DNA of 64,000 nucleotides, taken from NCBI RefSeq assembly GCF_013415885.1, contig NZ_CP058910.1:3720001-3784000 (forward strand), read 5' to 3'. The notes under the pieces were generated by a model. The model was not told where the DNA came from. It saw only the letters and a list, made by a program, of their open reading frames with translations, and ran no database searches. This DNA comes from Halosimplex rubrum (GTDB taxonomy: Archaea > Halobacteriota > Halobacteria > Halobacteriales > Haloarculaceae). Below, piece by piece: positions 1 to 64,000 of this stretch. The translations under genes and the position numbers were made by a program. Every line of letters starts with the position of its first letter. Position 1 is the stretch's first letter.

Positions 1-383
1 TCGCCGGGGACGCCCAGGGTGCGGGCGCTCGCGCCGCTGGCGGCGATAACGGCGTCGGCCGTGTAGGTGTCGCCGGTGTTGAGGTCGACCTCGAAGGGGC
101 GGACCTCGTCGTTCACGTCGGTGACGACGCCGTGTTCGATCTCCGCGCCGAACTGCTTGGCCTGGGCTTTCATGTCGTTGACCAGCTCGGTGCCGCCGAC
201 GCCGTCGGGGAACCCGGGGTAGTTCTCCACGTCGGTCGTCAGCGTGAGCTGTCCGCCGGGCTCGTCGCCCTCCAGCACGAGCGGATCGAGGTTCGACCGC
301 GCCGCGTAGATGGCGGCGGTCAGCCCCGCGATGCCCGATCCCGCGATGATCAGCCGTCGGTGGTCGGCCGTCTCGGAACTCAT
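1..383 (-). CDS. trxB: Thioredoxin reductase, N-terminal part (truncated by window edge)
   Basis: Reading leftwards from the ATG at 383, the first 127 residues are an FAD-binding Rossmann segment (IAGSGIAGLTAAIYAAR, residues ~14-30) followed by the family signature GGQLTLTTDVENYPGFP. This is typical of thioredoxin reductase/alkyl hydroperoxide reductase F-type flavoproteins, which move electrons from NAD(P)H to a disulfide substrate in the cytoplasm. The visible part stops just after ASGASARTLGVPG, immediately before the place where the family has its redox CxxC, so activity cannot be judged. A TATA-like box at 407-415 sits 24-32 nt upstream of the ATG, supporting a leaderless start. Confidence 0.9.
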   Translation of the reverse strand, partial: MSSETADHRRLIIAGSGIAGLTAAIYAARSNLDPLVLEGDEPGGQLTLTTDVENYPGFPDGVGGTELVNDMKAQAKQFGAEIEHGVVTDVNDEVRPFEVDLNTGDTYTADAVIAASGASARTLGVPG

Positions 384-406
384 TGCTCACCGATAGCGGA
401 GGACGG

Positions 407-415
407 GGTATTTAC
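407..415 (-). promoter_or_regulatory. TATA-like promoter box of trxB
   Basis: On the minus strand this reads GTAAATACC, centred about 28 nt before the trxB start codon. That spacing is expected when a haloarchaeal transcript begins at or next to the ATG. Assigned by motif and spacing only. Confidence 0.5.
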
Positions 416-499
416 CTTGCGCTGTCGCGCCGACCGCCCGCGACGGGCGGGTAGATCGCCGGATTCGCTCGATCCGGACCGGACTCGCGTCCGCGTCCG

Positions 500-1204
500 T
501 CACTCCTCTTTCCACTCGCCCACCCGCTCGCCGTGGACCTCGCCCTTGGCCTGGCGCTCGATCGGCCAGAGCGCGAGCGCGACGATCGCGAGGTAGAACG
601 CCCCGAGCGCGCCCGCGACGGCGACGCCGGGGATGCCCGGGAGCTCCGCCGCCTCGGTCCAGCGGTTCTCCGGCGTGAACAGGGTGACCTTCGCCGCCCA
701 CGCGACGCCGACGACAGCGAACAACAGCCCGTAGATCCGACGGAGCCGTCGCGAGAGCGCTTCGAGGGTAGACACCTTGAACGTCGGGTAGCGCAGGTCC
801 CGGCTCAGCTCCTCGCGCCACTCGGAGTGTTCGGCGCCCTCCGGCGAGAGCGCGTTGGCGAAGACGTTCTCCTGGACGATTCGCACTCGCGACCGGTACA
901 TGTCGTAGAACCGGTAGCGGCGCACCTCGTAGGAGAGGAACGCGGCGAGCGCCGCGACGGCGATGAGCAACAGGTACGCCGGCATCTCCGGCCCGGCGAA
1001 CACGAGCGACAGCAGCGCCGCCAGGAGGGTTATCGCCCAGTTGGTCGTGCGGTCGATCCGGTCCTGAGCGCTGTTGGCCTGGCTCACCTCGCCCCGATAG
1101 AAGTGCGGGAGCGCCCCGAGGAGCGCGTCGGTGTCGTCGGCGATCTCCGCGCCGACCTCCTCGTCGCCGCGGCCGAGTCGGCTGTCGCCGTGGTCGTCGT
1201 CCAT
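500..1204 (-). CDS. DUF2270 family integral membrane protein
   Basis: This 234-residue protein has an acidic N-terminus, then the DUF2270-type signature HFYRGEVSQANSAQDRIDRT (residues ~34-53). Two adjacent membrane helices follow (~55-92), and two more lie near residues ~160-180 and ~195-215. The function of the family is not established. The ATG at 1204 is preceded by a TATA-like CCAATACC element (minus strand GGTATTGG) about 24-31 nt upstream, which supports this start over longer readings. It is monocistronic and convergent with nothing obvious; its stop lies about 117 nt from the trxB start, and both genes run leftward. Confidence 0.85.
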   Translation of the reverse strand: MDDDHGDSRLGRGDEEVGAEIADDTDALLGALPHFYRGEVSQANSAQDRIDRTTNWAITLLAALLSLVFAGPEMPAYLLLIAVAALAAFLSYEVRRYRFYDMYRSRVRIVQENVFANALSPEGAEHSEWREELSRDLRYPTFKVSTLEALSRRLRRIYGLLFAVVGVAWAAKVTLFTPENRWTEAAELPGIPGVAVAGALGAFYLAIVALALWPIERQAKGEVHGERVGEWKEE

Positions 1205-1360
1205 GCACCCCTTTCGGCCTCGACGACCAATACCCCTCAGAGAACGTGACCATCCGGCGAGTTCCGCGCAGTCGAACGGTCTGATCCCGGAAATCGGCGC
1301 GCCGCGTGGCGCCGGCCGACGACCGAACGCTTAGGCCCACGCCGGCACTCGGGTCCGAGT

Positions 1361-1645
1361 ATGCCCGCCGATCTGCAGGAGAAAACCGACCGCTACGAGG
1401 GGCTGCTGGCCGAGGCGCTCGACGCCGCCGAGGTGGCACCGCCCGAGGGGACGCCGATGGCCGAGGCCGCCGCCGAGTGCGAGGAGATGGCCCGCTCGTA
1501 TCTGGAGGACGGCCGCCACTTCCGCGAGTCCGACGACCCCGTCAACGCGCTTGCCTCCTTTTCCTACGGCCACGCCTGGCTCGACGCCGGCGCGCGCATC
1601 GGCCTGTTCGACGTGCCCGAGGAGGGGCATCTGTTCACGGTGTAA
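1361..1645 (+). CDS. DUF357 domain protein
   Basis: This is a 94-residue acidic protein, predicted to be all helical, with the pattern of DUF357: EKTDRYEGLLAEAL near the start and NALASFSYGHAWLDAGARIG near residues 62-81. The family is small and archaeal, fits a helical-bundle fold, and has no firmly assigned role. A TATA-like GCTTAGGC at 1329-1336 lies 25-32 nt before the ATG, so a leaderless transcript is likely. The gene stands alone, about 100 nt ahead of the pilus ATPase. Confidence 0.85.
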   Translation: MPADLQEKTDRYEGLLAEALDAAEVAPPEGTPMAEAAAECEEMARSYLEDGRHFRESDDPVNALASFSYGHAWLDAGARIGLFDVPEEGHLFTV

Positions 1646-1741
1646 GCCGCCCCCGCTCGCGAATTTCATCCGTGATTTCTAGAGGTTCGAGTTTAAGTGA
1701 CTCGCGAGGGTACGTGAGGTAACGACCTTCCGGGGGTTTCC

Positions 1742-3445
1742 ATGTCACGCGAAGCGACGAACGGATCGGGCACCGATGGGCGGCTCGCGGCCTTCCAGCA
1801 GTGGCTCTCGCGGGCCGCCGGCGCGCTCACCGGCTCGCGGATCCACGTCCCGAACTACGACCCGGCCCGGCACGGCCGGCTGGTCGCCGACGACCCGCCG
1901 TCCGGCGGTCGCGAGGTCGACCGCTACTGGCTCAACGCCCCCTTCGCCTACGTCTCCATCGCCTACGACGACGAGGAGAACGAACACCGCTACCGCGTCG
2001 TCGAACCGACCCTGGACGAGACCGAGCGCGACCTCCTCCACCGGGTGTTCGACGACATCCGCGACCCCCTGCTGTACCGCGACGACGTGAGCGACGACCC
2101 CGCCGACGCCCTGCGGGAGGAACTGCGCCAGCGCCTCGAAGAGTACGGCGTCGACGTGGCCACGGAGACGTTCTACCGCCTGTACTACTACCTCCACCGC
2201 TCCTTTCTGGGCTACGGCAAGCTCGACCCGGTGATGCACGACTCGCGCGTCGAGGACATCTCCTGCGACGGCGCCGGCCTCCCCGTGTTCGTCTACCACG
2301 AGGAGTACACCGACGTGGAGTCGACGGTCGCCTTCGAAAGGGACGAGCTCGACGACTACGTCATCCAGCTCGCCCAGCGCTCGGGCCGCCACGTCAGCGT
2401 CTCCGACCCGGTGGTCTCGACGACGCTACCGGACGGCTCCCGCATCGAACTCGCGCTCGGCGAGGAGGTGACCCCGCGCGGGTCGGCCTTTACCATCCGG
2501 AAGTACGCCGAGGAGCCGTTCACGCCGGTCGACCTGATGAACTACGGCACCTACGACGACCGGATGCTCGCCTTCCTCTGGCTCTGCATCGAGCACAACA
2601 AGAGCCTCATCTTCGCCGGCGGGACGGCGGCCGGCAAGACCACCTCGATGAACGCCGTCTCGATGTTCATCCCGCCCCGCTCGAAGGTGATCACCATCGA
2701 GGACACCCGCGAGCTCTCCCTCTATCACGAGAACTGGCTCTCGTCGGTCACCCGCGAGCGCATGGGCGACGGCGACATCACGATGTACGACCTGCTGCGG
2801 TCGTCGCTGCGCCACCGCCCCGAGTACATCGTCGTCGGCGAGGTCCGCGGCGAGGAGGCCATTACCCTCTTCCAGGCGATGAACACCGGCCACACGACGT
2901 TCTCGACGCTGCACGCCGACTCGGTGCAGACGGTCATCAATCGCTTAGAGAACGAGCCGATCAACGTCCCGCGGCCGATGGTCCAGTCGCTGGACGTGCT
3001 GAGCGTGCAGGTGCTGACCCGCTCGGGCGGCGAGCGGGTCCGCCGTGCCCGGACCATCGCCGAGATCGAGGGCATCGACCAGCGGACGGGCGAACTCGAC
3101 TACTCGAACACCTACAGCTGGGACGGCACCGCCGACTCCTTTTCGCGCAACAACAGCGAACTCCTCGACGAGATCCGCCAGGAACAGGGCTGGTCCCGCG
3201 CCGAGTTGCTCCGCGAACTGCGCGACCGGCGGCGGTTCCTGATGTACCTCCAGGAGAACGGCATCACCGACTTCCGGCGGTTCACGGCGATGGTGAACAA
3301 GTACTACGCCGACCCCGAGGAGGTCGTCGCCATGATCGACGAGGCCGACGTGACCGTCGACGAGGGGACCGATCCGGCCGTCGGCGACGGGACCGACCCC
3401 GCGGTCGAGGACGGTTCCGAACCCCCGGTCGACGGTCAGTCATGA
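1742..3445 (+). CDS. Type II/IV secretion system ATPase (archaeal PilB/TadA-like pilus motor)
   Basis: This 567-residue cytoplasmic secretion ATPase would energise assembly of type IV-like pili. The N-terminal ~230 residues form the usual variable region. The core has a Walker A (GGTAAGKTTS, residues ~291-300), an Asp-box/Walker B region (RHRPEYIVVGEVRGEEA, ~357-373) and a His box (MNTGHTTFSTLHADS, ~378-392). After the core there is a helical extension and a short acidic tail containing two GDGTDPAV-like repeats. Its TGA overlaps the next start as ATGA, so it is translationally coupled to the PilC/TadC-like membrane partner. No pilin gene is adjacent, so the substrate (adhesion pili or another structure) is unknown. 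Confidence 0.9.
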   Translation: MSREATNGSGTDGRLAAFQQWLSRAAGALTGSRIHVPNYDPARHGRLVADDPPSGGREVDRYWLNAPFAYVSIAYDDEENEHRYRVVEPTLDETERDLLHRVFDDIRDPLLYRDDVSDDPADALREELRQRLEEYGVDVATETFYRLYYYLHRSFLGYGKLDPVMHDSRVEDISCDGAGLPVFVYHEEYTDVESTVAFERDELDDYVIQLAQRSGRHVSVSDPVVSTTLPDGSRIELALGEEVTPRGSAFTIRKYAEEPFTPVDLMNYGTYDDRMLAFLWLCIEHNKSLIFAGGTAAGKTTSMNAVSMFIPPRSKVITIEDTRELSLYHENWLSSVTRERMGDGDITMYDLLRSSLRHRPEYIVVGEVRGEEAITLFQAMNTGHTTFSTLHADSVQTVINRLENEPINVPRPMVQSLDVLSVQVLTRSGGERVRRARTIAEIEGIDQRTGELDYSNTYSWDGTADSFSRNNSELLDEIRQEQGWSRAELLRELRDRRRFLMYLQENGITDFRRFTAMVNKYYADPEEVVAMIDEADVTVDEGTDPAVGDGTDPAVEDGSEPPVDGQS

Positions 3446-6006
3446 GTGCGGTCCTCGGGCTCGCGCCGCTGCTCGTCGCGCTGGCGCTGGTCGCGCTGAT
3501 ACCGCTGTCGTCGCTCAACGTCGGTCTCGACACCTGGGCCACCCGGACGGCGCGACGCTACTTCGGCCGGTACGTCCCCGAGGAGGCGCCCGACCGCCGG
3601 AACCGGCTCAAGGAGGCGTACGTCGATCGGACCTACCGCGCCTACGCCGCCGAGACCTACCTCGTGACGGTCGTCGCCGCGCTGGCCGGCGCCATCGTCG
3701 GCGTGTACGTCTTCGGCGGAATCTTGCTCGTGCTCCCGGCGGTCGGGGAGTTCATCCAGGCGCTGCCCGACGCGATGGCGAACACGCTCGGGCGGCCGGA
3801 ACTCGAACCGGAACTGACCCCGAATCAGGTGTTCGCCGTGCTGACGGCCGGCGGCGCCGTCTCCGGGCTCGTCGGCGCCGGGTTCACCTACTGGTACCGC
3901 TGGGAGAGCCCGCGGAGCCACGCCGAGGTCCGACGCCGCGGCATCAACGAGGGGCTGCCGCGGACGGTCGCGTTCGTCTACGCCCTCTCGCGGGGCGGCG
4001 TGTCGACGCCGGGCGTGATGCGGACGCTCGCCGAGAACCGCGACGTGTACGGCCACGGCGCCGACGAGATCTCCGTCGCCGTCCGCGAGATGGATCTGTT
4101 CGGTCGGGACATCATCACCGCCGTCCGCAACGCCTCGAAACGGACGCCGAGCGAACAGTTCAAGACCTTCAGCGAGAACCTCGCGAGCGTCCTCCAGAGC
4201 GGGCAGAACCTCCCCGAGTTCCTGCGCGACCAGTACGAGCGCTACCGGGACGAGGCCGTCGACCGCCAGGAGGATATCCTCGAACTGCTGGCGACCATCG
4301 CCGAGGCCTACGTCACCGTCCTCGTCGCCGGGACCCTCTTTCTCATGACGATCCTGCTCGTCTTCGGGCTGACGACGACCCAGACGATCAACTTCCTGCG
4401 CCTGCTGGCCTACGTGATGATCCCCCTCGCCAACGTCCTGTTCATGGTCTACCTCGCCGGCAAACTCGACTTGCTCGGCGTCGCGAGCGGGAGCGAGACC
4501 GGCGCGCTCGCCGAGTCGATGCGGGGCAGTTCGGGCGTCCCCCAGGCGGGCCCGGAGGCGGCCGACGGAGGGTCGGCCGAGCGGACGGCGACCGGCGAGC
4601 CCGCCGACGGCCCCGTGGCCGACGGCGAGTACACGGCGTCGGCGACCCTCCGCGAGCAGCTCGCGGTGTACGACTCGTTCGGACGCGTCCGGGCACTGGT
4701 CGACCGGCCGTTCCAATGGCTCATGCGGCGGCCGACGGCGATCCTCTACGTCACCGTGCCGCTGGCCCTGCTGTCGGTGGCCCTCAGGGCGCCGGGTGCG
4801 ATCACCGCGAACGGCATCCAGACCCGCGCTCTCGACGACGTGCTGATCCAGGCGGCGCTGCTGGTCGTCGGCTCGTTCGCGGTCGTCTGGGAGGTGTACA
4901 CCCGGCGGATCCGCCGGCTGGAGACGGCGCTGCCGGAACTGCTCGAACGGCTCGCGAGCCTCAACGAGGCCGGGATGTCCGTCGTCGAGGGGTTCGAGCG
5001 CGTCCGCGAGAGCGACCTGGGTGTCCTCTCGGTCGAGGTCGACCGGATCTGCCGGGACCTGACCTACGGGGCGAACGTCGACGACGCGTTGCGGCGGTTC
5101 GGCCTCCGCGTCCGCACGACGGCGACCACCCGCGTCGTCACCCTCCTCACGAACGCCCTCCGGGCGAGCGGCAACCTCGCGCCGGTCCTGCGGATCGCCG
5201 GCGAGCAGGCCAGTGCCGAGCTCAAACTCCGGCGCAAGCGGCGCCAGCAGATGTTCACCTACCTGATCGTCATCTACATCTCCTTTCTGGTCTTCCTCGT
5301 CATCATCGTCGCCGTCCAGGAGGTGCTCGTGCCGAGCCTCCCGAACAACGTCCCGACGCCCGAGAACACCAACCAGCTCGCGGTCAACGTCGGCGCGTTC
5401 GCCCGCTTCGGCCAGGTGAACAAGGCCGCCTACACCCTCGTCTTCTTTCACACCGCGATCGTCCAGGCGGTCCTCTCGGGCTTTATCGCCGGCCAGCTCG
5501 GCGAGGGGTCGCTCAAACACGGCGCGAAACACGCGGCGATCATGCTCGCCGTCGCCTACGGCGCCTTCCTGCTGCTGTCCTCGCCGGTCGCGCAGGTCAC
5601 CTTCGACGACCAGGCGATGACCGGCGAGACCGTCACCGTCGATTCCGTCTCGCTCTCGGAGGGCGGCTACGTCACCGTCCGCGCCCGCACCGCCGACGGC
5701 GAGGTCGTCGGCCACAGCGAGTACCTCGCCGCAGGGAGCCACGAGGACGTTCGGATCCGCCTCGAATCGACCTACAGCGACGAGATGGAGCTGTACGCGG
5801 TCCCGCACCTCGACACCGACGGCGACGAGCGGTTCGGCCACACCGGCGGCTCCGTCGACCGCACCTACCCCGAGGAACGCACCCGGATCTACGACGTGGC
5901 ACAGGTCCAGCGGCCCGACCGGAGCGGGTCCCGGTCGCTCCGGGGCCTCGTCGGCCCGGCGGTCCCCGCGGGCGGACCGGTCCCGTCACGGGTCGGCAGC
6001 CTTTAG
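3442..6006 (+). CDS. Type II secretion system F family protein (PilC/TadC-like) with C-terminal DUF7282-like domain
   Basis: This 854-residue polytopic membrane platform protein is the partner of the upstream ATPase. It holds two T2SSF modules, each a cytoplasmic helical domain flanked by membrane helices: residues ~1-350, and ~410-700 after an Ala/Gly/Glu-rich linker. The last ~130 residues form a separate soluble domain (containing GGYVTVRARTADGEVVGHSEY and VPHLDTDGDERF) that looks like the haloarchaeal DUF7282 fold. The start is fixed by the ATGA overlap. The duplication is normal for archaeal TadC homologues; the extra domain is the odd part. It may face the outside, which is inference. 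Confidence 0.88.
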   Translation: MSAVLGLAPLLVALALVALIPLSSLNVGLDTWATRTARRYFGRYVPEEAPDRRNRLKEAYVDRTYRAYAAETYLVTVVAALAGAIVGVYVFGGILLVLPAVGEFIQALPDAMANTLGRPELEPELTPNQVFAVLTAGGAVSGLVGAGFTYWYRWESPRSHAEVRRRGINEGLPRTVAFVYALSRGGVSTPGVMRTLAENRDVYGHGADEISVAVREMDLFGRDIITAVRNASKRTPSEQFKTFSENLASVLQSGQNLPEFLRDQYERYRDEAVDRQEDILELLATIAEAYVTVLVAGTLFLMTILLVFGLTTTQTINFLRLLAYVMIPLANVLFMVYLAGKLDLLGVASGSETGALAESMRGSSGVPQAGPEAADGGSAERTATGEPADGPVADGEYTASATLREQLAVYDSFGRVRALVDRPFQWLMRRPTAILYVTVPLALLSVALRAPGAITANGIQTRALDDVLIQAALLVVGSFAVVWEVYTRRIRRLETALPELLERLASLNEAGMSVVEGFERVRESDLGVLSVEVDRICRDLTYGANVDDALRRFGLRVRTTATTRVVTLLTNALRASGNLAPVLRIAGEQASAELKLRRKRRQQMFTYLIVIYISFLVFLVIIVAVQEVLVPSLPNNVPTPENTNQLAVNVGAFARFGQVNKAAYTLVFFHTAIVQAVLSGFIAGQLGEGSLKHGAKHAAIMLAVAYGAFLLLSSPVAQVTFDDQAMTGETVTVDSVSLSEGGYVTVRARTADGEVVGHSEYLAAGSHEDVRIRLESTYSDEMELYAVPHLDTDGDERFGHTGGSVDRTYPEERTRIYDVAQVQRPDRSGSRSLRGLVGPAVPAGGPVPSRVGSL

Positions 6007-6033
6007 ACCGGCGGGGGACCTACCGACGAGGCG

Positions 6034-7731
6034 ATGGAGCTGGCCGCCTTCGCCGAGCGCGCCCGGGCGATCGAAGCCGAGAGCGCCGACACCGACATCG
6101 TCGAGCGGGTGACCGACCTGCTGGAGACGGCGGGCGCGGACCTGCCCGTCGTCGCCCGGTACGTGCAGGGGCGGGTGTTCCCCGCTCACGACTCGACGAA
6201 ACTCGACATCGGCCCGGCGCTGTGCTACGAGGCCATCGCGAAGGCGGCCGGGCGGAACGTCACCGTCGACGACGTGGAGGAGCGGGTCGCCGACGTGGGC
6301 GACGTTGGCGAGGTGGCGGCGAGGTACGACTTCGGCGGCCAGCAGGGGCTGGCGGCGTTCGGCGCGGGCGCCGGAGCGGGAGATGGAGACGGGAACGGAG
6401 CGGGCGGCGCCGACGACCTCACCGTCGCCGAGGTGGACGCGCAACTGCGCGACCTCGCCGCGACCGAGGGGTCGGGCAGCCGTGACACCAAGCGGGACAT
6501 CCTGTTCGGGCTGTTCAACCGGGCGGGTGACGACGAGGCGCGGTATCTCGCCCGGCTCGTCCTCTCGGAGATGCGCATCGGCGTCGGCGACGGCGCCGTC
6601 AGGGACGCGACCGCCGACGCCTTCGACGTGCCGGTCGGCGAGGTCGAGCGGGCGCTCCAGGTCACCAACGACCACGGCGAGGTGGCGGTGGTCGCCCGCG
6701 AGGAGGGACTCGACGGCCTCGAATCGCTCGGGCTGGAAGTCGGCCGGCCGGTCGGCGCGATGCTCGCCCAGGCCGGCACCGTCACCGAGGCGCTCGATGA
6801 CTGGGAGGCGGCGGCCGTCGAGTGGAAGTTCGACGGTGCCAGGGTGCAGGTCCACTACGACGGCGAGGAGACGGCCCTCTTTTCGCGGAACATGGAAGCG
6901 GTGACCGATCCGCTCCCGGAGGTCGTCGAGTTCGTCGAAGACGCGCTCGACGCCCCCGCGATACTGGACGGCGAGGTCGTCGCCGTGGCGGACGACGGGT
7001 CGCCGCTCCCGTTTCAGGAGGTCCTGCGTCGGTTCCGCCGGAAACACGACGTGGCGAAGGCCCGCGAGGACGTTCTCGTCGAGTTCCGGGCGTTCGACTG
7101 CCTCCACGCCGACGGCGACGACCTGCTCGACCGGCCGCTGGTCGAGCGCCACAACCGGCTCGAAGCGGCGCTGGGCGACGCGGGCGCAGAGGCGCTCTCG
7201 GCCCTGACCGTCTCCGACGACCCCGACGGGATCGCCGATATCGAGGCCGAGGCGCTGGAGGCGGGCCACGAGGGGATCATGCTGAAAAACCCCGAGTCGG
7301 CCTACACCCCGGGCCGGCGCGGCAAGCAGTGGCTCAAGCGCAAGCCCGATGTGGAGACGCTGGATCTGGTCGTCACCGGCGCCGAGTGGGGCGAAGGGCG
7401 GCGGGCCGAACTACTGGGCACCTTCGAAGTCTCGGCCCGGACCGACGACGGGTTCGCCCCGCTCGGCAAGGTCGCGACGGGTATCACCGACGAGGAACTC
7501 GAAGCGCTGACCGAGTTGCTCGAACCGCACGTCCTGGGCGAGGACGGCGCCGACGTGGACCTCGACCCCGCCGTCGTCTTCGAGGTCGGCTACGAGGAGA
7601 TTCAGACCTCACCCACCTACGCGGCCGGCTACGCGCTTCGGTTCCCGCGATTTCTCGGCGTCCGCGACGATATCGACCCCGCCGACGCCGACTCGCTGGA
7701 GCGCGTCGAGCGACTGGCCGAACGGCAGTGA
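6034..7731 (+). CDS. lig: ATP-dependent DNA ligase
   Basis: A 565-residue archaeal/eukaryotic-type ATP-dependent DNA ligase that seals nicks in replication and repair. The N-terminal DNA-binding domain (to ~230) contains a halophile-type Gly/Asp-rich loop near residues 108-130. The nucleotidyltransferase motif I is EWKFDGARVQVH, with Lys265 as the expected adenylated residue. Motifs III-V follow (ILDGEVVAV, EGIMLKNP, KRKPDVETLDLVV), and an OB-fold domain completes the protein. The length is normal for the family. It starts 27 nt after the pilus operon and is probably transcribed separately. Confidence 0.95.
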   Translation: MELAAFAERARAIEAESADTDIVERVTDLLETAGADLPVVARYVQGRVFPAHDSTKLDIGPALCYEAIAKAAGRNVTVDDVEERVADVGDVGEVAARYDFGGQQGLAAFGAGAGAGDGDGNGAGGADDLTVAEVDAQLRDLAATEGSGSRDTKRDILFGLFNRAGDDEARYLARLVLSEMRIGVGDGAVRDATADAFDVPVGEVERALQVTNDHGEVAVVAREEGLDGLESLGLEVGRPVGAMLAQAGTVTEALDDWEAAAVEWKFDGARVQVHYDGEETALFSRNMEAVTDPLPEVVEFVEDALDAPAILDGEVVAVADDGSPLPFQEVLRRFRRKHDVAKAREDVLVEFRAFDCLHADGDDLLDRPLVERHNRLEAALGDAGAEALSALTVSDDPDGIADIEAEALEAGHEGIMLKNPESAYTPGRRGKQWLKRKPDVETLDLVVTGAEWGEGRRAELLGTFEVSARTDDGFAPLGKVATGITDEELEALTELLEPHVLGEDGADVDLDPAVVFEVGYEEIQTSPTYAAGYALRFPRFLGVRDDIDPADADSLERVERLAERQ

Positions 7732-7740
7732 CGGCGTGTT

Positions 7741-8154
7741 TCAGTCGATATCGAGCCGCTCGTAGAACGTTCTGGGCGTGACGATATCGACACCACGGAA
7801 CTCGTCGAGGTCCAACAGGTGCCGGTCGCCCGAGACCAGATACGTCACGTCACCCGCGATCGCCGCTTCGACGAACTTGTCGTCGTCCGGGTCCGCAGAG
7901 ACGGCAGCGATGTCAGACCCCGGGTCGACGAACTCCGCGAAGTACCGGACCGTCTCGACTTCCCGGCGGATCTCCGAGTCGGACATCCCGAACCGGTCAG
8001 GGTACTTGCGGAGCGTCTCGCGGAACTCGGCGAGCGTTTCCGCCGACGCGACGATATCGTAGGTCCCGTCGAATCCGGCCACAAGAACGTCGTGGGGAAC
8101 GCCGGTCGCGATCACTCCGGAGATGAGGACGTTCGTATCGAGAACCGCCCTCAT
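7741..8154 (-). CDS. PIN-domain ribonuclease toxin (VapC-like)
   Basis: This 137-residue PIN domain starts with the typical VLDTNVLIS (Asp6 as first acidic metal ligand). It has a central Glu (AEFRETLRKYP), and later acidic residues in DPDDDKFVEAA and SGDRHLLDL. Such proteins are Mg-dependent RNases. Its start overlaps the last 4 nt of the upstream AbrB-type gene, the standard antitoxin-toxin order. It most resembles the PIN group often called putative toxin PIN domain with the KYPDRFG segment. The target RNA cannot be predicted. Confidence 0.9.
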   Translation of the reverse strand: MRAVLDTNVLISGVIATGVPHDVLVAGFDGTYDIVASAETLAEFRETLRKYPDRFGMSDSEIRREVETVRYFAEFVDPGSDIAAVSADPDDDKFVEAAIAGDVTYLVSGDRHLLDLDEFRGVDIVTPRTFYERLDID

Positions 8155-8414
8155 TCGTCCTCGTCGCGCGCCTCGTGGACCAACCGGTTCACCTCGCTCG
8201 TCGAGAGATCGACCTCGTCGGCGCGGCGTTCGACCCGTTCGTGGAACTCCTCGACCGACGGGAGCTCGACTTTCTTCAGGACCAGCCCGTGGTCCGTCGG
8301 GACGACCATCAGTTTCGTTCCCTTCTCCAGCCCGAACTCCTCGCGGAGGCGGCTCGGGATCGTGACCTGCCCCTTCGACGTCACCGTCGTCAGTTCCGGG
8401 TCGTCCGTGCTCAT
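8151..8414 (-). CDS. AbrB/MazE-type antitoxin
   Basis: This 87-residue protein has an N-terminal AbrB-like swapped-hairpin DNA-binding domain (TTVTSKGQVTIPSRLREEFG, residues ~9-28) and a C-terminal charged helical part that would wrap the PIN toxin. An upstream in-frame ATG at 8444 is possible. The ATG at 8414 is preferred because a perfect palindrome (8419-8435) lies directly before it and is more useful as an operator than as coding sequence. It forms a two-gene operon with the PIN toxin. Autorepression through the palindrome is inferred. Confidence 0.88.
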   Translation of the reverse strand: MSTDDPELTTVTSKGQVTIPSRLREEFGLEKGTKLMVVPTDHGLVLKKVELPSVEEFHERVERRADEVDLSTSEVNRLVHEARDEDE

Positions 8415-8418
8415 CTCA

Positions 8419-8435
8419 CGTAAGGATTCCTTACG
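8419..8435. promoter_or_regulatory. Palindromic operator candidate for the AbrB-PIN operon
   Basis: CGTAAGGA-T-TCCTTACG is a perfect 8-bp inverted repeat around one central base. It lies 4 nt before the antitoxin start codon, overlapping where a leaderless transcript would begin. Its position and symmetry suit autoregulation by the antitoxin or toxin-antitoxin complex. Confidence 0.55.
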
Positions 8436-8546
8436 CCGACGCATGAATCTGTCGTCGAGATAGCTCCCGGAGTCGTTCAGGTCCGAGAGGCGGAAGCCGC
8501 CACCCGAAGCCGAACCCTTAACCGCGTCTCGGCGGAACTCGGGAGT

Positions 8547-9293
8547 ATGACTGTCCGACACGACGGCCTGACTGTCGACTGGCTCGGCTACGCCACCCTG
8601 CGGATCGAGGGCGACGACACCGTCGTCTACCTCGACCCCGGCCGCTACGGCACGCTCACCGGCGAGTGGGAGCCGGACACCCCCGGCGTCGGCCACCCGC
8701 CGGGACGGGACTACCGCGCCGAGGACGCCGACGTGGTCTGTGTCACGCACATCCACCACTACGACAGCGACGGCGTCGAACGCGTCTCGAACGAGGACAC
8801 CACGGTCGTCGCCTTCGAAGGCATCGACGTGGGAGACACCGACCGCGAGTTGACGCCGGTCGAGGAACTCCCCTACGAGGTCGTCGAGGTCGGCATGGAG
8901 GACGAACTCGTCGTCGACGACGTGCCGATCGCGACCGTCCCCGCCTACAACGACCCCGACGGGAAGAACGTCGACGACGACGGCGAGCCGATCCACCCGA
9001 AGGGGATCGGCTGCGGCTTCGTCGTCACCGTCGACGACACCAACGTCTTCTGGACCGGCGACTCCGACGCCTTGGAGGGCCACGAGGCGCTCGACGTGTC
9101 GCTGTTCGTCCCGTCGATCGCCCGGTCGTTCACCATGGACCGCCACGACGCCGCCGACCTGGCCGAGGCGATGGACCCGGATCTGGTGCTCCCGATCCAC
9201 TACAACACCTTCGAGGCGCTGGAAGCCGACAGCGGCGCCTTCGCCGAGGACGTCGCGAAGCGGGGCGTCCCGGTCGTCCTCGACGAGCGATAG
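8547..9293 (+). CDS. MBL-fold (metallo-beta-lactamase superfamily) metal-dependent hydrolase
   Basis: This 248-residue protein belongs to the UlaG/YtnP-like end of the MBL fold. It has a short first strand region (LTVDWLGYATLRIEG), the metal motif HIHHYDSDG (His68 first ligand), then FWTGDSDAL and a late PIHYNTFEAL His. These are the expected ligands for a di-metal site. The substrate is unknown. A TATA-like CCTTAACC at 8516-8523 lies 24-31 nt before the ATG, supporting a leaderless start. It is transcribed away from the toxin-antitoxin operon. Confidence 0.88.
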   Translation: MTVRHDGLTVDWLGYATLRIEGDDTVVYLDPGRYGTLTGEWEPDTPGVGHPPGRDYRAEDADVVCVTHIHHYDSDGVERVSNEDTTVVAFEGIDVGDTDRELTPVEELPYEVVEVGMEDELVVDDVPIATVPAYNDPDGKNVDDDGEPIHPKGIGCGFVVTVDDTNVFWTGDSDALEGHEALDVSLFVPSIARSFTMDRHDAADLAEAMDPDLVLPIHYNTFEALEADSGAFAEDVAKRGVPVVLDER

Positions 9294-9639
9294 ACCGCCC
9301 GGACGGCACCGACTCCCGGGCGGCAAGCTCGAACCCGAGCCCGGAACGGACCACGCCGTCGAAGCCACGGTCGCCCGCGAGATCGAGGAGGAGGTCGGCG
9401 TCGAAGTCGGCGAAGTCGAGTACGTCTGTTCGGGCACGTTCGAGACCGATACCGGCCACCGGTGTCTGAACGTGGTCACGCTGTGCGAGTACGAGGGCGG
9501 CGAGGCCCGCGTCCGCGAGCCCGAGGAGGTCGCGGCGGTCCACTGGCTCGCGCTCGACGAACTCCGCGCTCGCGAGGACGTGCCCGAGTTCACCGGTACC
9601 TACGTCGAACGCGCCGCCGCGGTCCGCGGACCGGACTGA
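9292..9639 (+). pseudogene. 5'-truncated Nudix hydrolase remnant
   Basis: The frame ending at TGA 9637-9639 encodes a Nudix-like segment: LPGGKLEPEPG, then VAREIEEEVGVEVGEVEYVC, then VHWLALDELRAREDVPEF near the end. The REIEEEVGV part matches the Nudix-box core. No ATG or GTG lies before the box in this frame, and the ~40-50 residues that normally precede the box are missing: the readable frame simply runs out at the stop of the MBL gene. The spacing between the GG and the RE is also longer than usual. It reads as the surviving 3' part of a gene cut by rearrangement. Confidence 0.65.
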
Positions 9640-9660
9640 GTTGGCTCCCGGCGCGCTCGC

Positions 9661-10272
9661 TCACAGCCGGTCGCGGTCGACGCGTACCCGCTCGAACGCC
9701 TCGACGGCGAGCCAGCCGCCCCAGACGGCGAACGCGACCGACCCGAACAGCTCCGGGATGGCGATCCCGGGCGGGAACCACGGGAAGAGGAACCACCAGG
9801 CCCACGAGACGACGTGCAGGACGCCGAGCAGGACCAGCACGAGCCCGCGGAACTCCCGTCCGACGGCGTAGTCGCCCGCGCCCCACAGGAACACCGCGAG
9901 CGTCAGGAACAGGAAGAAGGGGACGGCGACCAGGCCGTGGAGCGGGTCGGGCAGCGGAAACACGCCCACGAGCGCCATGAACAGCATGGCGAGCAGACCG
10001 AAGAGACCGCCCGCTCGCCGGATCGGGTCGTCCGTGTCGGCGAGCACGGCGACGACGAAGCCGGCGCCGAGCGCGCCGCCGACGAGGAGGGCGCCGTTGA
10101 AGATCGGCGCCGTCGCGGCGCCGCGGGCGCCGAGGTCGGAGAGGGCGTAGTACAGCGGCGAGAACCACGGCGCCGCGAACATCGCGTAGACGACGCCGCC
10201 GAAGCCGACGGCGATGGCCGCGAGTCCGACTGCGGGCGGGACCAGCGGGCGAGCGGGATCGTACTCGGCCAT
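9661..10272 (-). CDS. DUF998 family membrane protein
   Basis: This 203-residue protein has about six hydrophobic helices spread along its length and the DUF998-type pattern YYALSDLGARGAATAPIFN (residues ~41-59) in the first loop/second helix region. The family consists of integral membrane proteins of unknown function. The ATG at 10272 follows a short intergenic space. The gene is convergent with the Nudix remnant and runs in the same direction as the membrane protein at 10394, but is separated from it by ~120 nt. Confidence 0.85.
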   Translation of the reverse strand: MAEYDPARPLVPPAVGLAAIAVGFGGVVYAMFAAPWFSPLYYALSDLGARGAATAPIFNGALLVGGALGAGFVVAVLADTDDPIRRAGGLFGLLAMLFMALVGVFPLPDPLHGLVAVPFFLFLTLAVFLWGAGDYAVGREFRGLVLVLLGVLHVVSWAWWFLFPWFPPGIAIPELFGSVAFAVWGGWLAVEAFERVRVDRDRL

Positions 10273-10393
10273 ATCGCGCCGTGGGTCCGCCCCGACGAAA
10301 AAAGACGGGGATGGCGTTCAGTTCGGCGTGCCCGCCGGACCGGTGGAACCACGAGGGCGCGCCAGCGCGCGCCGGTTCGGACGTTCCCGGTCG

Positions 10394-11128
10394 TCACAGG
10401 CTCGCGAGGTTCTGCCGGAGTTTGATGGTCGCGGTCATCAGGGCGGTGGCGGTCATGATGACGAAGACGATCTGGACGTGCATGACGACGACGCGGTCGA
10501 GGCCGGCGACGGTGGCCAGATCGACGGCGGGGACGAGCGTGGCGAAGGCGAGGACGGGCAGCAGGTGGCGGAGCAGCGAGTCGATCATCGTGCCCTGGAC
10601 CATCGCGGCGGCGGTCTGGCGGCGGCCGAACCAGAAGCCGTAGCCGGCGAAGGCGAGCGCGCCGACGCCCTGGAGCGCCAGGAGCGGGCGTCGGAGGCCG
10701 ACGAGGGCGACCCCGAAGACGACGGCGGCGACGACGCCGACGAAGGCGACTTCGACGAGGCGGCGACCGGGGAAGACGTCGTCGGCGCCGGTCGTCGAGA
10801 GCGCGGCGTTGAAGTAGATCTCTCGCACGGACAGCGCGAGCAGGAGGACGACCGCGAGCATGAGGCCGGTCTTGTAGGGGGTCCGGATCGAGGTGACGAT
10901 CTCGAGGACGCCGACGACGCCGTAGCACGCGGCGACCAGCCCGACGTACAGCAGGTACTCCCAGAGGACCCGCTGGGCGTCGACGCCGGTGGCGCGCATG
11001 TTGAGGTAGGCGTAGGCGCCGAAGCGGGCGGCGATGACCGTCAGGAGGACGAGCCCGATGAAGACGATGAACGTCAGGTTGGGGTTGTCCGCGACGAGGT
11101 AGAGCCCGACCTTCACGTCACCGGCCAT
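10394..11128 (-). CDS. Multi-spanning membrane protein overlapping the kinase-like gene
   Basis: This 244-residue protein has about seven predicted membrane helices and short loops. I do not recognise a named family. The start codon lies inside the end of the upstream kinase-like gene (11-nt overlap, 11118-11128), so the two are almost certainly one operon and translationally coupled. Charged residues sit mainly at helix ends (YLNMRATGVDAQRVLWEYLL, SVREIYFNAALS). The context suggests a membrane partner of the kinase-like protein, but no function is known. Confidence 0.8.
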   Translation of the reverse strand: MAGDVKVGLYLVADNPNLTFIVFIGLVLLTVIAARFGAYAYLNMRATGVDAQRVLWEYLLYVGLVAACYGVVGVLEIVTSIRTPYKTGLMLAVVLLLALSVREIYFNAALSTTGADDVFPGRRLVEVAFVGVVAAVVFGVALVGLRRPLLALQGVGALAFAGYGFWFGRRQTAAAMVQGTMIDSLLRHLLPVLAFATLVPAVDLATVAGLDRVVVMHVQIVFVIMTATALMTATIKLRQNLASL

Positions 11129-12656
11129 CGGGGTCGACCCCCCGAAGCTCCCGCCGGAACTGCCTGACCGTCTCGTACCTGGTGAGTTTCCCCGTCGCCG
11201 TCGCCTTGCGCACGACCTGGTCCAGCCCGCGGGGGAGGTCCGGGTCGACCTCGCTCGGCACGGGCGCCCGGTCGGAACACACCCCCGAGCGGATCTCCTC
11301 GCCGGTACCGCGATACGGTGGTTCGCCCGTCACGAGTCGGTAGAGCAGGGCGCCGAGGCCGTACACGTCGGTGGCGTGGTCGACGCTGCCGAACCGCTCC
11401 GAGTAGTGTTCGGGGGCGGCGAACCTGGGGTCGACGACGTTCGCGAGGCCCAGGTGGTCGGCGTAGACGCGCGCGAGGCCGAAAGCCGCCGCTCGCGGGC
11501 GCTGGCGCTCGCGCTCGGTGAGCGTGTCGCCGGGGTAGGCGACGGTCGCGGGGTCGAGCGCCCCGTGGACGACGCCGTGCTGGTGGGCGTGGGCGACGGC
11601 GTCGGCGACCTCGACTACGTTCGCGACGGCCTGGCGCACGTCGAGGGCCTCGTCTTCCCGGTCGGCCAGCGTGGTCCCCGTGTGCTCCAGCGCGGCCCAC
11701 GGCCGCGGACGCAGGCCCCAGTCGTGGACCGACACCACCGAGTCGTGGCCGTCGACGCCGGCCCAGGCGTCGAGGGCGTCCCGGAGCGCGCCGGCGAACG
11801 CCGTCCGGTCGTCGTCGGGCACCCGGAAGACGGTCAGCGAGAGGGGGACCTCCGCGTCGTCGACCGTCCCGACGGCGCGGTAGCGGTCGCCGAACCGCCC
11901 TTCGGTGCGGTCCGAGAGGACGGACAGGTCGTCGAAGCGGCTCCGGTCGATCACCGCCGACAGGCGGCGCGTGACCAGCGCCAGTCGCCCGCGCGTCAGC
12001 TCCCGACGGCCGTCGTCGGCGCCCTCGCCGTCCGACTCGCTCTCGTCGGCTTCGGGGTCGCCCTCGTCGGCTTCGGGGTCGCCCTCGTCGGCTTCGGGGT
12101 CGCCCTCGCCTTTCGCCAGCGTCGACGGGTCGAGGTCGGCGCCGGGCGAGCGGTCGGTGTAGACGCGTTGACCGCCGGCCTCGCCGGTCTCGCCGCCCGC
12201 AACGCGTGCCCGGCCGACGCCGCGGTCGCCCGACGTGGGCGAGAGATACTCGCTGCGGGCGAACCCGCCGCCGGACTGGTAGAGGTGCTCGCGCGCCCGC
12301 AACTCCAGTTGCTCGTCCAGATCCGTGACCGCCTCGTCGACCGCCTTCGGCCGGCGGGCGGCGAGGTAGTCGAGCGCGTGCGGGACTTCGACGGGCGAGT
12401 CGTCGTCCAGCCGGTCGACCAGCCGGCGGACGACGGGGTCGAGCAGGTCCGGGTCGGCCTCGACGACGAGACAGAGCGCGAGCGCCGCCCGCAGTCGCTG
12501 CGGGCGGTCCTCGCCGTCGAGCGCGCCGAGCAGTTGCGGCATGCGTTCGTCACCGCGCTCGGGGTCGTCGAGGACGGTCACGACCGGGTCGTCGTCGCCG
12601 TCGCTCCCGCCGGCTTCCGTCCCGTCTCGGCTCGCCCCGTCGGTGTCCTCGGCCAT
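11118..12656 (-). CDS. Protein kinase-like protein lacking catalytic residues (pseudokinase) with N-terminal HEAT-like region
   Basis: A 512-residue protein. Residues ~35-125 look like HEAT-type helical repeats (LRAALALCLVVEADPDLLDP). Residues ~180-215 are an acidic linker with three GDPEADE copies. Residues ~255-505 have the order of a Hanks-type kinase. The usual VAIK Lys is absent (PLSLTVFRV). HRDLKPxN is replaced by H364-GALDPAT (no catalytic Asp, Lys or Asn). DFG is A391-FG. Structural motifs remain: APE (A414-P415-E416) and the helix-F DVYGLGALLY (D430). It should fold like a kinase but not transfer phosphate, and may act as a scaffold for the overlapping membrane protein. Confidence 0.85.
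   Translation of the reverse strand: MAEDTDGASRDGTEAGGSDGDDDPVVTVLDDPERGDERMPQLLGALDGEDRPQRLRAALALCLVVEADPDLLDPVVRRLVDRLDDDSPVEVPHALDYLAARRPKAVDEAVTDLDEQLELRAREHLYQSGGGFARSEYLSPTSGDRGVGRARVAGGETGEAGGQRVYTDRSPGADLDPSTLAKGEGDPEADEGDPEADEGDPEADESESDGEGADDGRRELTRGRLALVTRRLSAVIDRSRFDDLSVLSDRTEGRFGDRYRAVGTVDDAEVPLSLTVFRVPDDDRTAFAGALRDALDAWAGVDGHDSVVSVHDWGLRPRPWAALEHTGTTLADREDEALDVRQAVANVVEVADAVAHAHQHGVVHGALDPATVAYPGDTLTERERQRPRAAAFGLARVYADHLGLANVVDPRFAAPEHYSERFGSVDHATDVYGLGALLYRLVTGEPPYRGTGEEIRSGVCSDRAPVPSEVDPDLPRGLDQVVRKATATGKLTRYETVRQFRRELRGVDPDGR
12042..12104. repeat. Three tandem 21-bp repeats inside the kinase-like gene
   Basis: The unit CTCGTCGGCTTCGGGGTCGCC occurs three times in exact tandem (starts at 12042, 12063 and 12084; the third copy ends as GCC before diverging). 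On the minus strand it encodes GDPEADE x3 in the acidic linker. In-frame units of this kind easily change copy number by slippage without breaking the protein. Confidence 0.85.
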
Positions 12657-12767
12657 TCTGGTCGGTCGCCGCGTCGCGGTGCGCGGCTCGTGTTCCGCAT
12701 ATTTCTCCGGTCATCTACCAAGACTGTTTGGGTCCGCGAGGCGTTCGGGAGTGGCACCCTCGTCGGG

Positions 12768-12776
12768 AAACTTAAC
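12768..12776 (+). promoter_or_regulatory. TATA-like box before the DUF3604 gene
   Basis: AAACTTAAC lies 25-33 nt upstream of the ATG at 12801, the ideal leaderless spacing. The ATG at 12801 is not in frame with the long DUF3604 reading frame, which raises a start/frameshift question treated in the findings. Confidence 0.5.
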
Positions 12777-12868
12777 CCTCAGCCGCGCCACCCCGGTGGT
12801 ATGCCCGTTCAGACAGGCGCTCGCCGGACGGTCGGCGACGTCGCGGCGCCACCCCGTCCGGTTCGGCG

Positions 12869-14506
12869 GTGGTCCGCGTGCTGACGAAAGCCATCGAGTC
12901 CGTGAAGGTCTTCGCCGAGAACAACCCCTCACTGGCCGACCTCGCCCGCGGTCGGCGGCGTCGGTTCGACGACGCGGAGTGCGTCCTCCCCTCACGGGTC
13001 GTCACGACGGAGTCGCTGTCGGCCACCGTCTCGGTCTGGGACGAGTACCTCCGCCTGCTCCCCGACTACGACGGCACGCTCACCCTCGACAGCACCGACC
13101 CCGAGGCGATCTACCCCGAGGAGGTCGACTTCGGACTGACCGACGAGGCCGTGACGGAACTGGCGGGCGTCGCCTTCGAGACGCCCGGCGTCCAGTACCT
13201 GACGCTCACCGACGAGTCGGGGCGGCGGTTCACCAGCAACCCCGTCCAGGTGTTCGACTCCGAGCCCGACGAGCGCCTGTTCTGGGGGGACATCCACCTC
13301 CACTCGCAGTTCTCCGACGGCGCGGGGTCGATGAGCAAGGGCTTCGAGTTCGGCCGCGACGTGATGGACCTCGACGTGGTCGCCTACACCGACCACGACA
13401 CGATGGGATTTTTCATCCCGCCGAAGCTCCAGCGCCGCCGGATGCACAACGGCTACTTCGAGGACATGAAGACCGTCACGAAGCACTTCCACGACCCCGG
13501 GGAGTTCGTGACGCTCTTTGGCTACGAGTGGACGAAACAGCCGAACATGGGCGGTCACATCAACGTCTACTTCGAGGGGGTCGACGAGGCCGAGCTGTTC
13601 GACTCGCTGGACACCGACACCAACCGCTACGAGAAGCTGTTCCGCCGCCTGCAGACGTGGCGCGAGGAGACCGGCAACGAGGTGCTGGCCATCCCCCACC
13701 ACCCCGCCGAGGCGATGTACCCCCTCGATTTCTCGGCGATGGAGTACGACGACGACATCGCGCCGCTGGTCGAAGTGTACTCCCAGTGGGGCTCCAGCGA
13801 GCTGCCGGGCGAGGAGGGCAACCCCAAAGCGATCCGGATGGGCCAGGGCGAGATGGCCGACCCCGGCCACTACGTCCGGGACGCCCACGAACTGGGCTAC
13901 CGCGTCGGCATGATGGGGTCGTCTGACTTCCACGCGCCGCGGCCGGGCCGGTCGCACATCCACCTGCCGCCCCATCTCCCCTCCCTGTCGGACATCTGGG
14001 AGGACGGGATCGGCTGGGGTCACATCTGGCGGGTCTGGGACGAGGGGAGCTACCCCGGCGGGCTGACCGGCTTCTACGCCGAGGACCTCTCGCGGGAGAG
14101 CATCTTCGAGAGCCTGCGTTCGCGGCGGGTGTACGCGACCAGCCAGCCTCATCGGATCCTCGCGGAGTTCGCCGTCGACGGGACGGCGGTCGGCGAGGAC
14201 GACAGCACCGTCGTCGCCGACGGCGAGCGGACCGTCGAGTGGCTCGTCGCCGGGACCGCGCCGATCGAACGGGTCACGGTCGTCAAGAACAACGCCGACT
14301 GGCACGTCGTCGGCGGGACGGCCGACGAGTCGGCCGACCTGGACGCCTACACCGAGGCCGGCGAGGTCACCGACGACGAGCCCGTGACCGGGATGGCCTG
14401 GGACGACGAGCGCGGCAGCGACGCCGACGTGTACTACCTGCGGGTCGAACAGGCCGACGACGGGATGGCGTGGGCCGGCCCCCTCTGGGTCGAGCCCGAG
14501 GCCTGA
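12869..14506 (+). CDS. DUF3604 family protein (PHP-like)
   Basis: From the GTG at 12869 the protein has 545 residues. Residues ~40-130 form an Ig-like segment ([26 protein letters not shown]). The main domain then begins with [11 protein letters not shown] (residues ~138-148) and continues with [18 protein letters not shown] and [10 protein letters not shown]. These are His/Asp clusters like the metal site of PHP-type phosphoesterases. The biochemical role of DUF3604 is not settled. The start is doubtful: the best promoter points to an ATG at 12801 in another frame, so the N-terminus may be longer and frameshifted. Confidence 0.8.
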
Positions 14507-14602
14507 GCGGACCGGTCGAACCCACCGGGATCCGCGGCGGTCGCGGCACGATTCTCCGCATCGACCGAGCGCGGCTATCACGGCTGAGAATCGCGCACGA
14601 AC

Positions 14603-14610
14603 GCTTTACA
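14603..14610 (+). promoter_or_regulatory. TATA-like box of the htrII-sopII operon
   Basis: GCTTTACA lies 25-32 nt upstream of the transducer ATG at 14635, consistent with a leaderless bicistronic transcript. No second promoter fits in the 2-nt gap before the rhodopsin gene. Confidence 0.5.
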
Positions 14611-14634
14611 GGGAGTACTCCTCGGTACCGAACG

Positions 14635-16944
14635 ATGACATCGGATGCACCTTCTCTCTTGCCCGGGGTGATACGGCGGTCGTACGCCGCCCGCCTCGGC
14701 GCGGCGCTCGCGGTCGCGGTCGTGGTGATGGTCGGCTTCGGGGCCGTCATCAGCACGCAGGCCTCGGCGACGCTGCAGGACGACGTGGAGAACGACCTGC
14801 GGACGCTCTCGGAGACGCGGACGGCCGAACTCGACTCGTGGCTCGGGAGCGTCCAGCGGGAAGCCGCGCTCACGTCGCAGCTCTCGGCCGTCCGTTCGGG
14901 CGACGGCGCGGCGGTCGACGAGGCGCTGACCGCCCAGTTCGAGTCCGGGACCGTCCCGCCGGACGTGGTGGCGATCCACTACCTGAACACCGAGTCGATG
15001 GTGTTCACGGAGAGCACGAACGACGAGTTCGAGGGGCTCAGTCCCGCCGACCAGGGCGCGCCGTTCGCGACCGATCCGCCGGCGTTCGACGGGCCGGACG
15101 ACACCTACGTGACGGAGCCGTTCGCGGTACCGGCGGTCGACCACCCGGTCGTCGCCGTCGTCACGCCCGTCCCGGGCGCCGAGGACCGCGCGCTCGTGTT
15201 CATGACCGACCTGGCCGCGCGGTCGTCGTCGCTCGCCGACGCGAACGCCGACACCTCGACGGTCGTCGTCAACGCCGCCGGGCGGTACGTCGCCCACCCC
15301 AACGAGAGCAAGATCCTCACGCCCCACGAGGGCCACGAGACGAACGCCTCGGCCGCGGCGGGCACGACGGCGTTCATGGACATGGGCGATACCCTCATGG
15401 CGAGCACGAAGATGGAGACCAAAGACTGGACCGTCATGATCCACTCCCCGAAGGACGTTGCCTACGCGCTCGGCTCGCAGATCAACTCCGACCTGGTGGG
15501 GCTGGTGCTGCTGGCGATCATCAACCTCGGGCTCGTCGGCGTCACCATCGGGAGCAACACGATCATCTCGCTGCGTCGCATCTCCGAGCGGGCGGAATCG
15601 ATGGCCGACGGCGACCTGGCGGTCGACCTCGCGACGACCCGGGAAGACGAGATCGGCGCGCTCTACCGGTCGTTCCAGGACATGCGCGACTCGATACGCG
15701 AGCAGATCGCCGAGACCGACGAGGCTCGCGCCGAGGCCGAGGAGGCCCGCACCGAAGCCGAGGAGGCGCGCCAGCGCGCCGAGCGGGAGGCCGCCGAGAT
15801 GGAGTCGATGACGACCCATCTGGAGGCCAAAGCGACCGAGTACGGCGACGTGCTCTCCGAGGCCGCCGACGGCGACCTGACCCGTCGGGTCGACCCGGCG
15901 AGTGACAACGCGTCGATGGCGTCGGTCGGCGAGAGCATCAACGAGACGCTCGACGCGCTGGAGGAGACCATCGCGCGGATGAAATCCTTCGCCGACGACG
16001 TGTCGGACGCCGGCGAACAGGTCGGGACCGGCGCCGAGCGAGTCGACCAGGCGAGCGAACAGGTGACCGCCTCGATCTCGGAGATCTTCGACGGGACGAC
16101 CGAGCAGTCCGAGCGCCTGGAGACGGCCGCCGGCGAGATGGAGAACCTCTCGGCGACGGCCCAGCAGGTCGCCTCCTCGGCTCAGGAGGTGGCGACAACC
16201 TCCCAGCGAGCCGCCGAAGCCGGCGAGGAGGGCCGCGAGGCCGCCAAGCGCGCCATCGAGGAGATGGGCGCTATCGACGCCGAGACCGAGGAGACGGTCG
16301 CGGCCATCAACGACCTCGACGACGAGCTCGACGAGATCGGCCAGATCGTGAGCGTCATCACGGAGATCGTCGAGCAGACGAACATGCTGGCGCTGAACGC
16401 GAGCATCGAGGCGGCCCACGCCGACGGCGACGGCGCCGGCTTCGCGGTCGTCGCCGACGAGATCAAGGGGCTGGCCGAGGAGACCAAGGAGGCCGCCGGC
16501 GACATCGAGTCCCGCATCGACGGCATTCAGGCGCAGGCGGGCGAGACGGTCGAGCGGATGGAGTCGACGAGCGAGCGGGTCACCGACGGCGTCGGGACGG
16601 TCGAGGAGGCCGTCGACGCGCTGGAGACCATCGTCGAGCACACCGAGGAGGTCGACACCGGTATCCAGGAGATCGACGACGCCACGGAGGAACAGGCCCG
16701 GACCGCCCAGGAGGTGATGGGGACTATCGACGATCTGACGGCGATCAGCCAGCAGACGGCGACGGAGGCCGACACGGTGGCCGGGGCGGCAGACGACCAG
16801 TCCCAGTCGATCGACCGGGTCGCGGCCTCCGCCCGCGACCTGCGCCAGCGGGCCGAGGAACTGACGACGGCGCTGTCGCGCTTCGAGACGCGAAACGGCG
16901 CCGGGAACGCGGAAACGGCCGCGATCGCGGCCACGGAGGACTGA
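14635..16944 (+). CDS. htrII: Methyl-accepting phototaxis/chemotaxis transducer (HtrII-like)
   Basis: A 769-residue membrane transducer. TM1 is at ~16-40 and a large external sensor region at ~41-280. TM2 (~282-306) is followed by a HAMP domain (~307-360) and a long coiled-coil signalling domain. The hairpin-tip consensus [18 protein letters not shown] lies around residues 578-595, with acidic/Gln-rich methylation-type helices on both sides. It should pass signals from the rhodopsin encoded 2 nt downstream to CheA/CheW. The large ectodomain, unlike the short one of Natronomonas HtrII, suggests it may also sense a chemical, as reported for Halobacterium HtrII. The longer in-frame extension upstream of 14635 is rejected. 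Confidence 0.88.
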
Positions 16945-16946
16945 CA

Positions 16947-17672
16947 ATGCTGGGACTCACGACCTGGTTCACGATCGGTACGCTCGGAATGGTCGTCGGG
17001 ATCGCGATGCTGGCCTACGGCACCCTGTTGGTCCCATCGGAACGCCGGCGACAGCTCGCGCTGGCGGCGCTCGTCCCCGGGATCGCGGCGGTCGCCTACG
17101 CGGTCATGGCGCTCGGGGTCGGCGGACTCGTGACCGCGGACGGCGGGACGGTCTTCGTCCCGCGCTACGTCGACTGGCTGTTGACGACGCCGATCCACGT
17201 CGCGCTCGTCGCGCTGATCGCCGGCGCGTCGACGCGCGCCATCGCTCGCCTCGCCGCGCTGCAGGCGGCGACCATCGTCTTCGGGTTCGTCGGCGCGACG
17301 CTCGCGGCCCCGCTGAACTGGGCGCTCTACCTCGTCGGTAGCGCCTGTTTCGTCGGCGTCGTCTACCTCCTGTTCACGGAGACGGCGGCGCTGGCCGACG
17401 AGAAGCCCGACGACGTGGCCGCCCTGTTCCGGAAGCTCCGGGCGTTCGTCGTCGTCCTGTGGCTGGTCTACCCGGTCATCTGGCTGGTCGGTCCCGCGGG
17501 CTTCGAGATCATGGACATCGAGACTACCGCGCTGGTCGTCACGTACATCGACGTGGTCGCGAAGGTCGGCTTCGGCCTCATCGCGATCAACGACTTCGTC
17601 AAGATGGCCGCCGCGACCGACGAAACCGCCGACGCGGACGCCGCCGTCGGCGACCCGCAGGCCGCCGACTGA
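16947..17672 (+). CDS. sopII: Sensory rhodopsin II-like photoreceptor
   Basis: This 241-residue protein has seven membrane helices and a microbial rhodopsin signature. R73 and D76 lie in VPRYVDWLLTTP (helix C counterion region). Leu87 sits at the position of the proton donor of bacteriorhodopsin, so it is a sensor rather than a pump. Y175 lies in helix F, and D202 and Lys206 (retinal Schiff base) in helix G. The stretch GIAAVAYAVMALGVG matches Natronomonas SRII very closely. The Tyr that contacts the transducer (Y200) is kept. The residue before the Lys is Ala205 instead of the Thr/Ser usual in SRII. The gene follows its transducer after 2 nt, the usual htrII-sopII order. Confidence 0.88.
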   Translation: MLGLTTWFTIGTLGMVVGIAMLAYGTLLVPSERRRQLALAALVPGIAAVAYAVMALGVGGLVTADGGTVFVPRYVDWLLTTPIHVALVALIAGASTRAIARLAALQAATIVFGFVGATLAAPLNWALYLVGSACFVGVVYLLFTETAALADEKPDDVAALFRKLRAFVVVLWLVYPVIWLVGPAGFEIMDIETTALVVTYIDVVAKVGFGLIAINDFVKMAAATDETADADAAVGDPQAAD

Positions 17673-17822
17673 CGGCGGCGAACGGCGACGTTTTCGGCGG
17701 CGAACGGCGATGGGCGACAGCGACAGCTGCCGCTGGCGGGTCGAGCGCGCGGAGAAGGGGGGACGGCGTGGGGCCGTCGGTGCCGAACGAACTGGGCCGT
17801 CACCGGATCGGTCGGGCGCCGA

Positions 17823-18794
17823 TCAGTGGATGCCCATCGCTTCGATCTGTTCCTGGTAGCGGTTTCGGATGGTGACCTCTGTCACCTGCGCCACGTCGGC
17901 GACTTCGCGCTGTGTCTTCTTCTCGTTGCACAGCAGGCTGGCCGCGTAGATGGCGGCGGCGGCGTAGCCGGTGGGCGATTTGCCCGAGAGCAGGCCCTTC
18001 TCGGCGGTCACGTCGATGATCTCGTTGGCCTTGGCCTGGACCTCCTCGGAGAGCTCCAGCTCGGAGACGAACCGGGGGACGTACTGCTTGGGGTCGACCG
18101 GCTCCATCTTCAGGCTGAGTTCCTGGGCGACGTAGCGGTAGGTGCGGCCGATCTCCTTCTGCTCGACGCGGGAGACCTCCGAGACCTCCTCGAGCGAGCG
18201 GGGGATGTCCTCCTGGCGGCAGGCGGCGTACAGACAGGCGGTGGCGACGCCCTCGATGGAGCGGCCGCGGATGAGGTCCTCGTCGAGCGCGCGACGATAG
18301 ATGACCGACGCCACCTCTCGAACGGACCGAGGCACGCCCAGCGCGGAGGCCATGCGGTCGATCTCCGAGAGCGCGAACTGGAGGTTGCGCTCGCCGGCGT
18401 CTTTCGTTCGGATGCGCTCCTGCCACTTGCGCAGTCGGTGCATCTGCGAGCGCTTCTCCGACGACAGGGAGCGACCGTAGGCGTCCTTGTCCTTCCAGTC
18501 GATCTGGGTGGTCAGCCCCTTGTCGTGCATCGTCTGGGTCGTCGGCGCGCCGACCCGCGATTTCTCCTGTCGCTCGCTGTGGTTGAACGCCCGCCACTCC
18601 GGCCCGCGGTCGATGTTGCCCTCGTCGATGATCAGTCCGCAGTCCTCGCAGACGATCTCCCCGCCGTCGGCGCTCGTCACGAGCGCGGACGACTCACACT
18701 CCGGACACTGCTGCTGTTCGGCCTGCTCGTCCGTTTGTTCCTCCTGTTTTTCCTCGGACTTCACACGCTCGCGCTGGCGGCTCGGCCGTTCCAT
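17823..18794 (-). CDS. tfb: Transcription initiation factor IIB (TFB)
   Basis: A 323-residue general transcription factor. It has an N-terminal zinc ribbon ([10 protein letters not shown] ... CEDCG, residues ~30-52), a B-finger/linker region with [18 protein letters not shown], and two cyclin-fold repeats. The second repeat ([19 protein letters not shown] and a C-terminal helix-turn-helix [11 protein letters not shown]) binds the BRE next to TATA. It would recruit RNA polymerase to TBP-bound promoters. A start at 18824 is possible in frame but would lie on the promoter, so the ATG at 18794 is chosen. Haloarchaea usually have several TFBs; this could be any of them. Confidence 0.93.
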
Positions 18795-18820
18795 TGTTCT
18801 TATATAGACAAATTTTGGGA

Positions 18821-18830
18821 ACATATAAAC
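18821..18830 (-). promoter_or_regulatory. TATA box of the tfb gene
   Basis: ACATATAAAC (minus strand GTTTATATGT) is centred ~31 nt from the tfb ATG at 18794. The surrounding 45 bases are unusually A/T-rich for this genome, including a second TATATA at 18800-18806. The same box would also suit a rightward start at 18852. Confidence 0.6.
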
Positions 18831-19054
18831 CCTTCGCCCGTCTTCCGTCGTATGTCAGACGACACAACGTCGGGAAGCGTACATATCCGGGGCTTCGGGT
18901 GTCGTACCGCGCGGAATCGAGTATCGGATCGGTTGCGGGACACGCGTCTGACATGCGGCTGACGACGGCGTTCGCGGCGCGCGGCGTGGGATTCCTGTCG
19001 TCGGGCCGATGAGTCGGGCGGGCGGCTCGATCGCCGGGTCGGGCGGTCTCGCCC

Positions 19055-19201
19055 TCACTCGCGGCGTTCGACGAGGAACTCCACGTCGCCGGCGTACACC
19101 GGCGCGGGGATGTCCAGGCAGTTCATCCCGAGGGAGGCGACGACGCGGCGTTCGAGGAAGCCACAGCGGTAGACGAACCCCGTCGCCAGGACGAAGGCCA
19201 T
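19055..19201 (-). CDS. Possible small protein or gene remnant, unrecognised
   Basis: A 48-residue frame from ATG 19201 has a sensible amino-acid mix for a real protein (MAFVLATGFVYRCGFLERR, then GMNCLDIPAPVYAGDVEFLV) and two Cys. The frame continues upstream without a start as HYFEAFGRS. Just before that, another frame reads YHITYSYEPP across a CCCCC run at about 19231. This hints at a longer gene broken by a 1-nt slip. I do not recognise a family. It could equally be chance coding in a GC-rich gap. Confidence 0.35.
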   Translation of the reverse strand: MAFVLATGFVYRCGFLERRVVASLGMNCLDIPAPVYAGDVEFLVERRE

Positions 19202-19326
19202 CGACCTCCCGAACGCCTCGAAGTAGTGGGGGCTCGTAGCTGTACGTGATGTGGTATCTGTTGCCGTCTCGACCGCCGAACCTCCGAGGGCGGGGCAACG
19301 CGGAGCGGCGCGGGACGGGGAACAAC

Positions 19327-19334
19327 GCTTAATC
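19327..19334 (+). promoter_or_regulatory. TATA-like box of the 3-hydroxyacyl-CoA dehydrogenase gene
   Basis: GCTTAATC-type element 24-31 nt before the ATG at 19358. It supports that start rather than the ATG three codons earlier at 19349. Confidence 0.45.
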
Positions 19335-19357
19335 GGGTCGGCGCTCGCATGGGGAGT

Positions 19358-20443
19358 ATGGACGTAGCCGTACTGGGCGCGGGCGCGACGGGGCGCGGGA
19401 TCGCGCGGTGTTGCGCGGCGGCGGGCCACGCCGTGACCCTCCACGACGACGACGCCAACGTCGTCATGGACGGGATCGACGCGGTCGAGGCGGGCCTGGA
19501 CGACGCGGTGGCCGCCGGCGACCTCGCCGCCGACGCACGCGAGTCGGCCGTCGGCAGCATCGAGGCGACCACCGGACTGGAGGGCGCGGTCGCCGACGCC
19601 GACATCGTGATCGAGACGACCGACGCCGAGCGCGACGAACGGCGGACGCTGTTCGCAGACGTCGAGGAGGCGGTCGACGAGGGGACGCTCGTCGCCACCA
19701 GCGGCGCGGCGGTGTCGGTGACGGCGGTCGCCGCCGGGCTCAGGAACCCCGGCCGCGCCGTCGGCCTGCACTTCGTCGACCCGCCGACCGCCCCGCTGGT
19801 CGAGGTGGTCGTCGCCGAGCAGACCACCGAACCCACGCGGGAGGCGGCCGTCTCGTTCGTGGACGGGCTCGGCCGGGAGTCGATCGTCGTCCGGGACACG
19901 CCCGGCTTCGCGGCGACGCGCCTGGGCCTGGCACTGGCCGTCGAGGCGATGACGATGGTCGACGAGCGCACCGCCGGCGTGGAAGCGATCGACCGGGCGA
20001 CGACCGCCGGCCACGACCACCCCGTCGGACCGCTCGCCGCCGCGGACGAGCGCGGGCTCGACACCACGCTCGCCGCCCTCGAACACCTCCAGGGGGCGCT
20101 GGGCGAGCGGTTCGCGCCGCCGCCGGTCCTCCGCGCGAAGGTCGAGGCGGGCGACCTCGGTCGCAAGACCGGCGAGGGGTTCTACGTCTGGGAGGGCGGC
20201 GAGCCGGTCGAACCGAGCGAGCCCGACCCGACGCCGGACCTGCGCGCCGAGAGCCCGGTCGCCCCCGAGGACCAGCCCGCGCCGGGCGAGCCCGACGGCG
20301 GCGGCTCGGGCGGCGACGGCCCGAACGGTGGCGGTCTGGACGGCGGCGGCCCGAACGACGACGAACCGGACGGCGACTTCGACGGCGGTCCGGACGGCAA
20401 CTTCGACGACTTCGGCGGTCCCACCGGCCCCGGTGACGGATGA
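19358..20443 (+). CDS. 3-hydroxyacyl-CoA dehydrogenase family protein with disordered acidic tail
   Basis: The 361-residue protein begins with a Rossmann NAD site (VAVLGAGATGRGIARCCA). It has the family core IVIETTDAERDERRTLFADV and the C-terminal domain (DTPGFAATRLGLALAVEAM, GEGFYVWEGG). It would oxidise 3-hydroxyacyl-CoA with NAD in fatty acid or hydroxybutyryl-CoA metabolism. Residues ~283-361 are a Pro/Glu then Gly/Asp/Asn-rich low-complexity tail not present in the usual ~280-residue enzymes. In the catalytic His region I see LHFVDPPT where the family normally has a HFFNP-like motif, so activity may differ. Its stop overlaps the next start (ATGA). Confidence 0.85.
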   Translation: MDVAVLGAGATGRGIARCCAAAGHAVTLHDDDANVVMDGIDAVEAGLDDAVAAGDLAADARESAVGSIEATTGLEGAVADADIVIETTDAERDERRTLFADVEEAVDEGTLVATSGAAVSVTAVAAGLRNPGRAVGLHFVDPPTAPLVEVVVAEQTTEPTREAAVSFVDGLGRESIVVRDTPGFAATRLGLALAVEAMTMVDERTAGVEAIDRATTAGHDHPVGPLAAADERGLDTTLAALEHLQGALGERFAPPPVLRAKVEAGDLGRKTGEGFYVWEGGEPVEPSEPDPTPDLRAESPVAPEDQPAPGEPDGGGSGGDGPNGGGLDGGGPNDDEPDGDFDGGPDGNFDDFGGPTGPGDG

Positions 20444-21051
20444 GCGACCGACGGGGCCGACGCGGCGGCGACGGTGGTGACCGCGCCCCCGACTTCGACA
20501 ATCCCGACGAGGACGACCCCGACATGGGGGACCTGTTCGACGAACTCGCCGAACTGGAGGACACCGTCGACTCCGAGGACGAGCGCGAGCAGGTCCGCGA
20601 GACGATGCGGGTGGCCCGGGAGGCCCAGGAGACGCCCGTCTTCGGTCGCGTTGTCTTCGGCTTCGACCGCAGCGACGCCGCCGAGGCGCTGCTTGGTTCG
20701 CTGCTCTTTGGCATCCCCATGTTCGTCGAGGGCGGCACGCACGAGGTCGGACTGTTCATCGCCGACCGGCCGCTGTACTTCCTGGCGACGAACGTCCTGA
20801 CGCTCGTGCTCGCCGCGGGGATCCTCTACGTCGCGGACTTCCAGGACGTGCGCGTCTACAACCCGATTTTCGGCATCATCCCCCGGAAGTTCGTCGGCGT
20901 GCTCACCATCCCGCTGGTGACGGCGCTCGTCGTGATGACCGTCTGGGGTCGCGTCGACTGGGCCGAACCCTGGCTCGCCGTCTGTCAGGTGAGCGTCGCG
21001 CTCGTGCCGATGTCCATCGGCGCGGCGCTGGGCGACCTGCTTCCGGGGTAG
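20440..21051 (+). CDS. DUF2391 family membrane protein
   Basis: A 203-residue protein with a very acidic ~55-residue N-terminus, then about four membrane helices. The first helix carries the family-like EALLGSLLFGIPMFVEGG (residues ~84-101); VLTLVLAAGILYVADF follows. DUF2391 proteins are predicted integral membrane proteins of unknown function. It is translationally coupled to the dehydrogenase by ATGA, but no functional link is obvious. Confidence 0.85.
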   Translation: MSDRRGRRGGDGGDRAPDFDNPDEDDPDMGDLFDELAELEDTVDSEDEREQVRETMRVAREAQETPVFGRVVFGFDRSDAAEALLGSLLFGIPMFVEGGTHEVGLFIADRPLYFLATNVLTLVLAAGILYVADFQDVRVYNPIFGIIPRKFVGVLTIPLVTALVVMTVWGRVDWAEPWLAVCQVSVALVPMSIGAALGDLLPG

Positions 21052-21095
21052 CGGACCGGAGCGGGTCTGCGACGCACACCGGGTCGCGCGCCCGC

Positions 21096-21485
21096 TCAGT
21101 GCTCGACGAACTCGATCAGGACACCACCCGTCGACTCGGGGTGGAGAAAGGCGACCTCGTGGCCCCACGCGCCCGGTCGCGGCTCCTCGTCGACGAGGTC
21201 GACGCCCGCGGCGCGGGCGCGGTCGAGCGCGTCCCCGATGTCGTCCGTCCGCAGCGCGAGGTGGTGGACGCCCCCGCCGTGGCCGTCGAGGAAGTTCGGG
21301 ATCGGCCCCTCGGCGTCGGCGGTCGGTTCGAGCAGCTCGAAGTAGCCGTTGCCCAGGTCGAGGAAGGCGACCCGTAGCTCCCCGAACCGTTCCTCGTGGG
21401 CCACCGAGGCGTTCAGGATCGCTTCGTACTGATCGATGAGCGCGTCGCGGTCGTCGGTCGCGATGCCCGCGTGGTCGAACTCCAT
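21096..21485 (-). CDS. mce: Methylmalonyl-CoA epimerase
   Basis: This 129-residue glyoxalase/VOC-fold enzyme interconverts (S)- and (R)-methylmalonyl-CoA between propionyl-CoA carboxylase and methylmalonyl-CoA mutase. The metal-ligand pattern is visible: FDHAGIA (His4), the Glu/Gln-containing strand FLDLGNGYFELLEP, GGVHHLALR (His ~75) and GVLIEFVEH (Glu ~126). Its length is normal. The mutase large subunit, encoded ~1.2 kb away, and the carboxylase genes further right belong to the same pathway. Confidence 0.92.
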   Translation of the reverse strand: MEFDHAGIATDDRDALIDQYEAILNASVAHEERFGELRVAFLDLGNGYFELLEPTADAEGPIPNFLDGHGGGVHHLALRTDDIGDALDRARAAGVDLVDEEPRPGAWGHEVAFLHPESTGGVLIEFVEH

Positions 21486-21603
21486 AGCGGCCGTTCGCCC
21501 GTCCGCGGCTTAATCCCGGTGTCGCTCGTCTCGACACTCGGTTCGGTGTGCGAATCGAACAGCAGTCGTATAGTCGCCGGTCCCGAAGGGCGGCCCGGGG
21601 AAC

Positions 21604-22599
21604 ATGACCGACTGGCTCCAACGTCATCAGGTCGCTATCTACGCCGCCAGTGTGGCTCTCGCCGTCGGGTTCGGAACGGGGCTTCCCGCAGCGGCCCCGC
21701 TTTTCGAGCGGGTGATCACTCCCGTGCTTGCGGTCCTCCTGTACGTCACCTTTCTCGAGATCCCGTTCACGAAGTTCCGTCGCGCGTTCACCAACGTCCG
21801 ATTTGTCGCCGCGGCACTCGGGATGAACTTCCTCGTCGTTCCGGTCGTCGTCTACGCCCTCACTCGATTCCTCCCACGAGAGCCGGCCATCCTCGTCGGG
21901 GTCTTCATGGTGCTGCTGACGCCGTGTATCGACTACGTCATCGCCTTCACCGAACTCGCGGGGGGCGACGCCGAGCAGGTCACCGCTACGACGCCGGTGC
22001 TGCTGGTCGCCCAGTTCCTGTTGCTTCCAGTGTACCTCTGGCTGTTCATCGGCGGGGAGGTCGCGGCTAGCATCGAAGCGGGACCGTTCGTCGAGGCGTT
22101 TCTGTTCCTCATCGCGCTCCCGTTGACGTTCGCGTGGCTCACCGCCGTCTGTGCCGTCCGCTCCGACGCGGGCCGCCGGTTGGAACGGGCGATGGGCCGA
22201 CTCCCCGTGCCGATGATGGCCGCGACCCTCCTGGTCGTCATCGCCTCCCAGATCCCCCGAGTCGGAAATTCGATCGGGCGAATTGCCGCCGTCGTTCCCG
22301 TCTACGTCGCGTTCCTCGCCGTCATGCCGCTGTTGGGACGCCTCGCCGGCGGCGTAGCCAGGATGGGCGTCGGCGAGACCCGCGCGCTCGTGTTCACCTC
22401 GGTGACCAGGAACTCGCTCGTCGTCCTCCCGCTGGCGCTCGCGCTCCCGTCGAGCTACGACCTCGTGCCGGCCGTCGTGGTCACACAGACGCTGGTCGAA
22501 CTCGCGGGAATGGTCGTTCTCACGCGGACGGTGCCCGCGTGGCTCGTCCGGACGCGACCCGAACCGCTCTCGATACCCGAAGTCACGAAGCGGGATTGA
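21604..22599 (+). CDS. Bile acid:sodium symporter/Acr3-like transporter
   Basis: A 331-residue membrane protein with about ten helices in two inverted halves, as in the BASS/Acr3 superfamily. The motif VLLTPCIDYVIAF (residues ~102-114) places a Cys in helix 4 where Acr3 arsenite exporters have their conserved Cys. The late FTSVTRNSLVVLPLALALP is the second crossover region. It could export arsenite or move an organic anion. No ars genes are adjacent, so the substrate is open. Confidence 0.82.
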   Translation: MTDWLQRHQVAIYAASVALAVGFGTGLPAAAPLFERVITPVLAVLLYVTFLEIPFTKFRRAFTNVRFVAAALGMNFLVVPVVVYALTRFLPREPAILVGVFMVLLTPCIDYVIAFTELAGGDAEQVTATTPVLLVAQFLLLPVYLWLFIGGEVAASIEAGPFVEAFLFLIALPLTFAWLTAVCAVRSDAGRRLERAMGRLPVPMMAATLLVVIASQIPRVGNSIGRIAAVVPVYVAFLAVMPLLGRLAGGVARMGVGETRALVFTSVTRNSLVVLPLALALPSSYDLVPAVVVTQTLVELAGMVVLTRTVPAWLVRTRPEPLSIPEVTKRD

Positions 22600-22707
22600 A
22601 CCGGTACTGGCTCGGGTCCGCGAGTGATCTGTCTGACGCGTACGGAGCGCGCTCTCCGAGAGACGAACCGAAGAACCGGCGGTGCAACGAGTCGGCCCAC
22701 CGCTCGC

Positions 22708-24393
22708 CTACATCGCGGCGCCGGGCTGGTACTCGCCGAACTCCTCGCGCAGCGCGTTACAGATCTCGCCGGTCGTCGCGTAGGTCTTCACGGCGTCGAC
22801 GATGTACGGCATCAGGTTCTCCTCGCCGGCGGCGGCCTCACTCAGCGCCGCCAGCGCCGCCTCGACGGCCTCGTCGTCGCGCTCCTCCCGAACCGACTCC
22901 AGCCGTTCGATCTGCGAGCGCTCCTGCTCCTCGGAGACCTCCTCGACGTCGGGGTCCTGGGCGTCCTCCTCGACGGTGTACTCGTTGACGCCGACGATGA
23001 CCCGCTCCCCGCTCTCGATCTCCTCCTGGCGCTCGTAGGCCACGTCCTGGATCTGGCGCTGGACCCAGCCGCTCTCGATGGCCTGTCCCATCCCGCCGCG
23101 GGCGTCGACCTCGTCGACGATCTCGCGGGCCTCGGCCTCGACCTCGTCGGTGAGGTGCTCGACGTAGTAGCTGCCGCCCAGCGGGTCGATGGTGTCGGCG
23201 ACGCCGGACTCGTGGGCGAGGATCTGCTGGGTGCGCAGCGCCGTCCGGACGGACTGTTCGGTGGGCAGGGAGAGGGCCTCGTCCTTGCCGTTGGTGTGGA
23301 GGCTCTGGGTGCCGCCCAGCACCGCCGCGAGCGCCTGGTAGGCCACCCGGACGACGTTGTTCTCGATCTGCTGGGCGGTCAGCGTCGACCCCGCGGTCTG
23401 GGTGTGGAACTTCAGCTGCTTGGAGGCGTCGGCCTCGGCGTCGAACCGTTCCTCCATGATCGTCTTCCACATCCGCCGGGCCGCGCGGAACTTCGCGACC
23501 TCTTCGAGGATGTTGTTGTAGGAGGCGAAGAAAAAGGAGAGCTGCGGGGCGAACTCGTCGACGTCGAGCCCGGCGTCCCGGGCCGCTTCGACGTACTCGA
23601 TGCCGTCGGCGAGGGTGAAGGCGATCTCCTGGGCCGCCGTCGAGCCGGCTTCGCGGATGTGATACCCCGAGATGGAGATGGTGTTGAAGCTGGGCACTTC
23701 CGCGGCGCAGTACTCGAAGATGTCCGTGATGATGCGCATCGACGGCTCCGGCGGGAAGATGTAGGTGTTGCGGGCGATGTACTCCTTGAGCACGTCGTTC
23801 TGGATGGTCCCGCGGAGCTCCTCCCGGGGGACGCCCTGCTGGTCGCCGATGGCGATGTACATCGCGAGCAGGACGCTGGCGGGGGCGTTGATCGTCATCG
23901 ACGTGGACACCTCGTCCAGCGGGATGCCGTCGAAGACCGTCTCCATGTCCCGCAGCGAGTCGATGGCGACGCCCGCTTTCCCCACTTCCCCGGCGGCCAT
24001 GGCCGCGTCGGAGTCGTAGCCCATCTGCGTGGGCAGGTCGAACGCCATCGAGAGCCCGGTCTGGCCCTCGTCCATGAGGTAGTGAAAGCGCTCGTTGGTC
24101 TCACTGGCGGTGCCCATGCCGGCGTACTGGCGCATCGTCCAGAGGCGCCCGCGGTACATCGTCGAGTAGACGCCGCGGGTGTACGGCTCCTCGCCGGGGA
24201 AACCCAGGTCCGCCTCGTAGTCCAGGTCGGCCACGTCGGCGGGCGTGTACAGCGGGTCGACTTCCTGACCGGCGGTGTCGGTCTCGAAGGGGTCCTCGCG
24301 CTCGCCGAAGCGGTCGACGGTGGGTCCCCGGGTCTCGGCCTCCCACTGCTCGCGGCCCTCGCGGATAGCCGCGAGGTCGTCGTCGTCGAACAT
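22708..24393 (-). CDS. mcmA1: Methylmalonyl-CoA mutase, large (catalytic) subunit
   Basis: This 561-residue TIM-barrel subunit rearranges (R)-methylmalonyl-CoA to succinyl-CoA using adenosylcobalamin. Recognisable segments are [20 protein letters not shown] (residues ~70-89), [32 protein letters not shown] and [16 protein letters not shown]. The B12-binding domain (DxHxxG) is absent, so a separate small subunit must be encoded elsewhere. The ATG at 24393 is preferred to an upstream in-frame start because a TATA-like GGCTAAGG lies ~24-31 nt before it. It belongs to the same route as the nearby epimerase. Confidence 0.93.
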
Positions 24394-24536
24394 ACCCCCG
24401 TGTTCGTCCGGCGGCCCCTTAGCCGTTGGCGAGGGACCGAGAGACACCACCTGTACTGACCATGACCGGCCGCGTGCATCCCGGGAACCGGTCGCGTGGC
24501 GGGTAGTTTAACCGCGCACGGTCCGTCGATTCGGGC

Positions 24537-25640
24537 ATGACTCCCGAGGAACTCCGCGCGGACGTGCCCGCGATGGACCGCGGCGTCTACCTCAACACCG
24601 GCGCGGGCGGGCCGAGTCCCCGCCGGGTCGTCGACGCGACCGAGGACGCCCTAGAGTACCACGAGTACGAGGCGCCGACCGGCGCCGGCACCTACGGCGC
24701 GCTGTTCGACGCGCTCGACGAGACGCGCGAGGTCGTCGCCGGCCACGTCGGCGTCGCTCCCGAGTCCGTCGCGCTCACCCAGTCCACCACCGACGGCATC
24801 GGCCGGATCGCCGCCGCGATGGACTGGCAGCCCGGCGACGTGGTCGTCCGCACCGACCAGGAGCACTCCGCGGGCATCCTCCCCTGGGAGCGCCTGCAGC
24901 AGACCCACGGCATCGAGGTCCGCGTCGTCGAGGCCGCCGGCGGGGGCGTCGACCGCGAGGAGTGGAAGGCCGCCGTCGACGGCGCGACACTCGCCGTGTT
25001 CAGCTCGCTGTGCTGGACCGACGGCTGTCGCCTGCCCGTCGCGGAACTCACCGACATCGCCCACGACGGCGGCGCGCGCGTCCTCGTCGACGCCGTCCAG
25101 TCGGTCGGCCAGCGCCCCGTCGACTTCGGCGCGTGGGGCGCCGACGCGGTCGCCGCCGCCGGTCACAAGTGGCTCATGGGGCCGACCGGTACCGGCTTCC
25201 TCCACGTCACCGACGAGTTCGCCGAGTCGCTCGAACCCGCGCAGGTCGGCTACATGGGCGTCGAGGACCCCGAGGCCGACGACTGGGGGCTCAAGCCCGA
25301 CGCCCGCCGCTTCGAGGTCGGCAGCGTCTCGCCCGTCCCCTACGCCGGCCTCCGCGAGGGCATCGCAACCGTCGAGGACCTCGGGTTCGAGACCGTCACC
25401 GACCGTATCGAGCGCCTCACCGACCGACTGAAAGAGGGGCTGGGCGACCGTCTCGTCTCGCCGGAGCGCTTCGAGTCCGGACTGGTCGCCTTCGCGGCCG
25501 ACGACCCCGAAGGGACCGCGGAGCGACTCGCCGACGCCGGGATCTACGTCCGCGACATTCCGCCGACGGGCACCGTGCGCGTCTCCGTCCACGTCTTCAA
25601 CACCGCCGACGATATCGACGCCCTGCTCGACGCGCTCTGA
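24537..25640 (+). CDS. Class V aminotransferase (cysteine desulfurase/isopenicillin N epimerase-like)
   Basis: This 367-residue PLP enzyme carries the opening GVYLNTGAGGPSPRRV, ALTQSTTDGI for phosphate binding, VLVDAVQSVGQ (PLP-contacting Asp), and AAGHKWLMGPTGTGF containing the Schiff-base Lys (~residue 206). There is no conserved Cys loop of the kind SufS/IscS use for sulfur transfer, so a non-desulfurase role (aminotransfer, epimerase-like or lyase) is as likely. A TATA-like AGTTTAACC sits near 24504-24512. It is convergent, with a 1-nt gap, to the GDPD gene. Confidence 0.87.
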   Translation: MTPEELRADVPAMDRGVYLNTGAGGPSPRRVVDATEDALEYHEYEAPTGAGTYGALFDALDETREVVAGHVGVAPESVALTQSTTDGIGRIAAAMDWQPGDVVVRTDQEHSAGILPWERLQQTHGIEVRVVEAAGGGVDREEWKAAVDGATLAVFSSLCWTDGCRLPVAELTDIAHDGGARVLVDAVQSVGQRPVDFGAWGADAVAAAGHKWLMGPTGTGFLHVTDEFAESLEPAQVGYMGVEDPEADDWGLKPDARRFEVGSVSPVPYAGLREGIATVEDLGFETVTDRIERLTDRLKEGLGDRLVSPERFESGLVAFAADDPEGTAERLADAGIYVRDIPPTGTVRVSVHVFNTADDIDALLDAL

Positions 25641-25641
25641 C

Positions 25642-26289
25642 TCAGGAGAGACAGCACTCCGGGAAGTCCGTGATCACGCCGTCGACGCCCGCCTCGCGGA
25701 GCCGCTCGGTCTCCTCGGGTTCGGTGACGGTCCAGGCGTTGACCCTCATTCCGGCGCCGTGTGCGCGCTCGACGAGCGAGGCGTCGCACGAACCCAGGTT
25801 CGGATGCACGAACGAACACCCGAGTCCCCGCGCTCGGGAGACCAGCCCCTCGCCCTCGAACTGGACGAGCGCGGTGGGCACCCCCTCGACCTCGGTGAGC
25901 GCCTGCGGGTCGAACGACGAGACGACGGCGTCGCAGCCGGTTTCGGCGACGACCCGCTCGACGGCCTCGCCGGTCCCGCGTTCTTTCAACTCGGCGTGGA
26001 GGGTCACGTCATCGGGAATCGTCGCGGCGACTTCCTCGAAGGTCGGCACGCCGAAATCGGACCCCTCGACCGACAGCGCCGCCAGTTCCGCGGCGGTGTG
26101 GGCCGAGACGGGGCCGCTCCCGTCAGTCGTCCGGTCGACCGTCTCGTCGTGGTGGACGACGAGTTCGCCGGAGCCGCAGACCCGCACGTCGACCTCGACG
26201 CCGTCGGCCCGGTCTGCCGCGTCGGCGACGGCCGCGACGGTGTTCTCCGGGTTGACGCCGGGGAAGCCACGATGGGCGATGCAGTCCAT
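25642..26289 (-). CDS. Glycerophosphoryl diester phosphodiesterase (GDPD)
   Basis: A 215-residue single-domain GDPD. It starts with the signature CIAHRGFPGVNPENTVAA, then has GVEVDVRVCGSGELVVHHD with the metal-binding Glu/Asp and the second catalytic His. NAWTVTEPEETERLREAGVD and ITDFPE near the end are typical. It would cleave glycerophosphodiesters to glycerol phosphate and an alcohol. The start at 26289 leaves MDCIAHRG with almost no leader, usual for archaeal forms. It is divergent from the SDR gene at 26371. Confidence 0.9.
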   Translation of the reverse strand: MDCIAHRGFPGVNPENTVAAVADAADRADGVEVDVRVCGSGELVVHHDETVDRTTDGSGPVSAHTAAELAALSVEGSDFGVPTFEEVAATIPDDVTLHAELKERGTGEAVERVVAETGCDAVVSSFDPQALTEVEGVPTALVQFEGEGLVSRARGLGCSFVHPNLGSCDASLVERAHGAGMRVNAWTVTEPEETERLREAGVDGVITDFPECCLS

Positions 26290-26338
26290 GCTCCGGCGTT
26301 CGCCCGGTCGGGGGGTAGGCCTTGCGCCCGCCGACTCA

Positions 26339-26347
26339 CCTTTAACC
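26339..26347 (+). promoter_or_regulatory. TATA-like box of the SDR gene
   Basis: CCTTTAACC lies 24-32 nt before the ATG at 26371 in the 81-nt gap between two divergent genes. Confidence 0.45.
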
Positions 26348-26370
26348 GCCGCCGGTCCCAATCGACGACC

Positions 26371-27096
26371 ATGTCAGTCGACTTCGACTTCGGGGACAGC
26401 GTGGTGCTCGTGACCGGCGCCGCCGGGACGCTCGGCAGCGCGGTCTGCGAGGCGTTCGCCGACGCGGGCGCGACCGTCTGCGGCGCCGACGTGGTCGGGC
26501 CCGACAGCGAGGACTTCGCGCTCGACACCGACCGCGACCGCGTCGACTTCTACCAGGGGGATTTCACCGACGAAGCGGCGGTGGCCGACACCCTCTCGAC
26601 CGTCGTCGACGACCACGGCGGCCTCGACGCGCTCTGCAACGTCGCCGGCACCTGGCGCGGCGGCACGCCCATCGACGAGACCGAGGCGGACACCTTCGAC
26701 TTCCTCGTGGACGTGAACCTCAAGACGATGTTCCTCGCCTCGAAGCACGCGATCCCCCATCTCCGGGAGTCGGGTCTGGCCGGCCAGGGCGCCATCGTCA
26801 GCGTCTCCGCCCGCTCGTCGCTGGAGGGCGGCGAGGGCGACGGCCCCTACCGGGCGTCGAAAGCGGGAGTCAGGATCCTCACCGAGACCATCGCCGAGGA
26901 GAATTCCGGCGACGTGCGGGCCAACGCTGTCATGCCGAGCGTCATCGACACGCCGATGAACCGCGAGATGATGCCCGACGCCGACCACGACAAGTGGGTC
27001 GACCCGTCGGACATCGCCGAGACGATCCTCTATCTCTGTTCGGACGCCGCCAGCGTCACCAGCGGCGCGGCGGTCCCGGTGTACGGGGAAGCGTAG
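26371..27096 (+). CDS. Short-chain dehydrogenase/reductase (SDR)
   Basis: This 241-residue classical SDR has a cofactor loop TGAAGTLGSAV (residues ~15-25). The Asp in CGADVVG after strand 2 hints at NAD preference. CNVAGTW stands where NNAG is usual. The catalytic Ser is in SVSARSSLEGG, and YRASKAGVR supplies Tyr and Lys. The C-terminal GAAVPVYGEA resembles the end of gluconate-5-dehydrogenase/3-oxoacyl-ACP reductase types. The substrate cannot be deduced. A TATA-like box at 26339-26347 supports the start. Confidence 0.9.
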   Translation: MSVDFDFGDSVVLVTGAAGTLGSAVCEAFADAGATVCGADVVGPDSEDFALDTDRDRVDFYQGDFTDEAAVADTLSTVVDDHGGLDALCNVAGTWRGGTPIDETEADTFDFLVDVNLKTMFLASKHAIPHLRESGLAGQGAIVSVSARSSLEGGEGDGPYRASKAGVRILTETIAEENSGDVRANAVMPSVIDTPMNREMMPDADHDKWVDPSDIAETILYLCSDAASVTSGAAVPVYGEA

Positions 27097-27114
27097 CGGG
27101 CGGCCGAGACCGAT

Positions 27115-27747
27115 TCAGCAGCCGCCCGCGCCGCCGGCCGCGCCGGCGCCCGCACAGCTGGCACCGGCGGCGCTCGCGCCGGCCATCGCGGCCGCCGAAC
27201 CGGTCACGACCGCCGCATTGTCGTTCCTGCTGTAGTCGACGCACTCGCCCCAGGCCACGGGCGCGACGTGGTCGTCGATGTCGTCGGCCGCCAGCATCGC
27301 CTCCTCGAACGCCGCGGCGTCGAAGCCCGTCTCCGAGACGAGGCGGTCGGCGTACTCGGGCGTGACCGCCATCCGGCGACACTCCTCGGCCTCGAACAGG
27401 CCGTCTCCATCGAATGTGAACTGCACGTCGTAGTGGCGGACGAACACCTCGTCGAACGCGGGCTGCATCGCGCGGATCGCCTCGCTCGCGAGTTCCCATA
27501 CGCGGTCGAAATCGGGCGATTCCACGTCCTCGCCCAGCGAGAACCGGGCGATGGGGACGGTGATCGGCTCCTCGTCCGGCCCCTCGTTGACGACGGCGAC
27601 GCCGGTCACCGCGCAGTCGTCGATGCCGTAGGTCTCGGGGGTAACGCGGTTCTGCAGGGCGTCGTGGGCGTCGTCTTCGCGCTCTTGCAGGTCGACCCCT
27701 TCGTCGGTGTCGTCGTCGCCGAGCAGTCGGTCCAGTAGGGAGGGCAT
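27115..27747 (-). CDS. Unrecognised haloarchaeal protein with Gly/Ala/Cys tail
   Basis: A 210-residue soluble acidic protein. Residues ~1-180 look globular (VPIARFSLGEDVESPDFDRV, VRHYDVQFTFDGDGLFEAEE). The last ~28 residues are almost only Ala, Gly, Ser and Cys, ending GAAGGAGGC with a Cys as the last residue. I do not recognise the family. The tail could be a flexible anchor or a modification site. The gene is convergent with the SDR gene (18-nt gap) and divergent from the transporter gene. Confidence 0.75.
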   Translation of the reverse strand: MPSLLDRLLGDDDTDEGVDLQEREDDAHDALQNRVTPETYGIDDCAVTGVAVVNEGPDEEPITVPIARFSLGEDVESPDFDRVWELASEAIRAMQPAFDEVFVRHYDVQFTFDGDGLFEAEECRRMAVTPEYADRLVSETGFDAAAFEEAMLAADDIDDHVAPVAWGECVDYSRNDNAAVVTGSAAAMAGASAAGASCAGAGAAGGAGGC

Positions 27748-27825
27748 CGTGTTCGCCCGTCGCTCGCGCAGGACTTAGGTCTGTGGTCGTAGCCGTTTTC
27801 AGGGCCAGCGGTCGAAACGGGCCGT

Positions 27826-29184
27826 ATGGTTGAACGCGAGACCTGGGCGACGCGGGTGGGGTTCCTCGTCGCCGCGATCGGCAGCGCAGTCGGCCTGGGG
27901 AACCTCTGGCAGTTCCCGTTCAAGACGGCCGCGAACGGCGGCGCCGCGTTCGTCGTCTTCTACCTGATCGCCGTGGTGTTGATCGGGTTCCCGGCGATGC
28001 TCGCGGAGTTCGTGATCGGACGGCGGACGAACCGCAACGTCGTCGACGCCTTCGACGAACTCGGCGGCCCCGGCTGGCGGATCCTCGGAGGACTCGCACT
28101 TCTCACCGGGTTCTGGGTCCTCTCGTACTACAACGTCGTCGGCGGCTGGGTGATGCGCTACGTCCTCGGAAGCGCGACCGGCGCGTACTTCGGCGATCCC
28201 GGCGGCTACTTCAACGCGATCGCGTCCGGTCCCGAAGCGATCGCCGCGCAGTTGCTGTTCCTGGGAATCTCCGTCGGCATCGTCGCACTGGGGATCGAGA
28301 ACGGGATCGAGAAGGCGACGAAGGTGATGGTACCCGCCATCGTCGTCCTGATGATCGCGCTCGCGGTGTGGGCGTTCACGCTCGACGGCGCGATGGAAGG
28401 AGTCAGCTACTTCCTCTCGCCCGACATCGACTCACTGGTCTCGAATGCCGGAGCGGTCGTCCCTGACGCCGTCGGCCAGGCGTTCTTCACGCTCTCGCTC
28501 GGAATGGGGATCATGATCACCTACGCCTCGTACCTAGGAGAGGACGACAATCTCCCTCTGGACGGCGGCATCATCGTCGTCTCGAACACGCTGATCGGCG
28601 TTCTGGCGGGACTAGTCGTCTTTCCGCTCCTCTTCGCGAACAACGTCGACCCCGCGACTGGCGGCCCGGCCGCGCTGTTCGTCGCGGTCGCGTCGGCGTT
28701 CGCGAATCTCCCTGCAGGCCAGATACTCGGGGTCGTCTTCTTCGGTGTCGTGGCGCTCGCGGCGCTTTCCTCGGCAATCAGCCTCCTCGAAGTCACGGTG
28801 TCGTACGCGACCGACAACTTCGACGTCTCCCGGCCGGTGCTCTCTGTGAGCGCCGGAGTGCTGTTGTTCCTGCTCGGGCTCCCCTCGACGCTCGATACCG
28901 GTGATGCCGGAGGGCCGTCGGTCTGGTTCGGCTGGTTCGACGCCATGGCGTACAACCTGTTCCTGCCGCTGTCGGCGCTGTTCATCGTCGTCTTCGTCGG
29001 CTGGCTGCTCGCCCGAGAGGCGGTCTCGGAACTGCGAACGGGGAGCGAGTCGATCCCGTCCTTCGGGCCGATCTGGCTCTGGTCGCTCCGGACGGTCGTC
29101 CTCGTCGGTATCGTCGTGACCCTCGGGCTCGGCTTCCAGAGCCTGTTCCTGGCCGAGGACGCCACGTTCTTCGCGCCGTTCTGA
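27826..29184 (+). CDS. Sodium-dependent transporter of the NSS/SNF family
   Basis: The 452-residue membrane protein, with about eleven to twelve helices, has the family's helix-1 sodium/substrate signature WATRVGFLVAAIGSAVGLGN (residues ~5-24) followed by LWQFPFKTAANGG. This is the amino-acid symporter architecture of LeuT/MhsT-type proteins. FTLSLGMGIMITYASYLGED (around residues 223-242) corresponds to the helix 6 core. It probably imports an amino acid or related solute with Na+. The substrate is not predictable from the motif alone. Confidence 0.92.
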   Translation: MVERETWATRVGFLVAAIGSAVGLGNLWQFPFKTAANGGAAFVVFYLIAVVLIGFPAMLAEFVIGRRTNRNVVDAFDELGGPGWRILGGLALLTGFWVLSYYNVVGGWVMRYVLGSATGAYFGDPGGYFNAIASGPEAIAAQLLFLGISVGIVALGIENGIEKATKVMVPAIVVLMIALAVWAFTLDGAMEGVSYFLSPDIDSLVSNAGAVVPDAVGQAFFTLSLGMGIMITYASYLGEDDNLPLDGGIIVVSNTLIGVLAGLVVFPLLFANNVDPATGGPAALFVAVASAFANLPAGQILGVVFFGVVALAALSSAISLLEVTVSYATDNFDVSRPVLSVSAGVLLFLLGLPSTLDTGDAGGPSVWFGWFDAMAYNLFLPLSALFIVVFVGWLLAREAVSELRTGSESIPSFGPIWLWSLRTVVLVGIVVTLGLGFQSLFLAEDATFFAPF

Positions 29185-29220
29185 GCGGGCTAAAGCATCG
29201 GTCCGCCGACCGCCTTCGAA

Positions 29221-29847
29221 CTATCGGACCATGTACGGGTCGTCGTCGGGGAGGAACCGGCCCAGGTCCGCCCGGCGGACGTAGTCGCGCTGGCGTAACT
29301 CGACCAGCGACTCGACCAGCGCCTCTTCGTCGGCGTCGGACCACTGCGCGGGGTCTTTGAGCGGGACGACGAGCCAGCCGCTCCCGGGGATCTCGGTCGC
29401 GTGCTGCTCGTCGAGGGCGACCTCCTCGGGCGGCCGGGCGGTCATGTTGGCGAAGACGTGCCGCGTCGCGCGCTCGCCGACCGGCAGGAGGACGTGGGCG
29501 GTGATCGCCCGGATCTCGGAGTCGAAGATGTTCTCCAGGTCGGCGTACTCCCGCGCGCTCGGCACGCCCTCTGGGACGCAGGGGTACAGATACGAGAAGT
29601 ACGTCTTCTCGACGACCGGGGGCGCTCCGGCCTCGGCGAGCAGACCGCCCTCGGCGAGCGCGCGCTGGAGGCGCTCGCTGGCTTCGAACTCGGTGAACGG
29701 GTAGCCTGATTCGGCTCCGCCGTGGACGCCGGGGTGGTCGCCGATCACGTGGAAGTCGGCGTTGGCGTCGCCGTACCCGGCGACGAACGGCTCACACGGC
29801 GGCGAGAAGCCGAACGGGTTCGACTGGCGTGCCGTGACGTTCTTCAC
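29221..29847 (-). CDS. Uracil-DNA glycosylase family protein
   Basis: A 208-residue protein of the UDG superfamily. The GDHPGVHGG motif (residues ~35-43) takes the place of the GEAPG-type loop of family 4/5 enzymes. [17 protein letters not shown] is the second conserved region. [16 protein letters not shown] resembles the strand leading to the late motif. The GTG at 29847 is chosen over a TTG at 29874 because [13 protein letters not shown] is the more usual N-terminus and an AGTTTTGA element lies ~25-32 nt upstream. No 4Fe-4S Cys set is evident. It is divergent from pccB. Confidence 0.8.
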
Positions 29848-29970
29848 AGCACTGGCCTGTCGCGGCGCGGTCAAAACTCCGCCGGTTCCCGTCGTACTCG
29901 CCGACCGCTCGCCGTCGGCACCCCTCGAAATCGGGAAACGCTTTTCTCCCGGAGTGCCGATGCCCCACCA

Positions 29971-30030
29971 ATGACCGCACGGACCCGCGTCGGACGGCCG
30001 TTCGACCCGCTCGGAGGTGGCTCGACGTGA
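29971..30030 (+). CDS. Short upstream ORF (19 codons) coupled to pccB
   Basis: The ATG at 29971 starts a 19-residue frame ([19 protein letters not shown]) whose TGA overlaps the pccB GTG as GTGA. The ATG lies 26-35 nt after a TATA-like AAACGCTTTT, so it is the natural first start of a leaderless mRNA. The GGAGGTGG needed by pccB lies inside this ORF. It may be a control peptide or simply a translated leader. Confidence 0.45.
30013..30020 (+). promoter_or_regulatory. Strong Shine-Dalgarno for pccB
   Basis: GGAGGTGG ends 6 nt before the GTG at 30027. Such strong ribosome binding sites are unusual here, where most genes seem leaderless. It decides the pccB start. Confidence 0.6.
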
Positions 30031-31577
30031 CCCGCGAGGAGGACATCGAGGACCTCCGCGAGCGCAAGGAGTCGGCCCGCAAGGGCGGCGGCGACGAGCG
30101 CATCGAGGCCCAGCACGACCGGGGCAAGATGACCGCCCGCGAGCGGATCGACTACTTCCTCGACGACGACAGCTTCGTCGAGATCGACGCGCTCCGCGAG
30201 CACCGCTCGACGAAGTTCGACATGGAAGAGAAGGAGTTCCCCGGCGACGGAGTCGTCACCGGCTACGGGAAGGTCGACGGCCGCACCGTCTTCGTCTTCG
30301 CCCACGACTTCACGGTGCTGGGGGGCTCGCTCGGCGAGGCGTTCGCCCAGAAGGTCTGCAAGGTGATGGACAAGGCGATGGAGACGGGCGCGCCCATCGT
30401 CGGCCTCAACGACTCCGCCGGCGCCCGCATCCAAGAGGGCGTCGACGCGCTGGCCGGCTACGCCGACATCTTCCACCGCAATCAGCTTGCATCCGGCGTC
30501 GTCCCGCAGATTTCGGCCATCATGGGACCGTGCGCCGGCGGCGCCGTCTACTCCCCGGCCATCACCGACTTCATCTTCATGGTCGAGGAGACCAGCCACA
30601 TGTTCATCACCGGCCCGGACGTCATCGAGACGGTCACCGGCGAGGAGGTGACCTTCGACGAACTCGGCGGCGCGGCGACCCACACCGGCGACTCGGGCGT
30701 CGCCCACTTCGCGCCCGCCGCCGAGGAGGAGGCCTTAGACGACATCCGCTATCTCCTCTCGTATCTCCCCGCCAACAACGCCGAGGACCCGCCGCGCGTC
30801 GAGCCCTGGGACGACCCCGACCGCGCCGACGAGGAACTCCGGGAGGTGGTTCCCCAGGCTCCCCAGAAGCCCTACGACATGCACGACGTGATCGACGGCG
30901 TCGTCGACGAGGACTCCTTCTTCGAAGTCGCCGAACGGTACGCCCGCAACCTCCTCACGGGGTTCGCCCGCCTCGACGGCCACGCCATCGGCGTCGTCGC
31001 CAACCAGCCCCGCGTCAACGCCGGGACGCTCGACATCGACTCCTCGCTGAAGGGCTCGCGGTTCGTCCGCTTCTGCGACGCGTTCAACATCCCCCTGCTC
31101 ACCTTCGTCGACGTGCCCGGGTTCATGCCCGGCAAGGACCAGGAGAAAGGCGGCATCATCAAACACGGCGCGAAGTTGCTGTACGCCTACTCCGAGGCGA
31201 CCGTCCCGCTGATGACCGTGATCACCCGAAAGGCCTACGGCGGCGCCTACGACGTGATGTCCTCGAAGCACGTCGGCAGCGACGTGAACTACGCCTGGCC
31301 CACCGCCGAAATCGCCGTCATGGGCCCGGAGGGCGCCGTGAACATCCTCTACGACGACGAACTCGACGCGGCCGAACAGGTCGAGGAGAAACGCCAGGAA
31401 CTCATCGACGAGTACCGCGAGGAGTTCGCCAACCCCTACACCGCCGCCGAACGCGGGTTCGTCGACGACGTGCTCGAACCGCCCGAGACCCGCTCGCGGC
31501 TGATCGGCGATCTGGAGACGCTGCGCTCGAAGCGGAAAGACCACCCCGACCGAAAACACGGGAACATCCCGCTGTAG
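30027..31577 (+). CDS. pccB: Acyl-CoA carboxylase carboxyltransferase (beta) subunit, propionyl-CoA carboxylase type
   Basis: The 516-residue protein is a crotonase-fold carboxyltransferase that moves CO2 from carboxybiotin to propionyl- or acetyl-CoA. The N-terminal half contains [20 protein letters not shown] and [14 protein letters not shown], the acyl-CoA/oxyanion elements. The C-terminal half contains [20 protein letters not shown] and [15 protein letters not shown] for the biotin side. The length is normal. The partner biotin carboxylase/BCCP subunit is encoded at 36946. With epimerase and mutase nearby it should convert propionyl-CoA to methylmalonyl-CoA. Confidence 0.94.
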
Positions 31578-31594
31578 ACGCGCGACGGGCGCCC

Positions 31595-32650
31595 CTACGC
31601 TTCTGCCGCCGCCGTCGTGAACCGCCACCCGATCACGCCACACAGCGCGAACCCGTAGGCGTTCAGCGAGCCGTGGAGCGTCACCATCCGACCGATACTC
31701 AGTCCCAACGGGTTCGTCCCGGAGAACGCGGCGATACCGTATCCGAGCGCCAGCACCATCGACGCCGGGAGCGCGAGCGCCGAGAGGCCGACCAGCGCGG
31801 CCGGGAGCGCGCCCAGCGAGGGAACGGCGCGGACGAGCGCCAGCAGGCCGAACGCCGCCACCGCCAGGGTGAACACGCCGACGGCGACGACCTCCACGAG
31901 CGGCGAAAAGGAGATGCCGATCGCGATGAGGGCGGGGCCGACGAGGAGCACGCCAGCCACGGCGCGGGTGGCTCCCTCGAAGCCGCCGATCCGGCGGCCC
32001 GTCACGCCCGCGAGGACGGGCAGTGCGAACCCGGCGAAGTGGAAGTGAACCGCGGTCAGCAGGATGATCGTCGGACCGAAACCGAAAGTGATCCCGAGAT
32101 GAGAGAACACGAGCGCGACGGCGGCGACCGGCGCGTAGGCGAGCCCGGCGTCGACGAGCGCCGGCGCGAGCGCGACCGACTCGTCGGTCCCGCCGCTCCC
32201 GTCGGCCCCGCGGCCCCGACCACTCTCGCGCTCGACCGCCCGCGAGACGCCGGCGAGCGCGAGCAGACTCGTCACGAAGACCCACGGCGCGGCCAGCCCC
32301 GCGGCGACCGGCCCCGCGTCGACGACGAGCGAGAGGGCCATCAGCGACGCGCCGACCGGGAGGAGCGCGACGGCGGCGCCGAGCAGCCGGCCCGACAGCC
32401 CGGGGAAGGCACCACGGGCGGCCAGCCCGACGCCGAGCGGGACGACGACCAGCGGCGCCAGCGCGAGCGCGCGCTCGACCTGCGAGAGCCCGCCCGCGGC
32501 GGCGAGGACGACCCACAGGCCCGCGCCGAAGACGGCGCTCAGGTCGGCGAGCGAGACGCCGGCGACGAGGCGCGCGAACGGGTCGGGGTCGGGGTCGGCT
32601 CCCGGGCCTTCGGCGGTTGCCGTGTCTTCCCCGGCCTCCGCGCCGCTCAT
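31595..32650 (-). CDS. YndJ-like membrane protein
   Basis: A 351-residue protein with about ten hydrophobic helices and the YndJ-type signature FHFAGFALPVLAG (residues ~203-215), near HGSLNAYGFALCGVIGWRF at the C-terminus. The His residues in membrane segments are notable and could bind a cofactor or metal, but no function is established. The start overlaps the stop of the DUF4166 gene upstream (ATGA), and this YndJ-DUF4166 association is also found in Bacillus-type genomes. Confidence 0.8.
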   Translation of the reverse strand: MSGAEAGEDTATAEGPGADPDPDPFARLVAGVSLADLSAVFGAGLWVVLAAAGGLSQVERALALAPLVVVPLGVGLAARGAFPGLSGRLLGAAVALLPVGASLMALSLVVDAGPVAAGLAAPWVFVTSLLALAGVSRAVERESGRGRGADGSGGTDESVALAPALVDAGLAYAPVAAVALVFSHLGITFGFGPTIILLTAVHFHFAGFALPVLAGVTGRRIGGFEGATRAVAGVLLVGPALIAIGISFSPLVEVVAVGVFTLAVAAFGLLALVRAVPSLGALPAALVGLSALALPASMVLALGYGIAAFSGTNPLGLSIGRMVTLHGSLNAYGFALCGVIGWRFTTAAAEA

Positions 32651-33318
32651 GGCGGCAGCGGGTCGATCCCCGTGACGGGCTTGAGGTCCTCGGGCACCCG
32701 TTCCATCTCCCGGCGCTCCTGGGTGAACGACCCGCGGTAGCCGAGGATGTGCCCCACCAGCCCGCTCTCGACCGTCGCGGTCACGTGAAACTGTTCCTCA
32801 CTCTCGTCGTAGCGGTCCCGGACCGTCACGTCGACCCCGAGTGGGCCCGGCGTCGGCAGGTATCGGCCGCCGACGCGGGTCCACTGCTTGCCGCCCTCGA
32901 CGACGAGGTCGCCGTCCTCGACGCGCGGGTGCAGTTCCGAGACGACGTGGCCGCCGGTGCCGAGGAAGTCGAACAGCCGTCCGCGGTCGCGGTCCCACAC
33001 CGTTGTCGAGTCGAACTGCCGCACTTTGCCGTCGAAATCGAACTCGCGGCGAGTCGTCAGCGCCTCGTAGCCCGCGGGGTCGCGCCACCCGACGGTCGTC
33101 ACCGAGAACGGCACGTCCTCGCCGGACTCGGGGAAGAGGAGGTTCCGCGCGGGCATCGCGTACAGCACCGGCAGCGCGACCGCGCCGCGCGTGATGTCCA
33201 TCCGTCCGCGACCCACGGTCGCGAACGCGTCGTCGGGGCCGAGCGCGTACCGCTCGCGCACGTTCGGGTGGAGGTCCGCGGCCGCCTCGCCCAGCGCGTA
33301 CTCGTAGACGCCCGTCAC
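32647..33318 (-). CDS. DUF4166 domain protein
   Basis: This 223-residue soluble protein contains DUF4166-like segments: LHPNVRERYALGPDDAFATV near the start, ATVGRGRMDITRG, and the C-terminal GLVGHILGYRGSFTQERREM. No membrane helix or signal is present. The GTG at 33318 is needed because the nearby ATG is followed at once by a stop. It is translationally coupled to the YndJ-like gene. The function is unknown; the pair may act together at the membrane. Confidence 0.82.
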   Translation of the reverse strand: MTGVYEYALGEAAADLHPNVRERYALGPDDAFATVGRGRMDITRGAVALPVLYAMPARNLLFPESGEDVPFSVTTVGWRDPAGYEALTTRREFDFDGKVRQFDSTTVWDRDRGRLFDFLGTGGHVVSELHPRVEDGDLVVEGGKQWTRVGGRYLPTPGPLGVDVTVRDRYDESEEQFHVTATVESGLVGHILGYRGSFTQERREMERVPEDLKPVTGIDPLPP

Positions 33319-33442
33319 GCCATCACCGCCGACACCGTATCCATACGCGAACTGATGGGGCGGTACACAAAACGATTGGTGCCCGGCCGCCGCTGGCGGG
33401 ACGATCCGACCGGAGAAGGGTGGAGAGGTCGCCGGGGCGGAC

Positions 33443-33601
33443 TCAGGACGCCTGCTGGACCATGTCGCGGGCCTCGTCGTCGCTCAGGTCCATGTCGTGT
33501 TTCTCCTGAGCGTGTTCTTTGACGTGCTCGATGACCTCGTGCTCGTCCTCGGATTTGATCATGAAGTCGTCGTTCTGGCTACATTGGACTTGATACGCCA
33601 T
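33443..33601 (-). CDS. DUF1059 small protein
   Basis: A 52-residue acidic protein (MAYQVQCSQNDDFMIKSEDE, then EVIEHVKEHAQEKHDMD and a DDEARDMV end) with the pattern of DUF1059. The family often has a Cys pair around the first turn; here only one Cys is left (QNDD where a second Cys is common). The function is unknown. The start MAYQ at 33601 is strongly typical; longer in-frame readings are not supported. Confidence 0.82.
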   Translation of the reverse strand: MAYQVQCSQNDDFMIKSEDEHEVIEHVKEHAQEKHDMDLSDDEARDMVQQAS

Positions 33602-33712
33602 ACGAGTGCCCACGGACCGAGTCGGTATTGCTATGCGGGAGCTTCCCACCGGTAGGCCGCTCCCCTCCGTCGGTAACCCGACGCATCGGCGAGTATCCTC
33701 GACCTTTCCACG

Positions 33713-34855
33713 TCACTCGTCGCGCAGCAGCGCGTCGTCGCCGTGGCGCTCGCGCAACGCCCGCAGGTACGCCTCGCTTTCCCGAACCCGCGCCGTCGGT
33801 TCCGCGTACGCATGCGCGAACCACTCCGACACGTCGGGCTCGTAGGCCTCCGCGGCCTCGACCAGCGCCGCGACCGCGTCGCGGTTGCGCTCCTCGATGG
33901 CGGCGACGCGCTCGTCGTCGAGCAGGCCGCGCTCGCGGAGGAACGTCTCCATCCGCGGGATCGGGTCCCGGTCGCGCCAGCGCGCGACCTCCTCGTCGGT
34001 CCGATACCGCGAGGGGTCGTCGGCGGTCGTGTGGGCGCCGAAGCGGTACATCTCCGCCTCGATCAGCGTCGGCCGCAACTGGTCGGCACCCGGGTCGCGG
34101 GCCTTCTCGACGGCTCCCTTCGTCACCTGGTAGACGGCCAGCGGGTCCATCCCGTCGACGCGGAGGCCCGCGAAGCCGTAGGCGTCGGCCTTCGCCGCGA
34201 TGGTCGCGCTCGCCGTCTGGCGCTCGCGCGGGACGGAGATGGCGTACTGGTTGTTGTTACAGAAGAAGAGGGCGGGCGCGTCGAAGACGCCGGCGAAGTT
34301 GAGCGCCTCGTGGAAGTCCCCTTCGCTCGTGGCGCCGTCGCCGAAGTGACAGCAGACGATACGGTCGTCGCCCTGCAGGCGGGCGGCCCATGCCATCCCC
34401 GTCGCGTGGGGGAGGTGGCTCGCGATGGAGATGTTGAGGGGAAAGACGTGCTTGGAGGCGAGCCACTCGTTGCCGACCTCGTGGCCCATCCAGTACAGCA
34501 GGTACTCCGGTTCGAGGCCCCGCACCGCGACGGCACCGTGCTCGCGGTACTGGTCGACGATCCAGTCGTCGTCGCGCAACGCGTGGGTCGAGGCGACCTG
34601 CGCGGCCTCCTGGCCCGCCAACGGCGGGTAGGTGCCCATGCGCCCCTGGCGCTGCAGCGAGACGGCCCGCTCGTCGAGGTGGCGAGCGAGCGTCATCTCG
34701 CGGAACATCGCGACGAGTTCCTCGTCGGGGAGGTCCGGGACGGTCGCCCCCTCGCGAACCCGGCCGTCGGCGTCGAGCACCTGTGCCAGCCCGTCGTCGG
34801 TTCGGGCGACGCGTTCGCTGTCGCTCACCCGTGAACCGAGGCCCAGCAAGCGCAT
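33713..34855 (-). CDS. 2-oxoacid dehydrogenase E1 component, alpha subunit (orphan)
   Basis: The 380-residue ThDP-binding E1 alpha has the thiamine motif GDGATSEGDFHEALNFAGVF ending in NNNQ (the GDG...NN pattern, residues ~171-202). DQYREHGAVAVRG and YRFGAHTTADDPSRYRTDEE (phosphorylation-loop region) are family hallmarks. It would decarboxylate pyruvate or a branched-chain 2-oxoacid, but needs an E1 beta, E2 and E3, none of which is adjacent. The start at 34855 is an ATG; a GTG at 34828 giving MSDSERVAR is a good alternative because the first nine residues are unusually basic/hydrophobic. Confidence 0.88.
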   Translation of the reverse strand: MRLLGLGSRVSDSERVARTDDGLAQVLDADGRVREGATVPDLPDEELVAMFREMTLARHLDERAVSLQRQGRMGTYPPLAGQEAAQVASTHALRDDDWIVDQYREHGAVAVRGLEPEYLLYWMGHEVGNEWLASKHVFPLNISIASHLPHATGMAWAARLQGDDRIVCCHFGDGATSEGDFHEALNFAGVFDAPALFFCNNNQYAISVPRERQTASATIAAKADAYGFAGLRVDGMDPLAVYQVTKGAVEKARDPGADQLRPTLIEAEMYRFGAHTTADDPSRYRTDEEVARWRDRDPIPRMETFLRERGLLDDERVAAIEERNRDAVAALVEAAEAYEPDVSEWFAHAYAEPTARVRESEAYLRALRERHGDDALLRDE

Positions 34856-34912
34856 AACCGTTTTCCCGACCGGGCGGCTCCGGCGGTCGAGCGGTGGGGC
34901 GGCGTCAGCCGG

Positions 34913-36752
34913 TTACTCGAGCTGGTGGTAGTCCAGCTCGTAGCCGGCGTCGAGCGCCTCCCGGACCGCCTCGCTCGGCGTCCCGACGGGCGCCGTGTCG
35001 ACGTGCATCGCGCCGACGCTGTCGCGGCCGAGCACGATCGAGCGGCGCCACTCGGAGTCGGTCTCGGGGTAGTCGGTGCGCACGTGGGCGCCGCGGGACT
35101 CCGCGCGTTCGAGCGCGCCGCGCAGTATCGCCTCGGCGACGGTCAGCGCGAAGCCCAGGTCGAGCGCGAACTCGAAGGAGCGGTCGGTCCGGCTCCCGAC
35201 CGCGAGGTCACCCGCACGCTCGCGGAGGTCGTCCAGGTCGTCCAGTGCGGCGGCCAGCCCCTCGCCGTCGCGGAGGATCCCGGCGTGGGTCCAGAGCAGT
35301 TCGCGCACCTCGTCGAGCAGCGCCTCGGGGTCGTGAGTCCCGTCGCTCGCCGACAGCGCCGCGACGTCCGCGAAGTGCCTCCCGACGTGTTCGTGGAAGC
35401 CGGCCGCGCGGTCCTCGGCGGTCCCGGCCTCGCCGCCGCCGGCCGAGAGTCGCTCGGCGATCGCCTGGCCCGTCACCTCGCCGAAGGCGATCGTCTCGGC
35501 CAGGGAGTTGCCGCCGAGGCGGTTGGCACCGTGGACGCCCGCCATCGTCTCGCCGATGGCGTAGAGCCCGTCCACGGCCGTCTCGCCCACGTCGTCAACG
35601 ACGACACCGCCCATGCCGTAGTGGGCGGTCGGCGCCACCTCGACGGGCTCCTCGGCCATGTCGACGCCCAGATCCGTGAACCGCTCGTACATCCGCGGGA
35701 GCCGCTCCTCGATGAACTCGCGCTCGCGGTGGGAGATGTCGAGGTAGACACCGCCGCTGTCGGTGCCGCGACCCTCTTCGATCTCCTGGGCGATCGCGCG
35801 GGCGACCACGTCGCGGGCGTCGAGCTCCATCTGGTCGGGCGAGTACCGCTCCATGAAGCGCTCGCCCTCCGAGTTGAACAGCCGTCCGCCCTCGCCGCGG
35901 ACCGCCTCGGTGACGAGCCGGCCGTCCCAGTCGTCGCCGTAGCGGTCGCCGACCATCCCGGTCGGGTGGAACTGGACGAACTCCATATCCAGCAGGTCGG
36001 CGCCGGCGCGATAGGCCAGCGCCGGGCCGTCCCCGGTGTTCTCGTCGTCGCGCGAGGAGTGGCGCCTGTAGAGGCTGGTGTATCCGCCGGCGGCGAGCAC
36101 GACGGTCTCGGCGTCGACGCCGACGAACTCGCCGGTGTCGATGTCGACGGCCGCGGCGCCGAGCACGCGGTCGCCGTCGGTGACGAGATCCGAGACGAAC
36201 AGGTTCTCGCGATAGGGGGATCTTGAGGGCCTGCGCGCGGTCGACGAGCGTGTCGAGCAGCGACTCGCCGGTGTGGTCGCCGGCGAAGGCCGTCCGGCGG
36301 AACGACTGGGCGCCGAAGTAGCGCTGGTCGATCTCGCCGTCGTCGGTCCGGCTGAACGCCATCCCCCAGTCGTCGAGCTCCCGGAGGAGGTCCGGCATCC
36401 GTTTCGTCACGGTCTCGACCTTGTCGGGGTCGTTGACGTGGTGGCCCTCGTTGAGGGTGTCGGCGGCGTGGACCGTCCAGTCGTCCTCGGGGTCGTGGGT
36501 CCCGAGCGCGCCGTTGATCCCGCCGCGAGCCCACGTCGTGTGGGCGTCGCCGTGGCCGCGCTTGCCGACGACCAGCAGGTCCTCGGGGTCGACGCCCTGT
36601 TCGACCAACTCGATGGCCGTCCGGGCGCCCGCGGCCCCGGCACCGATCACCAGTACCCGCCGCTCGACCGTCTCGTACTCGTCGCGGTCGACACGTTCGC
36701 TGTCGGCCGGTTCGGGCGACTCACCGGCGGCTGTCCAGTTGGGACGTTCCAT
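34913..36752 (-). pseudogene. FAD-dependent fumarate reductase/L-aspartate oxidase-like flavoprotein, frameshifted
   Basis: Two frames together make one ~610-residue flavoprotein. The first (ATG 36752) has VLVIGAGAAGARTAIELVE, HTTWARGGINGALGTHDP and SFRRTAFAGDHTGESLL up to RAQALKIP. The second continues from RENLFVSDLVTDGDRVLGAA through FVQFHPTGMVGDRYGDDW and PTAHYGMGGVVVDD to the stop at 34913. The break is at the five-G run 36215-36219 (five Cs on the coding strand); with four Cs the frame reads ALKIPYREN without interruption. It resembles SdhA/NadB-type enzymes that oxidise succinate, fumarate or aspartate. It may be a true mutation or a sequencing slip. Confidence 0.85.
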
Positions 36753-36912
36753 ACCGGAACTCGGTGCCGGATCGACTTAACACCAACAAACCGATCCGCC
36801 GAAAACGTCCGAATCAGGCCGTGGACGGGCGAAATCATCCATTAACGATCGGGCTGGACCACTGCGACGGACCGACGGCGTCGCCGGTCGGTCGCGGTCG
36901 CGAACTCCGATC

Positions 36913-36922
36913 AAATTTAAAG
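36913..36922 (+). promoter_or_regulatory. TATA box of pccA
   Basis: AAATTTAAAG lies 24-33 nt before the ATG at 36946. It is among the clearest A/T boxes in the window and supports a leaderless transcript. Confidence 0.6.
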
Positions 36923-36945
36923 GGTGACGCTCGGTACTGTGGGGT

Positions 36946-38790
36946 ATGTTCGACAAGGTCCTCGTCGCGAACCGCGGCGAGATCGCCGTCCGCGTGATGC
37001 GAGCCTGCGAGGAGCTGGGCGTCGGGACGGTCGCCGTCTACAGCGAGGCCGACAAGCACGCCGGCTTCGTCCGCTACGCCGACGAGGCGTACAACGTCGG
37101 CCCCGCTCGCGCCGCCGACTCCTACAACGACGGTGAGGCGGTCATCGAGGCCGCGGAGCGGGCCGACGCCGACGCCATCCACCCCGGCTACGGGTTCATG
37201 GCCGAGAACGCCGACTTCGCCGCCCGCGTCGAGGAGACCGACGGGATCACCTGGATCGGCCCCGCCAGCGACGCGATGGAGCGCCTCGGCGAGAAGACCC
37301 ATGCCCGCCAGGTGATGCGCGATGCAGACGTGCCGATCGTCCCCGGGACCACCGAGTCCGTCGAGGACCCCGAACAGGTGGTCGAGTTCGGCGAGGAACA
37401 CGGGTTCCCGGTCCTGATCAAGGCCGAGGGCGGGGGCGGCGGGATGGGCCAGGAAGTCGTCGAGAGCGCCGAAGACGCCGAGGAGGCCCTCGATACCGCC
37501 CAGCGCGAGGGCGAGGCGTACTTCTCGAACGCCTCGGTCTACCTGGAGCGCTTTCTCGACAGCGCCCGCCACGTCGAGGTGCAGATCATCGCCGACAAAC
37601 ACGGCAACGTCCGCCACGTCGGCGAGCGCGACTGCTCGCTCCAGCGGCGCCAGCAGAAGGTCATCGAGGAGGGGCCGAGCCCCGCGCTGACCGACGAGTT
37701 GCGCGAGGACATCAGGGAGGCCGCCCGCCGGGGCGCCGACGCCGGCGACTACTACAACGCCGGCACCTTCGAGTTCCTCGTCGAGGACGACGGGCGCAAC
37801 GAGGCGGGGCTGCTCGACGCCGACACGGACTTCTACTTCCTCGAAGTCAACACGCGCATCCAGGTCGAGCACACCGTCACGGAGGAGCTGACGGGTATCG
37901 ACCTGGTGAAGTGGCAGATCCGCGTCGCCGCCGGCGAGGAACTGACCTTCGAGCAGGACGACGTGGAGCTCGAGGGGCATGCGATGGAGTTCCGTATCAA
38001 CGCCGAGAACGCCGCGAACGACTTCGCGCCCGCGACGGGCGGCGAGATCGAAGTGTACGACACGCCCGGCGGTATCGGCGTCCGCGTCGACGACGCCCAC
38101 CGCCAGGGCGACGAGCTGGTCACCGACTACGACTCGATGATCGCGAAGCTCGTCACGTGGGGCGAGGACCGCGCGGAGTGCATCGCCCGCGGCAAGCGCG
38201 CCCTGGCCGACTACACCATCGAGGGCTTCCCGACGATCATCCCGTTCCACCGCATGATGCTCACCGACGAGCCGTTCCTCGAGGGGCGCCACACCACGAA
38301 GTACCTCGACGACGACCTCGACCCCGAGCGCATCGAGGCCGCACAGGAGAAGTGGGGGACCGAGTCCGCGGGCACCGACGACGACGAGGAGGTCGTCGAG
38401 CGGGAGTTCACCGTCGAGGTCAACGGCAAGCGCTTCGAGGTCGAACTCGAGGAGCGCGGCGCGCCGGCCATCCCGACCGAGGCGGACGCTGCGACGGGGA
38501 ACGGCGGGCAGGCCCAGCGTCCGCAGCCGGGCGGCGGGAGTTCGGGGGGCGACGACTCCGGCGGCGTCTCCGCCGAGGGCCAGGAAGTCACCGCCGAGAT
38601 GCAGGGCACCATCCTCGAAGTCAACGTCGGCGAGGGCGACGAGGTAGCGGCGGGTGACGTGCTCTGCGTCCTCGAAGCGATGAAGATGGAGAACGACATC
38701 GTCGCCGAGAGCGCCGGGACAGTGACCGCCGTCGCCGTGAGCGAGGGCGACTCGGTCGACATGGGCGACACGATGTTCGTGCTGGACTGA
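36946..38790 (+). CDS. pccA: Acyl-CoA carboxylase biotin carboxylase/biotin carrier subunit (alpha)
   Basis: A 614-residue fused subunit. The N-terminal ~450 residues are a biotin carboxylase: [20 protein letters not shown], the ATP-grasp loop [11 protein letters not shown], and [21 protein letters not shown] Gly/Ser/Asp-rich linker (~515-545) follows. The last ~75 residues are a biotinyl domain with [11 protein letters not shown], whose Lys is biotinylated. It carboxylates biotin with ATP and bicarbonate and works with the PccB-type subunit at 30027; the ligase that attaches biotin is encoded at 41091. In haloarchaea one such subunit may serve both acetyl- and propionyl-CoA carboxylation. 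Confidence 0.94.
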
Positions 38791-38822
38791 CCGACCTCGG
38801 TGCGGCGCGCGCGGACTGGAAG

Positions 38823-38831
38823 ACTTTTGAC
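38823..38831 (+). promoter_or_regulatory. TATA-like box of the PQQ-repeat gene
   Basis: ACTTTTGAC lies 24-32 nt before the ATG at 38855. Confidence 0.4.
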
Positions 38832-38854
38832 AGTGCGTTTGGACGATCCGGTAG

Positions 38855-40201
38855 ATGGTCCCCGACGGCTCCCTCTCCAGACGCCAGTTGCTCGCGAGCG
38901 GCGGCGTCGCGGGCACGCTGCTGGGCGGCGGCTACCTGGCGCGTCAGTACCTCCGGACGGCAGCGGGCGCGCAGACGGCGGTCGGCGGTGCGAGCGGCTG
39001 GCCGATGGCCGCTCGCGACCCCGGCGGCACGGCCTACGCGCCCGAAGCCGACCCGCCGATCGACGGCGTCAGCGTGCGCTGGCGGCGTGACATCCTCTCG
39101 GGATCCGAAGCGGACGAACGACCCGCGCCCGTCGTCGCCGACGGCGTCGTCTACGCCGTCGGTCCGTTCGGGTCCGAGAACGCGCCCGACAGCCCCGAAC
39201 TGCTCGCCGCGTCGGCGAGCGACGGATCGATGATCGCGCGTGGTCGGCGGTCGACACGGACCGCGCCGGCGGTCGCGCCCGCTCGCGCCTACCGGGAGCC
39301 GACCGTCGCGACGCTGGAGACGCCGACGTTCGACGCCCATCGACTCGTCGGACTCCCGGCTCGCGGCGGTCGGTCGGGTTCGTGGCACGACGACGCGACG
39401 CGGTGGACGGCGTCGACCGACGCGGACGCGGACAGCTACAGCAGGGTCCACTTCGGCGGGAGCACGACCCCACCGCCCGTCGTGGCCGGGGACACGCTCC
39501 TGACGTACTTCCGCGGCACGCTCGCGGCGGTCGACGGGAGCAGCGGCGCGGTTCGGTGGACCAGCGACGAGGGGCACCCCGCCGTGCGTCCGGCGGTCCG
39601 TGACGGCACCGTCTACGTCGTCGGCCCCGAGGGCGGCGTTCGAGGCTACGACCTCGCGACCGGCGACCACACCACCGTCCGGCGGACGGTTCCCGCTTCA
39701 CCGATGTACCTGACCGCGACGGCCGAGCGGCTGTTCGTCAGCGGCCAGGGCTGGATTCGGGCGCTCGACACCGACGGCGAGATAGACTGGGGCGCGACCT
39801 TCGAGGGCGAGGACGTGCCGGCCGGACCGCTCGCCGTCGGTGACGGGACGGTCTACGCTCGACGCCCGGCGGGTCGGGGCACCGAGTCGGAAGAAGGGAC
39901 GGACACCGACGAATCGACCGACCCGACGGCGCGGCTCTGCGCGCTCGACGCCGCCGACGGCTCGGTCCGGTGGGTCGCCGACGGCGTCGCGGTCGAGACC
40001 GCTCCCTTCCTGCCGGCCGTCGCCGACGGGCTGGTCGCGGTGCCGACCGCCGACGGTGCGCTCGCGGGTGTCGACACCGCCGACGGGTCGGCCCGCTGGC
40101 GGTTCGCCCCCGGCGGGGAGCCGTGTTCGCCCGCCGCGGTCGTCGACGACGCCGTCTACGTCGTCGGGAACGCACGCCTCTACGCGCTGGAGGAACCATG
40201 A
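38855..40201 (+). CDS. Tat-exported PQQ-like beta-propeller protein
   Basis: The 448-residue protein has a twin-arginine signal (SLSRRQLLASGGVAGTLLGG, residues ~6-25), so it is folded before export. The rest is a beta-propeller with repeated VADGVVYAV, VRDGTVYVVG, VGDGTVYARR and VDDAVYVVG blades and W-type repeats (SGAVRWTSD, DGSVRWVAD, DGSARWRF), as in BamB/PQQ dehydrogenase-like proteins. No PQQ site can be claimed. An acidic Ser/Thr stretch near 345-360 interrupts one blade. Its stop overlaps the next start (ATGA). Confidence 0.87.
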   Translation: MVPDGSLSRRQLLASGGVAGTLLGGGYLARQYLRTAAGAQTAVGGASGWPMAARDPGGTAYAPEADPPIDGVSVRWRRDILSGSEADERPAPVVADGVVYAVGPFGSENAPDSPELLAASASDGSMIARGRRSTRTAPAVAPARAYREPTVATLETPTFDAHRLVGLPARGGRSGSWHDDATRWTASTDADADSYSRVHFGGSTTPPPVVAGDTLLTYFRGTLAAVDGSSGAVRWTSDEGHPAVRPAVRDGTVYVVGPEGGVRGYDLATGDHTTVRRTVPASPMYLTATAERLFVSGQGWIRALDTDGEIDWGATFEGEDVPAGPLAVGDGTVYARRPAGRGTESEEGTDTDESTDPTARLCALDAADGSVRWVADGVAVETAPFLPAVADGLVAVPTADGALAGVDTADGSARWRFAPGGEPCSPAAVVDDAVYVVGNARLYALEEP

Positions 40202-41019
40202 GCGGCGGAGACGAGACCAAGCCCGGCGAGACCGACGGCGGCTATCCGACCGCCGCCGACGTCCGGCGCACCGACCGGGCGCCGCTCACGGGAACCGGTC
40301 TGTTCCGGGACGGGCTCGCCCTCCTCCGGCGAAATCCGAGCGTCGTGCTCGCGGTGCTCCTGGCGGGGCTGGCCGTCGCCGTCGTCGACTGGGTCCGGCT
40401 GGCCGACCCCGTCCCGGTTACGGCCTTCGAGGGCCTCAGCGCCGGTCGCCTGTCGGTCCACTACGGCGTGATGGTGAGCGTCCCGGCTGGCGTCTCGTCG
40501 CCACTGTCGGCGCTGGCCGGGCTCGAGCCGGGGTGGCTGGTCTGGATCGCGGCGCTGGAGCTGTTCCGGGTCGCGGCGCTCGCGGCGGCCGGCCTCTACG
40601 CGTTCGCGACGCTGCTCGACACCGAGGTGACGCCTGCGGCGGCGGCCCGATACGGGCTCGTCTTCGGGGCGTTCGCGCTCCTCCGGGCGTTCGCGCCCGT
40701 GGCTGACGTGCCGGTGCTCGTCGGGCTCCCGTTCGTCGCGCTGTACCTCTACGTCGTCGCCCATCTGGTCGCGCTCCCGGCGCTGCTCGTCGAGGGGAGG
40801 GCGATCCCGGATGCCATCGGCCGAGCCTGGCGGCTGGCGACCGGCCACGGCTGGGCGCTGGCGGCCGTCGTGGTCGTCGTCGGCCTCGCGACCTTTCTGT
40901 CGGCGAGCGCGCCCATCGGCGGACCGGTACTCGCGGGCGCTGTCGCGGCGGTGCAGGTCGGGGCCGTCGCCGCGTTCGTCCGGCGTGTGCGGCGAGCCGA
41001 CCGGTCGTCCGCGCCGTGA
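40198..41019 (+). CDS. Multi-spanning membrane protein coupled to the propeller gene
   Basis: A 273-residue protein with a ~35-residue acidic N-terminus and about six helices. The segment RDGLALLRRNPSVVLAVLLAG and the later PALLVEGRAIPDAIGRAWRL look like the glycerophosphoryl-diester-phosphodiesterase-membrane/DUF7847-like group of multi-TM proteins, where an amphipathic A-x-x-R-x-W-R-L helix precedes a membrane helix. I would not assign a function. It is translationally coupled to the exported propeller, so it may be its membrane anchor or partner. Confidence 0.75.
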   Translation: MSGGDETKPGETDGGYPTAADVRRTDRAPLTGTGLFRDGLALLRRNPSVVLAVLLAGLAVAVVDWVRLADPVPVTAFEGLSAGRLSVHYGVMVSVPAGVSSPLSALAGLEPGWLVWIAALELFRVAALAAAGLYAFATLLDTEVTPAAAARYGLVFGAFALLRAFAPVADVPVLVGLPFVALYLYVVAHLVALPALLVEGRAIPDAIGRAWRLATGHGWALAAVVVVVGLATFLSASAPIGGPVLAGAVAAVQVGAVAAFVRRVRRADRSSAP

Positions 41020-41090
41020 CGGCCGGGACGGTCCATTCGGTCGCGCTGCGCTCCGGACCACTTACGGTCGCCGGGGACCGACCCGTTCGC

Positions 41091-42101
41091 ATGCAGGAGA
41101 CGCGCGAGCGGGTCCTCGACGCGCTGAGCGAGGGGCCGGTCACCGGGCCGGAACTGGCCGAGCGGCTGGACGTGTCGCGGGCGGCCGTCTGGAAGCACGT
41201 CGAGGCGCTGCGCGAGGCGGGGTTCGGTATCGCCAGCGAGGACGAGGGGTACGCGCTCGCCGAGGTCCCGGAGTTCGGCGGTGTCGCCGTCGAGTACGGG
41301 CTGGAGGCACCCTTCGACGTGGAGTACCACGAGTCGATCCCGAGTACGAACGCCCGCGCTCGCGACCTCGCGGACGAGGGGAAGTCGGACGTGGCCGTCC
41401 TCGCCGACGAACAGACCGGCGGCCGGGGGCGACTCGACCGCGAGTGGTCCTCGCCGAGCGGCGGGGTCTGGCTGAGCCTGCTCGTCCGCCCGGACGTGCC
41501 GCCCGCCCACGCGCCGGCGTTCACGCTCGCGGCCGCCGTCGCGGTCACGCGGGCCGCTCGCGAGGCCGGCGTCGACGCGCGGATCAAGTGGCCCAACGAC
41601 GTTGTCGTGAGCGAAGCGAACGACAGCCCGTCAGAGCGGAGCTCTGACGACGTTGTGGTGAGCGGGGAGGACTCGGCGGGGCTCGCGGTCGAACGGAAGC
41701 TGGCGGGGATCCTCACGGAGATGGAGGGCGAGGCGGATCGGGTCTCGTGGGTCGTCGTCGGGATGGGTATCAACGCCAACGTCGACCCGGCGGATCTGCC
41801 GAGCGAGGCGCGGCCAGCGACGCTTTCGGCCGAGGCGGGCGCCGTCGACCGCCGGCTGTTCACCCAGCGAGTCCTCGAGGAGTTCGACGAGTTGCGGGGC
41901 GAGCCGCGAGCGGTGATCCCCGCCTGGCGCGAGCACGCGACGACGCTGGGCACACGGGTGCGGGTCGACACGCCCGGTGGCGAGGTCGTGGGCGACGCCG
42001 TCGACGTCGAGTTCCCGGGGACGCTCGTCGTCGATACGGGCGACGAGCGGGTACAGGTCACAGCGGGGGACTGCGAGCACCTGCGCCCGATCGTCGACTG
42101 A
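41091..42101 (+). CDS. birA: Biotin--protein ligase with N-terminal helix-turn-helix (BirA)
   Basis: This 336-residue protein has an N-terminal winged helix (residues ~1-60, LAERLDVSRAAVWKHVEALR). The catalytic domain carries SIPSTNARARDLA, the biotinyl-AMP loop EQTGGRGRLDREWSSPSGGV and KWPNDVVV, followed by KLAGILTEMEG and a small C-terminal SH3-like domain. It would biotinylate the BCCP domain of the carboxylase and may repress biotin genes. About 27 extra residues (SEANDSPSERSS...) lie between KWPND and KLAGIL, formed partly by an in-frame duplication. The ATG at 41091 leaves the HTH intact; it follows the upstream membrane-protein gene by ~70 nt. Confidence 0.9.
   Translation: MQETRERVLDALSEGPVTGPELAERLDVSRAAVWKHVEALREAGFGIASEDEGYALAEVPEFGGVAVEYGLEAPFDVEYHESIPSTNARARDLADEGKSDVAVLADEQTGGRGRLDREWSSPSGGVWLSLLVRPDVPPAHAPAFTLAAAVAVTRAAREAGVDARIKWPNDVVVSEANDSPSERSSDDVVVSGEDSAGLAVERKLAGILTEMEGEADRVSWVVVGMGINANVDPADLPSEARPATLSAEAGAVDRRLFTQRVLEEFDELRGEPRAVIPAWREHATTLGTRVRVDTPGGEVVGDAVDVEFPGTLVVDTGDERVQVTAGDCEHLRPIVD
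41596..41664. repeat. 18-bp direct repeats and palindrome inside birA
   Basis: ACGACGTTGTCGTGAGCG (41596-41613) returns as ACGACGTTGTGGTGAGCG (41647-41664), 17 of 18 identical and exactly 51 nt apart. Between them, GTCAGAGC-GGA-GCTCTGAC (41630-41648) is a perfect inverted repeat. The net effect is an in-frame insertion of 17 codons. Confidence 0.8.
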
Positions 42102-42146
42102 GCGCCGGCGCGGCCCGGGCGGACGGCCGAGCGGCCGGCGACCGCG

Positions 42147-42644
42147 TCAGGAACTCTCGACGCCGGCCGCGGGGTCGGCGTCGGCCTCGACGACCTCGTC
42201 GGAATCGACGGCGCCCTCGCTGACCGGAACGGTGACGACGGGCACCGCCGACTTCCGGACGACGCGCTCGGCGACGCTCCCCAGCAGCAGTCGGTCGATC
42301 CCACCGCGGCCGTGGGTGCCCATCACCACCACGTCGACCGGCTGCTCGCGCGTGTACCGGACAATCTCCGTACTGGGCGTCCCCTCGACCGTCGCGGCCT
42401 CGACGTGTACGTCGTCGGGCGCCAGCCGCTCGACCCCTTCCAGCGCCGTCTCCCCTTCCGACTCCAGCACCTGTCGGACCCCGTCCCAGGACGTCTCCAT
42501 CGGTAACCCCGTAAAACTCGTCGCGTCGACGACGTACAGCGCTCGTACCGTCGCGTCGTGGACCCGCGCTAACTCCCCCGCGTGCTCGACGACCCGCTCG
42601 ATGCCCGCCGAACCGTCCGTCGGGAGCAGGATCGTGTCGTACAT
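42147..42644 (-). CDS. Universal stress protein (UspA family)
   Basis: A 165-residue USP domain. It starts MYDTILLPTDGSAGIERVVE with the typical first strand and DGS loop. The ATP-binding type motif MGTHGRGGIDRLLLGSVAER (G-2x-G-9x-G-S) lies near residues 112-131, and the last strand PVVTVPV is followed by an acidic tail. It probably binds ATP and is a stress-linked regulator. The ATG at 42644 is preferred to one eight codons upstream because a TATA-like GGTTATACA lies ~28-36 nt before it. Confidence 0.92.
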   Translation of the reverse strand: MYDTILLPTDGSAGIERVVEHAGELARVHDATVRALYVVDATSFTGLPMETSWDGVRQVLESEGETALEGVERLAPDDVHVEAATVEGTPSTEIVRYTREQPVDVVVMGTHGRGGIDRLLLGSVAERVVRKSAVPVVTVPVSEGAVDSDEVVEADADPAAGVESS

Positions 42645-42795
42645 ATCCGTGGTTGTCAATACCACCCACGCCTGTATAACCCTTCGGCATGGCTGACGGA
42701 CGGCTCGGATCGACCGCCCGGATCCGTCGGTGCGTTGTCGATACTGATACTCGGGGAGACACGTTTTCCATGCAGGATGTCCTCGACTCGACGCG

Positions 42796-43179
42796 ATGGC
42801 ACCGAGCTATCCGCAACTACCGATCGACGCGGACGACCGTGAGTCCTATATCGTTTGGGACCTTCGGGCGTGGGACGGCGACATCGAGACGATGAAACGC
42901 ATAAACGAGCGGTGGGTTGAGGCGCACGAGCCCGCCGAGAAGGTGGGCACGATCAGCATCTTCCCCGAGGACGTCGTCGTCCACGGGGAGATACAGGAGT
43001 TCATCTCCGAGGGATGGAACGAAGCCTGCGAGGCCACCGACCTCCGGTATCTCGCGATCGTCGCCGAAGGCCTGCAGGCGATGGCGGTCGAGAACCAGAT
43101 CGACGCGCCCGCGGTCGAGCTCTCGGCGTTCGACGACGAGGGAGAGGCCGTCGACTGGATGGACGAACGGGCGACCTGA
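42796..43179 (+). CDS. Unrecognised small soluble protein, possibly SpoIIAA/STAS-like
   Basis: A 127-residue acidic protein of alternating helices and strands (YIVWDLRAWDGDIETMKRIN, DLRYLAIVAEGLQAMAVENQ) ending ELSAFDDEGEAVDWMDERAT. The last element resembles the end of SpoIIAA-like (DUF3478-type) proteins, where an FDDxxEAxxWL helix closes the fold. This is a weak resemblance. It lies downstream of, and divergent from, the Usp gene, and overlaps nothing. Confidence 0.75.
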   Translation: MAPSYPQLPIDADDRESYIVWDLRAWDGDIETMKRINERWVEAHEPAEKVGTISIFPEDVVVHGEIQEFISEGWNEACEATDLRYLAIVAEGLQAMAVENQIDAPAVELSAFDDEGEAVDWMDERAT

Positions 43180-43193
43180 ACACGGGTCGTCGC

Positions 43194-44225
43194 TCACCCG
43201 CCGGCGAGGTACACGTCGGCCACGTCCGCGACGCCGGCCCGGCGGACGACCGCGCGGACGGCGTCCTGCGCGCCGGCGAGGTTGTCGGAGTCGCCGTCGA
43301 GGACGAGCAGTTTGGCGTCGCGACCGGGCTCGACCAGCCCGCAGTTCCGGTCGGCGATCTCGGCGCCGTTGACCGTCGCCATCCGCAACACGTCGCGGGC
43401 GCTCACGTCGGCGAGCTTCGCGGCGAACTCCATCTCGCGGAACATCGACGGGCTGTTGAGGAAGACGTTGTCCGTGCCGAGCGCGACGGTCGTCCGCTCC
43501 AGCAGCTCGGCGATCGGGGGAAAGCCCACGTCGGTGACGAGATTGGAACGCGGGCAGACGGCGACCGGGATCTCGCTGTCGGCGACGCGGTCCAGATGCA
43601 GTTCCTCGGCGTGGACCATGTGGACGAGGAAGTCGGGACCGAGGTCGAGCGCGGGGTTGATGTCCGAGGCGTCGACCTCGCCGGCGTGGATGCCGAAGGG
43701 CTTGCCGGCGCGGGCGGTGGCGTTGCGCTCCCGCGAGAAGTCGGCGTCGTTGGCGCCGCTGGCGCCGAACCCGTCGGCCGCCTCCATCGCCTCGACCGTC
43801 TCGCGACCCATGACCATCGGGTCGATGGGCAGGCCGTGGGCGGCCCGCTCGAAGGCCTCGACGCCGTCGACGCCGCCCTCGCGGAACTCGATGCAGGCCG
43901 CCGTCCCGGAATCGACCATGAACCGCAGCGAGCGGCGCATCGCCTCGACCTTCTCCTCGGTGCTGGCCGCCCGCAGGAGGCGGTGTTTCAGGCCGTCCGG
44001 CGGCGCGACCAGCTCTTCGAGCGAGAGCCCGCCGCCGGCCTCCTTGGCGATGGAGTCGCCGATGTGGGTGTGGGCGTTGACGAACGCGGGGAGGACGATG
44101 TCGTCGCTGTGGGTGGCCGCCTCCTCGACGGCCGTGATCGTGCCGTCCTCGACGACGACGCGACCCTCGACGGGCTCGAACTCGCGCCCGCGGAGGATCC
44201 GCCCCTCGAACGTGGTGGAACTCAT
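43194..44225 (-). CDS. Amidohydrolase family protein
   Basis: A 343-residue TIM-barrel metal hydrolase. PAFVNAHTHIGDS gives the HxH ligands, FGIHAGEVD and HMVHAEELHLD the two later His, and ALGTDNVFLNSPSMF the catalytic Asp. The N-terminal beta-domain (RVVVEDGTITAVEE) and the end (NGAEIADRNCGLVEPGRDAKLLVLD) are as in cytosine deaminase/chlorohydrolase-type enzymes, so deamination of a nucleobase-like compound is likely. The exact substrate is unknown. A GCTTTAACT element ~25-33 nt upstream supports the ATG at 44225. Confidence 0.9.
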   Translation of the reverse strand: MSSTTFEGRILRGREFEPVEGRVVVEDGTITAVEEAATHSDDIVLPAFVNAHTHIGDSIAKEAGGGLSLEELVAPPDGLKHRLLRAASTEEKVEAMRRSLRFMVDSGTAACIEFREGGVDGVEAFERAAHGLPIDPMVMGRETVEAMEAADGFGASGANDADFSRERNATARAGKPFGIHAGEVDASDINPALDLGPDFLVHMVHAEELHLDRVADSEIPVAVCPRSNLVTDVGFPPIAELLERTTVALGTDNVFLNSPSMFREMEFAAKLADVSARDVLRMATVNGAEIADRNCGLVEPGRDAKLLVLDGDSDNLAGAQDAVRAVVRRAGVADVADVYLAGG

Positions 44226-44286
44226 TGTTGGGACTCTCCCGAGGCGTCAGTTAAAGCCGTCGGGGTGGATCCGCGGGCGAATCCGG

Positions 44287-45510
44287 TCAGTTGAACTCGT
44301 CGAGGGTCGCGTGGACCCCGGGTCGTACGTCCCGGACCCTGGTGTCGTCGAGATCGAGCCCGAGCGTCCGGACGGCGGCGTTGCCGACCCGTTCGGCGCT
44401 CTCGGCGGGCGCGTAGACGCCCAGCCGCCACTGGTCGCGCTGGGCGGCGCGCAAGGCGTTGACCAGCGTCGACTGCTCGCTCAGCCGGCGCACCTCGCCG
44501 TTGACCAGCACTCGGCTGGACGATTCCTTCATCGACGGACGGCCGGGCACGTCGAGGATCACGGCGTCGGGGTCGACGTTGGCCGCCTCGGCGACCGCCC
44601 GCTCGTGGTCGTGGATCGCCGCCTGGTCGGCGTCGATCAGCGCCTCGGGGACGGCCTCCATCTCCGCCCAGACGCCGCGCTTGTACAGGTCACGGCGGTC
44701 GAGCCGGTGGGCGAGGGCGGCGGTCGCCTCGCAGTCCCGGAGGGCCACGCGCAGCCCGCAGTCGTCCATCCGCCGGAGTTCCGCGGCGTCGACGTCCTTG
44801 CGGACGAGCAGTCGCTGGGTCGCCCGCCGGAGCATCGCCTTGGCGATGCGGGCGACGTGGTGGCTGTAGACGGTCGGGTTCATCAGCGCCCGAGCGAGCA
44901 GGAGGCTCTCGGCGGTCTGGACGTTGCCCTCGTCTAAGACGAGGTCGCCGTCGACGAACCGCAGCGCGCGCACCAGCCGCTCGGCGTCGATGGTGCCGTA
45001 GGGGACGCCCGTGTGGTGGGCGTCCCGGACGAGGTAGTCCATCCGGTCCACGTCGAGTTCGCCCGAGACGATCTGGCCGAGCTCGCCGTCGCCGGCGACG
45101 AGGTCGGCCACGGCCCCCGGATCGAGGTCGTGGTCCGCGAGGGCTCGGGCGACGGGACCGCTGTCGATCAGGTCGTGGACGTCGTCGTGGTACTTGCCGG
45201 TCCGGCGGTGGACGATGTCCTCGACGTTGTGGCTGTAGGGGGCGTGACCCACGTCGTGGAGCATCGCCGCCGCTCGCACTCGTTCGGCCTGACGCCCCTC
45301 GATACCCAGGTGGGCGAGCGCCTCGTTGGCGAGGTGGTAGACACCCAGCGAGTGCTCGAAGCGGGTGTGGTTGGCGGAGGGGTAGACGAAGGTGACCGTC
45401 CCGAGTTGCTTGATCCGCCGGAGTCGCTGGACGGGCGGCGTGTCGAGCAGCGCCGCCGCGACGCCCTCGACCGCGATGTGGTCGTGGACGCTGTCCTTGA
45501 TCGTCGTCAT
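44287..45510 (-). CDS. HD-domain phosphohydrolase (SAMHD1/dGTPase-like)
   Basis: From ATG 45510 the protein has 407 residues and begins TTIKDSVHDHIAVEGVAAAL, the usual start of archaeal HD hydrolases of the SAMHD1/YdhJ-like group. The metal site is HTRFEHSLGVYHLA (first His), AMLHDVGHAPYSH (His-Asp pair) and SGELDVDRMDYLVRDAHHTG (last Asp). It may hydrolyse dNTPs or other nucleotides. An in-frame ATG at 45531 exists, but the TATA-like CCTTATGTT at ~45535-45543 fits the start at 45510. Confidence 0.9.
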   Translation of the reverse strand: MTTIKDSVHDHIAVEGVAAALLDTPPVQRLRRIKQLGTVTFVYPSANHTRFEHSLGVYHLANEALAHLGIEGRQAERVRAAAMLHDVGHAPYSHNVEDIVHRRTGKYHDDVHDLIDSGPVARALADHDLDPGAVADLVAGDGELGQIVSGELDVDRMDYLVRDAHHTGVPYGTIDAERLVRALRFVDGDLVLDEGNVQTAESLLLARALMNPTVYSHHVARIAKAMLRRATQRLLVRKDVDAAELRRMDDCGLRVALRDCEATAALAHRLDRRDLYKRGVWAEMEAVPEALIDADQAAIHDHERAVAEAANVDPDAVILDVPGRPSMKESSSRVLVNGEVRRLSEQSTLVNALRAAQRDQWRLGVYAPAESAERVGNAAVRTLGLDLDDTRVRDVRPGVHATLDEFN

Positions 45511-45619
45511 CACCCGGTACTTGTGCGCCATCGAACATAAGGGTCCGCCCCGCCGGCGGGTGACGCTCTGTCGGCCGGTGGTACCCGGCACGTCGCGAAC
45601 CGAGCGCACCGTCGGCGAC

Positions 45620-45808
45620 TCAGCGTTCGATCAGAGCGTCCGAGAGCAGTTCGAACACGATCAACAGCGGCAGCAGGTACATTAGCAGGATCGCGACGAT
45701 TCCGATGGCATCCAGTACCGGATTGTCGGCCGTTCCGGAGGCGGTCTGGAGGAAGGTCATCACGACGAACCAGAGGGTGAGCATCTGGACCAACTCAGAT
45801 CTGTCCAT
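45620..45808 (-). CDS. Small membrane protein, two helices
   Basis: A 62-residue protein with two hydrophobic helices (LVQMLTLWFVVMTFLQTA, residues ~5-22, and GIVAILLMYLLPLLIVFELL, ~36-55) and a short polar loop between. I recognise no family. It lies between the HD hydrolase and phosphatase genes on the same strand but with gaps of more than 100 nt, so it is probably expressed alone. Confidence 0.65.
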   Translation of the reverse strand: MDRSELVQMLTLWFVVMTFLQTASGTADNPVLDAIGIVAILLMYLLPLLIVFELLSDALIER

Positions 45809-45994
45809 CGTCGTCGCGGGGTTGACAGAGTAGAAACAAGTGACTACTGATCGGTGGACGGTCGCGGTGAAGCCGCCGGTTACTTTCCATTGTGCCGTCC
45901 GTTCGACGCCCGTCGACGCGCGAACGAGGCGCTACTCGCCGCGCGCTGGCGCGGTCCTCGTCGCGGCGGGCAGGCCGTCTCGGCGGTCGACCGC

Positions 45995-46546
45995 TCAGCG
46001 GACGACCGTGAGCAGGTCGCGCAGTTCCTGTTCGGAGGCGTTGCCCTCGCGGACGGGCTCGCGGGGCTGTCGACCCGTCTCTTCGACGGTTTCGATGGCC
46101 TCCTCGGGTTCGTAGTCGCGGTCGTGGGCGAGCCAGGCGGCGAGCACCTGGCCGGTGCGGCCCATCCCGTCGAGGCAGTGGACGACGACCCGTTCGTCGG
46201 CCTCGACGGCGTCGTCGAGGAACGGCAACACTTCCCGTTTCAGGAGGGCCGGACAGGCGAGTCGCCCGTCCGGGATCGGGGCGTGGAGCACGTTGTCCTG
46301 GCCGAACACGTCGGTGTACCCGTCGGTCTCGAGGTCGCCGGGCGACTGGTCCCCGGGGAGGAGCGAGCAGACGCGCTCGATGTCGTTGGCGCGGGCGACG
46401 GCGATCCAGTCGGCGAGGGCGTGGCTCCGGTCGGCGGCGCTGTGCCAGCCGGGGCTACAGGCACCGTAGACGCACTCCTCGTCCGGTGCGGCGGGGGCGA
46501 GCCGGTGTGCGTCCGCACCCGACTCTCGGTTGTGAACGTCTGGCAT
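45995..46546 (-). CDS. Protein-tyrosine/dual-specificity phosphatase
   Basis: A 183-residue cysteine phosphatase. The P-loop is HCLDGMGRTGQVLAAWLAHD (H-C-x5-R-T, catalytic Cys ~ residue 124). A general-acid Asp is probably in HAPIPDGRLACPA. The N-terminal ~25 residues are polar and variable. It would dephosphorylate proteins, or perhaps nucleotides or phosphoinositide-like molecules. The gene is not in an operon with a kinase. The kinase-like gene of this window (11118) is far away and appears inactive. Confidence 0.88.
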   Translation of the reverse strand: MPDVHNRESGADAHRLAPAAPDEECVYGACSPGWHSAADRSHALADWIAVARANDIERVCSLLPGDQSPGDLETDGYTDVFGQDNVLHAPIPDGRLACPALLKREVLPFLDDAVEADERVVVHCLDGMGRTGQVLAAWLAHDRDYEPEEAIETVEETGRQPREPVREGNASEQELRDLLTVVR

Positions 46547-46664
46547 CTGGTCCTGGTCGTATCACTCGACGACCCCCCTTGAGTCACGCGGTGTAATTCT
46601 CATATCTGACAACTGCGTGCGCCGGCGTGGCACGGTCGCCGCCCGCGGCCGGCCGCGAGCGGAG

Positions 46665-47396
46665 TCAGTCGTCCTCGACGAGATAGCGGAACGCGCGGAG
46701 GGTATTGCGGCCGCTCTCGGTCAGGGAGACGCGGGTCGAGCGGCCGACTTCCTCCAGGGAGACGTAGCCGTTGTCCGACAGCGGGCCGAGGACGTGGCTG
46801 TCGAGCAGGCGATACTCGCTCTTGCGGTTGGCGGCGTCGCGTTCGGCGATGAACGGCAGCCCCTCGCTTTTCCCGAACTCGATGAGGTCGCGCTTGCGGG
46901 CGCCGTCCGCGCGGTCGAGGTGGTCCATCACCGCGACGTGCTGGGGTTCGGGGCTCTGCATCGGATAGGTAGGGAGTTCGGTGATCTCGCGGATGCCTTC
47001 GGCCACGTCGCCGTCGGTCTCGGCGGCGTAGTGCTGTGCGCGGACGTAGTACGGCGTCGCGCCGGTCGCCATGCAGGCGATCATGCCGCCGATGGCGGTG
47101 ACCTTCGACCCCGAGGCGAGGTTGACGTACACCTCGTGGTCGGAAAAGCGGGTCGCCAGTTCCGCGACGGTCCCGATCGAGTCGTAGAAGTCGAAGATGT
47201 TGCACGACACCGTCTCGTGGTCGATCCCCGCCTCGTCGAGGCGCCCGCGGACGGTCTCGACGTAGGAGGGGTGGTCGGTCTCGTCCTCGTAGCGCAGGAG
47301 GACGACGCGGTCGGCGCGCAACTCGACCGCCGGCAGGACGATCCGGTCGTTCTCGTAGCCCACCGGGATCAGGTGGACCCGCTCGGCGACTTCCAT
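46665..47396 (-). CDS. HFX_2341/DUF6293-type regulator: CARF-like domain plus winged helix
   Basis: A 243-residue protein. Residues ~1-145 form a Rossmann-like ligand domain with EVYVNLASGSKVTAIGGMIA (~90-109), a CARF-type strand-loop-helix. Residues ~155-243 are a winged-helix part (QHVAVMDHLDRADGARKRDL, SEYRLLDSHVLGPLSDNGYV, STRVSLTESGRNTL). It should be a ligand-responsive transcription factor. The ligand could be a cyclic oligoadenylate or another nucleotide, but no CRISPR genes are nearby. The ATG at 47396 is favoured by an ATCGTTTTGAGG element ~24-33 nt upstream rather than the longer frame. Confidence 0.82.
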   Translation of the reverse strand: MEVAERVHLIPVGYENDRIVLPAVELRADRVVLLRYEDETDHPSYVETVRGRLDEAGIDHETVSCNIFDFYDSIGTVAELATRFSDHEVYVNLASGSKVTAIGGMIACMATGATPYYVRAQHYAAETDGDVAEGIREITELPTYPMQSPEPQHVAVMDHLDRADGARKRDLIEFGKSEGLPFIAERDAANRKSEYRLLDSHVLGPLSDNGYVSLEEVGRSTRVSLTESGRNTLRAFRYLVEDD

Positions 47397-47516
47397 ACCC
47401 GAGTCTCTCGTCCCGCCCTCAAAACGATTGTCCCGACACAGTCGACATAGATACCAGTTACGCTCGGCGAGAACGCCCCGCGGGGTTTTTGACGGAGTCT
47501 CGCCTCCATCCGGTGT

Positions 47517-47678
47517 ATGCCGGTCATGGCGAGCGACGACTTCTCGGTCCACACCGACGACTGCGACCGATTCGACGACGGGATGCCGATCTCGGACCTG
47601 CCGGACGAGGTGAGCTCTATCGACGATCTGGACTGCGAGTGCTGGAGCGGCTTCGACTCGCTGGCAGCGATCGAGTGA
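47517..47678 (+). CDS. Very small acidic Cys-containing protein
   Basis: A 53-residue frame rich in Asp/Glu. Single Cys at DDCDRF and a pair in LDCECWSGF near the C-terminus could bind a metal or form a disulfide. A T-rich GGGGTTTTTGACGG at 47482-47494 lies at promoter distance from the ATG (a second ATG is three codons on). It is divergent from the CARF-like regulator, separated by 120 nt. I recognise no family, but base usage and acidity fit a true haloarchaeal gene. Confidence 0.6.
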   Translation: MPVMASDDFSVHTDDCDRFDDGMPISDLPDEVSSIDDLDCECWSGFDSLAAIE

Positions 47679-47733
47679 GAACGCCGCCCCCGGACCGTCG
47701 GAATCGGTATCGGACCCCGTCGAGCGGCGACGG

Positions 47734-47937
47734 TCAGTCGATCGCCCGGATGCGGTTCATGCGGCAGATCGGACAGCAGACCGCCGTCTCGCTCCGCGGG
47801 ATGACGAACTGGACCTCACACGTCAGGCAGAGGTACGTCCGTCCGGGTGTCTCGGCCACGCCCGGTATCCCGGGTTGTCGTTGGTCGTCCCCGTCGGGCG
47901 ATCGATTCGGGCGCCGTGCGTTCCAGTGAATTGGCAT
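47734..47937 (-). CDS. Small zinc-ribbon-like protein
   Basis: A 67-residue basic/polar protein whose C-terminal half has two knuckles, LCLTCEVQF and CCPICRMNRI, giving C-x2-C pairs about 18 residues apart: a likely zinc ribbon. The first ~28 residues are low-complexity (Arg/Asp/Gln) and may not be translated; a GTG about 26 codons in would give a 41-residue version that keeps both knuckles. The function is unknown. Confidence 0.6.
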   Translation of the reverse strand: MPIHWNARRPNRSPDGDDQRQPGIPGVAETPGRTYLCLTCEVQFVIPRSETAVCCPICRMNRIRAID

Positions 47938-48094
47938 CGGTACTGCGTCCGGTCGACAGTCGGGTCGCCAGGGATATGCCGTTTGTTACCGGTTAGCTCG
48001 CGGTTCCTCCCGCCATACTCACTCGGGCGGTCGGGTCGCCGTCCCGCGTGGGCGGAGCACCGCGACGGCGTACCGCGACCGAGGTACCAACGAC

Positions 48095-48102
48095 CAAATA
48101 CC
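48095..48102 (+). promoter_or_regulatory. TATA-like box of the Nudix-like gene
   Basis: CAAATACC lies 22-29 nt before the ATG at 48124. Confidence 0.4.
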
Positions 48103-48123
48103 CCGGCCGACAACGCCCGCGGT

Positions 48124-48633
48124 ATGGACGAACTCCGCGACCCGTCGACGCTCCACGGGGAACCCGGCGTCGAGTACACCGAGGCGACGACGACCGACGG
48201 CGACGACGCCTTCGAGTACTTCGCGGACGTGGAGGGACTCGTCGCGGTCGGCGTCACGAACGACGCCGACGCGGTCCTGCTGATGGACAGTCCCCACGGC
48301 TGGCGGCTGCCCTACGGCCACGTCCCGAGCGGTGCCGACTGGTTCGAACGCGCCGCCGAGATCGCCGAGACGCTGACCGGCGTCGACGCCGCGGCCGCCG
48401 AGGTCCTCCGGGTCAGCGCTATCACCCACGAGTTGCGGTCCGACACCGAGCGGACGGCCACGAGCTACGACCTCGTGGTGGGAATCGAGCCCGTCGCGGG
48501 CGAACCGGTCGCCGACGACCCGACGTTCGGCGAGTGGTCCGACCTCGACCTGGGGTGGTTCACCGACGTGCCCGACGACGCCTATCACGCCCACGGCGAC
48601 GCCGTCGACGACATCGAGTACTTCCTGGAGTGA
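48124..48633 (+). CDS. Nudix-fold protein with degenerate Nudix box
   Basis: This 169-residue acidic protein follows the layout of haloarchaeal Nudix proteins: DELRDPSTLHGEPGVEYTEA, then LVAVGVTNDADAVLLMDSPH, then WRLPYGHVPSGADWFERAAE in place of the GG-x-x-E segment. The box core that should read RE-x-x-EE-x-G is AEIAETLTGV here, so the Arg and one of the metal-binding Glu are missing. EWSDLDLGWFTDVPDD resembles the later W-F element. Probably it is a non-catalytic or altered-specificity relative. Confidence 0.72.
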   Translation: MDELRDPSTLHGEPGVEYTEATTTDGDDAFEYFADVEGLVAVGVTNDADAVLLMDSPHGWRLPYGHVPSGADWFERAAEIAETLTGVDAAAAEVLRVSAITHELRSDTERTATSYDLVVGIEPVAGEPVADDPTFGEWSDLDLGWFTDVPDDAYHAHGDAVDDIEYFLE

Positions 48634-48741
48634 CCGACCACACTCGTTGGCCGACCGTACTGTGTCGACTGTGTCGTCGGTCACGGTCTACGAAACGATG
48701 TCAGCATAGTAGCTAAGCCGGGGCCGTCAGTCGTTTCGGCT

Positions 48742-48906
48742 ATGACGACGGATCTCACACCGGGCGACGCCGCGCTGGCGGACACCGTCGCCGACGTGCG
48801 CGACGCGGCCGACGACGACGCGCTCGCCGAGACAGTCCACGAGACCGTCTCCGGCTCGTACGAGCGAGGTCCCGTCCACGGCGACGCGACCGCCGCGTCG
48901 GTATGA
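48742..48906 (+). CDS. 54-residue acidic protein coupled to a GNAT gene
   Basis: A short, mostly helical acidic protein (TTDLTPGDAALADTVADVRD ... LAETVHETVSGSYE) whose TGA overlaps the ATG of the next gene (ATGA). A TATA-like AGCTAAGCC at 48711-48719 lies 23-31 nt upstream, so this is the first gene of a two-gene operon. No family is recognised. It may be a partner or substrate of the acetyltransferase. Confidence 0.6.
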   Translation: MTTDLTPGDAALADTVADVRDAADDDALAETVHETVSGSYERGPVHGDATAASV

Positions 48907-49478
48907 GGATGGCCGGGTCGACCGACCTGACGATCCGCCGGTACCGCGCCGGTGACGGCGAGCGGGTCCGCGAGCTGAACCGCGAGGCGATGGCCGAGAC
49001 GCCCGAGTGGGTGGTCGACGCGCCCGACACAGACCTCGAAGACGTGCGCGACCACTATCTCGACGCCGGCGGGGAGTTCCTCGTGGGCGAGGTCGACCGC
49101 AGGGAGGCCTCGAACGGTGAGCGGGGAGAGAGGACCCGCGAACCGGACAGTGAGATCGTCGCGACCGGCGCCGTCGAACCCCTCGACGGCTGGATGGCCG
49201 ACCGCTTCGACGCCGCGGCGGGCACCGGCGAACTCTCCCGCGTCCGGGTCGATCCTGCGATGCAAGGTCGGGGGTTCGGCACCCGGATCGTCGAGGAGCT
49301 CGCCCGGCGTGCGCGTCGCCGGGGGTACCGCGCGCTGGTCCTGAACACCGGCGCGGACAACGAGCAGGCCCGCGGTTTCTACGAGTCGCTCGGCTACGCC
49401 TGCGTCCGCGAGGAGACCGTCGACTTCGACGACGTGACGCTCGACCTCGCGCTGTACTGGCGCCGCGTCGACGGGTGA
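48903..49478 (+). CDS. GNAT family N-acetyltransferase
   Basis: A 191-residue acetyl-CoA-dependent acetyltransferase. After LTIRRYRAGDGERVRELNRE comes the acetyl-CoA loop VRVDPAMQGRGFGTRIVEEL (QGRGFG, residues ~115-134), then the late strand-helix VLNTGADNEQARGFYESLGY. A polar insertion of ~20 residues near 65-85 (REASNGERGERTREPD) is unlike compact GNATs. The substrate is unknown: it could be a small molecule or the N-terminus of a protein. It is translationally coupled to the 54-residue protein. Confidence 0.87.
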   Translation: MRMAGSTDLTIRRYRAGDGERVRELNREAMAETPEWVVDAPDTDLEDVRDHYLDAGGEFLVGEVDRREASNGERGERTREPDSEIVATGAVEPLDGWMADRFDAAAGTGELSRVRVDPAMQGRGFGTRIVEELARRARRRGYRALVLNTGADNEQARGFYESLGYACVREETVDFDDVTLDLALYWRRVDG

Positions 49479-49577
49479 CCGACCGGGGCGTCACCGCGTG
49501 ACGAACGGGCCGCCGGACGAGCGGGACCGCTCGACGCTCCCGGTGGGCTTTTCTCCCGACCCGCCCCACCCCGGGGT

Positions 49578-50591
49578 GTGCGCCGGACTCTCCGGTTCCT
49601 GGCGGGCGTCCTCGTCGGCGGCAGCGCCCTCGGCGGCTACCTCGCGTTCGTCGGCGTCGACGGCGTCGCCGCCCGCCTGTCGGTGGTCGCCCCCGGACTG
49701 CTCGCCGCGGTCGCGGTCCTCGTCGTCGCCGAGGGCGTCGTCGACGGGCTCGGCTTCTGGGCCTCGGTCCGGCCGCTCGGCGGCGGGATCTCCGGCGGTC
49801 GGAGCGTCCAGTTCGCGGTCGCCGGCGACTTCTTCGACGCGCTGAGCCCCGCCGGCCCGGTCAGCTCCGAGCCGATCATGGCGACGTTCGTCGAGACCGC
49901 GACGGGGACGACCTACAGCGAGGCGCTGGCCGTCCGCTCGGTCGCAAAGTACGTCAAGTCGGGCGCCCAGCTGGTCGTCTCGACCGCCGCCGCGCTCGTG
50001 GTCGTCCTCGGCGGCCCCGCGCCCGGCTACGTCCTGACGACCCTCGGCGGCGCCGTCGTCGGGCTGGCGGCCGCGGGCGCGTTGGTCGTCCGGTTTCGCG
50101 GCCCGATCAGCGGCGGCCTGGCCGTCGTCCTCGGCCCGGTCGTCCGGTGGGTCTCCTCGCTGTACCGCGAGACGCCCCACGATCGGTCGGTCGTCGACCG
50201 CGCGCTGGAGCGGTTCTGGACGCGGATCGTCAGGTTTCGGGGGCGACCGGGGTTGCTCGCACTGGTCGCCGTCGGCGGCGTGGCGGAGCAACTGCTCACG
50301 GCGGCCGCGCTGTGGGTCGCGCTCGTCGGCGTCGGCGCGGAGGTGGGCGTCCTCGCGGTGGTCCCGCTGGTCGTCGTCGTCCCGCTCCCGCAGGTCGCGA
50401 GCGTGGTCCCCATCCCGGCCAGCCTCGGTGCCTACGACGTGTTGCTCGGGGGCGCGATCGGCCTCGTCACCGCCGTCTCGCCGGCCACGGCCGCCGCCGG
50501 AGTGCTGGTCGTCCGGACCGCGACGCTGCTGTTCAGCGTCGTCGTCGGCGGCGTCGCCGTCGCCTTCCTGCGCGGGTGGCGGCTCCGGTGA
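49578..50591 (+). CDS. Lysylphosphatidylglycerol synthase TM-like (UPF0104/flippase-like) membrane protein
   Basis: A 337-residue protein with about eight to nine helices and the family signature GDFFDALSPAGPVSSEPIMA (residues ~84-103) in the second loop. VPIPASLGAYDVLLGGAIGL near the C-terminus is the other hallmark (P-x-x-x-G-x-x-E/D-type). These proteins form the membrane part of MprF-like flippases; in archaea they are thought to move lipids or glycolipid precursors. The GTG start at 49578 is close to the first helix. Confidence 0.85.
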   Translation: MRRTLRFLAGVLVGGSALGGYLAFVGVDGVAARLSVVAPGLLAAVAVLVVAEGVVDGLGFWASVRPLGGGISGGRSVQFAVAGDFFDALSPAGPVSSEPIMATFVETATGTTYSEALAVRSVAKYVKSGAQLVVSTAAALVVVLGGPAPGYVLTTLGGAVVGLAAAGALVVRFRGPISGGLAVVLGPVVRWVSSLYRETPHDRSVVDRALERFWTRIVRFRGRPGLLALVAVGGVAEQLLTAAALWVALVGVGAEVGVLAVVPLVVVVPLPQVASVVPIPASLGAYDVLLGGAIGLVTAVSPATAAAGVLVVRTATLLFSVVVGGVAVAFLRGWRLR

Positions 50592-50672
50592 GACGGTCGA
50601 CCCGGTCGTCCAACAGATACCCCCGCGGTACCGTGTCGGACCCCTTTTGCCGATACCGGCCGAAGCGCCGCC

Positions 50673-51395
50673 ATGGACGTGATCGGGGACCTCGTGGCTC
50701 GCGAGCGACGCACCGACGAGCTTGCAGTGCGGACCGACAGCCGCGCCGGCTCGTACAGCTACGAGAAGTACTGCACGAACGCCTGGAAGACGGGCAACAT
50801 CCTGCGCCACTACGGCGTCCGCGGCGGCGCGACCGTCGCCGTCGACGCCGGCGACTCGCTGACGCCGCCGCCGCTGCTCGCGCTGTTCGGCGCGAGTCTC
50901 CTCGGGGCGGCGACCCATTTCGACCCCGGGGAGTCGCCGTCGGCAAAGGCGCTCGTCGTCCCCGCGGCCCGCGCCGACGCCTACGACCCCGGCCCGGGGA
51001 CGAAGACGTTCGTCTACGGCGACGTGCCCGATACCCCCGAGTTCGCCCACTTCGAGGCGGAGATGTGGAGCGAGAACCCGACGAGTCCGCCCGACCGGGT
51101 GAGCCCGACCGACATCGCCCTCGCCACCGCCGAGGAGGAGTTCCCCCACGAGCGACTGCTGACGGTCGCCGAGCGGATCGTCGAGGAGTACGGCCTCGAC
51201 GGCGACGACGAGGTCGCCGTGCGGGCGCCGCTGGCCGAACCGGGAACCGTCGCCGCGGGCGTGCTCGCGCCGCTACTCGCGGGCGGGACGGTGCTCGTCG
51301 ACCGCGAGTCGACCGGGACCGTCGCCGTCGCGAGCGGCGACGGGGCGGGCGCCCTCCCGGAGCCGGTGGCTATCGACCCCGACGACGTGCTGTGA
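50673..51395 (+). CDS. AMP-binding enzyme N-domain-like protein without catalytic core
   Basis: A 240-residue protein that begins like an acyl-CoA synthetase (DLVARERRTDELAVRTDSRA, YEKYCTNAWKTGNILRHYGV, GATVAVDAGDSLTPPPLLAL FGASLLGA). It then diverges and ends after EPVAIDPDDVL. The TSGTTGxPKG phosphate loop, the YGxTE motif and the C-terminal lid are all absent, so no adenylation is expected. It resembles a stand-alone first subdomain. It may bind CoA, acyl groups or a partner enzyme. Confidence 0.7.
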   Translation: MDVIGDLVARERRTDELAVRTDSRAGSYSYEKYCTNAWKTGNILRHYGVRGGATVAVDAGDSLTPPPLLALFGASLLGAATHFDPGESPSAKALVVPAARADAYDPGPGTKTFVYGDVPDTPEFAHFEAEMWSENPTSPPDRVSPTDIALATAEEEFPHERLLTVAERIVEEYGLDGDDEVAVRAPLAEPGTVAAGVLAPLLAGGTVLVDRESTGTVAVASGDGAGALPEPVAIDPDDVL

Positions 51396-51419
51396 CGACC
51401 GGTCAGAGAAGGGCGACCG

Positions 51420-52166
51420 CTACTCCCCGGTCGGGCGGATGAAGTCGGCGAGCGCGACGGTGGTGCCGAGCAGCCACCCGAGCGGGACGGAGATGCCGAC
51501 CCAGATGAGGACGTAGGCGAACTCCGTCATGTCGAACCTGTCGACGACGTAGCTCCGGAGGCCGACCGGGCCGAGGGCCTCCTCGCGGACGAGTTCGGCG
51601 ATCTGGTCCGCGTAGGCGATGCTGAACTGGGCCACGTCGTCGGAGACGAGCGCGGCGACCACCGGCGGCAGGAAGATGGCGGTCATCCCGAAGGGGTACG
51701 CGAAGACGACGGTCGTGATCCGCCCGCCGATCGCGCGGAAGGCCACGGCCAGTCCCGCCGAGACGATGGCGACGACGCTGGCGGCGATGATGGCGTTGGT
51801 CTCCTGGCCCGAGTAGTCCAGCCGGAACTCGACCAGCGCCGAGAGGCCCCCCCAGACTAGGACGGCGAGCAGTATCACGCCGACCGCGCCGAGTTTCTCC
51901 ACCGACACGTCGATCTTTCGGGCGTGGAAGCGGACGACGACGCCGAACAGGGCGAGCGGGTACAGCACCGCGACGACGAGCGCCCCCAGCGCCGCCCACG
52001 CGGTGTAGGTGACCCGCTCGCGCGTGGTCTGCGGTTGCCACTTCCCGAGGACGGTGTCGCCCGCACCGCGCTGGCGCGGGTAGAGCAGTCCCATCCAGGT
52101 CTCGTGGAACTTGTTCAGGTCGAAGCGGATCGCTTCGACGACCCCCTGCCGGTTCCCGACTGACAT
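51420..52166 (-). CDS. Unrecognised membrane protein, about six helices
   Basis: A 248-residue protein. A soluble ~50-residue N-terminus rich in aromatic and basic residues (FDLNKFHETWMGLLYPRQRG) is followed by six hydrophobic helices, with basic ARKIDVSVEKLG after the first. No family is recognised. It is convergent with the AMP-binding-like gene (24-nt gap). The start MSVGNRQG at 52166 is an ATG, with an A/T-rich TACAGGG-type stretch ~25 nt before it. Confidence 0.72.
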   Translation of the reverse strand: MSVGNRQGVVEAIRFDLNKFHETWMGLLYPRQRGAGDTVLGKWQPQTTRERVTYTAWAALGALVVAVLYPLALFGVVVRFHARKIDVSVEKLGAVGVILLAVLVWGGLSALVEFRLDYSGQETNAIIAASVVAIVSAGLAVAFRAIGGRITTVVFAYPFGMTAIFLPPVVAALVSDDVAQFSIAYADQIAELVREEALGPVGLRSYVVDRFDMTEFAYVLIWVGISVPLGWLLGTTVALADFIRPTGE

Positions 52167-52383
52167 GTTCCGGAATTTGGCAGCGCCCTGTATACCTCTT
52201 CTGTTGCCGGCCGCCGCCGGTCGCTATTCACGTCCGACAGGTCTTCTCGGCGACAGGATCGGCGGTTCTGAGAACTGGGTCGAACGCCAACGGACGAGGC
52301 CCGGCCGGCGGCCGGCGAGAGGGTCGGCGGGCCGCCGGTCGGCGAGCGACGAGTAGGTTGCGACTCCGGAGACGGCCGCCTCC

Positions 52384-54264
52384 TCACTCGCCGCTCTCGT
52401 CGTCGCTCGCGTCGCCGGGCTCGGACTCCCCGGCCGTGTCGCCCGCGTCCGCCGCATCGTCGGATTCGGCCTCCGTCCCGGAGTCCGAGGCGACGTCTCC
52501 GCCGGCTTCTTCGCCCGCGTCGTCGCCGGAGTTCTCGACGACGGTCTGGGCGGCCTGAACCTGTTCGGTCCCTTCGGTGTCGGGTTCGCTGGTCTCGACA
52601 TCGCTGGCGGTGTCGCCGCCGTCACTGCCGTCGCCGCCACCGGTGTCGTCGGGCGGGGCGCCGCCGGCATCCCCGTCGGACCCGGCCGCGTCCTCGTCGT
52701 CGCCGAGGAACCGGTTGTAGAGCACGCCGGCGCTCCCGAGAGCGACGATGACCGCACCGACGCCGACGACCGCGGGCGAGAGGCCGCCGCCACCGCCACC
52801 GCCGCCGGTCGTCGTCGCTCCGCTCCCGCCGTCGTCGCCGCCCGGAGTCGTCGTCTCGGGACCGCCCGATTGCGTCGCCGTCGGCGTCGGCGCGGCGGTG
52901 GCGGTTCCGCCGCCCGTCGCGTCGGTACCACCCGGCTCGTCGGTCGGCGTCGGCGTGAACGTCGGGGTCGAGTCGTCCGACGCGGGCGTCGGCGACGGCG
53001 TGGGGCTCGGTGTCGGTGACTGCGTCGCCGCGGCGACCTCCGCCCCGCCCACTTTCACGCTCCAGCCGGCGGTGGTCCCGCCGGCCGAGTCCGCCGCGCT
53101 CCCGACACAGACCATCCCCCGGTCGTCGGTCAGGTGGAACGCGGAGAACTCGCTGGACCCCGACCCGTAACTGTGCTTCCACTTGGTGTCGCCGTCGATG
53201 CCGAGGTTGGTGGCGAACCCCCTGGCGTCGTCGCCGTTCCCGTTCGTGGCCGTCTCGCCGGCGGCGAAGTACTCCAGATCCCCGGCGGTGACGCTGTGCA
53301 ACTCGGTGTAGGTGTCGGCCTCGATACCCTTTCCCCAGAGCTTGCCGCCGTTGACGTTGAACTCTATCGCCCAGCCCTGACGGTCGTTCGTCGCCGGGTC
53401 GAACGCGTTCGTACCGACGGCGACGAACCCGTTGCGCGTCTCCGCCACGTCGTGGAATACGTTGTAGTCGTCGTACGGGTTGGTCGCCGTGTCGGACCGC
53501 TTCTTGAACTGCTGAGAGAAGATCTGCGTGGCCTCGTCGTCGAGTTTGACCGCCCATCCCACGGTGTTGTCGTCCGTATCGTCGGTCTCCCCGACCGCGA
53601 CGTACCCGCCTTCGGAGGCGGGGACGATCCCGTGAAGCCGGTTGTGGTCACCGGGCCCGTACCGCTTCGACCAGTCGATCGACTGGCCCGGTGTCAGCCG
53701 GGCGACCCACGCGTCCTGGAACCGACTCGTCCAGCCGGCGAAGACGTATCGCCCCTCCGAGTCGACGGACACGGCCCGCATCGTGTCGGTCGTGTCCGGG
53801 TTCGCGTTGAAGGTCCGCCGCCACTGTTCGGCCCCCTCGCCGTCGACCCGGACGGCGATCGCACTCTGCTCGCTCGACCCCTCCTCGTGGGTGTGTCCGG
53901 CGACGACGAACCCGTCCCCGGCCGCCGCCACGTCGAACCCCTCGGTGACGCCGCGCTCGGCGAAGGTCGTCTGCCACTCCAGCCGACCGGCGGCGTCGAC
54001 CTTGTAGAGCCAGATCTCGCTCGCGGTGTCGCCGTCCGCGGGCTCGGCCGTCCCCGCGACGACGAACCCGCCGTCCGAGGCGGGCGCTACCCCGTTCGCT
54101 TCCGCGGTCGTCCCGCGGTCGTAGGTGCGGTCCCAGCGCGTCGGCGGCACCGCCTGTCGGCGGCTCGCCGTCGCGCCGCCGACCGAACCGCTGGCCGCGA
54201 GCGCCCCCGCGCCGGCGAGACAGCAGCCCCTGATGAATCGTCGCCTGCTCGGTTCCCGTTCCAT
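52384..54264 (-). CDS. Tat-exported cell-surface protein with beta-propeller, Thr/Pro linker, TM anchor and acidic tail
   Basis: A 626-residue protein. Residues 1-30 are a twin-arginine signal (SRRRFIRGCCLAGAGALAAS). Residues ~40-410 have propeller-like repeats (DGGFVVAGTAE, GDGFVVAGHTH, EGGYVAVGETD, RNGFVAVGTNA) with AWVARL/WAVKL-type strands. Residues ~415-505 are Ser/Thr/Pro/Gly-rich, probably O-glycosylated. A single TM helix (~512-533) is followed by an acidic tail of ~95 residues. The ATG at 54264 is fixed by a GATTTTACC element 25-34 nt upstream. It could sense or hold something at the surface; no enzyme signature is seen. Confidence 0.85.
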   Translation of the reverse strand: MEREPSRRRFIRGCCLAGAGALAASGSVGGATASRRQAVPPTRWDRTYDRGTTAEANGVAPASDGGFVVAGTAEPADGDTASEIWLYKVDAAGRLEWQTTFAERGVTEGFDVAAAGDGFVVAGHTHEEGSSEQSAIAVRVDGEGAEQWRRTFNANPDTTDTMRAVSVDSEGRYVFAGWTSRFQDAWVARLTPGQSIDWSKRYGPGDHNRLHGIVPASEGGYVAVGETDDTDDNTVGWAVKLDDEATQIFSQQFKKRSDTATNPYDDYNVFHDVAETRNGFVAVGTNAFDPATNDRQGWAIEFNVNGGKLWGKGIEADTYTELHSVTAGDLEYFAAGETATNGNGDDARGFATNLGIDGDTKWKHSYGSGSSEFSAFHLTDDRGMVCVGSAADSAGGTTAGWSVKVGGAEVAAATQSPTPSPTPSPTPASDDSTPTFTPTPTDEPGGTDATGGGTATAAPTPTATQSGGPETTTPGGDDGGSGATTTGGGGGGGGLSPAVVGVGAVIVALGSAGVLYNRFLGDDEDAAGSDGDAGGAPPDDTGGGDGSDGGDTASDVETSEPDTEGTEQVQAAQTVVENSGDDAGEEAGGDVASDSGTEAESDDAADAGDTAGESEPGDASDDESGE

Positions 54265-54349
54265 GCCCGTGGACGCGACCCGGAGTGGTAAAATCCTGTC
54301 GGCCTTTCGATCGATAGCCGTTCGCGTCACGCCGCCCGGACGGCGGGCC

Positions 54350-55579
54350 TCAGCTCCCCAGGCGCTCGCGGGCGAACCGCGCGAGCAGGGGCAGGTCGTC
54401 GAGGTGGATCAGTTCCCGCATCGCCAGTCGGTTCCCGTTGTTGACCTTCGCGAGCGTGTCGCCGTCGGCCCGCCGCAGGTCGGCCATCAGCCGGTCGTAG
54501 CGGTCGTTGGGCGTGAGATACAGCAGCTCGGTCATCAGCAGGCGCGTGTTCATCTTCGGCGCCACGTCGCTGTGCCAGAGCGTATTGTAGATCTCCATCT
54601 GCTCGGCCGACGTGTCGACCGACCCGGTCAGCGCCCGGTCGGCCGTGGCCGCCGCCGCCCGCGCCGAGAGCATCCCCTTGTGGATGCCCTCGCCCCACAG
54701 CGGGTCGATCGTGGGGACGGTGTCGCCGATGGCGATGAAGCTGTCGGTGGTCATCCGCCCGGGCTCCTGAATGTGGGCCGACCCGCGGTGTTGCTTGCCG
54801 TCCAGACGGGTCGCGTTCTCGAAGCGGGGGTCGCTCTCCAGCCAGTACTCCAGGTAGTCGTCGATCCCCATGCCCTCTTTGGCGTACTCGCGGTGGCTGT
54901 CGTTCTGGATGTAACAGAGCCCGACCTTCGCCGTGTCCGCGCCCGTGTGGAACAGCCACGAGTAGCCGCCGGGGGCCAGATCGTGGTCGAGCCGGAGCAT
55001 CATCGAGTCCGTGCAGTCGGCGAACTCGGGGTGGTCGGGCTCGACGCCCTCGAACTCGTACTCGACGCCGATGGCCTGGCGTTCGCGCTTCAGGTCGGTG
55101 ACGCCCAGGTCCTTCGCCAGCGGCGCCGCCGGGCCCGTCGCGTCGACCACGACGTCGGCGTAGACCTCCGTCTGCCCGTCGTAGCGGACGCCGACCACGT
55201 CGCCATCCTCGGTGATCGGCTTCGAGACGCGCGAGTCGAAGCGGTACTCGGCGCCCGCCTCGCGCCCCTCGGCGACGAGCCAGCGCTTGAACTCGGCGAA
55301 CTCCAGGACGGCACCGGGCTGGTCGCGGACGAAGTGGTCGTTGGGCGACTCCAGCACGACCGTCTCGGTGAAGTTCATCACGACCTCGTCCGGGACGTTG
55401 AACGACGCCATCATCGAAGGGAAGGTTCCGGCGGTCGACTTGTTGCTCTGACGCGGGAACTCGGCCTCGGGTTCGGTCTCGAGGACGAGCACCTCGTAAT
55501 CTCTCGCCGCAAGATCGCGCGCACACTGCGCTCCGGCGGGCCCGGCACCCGCGATCACCACGTCAAAGCGGTCGCTCAT
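54350..55579 (-). CDS. Geranylgeranyl reductase family FAD oxidoreductase
   Basis: A 409-residue flavoprotein with an N-terminal FAD dinucleotide site (DVVIAGAGPAGAQCARDLA, residues ~5-23), the second FAD strand DVVVDATGPAAPLAK, and IAIGDTVPTIDPLWGEGIHK (~295-314), the GD-x-A motif variant of the family. These enzymes hydrogenate geranylgeranyl chains of archaeal lipids or side chains of isoprenoids such as quinones and carotenoids. It may be digeranylgeranylglycerophospholipid reductase or a paralogue. The ATG at 55579 gives the usual short MSDRFDVV start. Confidence 0.85.
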   Translation of the reverse strand: MSDRFDVVIAGAGPAGAQCARDLAARDYEVLVLETEPEAEFPRQSNKSTAGTFPSMMASFNVPDEVVMNFTETVVLESPNDHFVRDQPGAVLEFAEFKRWLVAEGREAGAEYRFDSRVSKPITEDGDVVGVRYDGQTEVYADVVVDATGPAAPLAKDLGVTDLKRERQAIGVEYEFEGVEPDHPEFADCTDSMMLRLDHDLAPGGYSWLFHTGADTAKVGLCYIQNDSHREYAKEGMGIDDYLEYWLESDPRFENATRLDGKQHRGSAHIQEPGRMTTDSFIAIGDTVPTIDPLWGEGIHKGMLSARAAAATADRALTGSVDTSAEQMEIYNTLWHSDVAPKMNTRLLMTELLYLTPNDRYDRLMADLRRADGDTLAKVNNGNRLAMRELIHLDDLPLLARFARERLGS

Positions 55580-55697
55580 AGACGTTGGTCCGGCGTCTCC
55601 GACATTAGTGTTGCTGAACGGTCCGAACCCGTGTGAACCGTTTCCGCCCGCCGCGGACGGCTCGCCGCCGACCCCGTCGCGTCGACGACGTGCAGGC

Positions 55698-56192
55698 CTA
55701 CTCCCGCAACAGCCACGCCAGCACGACGCCGCCGAGCAACAGCGCGACGACGCCGAGCGAGCCGCCGCTGGGGACCGTCTCGAACAGGGCGTACCCCACG
55801 CCGGCGGTCAGGATCGCCACGACGACGCTCCCGACGGCGTGCAACAGCTCGACCCGCGTCGTCGCCACCGCCGGGTCGGCGTCGCGGTCGATCCCGAGCG
55901 CGAAAGTCCCGAGATCCGCCGCGATCACGGCGCCGAACCCGCCGACGAGGACCGGCCCCGCGGACGCGGGACCGACCGCCGCGAACACCGTCGCGGCGAA
56001 CAGCGCCGCGCCACCGGCGACGACCGACGACTCCGAGCGCCGGACCAGCCCGGCGAGGACGGCTCCCGCCCCGGCGAGGCCGATCAGCGTCGCCATCACC
56101 GACCCGCGGATGGCGGCCACGACGGCGACGGACGCGAGGACGGCCAGCGCGTGACTGGCGCGGACGCGCCGCCGGTCGGTCGGGCTGCTCAC
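55698..56192 (-). CDS. DUF7519-type membrane protein of the DUF58 cluster
   Basis: A 164-residue protein with about five hydrophobic helices and a basic start (SSPTDRRRVRASHALAVLAS). The GTG at 56192 overlaps the TGA of the DUF58 gene (GTGA), so it is the last gene of the operon. A GTG two codons earlier is possible. Such small membrane proteins routinely end DUF4129-DUF7269-DUF58 operons in haloarchaea. No function is known. Confidence 0.78.
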   Translation of the reverse strand: MSSPTDRRRVRASHALAVLASVAVVAAIRGSVMATLIGLAGAGAVLAGLVRRSESSVVAGGAALFAATVFAAVGPASAGPVLVGGFGAVIAADLGTFALGIDRDADPAVATTRVELLHAVGSVVVAILTAGVGYALFETVPSGGSLGVVALLLGGVVLAWLLRE

Positions 56193-57574
56193 CGCCACCG
56201 GCCGTCACCCCCGTCGGTCGCGACTCGCTCGCCCGAACCGGCCGCGCCACCGGTCGTCGCGTCCGCGCCGCCTCCCGCGTCGACCGATCTCGCCGACCCG
56301 CGGTCGACACCGCCCGTCCACTCGACGACGGGGATCCCGGACCGCCGACACGCGTCGAGACGGGTCCGCCGTTCGGTGGCCGCGAGGCGCCGATAGGGGG
56401 AGTCCTCGGCGGTCACGTCCGGGCTGGCGACGGTCACGTCGTGGCCCCGGGCGTCGAGCGCGCGGGCGACCTCGACGGGGCGGTCGTCGACGAACGGCGA
56501 GCAGACCACGACCTGCGTGTCGCCCGAGAGCTGCACCAGCAGGCGGCCGAAGCCGTCGCCGCCCGTATCGCTTCCACCCTCCGCTGGCGGCCGCCAGCCG
56601 AAGGCGTCGTCGGTGCTGAGCGCGTCGAGCAGTCGCTCGCGGTGGGTCCGTCCCGAGGCCGGGGGGAGCCAGCAGTCGCGGGGCGACAGCGCCGCCAGCC
56701 CGACGTGACAGTCCGCCTCCGCGAGACCGCCGACGAGCGCGCCCGCGGCGTGGACGCAGGCGTCGACGGCCGGACGGCCGTCGCCCGCGGTCACGTAGGC
56801 GGCGGCCCGCGCGTCGACCAGCAGGACGACTTTGACCGTCCGCGGCTGGTCGAAGCGCCTCGTCGCGAGCTCGCCGTCCTTGGCGAAGCGGTTCCAGTCG
56901 ACGCTCCCGAGCGGGTCGCCCGTCCGGTACTCCCGCAGCGAGTGGAACGCCTGCCCCTCACCGGTCGCCGAGACGGGCTGGCTGCCGGTCAGCCGCGTCG
57001 CCAGGTCACCCAGCGGGACCGAACGGTCCTCGTAGGCCGGACGACAGACCACCGTCGAGCGGTCGGTCGCCCGCCGGCCGACGCGGCGACTCGCACCGCT
57101 CACGTCCCGTGTCACGACGGTGAGGCTGTCGAACTCGTGGCGGCCCCGGACGGCCTCGAACTCGTAGGCGATCGACGCCCGCTTGCCCGGTCGCAGCGCG
57201 GTCGTGTGCCGCGCGGCCCCGTCGACGACTTCCAGGCCGGCGGGCACGTCGTCGGCGAACCGCAGGTCCGGAAGCGTCGCCCCGCTCTCGTTCTCGACGG
57301 TGAGCGTCACCCGGACCGTCTCGCCCGGCGCGGGGTCGGTGTCGCTGACGTGGCGCTCGACCGCCAGCTCGGGCGCCGGCGCCTCGGCGGCCCGGCTGTA
57401 CGCGGCGAACCCGACGCCGGCCAGTCCGACGAGGATCGCGACGGGCCTCCCGAGGAGGATGGCGACCGCCGTCGCCGCCAGCGCGAGCCCGTGGATCCCG
57501 GCCCAGCGGCCGGTCCGCTCGAGTCGCTCCTCCCCGCGGTCGAGCCCGGCACCGACGGCAGCCGTCTCAGTCAT
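56189..57574 (-). CDS. DUF58 domain membrane protein
   Basis: This 461-residue protein has two adjacent helices near residues 25-60 and then a beta-rich external-type region (LAVERHVSDTDPAPGETVRV). The DUF58 core follows: GEGQAFHSLREYRTGDPLGS-VDWNRFAKDGELATRRF (~200-240), a vWA-like fold that begins VKVVLLVDARAA. It carries the DUF58 signature R-x-Y-x-x-G-D. DUF58 proteins normally work with a MoxR AAA+ ATPase, which is not adjacent. Its start overlaps the DUF7269 gene by 8 nt. Confidence 0.87.
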   Translation of the reverse strand: MTETAAVGAGLDRGEERLERTGRWAGIHGLALAATAVAILLGRPVAILVGLAGVGFAAYSRAAEAPAPELAVERHVSDTDPAPGETVRVTLTVENESGATLPDLRFADDVPAGLEVVDGAARHTTALRPGKRASIAYEFEAVRGRHEFDSLTVVTRDVSGASRRVGRRATDRSTVVCRPAYEDRSVPLGDLATRLTGSQPVSATGEGQAFHSLREYRTGDPLGSVDWNRFAKDGELATRRFDQPRTVKVVLLVDARAAAYVTAGDGRPAVDACVHAAGALVGGLAEADCHVGLAALSPRDCWLPPASGRTHRERLLDALSTDDAFGWRPPAEGGSDTGGDGFGRLLVQLSGDTQVVVCSPFVDDRPVEVARALDARGHDVTVASPDVTAEDSPYRRLAATERRTRLDACRRSGIPVVEWTGGVDRGSARSVDAGGGADATTGGAAGSGERVATDGGDGRWR

Positions 57575-58181
57575 CGGCGACACCTCCCGAGCGGTCCCGC
57601 CCGCCGACTCGACCGCTGCTGTCCGGACCGCTCGCTTCGCCGCCGTCAGTTCGGTCCCGGAGCCGTGCGACGGCCGCCGCGGCGCGCTCGGCTCGCCGAT
57701 CGAAGTCGGGCTCGACGCCCTCGTGGACGGACTCCTCGCCGTCGGCGAACAGCGCGGCCGCGTCGGGGTCGTCGGTCCACGAGCCCTCGGCGACCCGGCG
57801 CTCGGCATCCTCGGGCGCGAGACCCGCGAACCGTTCCAGCGCGCCGACGGCGGCGACGCGCAACCGCTCGCGGGCCCGGTCGCGTTCGGCCGCGTCGCGC
57901 CGACCGACGCCCGCGTCCGCGACCGCCGCGGCGAGGTCGTCGCCGGGGACCCCGTACGCCGGCCGTTCGCCCACCTGCGGGAGGCCACCGGACGGCGCGT
58001 CGCCGCCCTCGAACCGTTCGAGGGCCGCGAGCGCGACGCCGGCCAGCGCGACGAGCCAGACCCCGAGCGTCGCCAGCGTCGCCCAGTCGAACGCGACCAG
58101 CCCCGGCCGGAACGTCAGGACGACCCCGGCGACGACCGCCGCGATCCCGACCGTCAGCAGGGCTCGACGCCGGCGGTTCAC
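57567..58181 (-). CDS. DUF7269-type membrane protein
   Basis: A 204-residue protein with two N-terminal helices (LLTVGIAAVVAGVVLTF and LATLGVWLVALAGVALAAL), followed by an Arg/Ala/Asp-rich soluble domain (DRARERLRVAAVGALERFAG, ESVHEGVEPDFDRRAERAAA). It sits between DUF4129 and DUF58 genes with overlapping stop/start codons on both sides, the standard position for this family. No catalytic motif is seen. Confidence 0.78.
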   Translation of the reverse strand: MNRRRRALLTVGIAAVVAGVVLTFRPGLVAFDWATLATLGVWLVALAGVALAALERFEGGDAPSGGLPQVGERPAYGVPGDDLAAAVADAGVGRRDAAERDRARERLRVAAVGALERFAGLAPEDAERRVAEGSWTDDPDAAALFADGEESVHEGVEPDFDRRAERAAAAVARLRDRTDGGEASGPDSSGRVGGRDRSGGVADD

Positions 58182-58861
58182 GCGTTCTCACCGCCCTCGC
58201 TCCTGCCGTCACCGCCGGCGTCGAGCCTGTCGGCCAGCCGGCCGGCGCTGCGCTCCTGTTCGTCCGTCGGGGACCGGCGGCCGTACCGAACGGCCTCGAA
58301 ACCGCGGGTCACGCTCTCGACGGCGTCGTCGGGGTAGCCGCGGTCGACGGCGGTCGCAGCCGTCTCCCCCGGTGTCGCCGACTCGTCGACGCCCTCGACG
58401 CGGTCGCGGAGCCGACGCCACGCACGGACGACGGCGCTGTCGGCGGGCGAGTCGTAGCTCGGGTCGACCGACGGCGTGGGGGGCTCGGACGGTCGGTCGC
58501 CGTCACCGTCGTCGTCTCGCGGCGGTGCGCGGGAGTCGTCGCCGGTCAGGAGCACGGCGAGGACGGCTGCGACGAGCAACCCGCCGACGAGGCCGGCGAC
58601 GAGCAGCGTCGAGACGCCGCCGTCCTCACCGCTCTGGTCGGGTGGAACCGGTGTCTCCCCGTCGATCACGTCGCGCGAGTCGGTCGCGGTCGTCGCGTTC
58701 TCACCGCCGCTGCCGGCGGGGAGGGGGCCGGTCGGCATCGGCTCGGTCGGCGTCGTCCCGGAGTACAGCGTCGGCTGGTCGGGCCCGCCGAACGAGCCGG
58801 CGGCCGTCACGAGCGCGACCAGCGCGAAGAGGGCGATCAGGGCGGTCGCGAATCGTCTCAC
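58178..58861 (-). CDS. DUF4129 domain membrane protein (second copy)
   Basis: A 227-residue protein with an N-terminal helix or signal-anchor (RRFATALIALFALVALVTAA), a Thr/Pro/Gly-rich stretch, a second helix (~88-108) and the DUF4129 core (SAVVRAWRRLRDRVEG ... VESVTRGFEAVRYGRRS) at the C-terminus. DUF4129 is often found at the end of transglutaminase-like proteins. GTG 58861 is chosen over TTG 58882 because a AAAAACTTGTAG box lies at the leaderless distance. It is a tandem paralogue of the gene at 58893. Confidence 0.82.
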   Translation of the reverse strand: MRRFATALIALFALVALVTAAGSFGGPDQPTLYSGTTPTEPMPTGPLPAGSGGENATTATDSRDVIDGETPVPPDQSGEDGGVSTLLVAGLVGGLLVAAVLAVLLTGDDSRAPPRDDDGDGDRPSEPPTPSVDPSYDSPADSAVVRAWRRLRDRVEGVDESATPGETAATAVDRGYPDDAVESVTRGFEAVRYGRRSPTDEQERSAGRLADRLDAGGDGRSEGGENA

Positions 58862-58892
58862 GAGCGAGAGTGTTCTCCCCAACTACAAGTTT

Positions 58893-59573
58893 TTACCGAC
58901 CGTCGGTCGGGTCACAGTCACCCGGCTCGGAGCCCCTCGGGACGGACTCGGCCGCCGAATCGATTGCCTCGGCGGCCTCGGCAGCGGAACTCCGCTCGTC
59001 GTCGGCCGACTCTCCGCCGTATCGGACCGCGCGGAACCGGTCGGTGATCGTCGCGACCGCTTCGCTCGGCAGGCTGCGGTCGAGCGCCCGCGCCGCCACG
59101 TCGCCGGGGGTCGCCGTCCCGTCGGCGTCCGTCCGGTCGCGGAGGCGTCGCCACGCTCGCGTGACCGCGCTCTCGTCGGGCGATCCGTACGCGGGCGAGA
59201 CGCCCGGCGTCGGATCCTCGCCGGCGGAATCGTCGTCGGGGACGGCGGGCGCCCGGTCGTCGTGGCCGGTCAGGAAAACGACGAGCAGGCCGGCCGCGAG
59301 CAGCGAGCCGCCGACGGCGGGGACGACGAACGGGGAGACGCCGCCGGAGTTGCCCGCCGCGGCCGTCGTCGGCGTCGCGGCCCGCTGGACCTCGGAGTCG
59401 GCCGCGTCGCCCGGTACCCCGGTCGGTGGCGGCTCCGCGGTGGGCGTCGCCGATCCCGTCGGCGTCTCGCCACCGGAGACGACGGGGCCGGTGACCGCGC
59501 CGAGCGTACCCGCGGCTCCCGCGAGCGCGACGAGCGCGAGGACAGCGATCAGGGCGGTACCGAGACGCTGCAC
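58893..59573 (-). CDS. DUF4129 domain membrane protein (first copy)
   Basis: A 226-residue protein laid out like its neighbour: helix QRLGTALIAVLALVALAGAA, Thr/Pro-rich spacer, helix (~78-100), then the DUF4129 core (SAVTRAWRRLRDRTDA ... VATITDRFRAVRYGGES). A GTG start at 59573 is used since no ATG is in place. The two copies share the core at clear identity and differ in spacers, indicating an older tandem duplication. The separate A/T-rich box ahead of the second copy suggests they can be expressed independently. Confidence 0.8.
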   Translation of the reverse strand: MQRLGTALIAVLALVALAGAAGTLGAVTGPVVSGGETPTGSATPTAEPPPTGVPGDAADSEVQRAATPTTAAAGNSGGVSPFVVPAVGGSLLAAGLLVVFLTGHDDRAPAVPDDDSAGEDPTPGVSPAYGSPDESAVTRAWRRLRDRTDADGTATPGDVAARALDRSLPSEAVATITDRFRAVRYGGESADDERSSAAEAAEAIDSAAESVPRGSEPGDCDPTDGR

Positions 59574-59627
59574 GTCGAGCACTGAGACGGCGGTCGGACA
59601 AGTGATTTCCGGCTGAAAGGACTGGTA

Positions 59628-59830
59628 GCGGTGGCGGGTGCGGTGGCTGTGTAGTGTGGATGCGGTGGCGGGTGCGGATGCGGTGGCGGGTGCGGATGCG
59701 GTGGCGGGTGCGGATGCGGTGGCGGGTGCGGATGCGGTGGCGGGTGCGGATGCGGTGGCGGGTGCGGATGCGGTGGCGGGTGCGGTGGCTGTGTAGTGTG
59801 GATGCGGTGGCGGGTGCGGATGCGGTGGCG
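59628..59830. repeat. 18-bp tandem repeat array
   Basis: The unit GGTGCGGATGCGGTGGCG is repeated about six times without break in the middle. A longer block containing GGTGCGGTGGCTGTGTAGTG occurs at both ends (near 59638 and 59779), so the array also has a higher-order period of ~141 nt. There are no spacers of differing sequence, so it is not a CRISPR. It is G-rich on the plus strand. Confidence 0.9.
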
Positions 59831-59859
59831 GCCGGCATCCGGCGCGTAGCGCCGGTTCA

Positions 59860-59888
59860 CCGCATCGAGGCCGAAGGCCGAGATGCGG
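59860..59888 (+). terminator. Hairpin followed by T5
   Basis: CCGCATC ... GATGCGG with an inner GGCC/GGCC pair, then CTTTTT on the plus strand. It looks like a terminator for rightward transcription from the repeat region, though no rightward gene precedes it. Confidence 0.4.
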
Positions 59889-59903
59889 CTTTTTCACCCA
59901 TGT

Positions 59904-59962
59904 TTTTGGCGACCGGGTTCCCGCAGGGAGCGAAGCGACCGAGGAAACCCGGTCACGAAAAA
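59904..59962. terminator. Inverted repeat with outer T5/A5 runs downstream of korB
   Basis: GACCGGGTT (59911-59919) pairs with AACCCGGTC (59946-59954). Outside it, TTTTT and AAAAA extend the symmetry after a 3-nt mismatch on each side. The A5 run at 59958-59962 is T5 in the korB transcript, about 20 nt after its stop, where an archaeal T-tract terminator is expected. The symmetry would let it stop transcription from both sides. Confidence 0.55.
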
Positions 59963-59979
59963 GATGGTAACTACTGGGT

Positions 59980-60843
59980 CTAGTAGAACTCGCGGACGAG
60001 GTCCATCGCGTCGTCGGGAGCGCCGTCGGGGATGTCGGACATGTCCTGGTCGATGCCCTCGCGTTTCTCCCACGGGACCGAGTCGTCGTCCTGGTAGATG
60101 ACGCCCATGTACTCCTTGTCGCCCTCGAGGATCTTCTCCTTGGCGGCCTCGCGGTCGTGGGGGTCGTGGTCCTCCTCGGAGAGGTCGACGATGGAGTCGC
60201 GGAAGTAGTCGTAGGTGTCGACGTCGTTGAAGGTCACACAGGGCGAGTAGGTGTTGACGAACCCGAAGCCGTCGTGTTCGACGGCCTTCTGGATGATCTC
60301 GGCGTGCCGCTGCGCGTCCGAGGAGAACGACTGCGCGATGAAGGTCGCCCCGGAGGCGAGCGCGAGCGCGAGCGGGTTGACCGGGGGCATCTGCGGGCCA
60401 TCGGGGGTCGTCGAGGTCTCGAAGTCCTGGCGGCTGGTCGGCGACGCCTGACCCTTGGTGAGGCCGTAGATGCGGTTGTCCATGACGACGTAGGACATGT
60501 CGACGTTGCGGCGGACCGCGTGGACGAAGTGACCGGCGCCGATGGAGTAGCCGTCGCCGTCGCCGCCCGCGACCATCACTTCGAGGTCGGGGTTGGCGAG
60601 TTTGACGCCGATGCCCACGGGCAGAGCGCGGCCGTGGACGCCGTGGAGCGCGTAGCTGTGCATGTAGGTGCCGATCTTGCCGGAACACCCGATGCCGGCG
60701 ACCACGAACGTGTTGTCGGGGTCGTTGCCCGTCTCGGCGAGGGCTTTCATCATGCCGTTCATCGTCCCGAAGTCACCGCAGCCGGGACACCAGGTCGGTT
60801 GCTTGTCGGATTTGAAGTCCGTGAATCGAACGTCTGAGCTCAT
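59980..60843 (-). CDS. korB: 2-oxoacid:ferredoxin oxidoreductase beta subunit (probably 2-oxoglutarate, KorB)
   Basis: This 287-residue ThDP subunit has QPTWCPGCGDFGTMNGMMKA (first Cys pair, residues ~15-34), IGCSGKIGTYMHSYALHGVH with a third Cys, the thiamine motif GGDGDGYSIGAGHFVHAVRR, and FVNTYSPCVTFND with the fourth Cys, giving a 4Fe-4S site. It oxidatively decarboxylates a 2-oxoacid to acyl-CoA and reduces ferredoxin. Its length, with the 592-residue alpha, is closer to the haloarchaeal 2-oxoglutarate enzyme than to the longer pyruvate enzyme, but the substrate is not proven. It overlaps the alpha gene by 4 nt. Confidence 0.9.
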   Translation of the reverse strand: MSSDVRFTDFKSDKQPTWCPGCGDFGTMNGMMKALAETGNDPDNTFVVAGIGCSGKIGTYMHSYALHGVHGRALPVGIGVKLANPDLEVMVAGGDGDGYSIGAGHFVHAVRRNVDMSYVVMDNRIYGLTKGQASPTSRQDFETSTTPDGPQMPPVNPLALALASGATFIAQSFSSDAQRHAEIIQKAVEHDGFGFVNTYSPCVTFNDVDTYDYFRDSIVDLSEEDHDPHDREAAKEKILEGDKEYMGVIYQDDDSVPWEKREGIDQDMSDIPDGAPDDAMDLVREFY

Positions 60844-62618
60844 TCTGCCTCCACCTCCGCGGCGCCGGCGTCGGCACCGGAGAGTGTGTTCTCGATCTCC
60901 GTCGCGAGTTCGTCCGCCTTGAAGCGGACGCCGTTGTACTTGTTGACGCGCTGGACGCGTTCGAGCACGTCGTGCTCGATCACGTCGGCGAACTGCCCGG
61001 TTGCGTTACACTCGACGACGATCACGTCGTCGGCCGCCTCGATCTCTTCCGAGAGGTCGGGCCGCGGGAAGATGTAGGGCACCGAGATGAACCGCACGTC
61101 GTGGCCGCGCTCGTCGAGGAACCCGAGGGCTTCGCGCATCGCGCCCTCGTTGGAGCCCCAGGAGATGACGAGCGCGTCCGCGTCCTCGTCGCCGAACTCG
61201 CGGTAGTCCCAGTCTTCCTCTTCCTTCGCTGTCTCGACCTTCCGCTGGCGCTTCTCGACCTGTTCGAGGCGGACCTCCTCCTCCTCGGTCCGCCGGCCGA
61301 GCTCGTCGTGTTCGAGGCCGGTGGTCATGTGGGCGCCGTCGGTCGTGCCCGGGAACGCGCGGGGGCTGATACCGTCGGCGGCGGAGAAGTGCGCCTGGAA
61401 GCGGCCGCGCTCGTCGAGCCAGGAGTCGATCTCGTCCTCGTCGACGACCTTGCCGCGCTCGATCTCGACCTCGTCCATGTCGAACGCCTCCGGCGGGAAC
61501 GTCTGTTCCGTCACGGCGAGCGCCAGGTCAGAGACGAGATAGACGGGCGTCTGGTACTTCTCGGCGTAGTTGAACGCCTCGACGGTCTTCCAGAAACACT
61601 CCGAGACCGACGTGGGCGCGACGACGAACCGCGGGATCTCGCCGTGGCCGCCGTACAGCGTCATGTTGAGGTCGCCCTGCTCCTGCTTGGTCGGCATCCC
61701 GGTCGAGGGACCCGAACGCATCACGTCGCAGATCACCAGGGGCGTCTCGGTGGTCGCGACGAGCCCGAACGTCTCGGTCATCAGGTCGATACCGGGACCC
61801 GAGGTAGCCGTCATCGCGCGTGCACCTGCGCGGGCGGCGCCCAGCGCCATGTTGATGGCCGAGAGTTCGTCCTCGGCCTGGACGACCTTGCCGCCGTACT
61901 GGTCGATGCGGCCGGTCAGGTACTCCATCACGTCCGTCGCGGGGGTGATGGGGTAGCCCGAGTAGAACCGACAGCCGGCGGCGATGGCGCCCATGCCGAT
62001 GGCCTCGTCGCCGTTGAGGAGCACGTAGTCCTCGTCGGTGGTCTCGATGTCGTAGTCGAACTCGTGGTCGTACTCCTCTTGGACGTGCTGCTGGCCCAGG
62101 CGGGCGGCCTCCTTGTTGTTCTCGACGATGGCCTCGCCCTTGTCGCCGAAGCGTTTCTCCAGTGATTCGTCCAGGTTCTCGATGGGGAACTGCGCCACTT
62201 CGCAGGCCGCGCCCAGGGCGACGACGTTCGCCATGATGGCGCCGCCGGCGTCCTCGGCGAGCCGCTGCAGCGGCACGGACAGGCCGATCATCCCGTCGGG
62301 AACTTCGACGTCCTGCATCGTGGAGCGCTCACCGTCGTAGATGATGACGCTGCCCTCGTGCAGTTCGTCCATGTTCTCGTCGATGGTGCGCTCGGTGAGC
62401 GCGATCAGGATGTCGAGTCTGTCGACGACGCTCTCGACGCGGTCGACGGATGTCCGGACCTTGTAGGCGGTGTACCCGCCTCGGATCCGTGACGCGAAGT
62501 CCTTCGAGGTGAAGACGTGACGGCCGGCACGCGAGAGTGCCTGAGCGAAGATCTTCCCGGTAGAGTCGATCCCGTCACCGGCTTCACCGCCGATGGCCCA
62601 GTTCAGGTCCTCGGGCAT
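60840..62618 (-). CDS. korA: 2-oxoacid:ferredoxin oxidoreductase alpha subunit (probably 2-oxoglutarate, KorA)
   Basis: A 592-residue fusion of the gamma-like domain (residues ~1-190; AIGGEAGDGIDSTGKIFAQA, SRIRGGYTAYKVR) with the alpha domain (GCRFYSGYPITPATDVMEYL, AMTATSGPGIDLMTETFGLV, GPSTGMPTKQEQGDLN). The C-terminal part (ALVISWGSNEGAMREAL, IVVECNATGQFADVI) is domain II. This two-subunit architecture is normal for haloarchaea. The enzyme replaces the 2-oxoglutarate dehydrogenase complex of the citric acid cycle and works with beta, to which it is coupled. Confidence 0.92.
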   Translation of the reverse strand: MPEDLNWAIGGEAGDGIDSTGKIFAQALSRAGRHVFTSKDFASRIRGGYTAYKVRTSVDRVESVVDRLDILIALTERTIDENMDELHEGSVIIYDGERSTMQDVEVPDGMIGLSVPLQRLAEDAGGAIMANVVALGAACEVAQFPIENLDESLEKRFGDKGEAIVENNKEAARLGQQHVQEEYDHEFDYDIETTDEDYVLLNGDEAIGMGAIAAGCRFYSGYPITPATDVMEYLTGRIDQYGGKVVQAEDELSAINMALGAARAGARAMTATSGPGIDLMTETFGLVATTETPLVICDVMRSGPSTGMPTKQEQGDLNMTLYGGHGEIPRFVVAPTSVSECFWKTVEAFNYAEKYQTPVYLVSDLALAVTEQTFPPEAFDMDEVEIERGKVVDEDEIDSWLDERGRFQAHFSAADGISPRAFPGTTDGAHMTTGLEHDELGRRTEEEEVRLEQVEKRQRKVETAKEEEDWDYREFGDEDADALVISWGSNEGAMREALGFLDERGHDVRFISVPYIFPRPDLSEEIEAADDVIVVECNATGQFADVIEHDVLERVQRVNKYNGVRFKADELATEIENTLSGADAGAAEVEAE

Positions 62619-62905
62619 ACTGCATTGGAGTATCTCCCGCCCGGCAAAAAGACTTCTGTAATGGCCCCGGAATCAGACCCCCGTATCCGTCGCAAAAGTG
62701 GACAGACAGGCGAAAATCGGCGGTTTCGAACAACCGGTAACACTGTCCTCCAATAGTGAACGCCGGTCCCCGATAGCGGTGGCCGAGCGGTCGACGAGCC
62801 GGTCGGTCCGTCCGGGGGTTCGGGGACTCCGCGTCGGGGCCGTCGACGACCGGCCCGACGCGCCGGAACGAAAGGAACATGCGCCGCGGCCCCCGACACT
62901 GGGGC
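62619..62905. other. 287-nt divergent intergenic region
   Basis: This gap between leftward korAB and the rightward FAD oxidoreductase holds no gene I can support. A run of A/T (CAAAAAGACTT, 62644-62654) lies at promoter distance from korA. It reads AAGTCTTTTTG on the korA strand, ~26-36 nt before its ATG. Short frames across the gap have no features of real proteins. Confidence 0.6.
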
Positions 62906-63535
62906 ATGGACGATACCGAAGTCGCCGTCGTCGCGGTCGAGTCGGTCGGCGAGGACGCTATCGCCGTCGACTTCGAGACGCCCGACGGGTTCGACGCCCA
63001 GCCCGGGCAGTTCGTGAAGGTCGCCCTCGCCGGGGTCGAGGAGTCCCGGTTCTACACGATCTCTTCGCCCGACGTGGACGGGACGTTCGAGATCACGGTC
63101 GGTATCGATCCCGAGGGCGAGGTCGGGCCAGAACTTGCCGAGCTGACCGCCGGCGACACCGTGACGGTCTCGGGCCCGTACGGGGACGCCTACTACGAGG
63201 GCGAACAGCGGGTGCTGATCCTGGCCGGCGGCCCCGGCGTCGGCCCGGCGATCGGGATCGCCGAACGGGCGCTCGACGAGGGCGGCGAGGCCGCGATCGT
63301 CTACCGCGACGCCGCGCCGATCCACGACGAGCGGTTGACCGAACTGAACGAGCGCGGCGCGTCCGTCGCAGTCGTCGCCCCGTCGTCCCCCCTGGCGTCG
63401 TCGGTCGACGAGGTACTGACCGACGACACGCAGGTGTTCGTCTACGGCTTCGCGGAGTTCCTCGACGACGCGATCGCCGCCATCGAGACAGCTGGAGGCG
63501 ACCCCGAGACCGCGAAAGTCGAGAACTTCGGGTAG
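62906..63535 (+). CDS. Ferredoxin-NADP reductase-like FAD/NAD(P) oxidoreductase
   Basis: A 209-residue protein with an FAD-binding beta-barrel ([20 protein letters not shown], the R-x-Y-[ST] motif at ~R48-Y50) and a nucleotide domain ([20 protein letters not shown], residues ~103-122). It is shorter than classical FNR but keeps both halves. It would pass electrons between NAD(P)H and ferredoxin or another carrier. Next to korAB, which makes reduced ferredoxin, a partner role is attractive but not proven. Confidence 0.85.
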
Positions 63536-63632
63536 CGCGGGTTCCGGACAGATCTGGGCGTCGGCCGGCGGCGCTAGCGCGGGCGCTCGACCGCGACTCA
63601 GCGGCGCCCAGCCGGCCGGCGCAGTTGGCAAC

Positions 63633-63642
63633 GGTTAAAACC
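63633..63642 (+). promoter_or_regulatory. TATA box of the zinc-finger/EF-1 beta operon
   Basis: GGTTAAAACC lies 22-31 nt before the ATG at 63664 and is a good haloarchaeal box. Confidence 0.5.
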
Positions 63643-63663
63643 CGTGAGGAGGTACGGGGTGGT

Positions 63664-63843
63664 ATGAGCGAGAGCCAACAGAAACGCCAGGAAAAGTGCG
63701 TTTCGTGCGGCATCAACATCGCCGGCACGAACGCCGCCGCGTTCAAGTGTCCCGACTGCGGCCAGCAGATCTACCGCTGCGCGAAGTGTCGCAAGCAGAG
63801 CAACCTCTACGAGTGCCCGGACTGCGGGTTCATGGGGCCGTAA
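63664..63843 (+). CDS. HVO_2753-type small zinc-finger protein
   Basis: This 59-residue protein has four CxxC knuckles (CVSCG, CPDCG, CAKC, CPDCG) in the order of haloarchaeal HVO_2753-family proteins, which bind two zinc ions. The family lies next to EF-1 beta in many haloarchaea and is thought to help nucleic acid or translation functions, though the mechanism is unknown. It is followed after 2 nt by the EF-1 beta gene, so they are one operon. Confidence 0.92.
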
Positions 63844-63845
63844 CG

Positions 63846-64000
63846 ATGGGGAAAGTCGCCGCGCAGATCAAGGTCATGCCGCAGAACCCCGAGGTCGACC
63901 TCGACGCGCTCCAGGAGCGCCTGGAAGCGTCGCTGCCCGAGGGCGCGAAGATCAACGGCTTCGAGCGCGACGACGTGGCCTTCGGCCTCGTCGCCCTGCT
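63846..64000 (+). CDS. ef1b: Translation elongation factor 1-beta (partial)
   Basis: The first 51 residues ([40 protein letters not shown]) match archaeal EF-1 beta, the nucleotide-exchange factor for EF-1 alpha. The window ends inside the gene; family length is about 88-90 residues, so just over half is seen. It follows the zinc-finger gene by 2 nt. Confidence 0.92.

Follow-up and report, generated by a model that had tools for sequence, protein, structure and literature searches.

The locus and its genes

The window, i.e., the whole stretch of 64,000 nucleotides that was analysed, corresponds to C1:3720001-3784000 in a complete haloarchaeal genome of 4.48 Mb. Two genes lie side by side on its minus strand, the first (11118..12656) coding for a 512-aa pseudokinase composed of HEAT-like repeats, a linker, and a Hanks kinase fold, and the second (10394..11128) for a 244-aa seven-helix membrane protein (7TM protein) without a family in Pfam, NCBIfam, or PADLOC. 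The pseudokinase gene was delineated from its open reading frame, Pfam and PDB sequence matches, an AlphaFold model, Foldseek, and motif alignment, and the 7TM gene from its open reading frame and the predicted helices. The genes overlap by 11 nt (ATGGCCGGTGA, 11118..11128, minus strand). Both reading frames, their overlap, and the kinase motifs had been described in an earlier note on this DNA, and that observation is confirmed. For this locus the closest named relatives are species of Halosimplex, and in four genomes of the same genus the pseudokinase is conserved at 78-84% identity over the kinase protein.

The N-terminal part of the 512-aa protein, residues 24-127 (12276..12587, minus strand), consists of HEAT-like helical repeats, modelled by AlphaFold as paired helices. 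Taken alone, the protein matches Pfam HEAT_EZ only below the cut-off (E=0.047); HEAT_2, HEAT, and HEAT_EZ are found in its relatives, HEAT_2 being matched by 10 of 50 (best E=3e-6), in agreement with the earlier proposal that such repeats precede the kinase fold. They are followed by an acidic linker, residues 128-222 (11991..12275, minus strand), which contains three GDPEADE repeats, is the fastest-evolving part of the protein, and is modelled mostly with pLDDT <50 (mostly low confidence between about 130 and 219). The kinase-fold domain starts at about residue 223 of the model and extends to residue 507 (11136..11990, minus strand). Within it, residues 334-453 match Pfam Pkinase (E=1.1e-10) and residues 296-505 match PknB in the PDB by sequence (E=1.5e-16); PknB is also a match by predicted structure (Foldseek E=7e-14, target-normalised TM-score of about 0.7-0.8). 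On these sequence and model matches, and with the APE and F-helix Asp of the C-lobe, the C-terminal part is a member of the protein kinase-like fold superfamily; the HMM search and the structure prediction both placed it inside, the opposite of the outcome that would speak against the original reading. The PADLOC PD-T4-6 models match the kinase part alone (best E=8e-29), as they would many kinases, and in these searches nothing beyond such generic kinase-domain matches suggested a role in defence.

Loss of the catalytic residues

Pseudokinases have been well studied in eukaryotes, and those of bacteria were classified only recently. In the window protein the position of HRDxKxxN is occupied by a degenerate catalytic loop, H364-G-A-L-D-P-A-T-V (11541..11567, minus strand), and that of DFG by A391-F-G (11478..11486, minus strand). 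Motif alignment places T275 in the beta-3 Lys column, A366 at the HRD Asp, D368 at the HRDxK Lys, and A391 at the DFG Asp, so that all four residues of an active Hanks kinase are replaced; A-P-E at 414-416 and the F-helix D430 are retained. Both sides of this pattern had been read correctly at the outset. A pseudokinase is defined as a protein with the kinase fold that lacks one or more of the beta-3 Lys, HRD Asp, and DFG Asp (PMC12599244), and by its aligned motifs the window protein is one.

The same motifs were compared in 70 kinase-like proteins neighbouring a 7TM homologue, of which Haloarculaceae contributed 50 and four other GTDB families 20; 69 are encoded directly upstream of the 7TM gene, and the remaining one (L152) on the opposite strand at a distance of 3.4 kb. 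The HRD Asp is missing from all 70, being replaced by Gly, Ala, Ser, Cys, or Thr, as is the HRDxK Lys, whose position carries Asp in 47 of the 50 Haloarculaceae members and in only 3 of the 20 members from other families. The beta-3 Lys is absent from 64 of the 70 (six have Lys at the aligned position) and the DFG Asp from 50, with 20 retaining it. All 70 retain the HRD His, APE Glu, and F-helix Asp, and little or no variation is seen at H364 and G393. Even within the genus the DFG Asp is variable, two close relatives (L048 and L049) having TDFG in place of AFG and retaining HG-A-LDP. Thus, the expectation that the motif losses are conserved in homologues holds without exception for the HRD Asp and the HRDxK Lys, but not for the DFG Asp. 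The loss of the former two residues together with universal retention of the APE Glu and F-helix Asp indicates that the fold has been maintained and the chemistry has not. Across the alignment, the loss of catalytic residues characterises the paired pseudokinases as a family, though some nucleotide binding is conceivable, given the six members with the beta-3 Lys and the 20 with the DFG Asp.

Homologues of similar length with intact motifs were looked for and none was found in the pairs. The closest intact relatives are seven haloarchaeal Hanks kinases (L201-L207), with open frames of 428 to 962 aa, three of which (428, 440, and 467 aa) approach the pseudokinase in length; these three fall outside its clade and do not precede a 7TM gene. 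All seven come from the same genomes as the pairs and keep every motif (AIK, HLDLKPENV, and DWG), which shows that the columns of the alignment can be relied on and that the loss is a specific one. They share with the pseudokinases the W-x-D-H feature and those from APE to the F helix, as do active kinases of the pHmuk01 clusters. Bacterial Ser/Thr kinases of the PknB type, the best PDB match by both sequence and structure, have the same fold but are catalytic, while the paired haloarchaeal proteins lack the residues required. Clusters of several long Ser/Thr kinases were seen at L190 (plasmid pHmuk01, 41675-54768) and at G120:C1:1466822-1497953. The one on pHmuk01 also includes genes for vWA, AAA ATPase, and HEAT proteins, and a PP2C-domain gene lies further on. 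The cluster members whose motifs were read are intact, and the clusters look like a separate kinase-based system.

The seven-helix protein

The 7TM protein was modelled from a 54-sequence alignment with seven helices, H16-46 to H212-243 (pLDDT 83, pTM 0.81). No convincing family match was found in Pfam, searched with one member or with 54, in NCBIfam, or in PADLOC, which bears out its initial description as an unrecognised protein with about seven transmembrane segments. Its top Foldseek matches in the PDB are rhodopsin- and GPCR-type bundles, with a TM-score of about 0.5-0.65 for the better ones and none with E<1e-3, and may reflect only the generic seven-helix bundle that it has in common with microbial rhodopsins and 7TM receptors. 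Its identity as a microbial rhodopsin was considered and rejected: hhalign against sensory rhodopsin II (SRII) gave an alignment probability of 0.8%, i.e., no profile homology, and in helix 7 of the window protein the first Lys is K236, which lies near the C-terminal end of the helix. Judged by profile and residues, it is not detectably a rhodopsin.

Conservation is strongest in helices 6 and 7 (GT..D.LLRHLLPV and H.Q.VF.IM.AT.LM..IKLRQN), which are conserved over their whole length and carry the intramembrane polar residues R187, H188, H217, and T228. A bias of conservation toward the predicted cytoplasmic face was looked for and none was found overall (p=0.9). The positive-inside signal is weak, and the N-terminus is probably outside and the C-terminus inside.

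Distribution and conservation of the pair

Of 52 pair-type loci in Haloarculaceae, 50 have the 7TM gene immediately after the pseudokinase gene and in the same orientation; of the remaining two, one is located on a 3.2-kb contig. An overlap of 1-11 nt is seen in 41 of the 50, and in 20 it measures exactly 11 nt. Across the order, a profile of the 7TM family found matches in 132 of 392 sampled genomes, from 28 genera, and none outside the order in a class-level sample. Forty further 7TM loci were inspected: 20, from the families designated here f4, f10, f12, and f17, have a kinase-like gene directly upstream, one has it 3.4 kb off on the other strand, and 19 have none. Hence, the genes are paired in 20 of the 21 further loci that have such a kinase at all. 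The neighbourhood survey proposed earlier thus finds the pair conserved across families. Carriers include Halosimplex, Halorhabdus, Salinibaculum, Halorientalis, Halovenus, Haloarcula/Halomicroarcula, and Halapricum, as well as Halorussus and Halomicrococcus, in which public annotation gives the 7TM protein as hypothetical and the kinase-like protein as a 'HEAT repeat domain-containing protein' or 'protein kinase'.

Haloarculaceae also have pseudokinases that lack a 7TM partner, placed inside the pair clade on weakly supported branches. The genome of the window itself has a second pseudokinase of the same clade (G000:C1:501509-502534; L003, L101), with no 7TM homologue in the 13-kb locus read. 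Conversely, kinase-less 7TM paralogues (L099, L100, L153-L157, L164, L166, L168, L170-L174, L176-L178, L180, L181, and L184) occur in several haloarchaeal families and form a family with strongly conserved motifs, EGT..AAL.RHLLPA and FNTAVAIRQQGGE.

Inheritance and selection

In the maximum-likelihood tree of the kinases, a branch with 98/93 support separates the pair pseudokinases from the intact kinases; L208 and L209, which are degenerate and unpaired, lie on the side of the latter with long branches. As the tree is unrooted, a single loss of catalysis is its simplest reading, not a proof. The 7TM tree likewise places all the pair proteins on one side of a 100/100 branch and the unpaired ones (19 and two found earlier) in a separate paralogue clade. 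Two placements run against taxonomy in both trees: L096 and L097, from Haloarculaceae, cluster with f4, and L185, from f4, clusters with f10. These shared discordances show the genes moving and descending together, and the two phylogenies thus indicate co-inheritance of the pseudokinase and 7TM genes.

Comparison with six relatives of the same genus (GTDB) gave dN/dS values of about 0.2-0.4 for both the kinase part and the 7TM protein, and higher ones for the linker. By this measure both genes are under purifying selection, and the reading frames are not due to chance. The same values bear on the possibility that the kinase gene is functionless and decaying, as might be suggested by the degeneration of all its catalytic motifs and by the fast evolution of the linker. 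That idea is already refuted by conservation: besides the low dN/dS of the kinase part, the open reading frames are intact in relatives of many genera, the pseudokinases occupy a supported side of the tree, and their partner is conserved.

Genomic neighbourhood

Beyond a divergently transcribed DUF3604/PHP gene, the window contains an open frame for the HtrII transducer (14239-16944), the gene of SRII (16947-17672), and a TFB gene (17823-18824). Direct searches of the genes neighbouring the pair loci found SRII and HtrII, divergently transcribed, adjoining the pair in 38 of the 50 Haloarculaceae loci, from eight genera, often with TFB beyond them. Forty genomes have both SRII and the pair, 10 the pair only, 27 SRII only, and 69 neither (odds ratio 10, Fisher p=2.6e-9, a statistic that ignores phylogeny). 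Such an association would be expected if the pair were a phototaxis accessory working with SRII and HtrII. Nevertheless, the pair occurs with no SRII orthologue in ten genomes and SRII with no pair in 27, the SRII-HtrII block, mostly with TFB, persists where the pair is absent, and no SRII was found within about 6 kb of the pair loci outside Haloarculaceae. The adjacency is real, but each partner has been lost without the other, and a phototaxis role, considered very improbable, was set aside; we read the adjacency as an old gene neighbourhood and not a functional requirement.

Two other features were noted in the surroundings of such loci. At 7741-8462 of the window a gene for a PIN-domain protein overlaps an AbrB-like gene, a probable toxin-antitoxin pair of the VapBC type. 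On three megaplasmids (L187, L188, and L189) the 7TM gene is followed, after about 1-6 kb, by a gene for a HalX-domain protein.

Comparison with known systems

The nearest likeness is to ActPs3 and the mycobacterial MviN (MurJ), in which a fully degenerate kinase fold is tied to a multi-TM protein; in bacteria the MviN pseudokinase domain regulates a membrane protein of peptidoglycan synthesis (PMC12599244). MviN is, however, a single polypeptide in which the pseudokinase is fused to the MurJ/MviN membrane domain, a different membrane protein, whereas the haloarchaeal pair is encoded by two separate genes and its 7TM protein has no Pfam family. The haloarchaeal pseudokinase differs also in its HEAT-like N-terminus, its archaeal host, and, by the motifs reported, in having HGxLDP and NVG where ActPs3 has VALT and Lsidhpsr. 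A review of bacterial pseudokinase families that covers the membrane-tied MviN domain names archaea only in the title of a reference (PMC12599244). In the literature searched, to which most subscription journals were inaccessible, neither a paper describing the pair nor a description of an archaeal pseudokinase family was found. The suggestion that the pair could be a new system is therefore upheld in part: it is described in none of the family models, annotations, and papers found, but pseudokinases tied to multi-TM proteins are known from bacterial MviN.

Proposed function

The pair might best be read, as the earlier note had it, as a membrane signalling or scaffolding unit, and with middling confidence we propose that it forms a non-catalytic membrane-bound module, in which the 7TM protein is joined by a pseudokinase acting as a protein-binding switch. 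The 7TM protein would sit in the membrane and receive a signal or ligand, or perform a membrane activity. The cytoplasmic pseudokinase, no longer transferring phosphate, would use its kinase fold to bind proteins and, in physical contact with its partner, would change its binding state in response to sensing or transport by the 7TM protein. The HEAT-like arm and the long acidic linker would hold or recruit another protein, an effector, as the scaffolding output, and translational coupling through the overlapping genes may keep the two proteins in stoichiometry. The existence of pseudokinase paralogues without a 7TM gene speaks against a role dedicated to the pair, as the pseudokinase can have work elsewhere.

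What the 7TM protein does is the main point on which explanations diverge. It may be a sensor, and, tentatively, the pair would then be a hitherto undescribed archaeal receptor system, whose signal passes through a kinase-fold partner that is dedicated to it and obligately inactive; catalysis would have been lost before the divergence of the haloarchaeal families, and the genes co-inherited ever since. The main rival, which we consider somewhat unlikely, takes the 7TM protein for a transporter, channel, or membrane enzyme, with the pseudokinase as its regulatory subunit, as in MviN, where a multi-TM protein is likewise joined to a pseudokinase (PMC12599244). The lack of an overall conservation bias to the cytoplasmic face and the weak positive-inside signal count against the proposed module. 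Conservation of helices 6 and 7 throughout, with polar residues inside the membrane, would fit a transporter or enzyme as well, but no convincing transporter or enzyme family was matched in the databases searched, and the top fold matches, all weaker than E<1e-3, are to receptor and rhodopsin bundles and not to transporters. Very improbable is a kinase-fold protein that is still an enzyme, with altered chemistry of the SelO type or another migrated active site. New catalysis on pseudokinase folds is known (PMC12599244), and the constancy of H364 and G393 and the Asp replacing the catalytic-loop Lys in most Haloarculaceae members could be taken as its trace; on the other hand, the beta-3 Lys and DFG Asp are lost from most members, the Asp is rarely kept in other families, and there is no evident replacement set of invariant polar residues.

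The non-catalytic module proposed here would offer a clear-cut two-gene example of a kinase fold that has been retained in membrane regulation for a task other than catalysis, and one that is testable in tractable haloarchaea. The pair is thereby a candidate archaeal analogue, in kind and not by descent, of receptor-coupled signalling.
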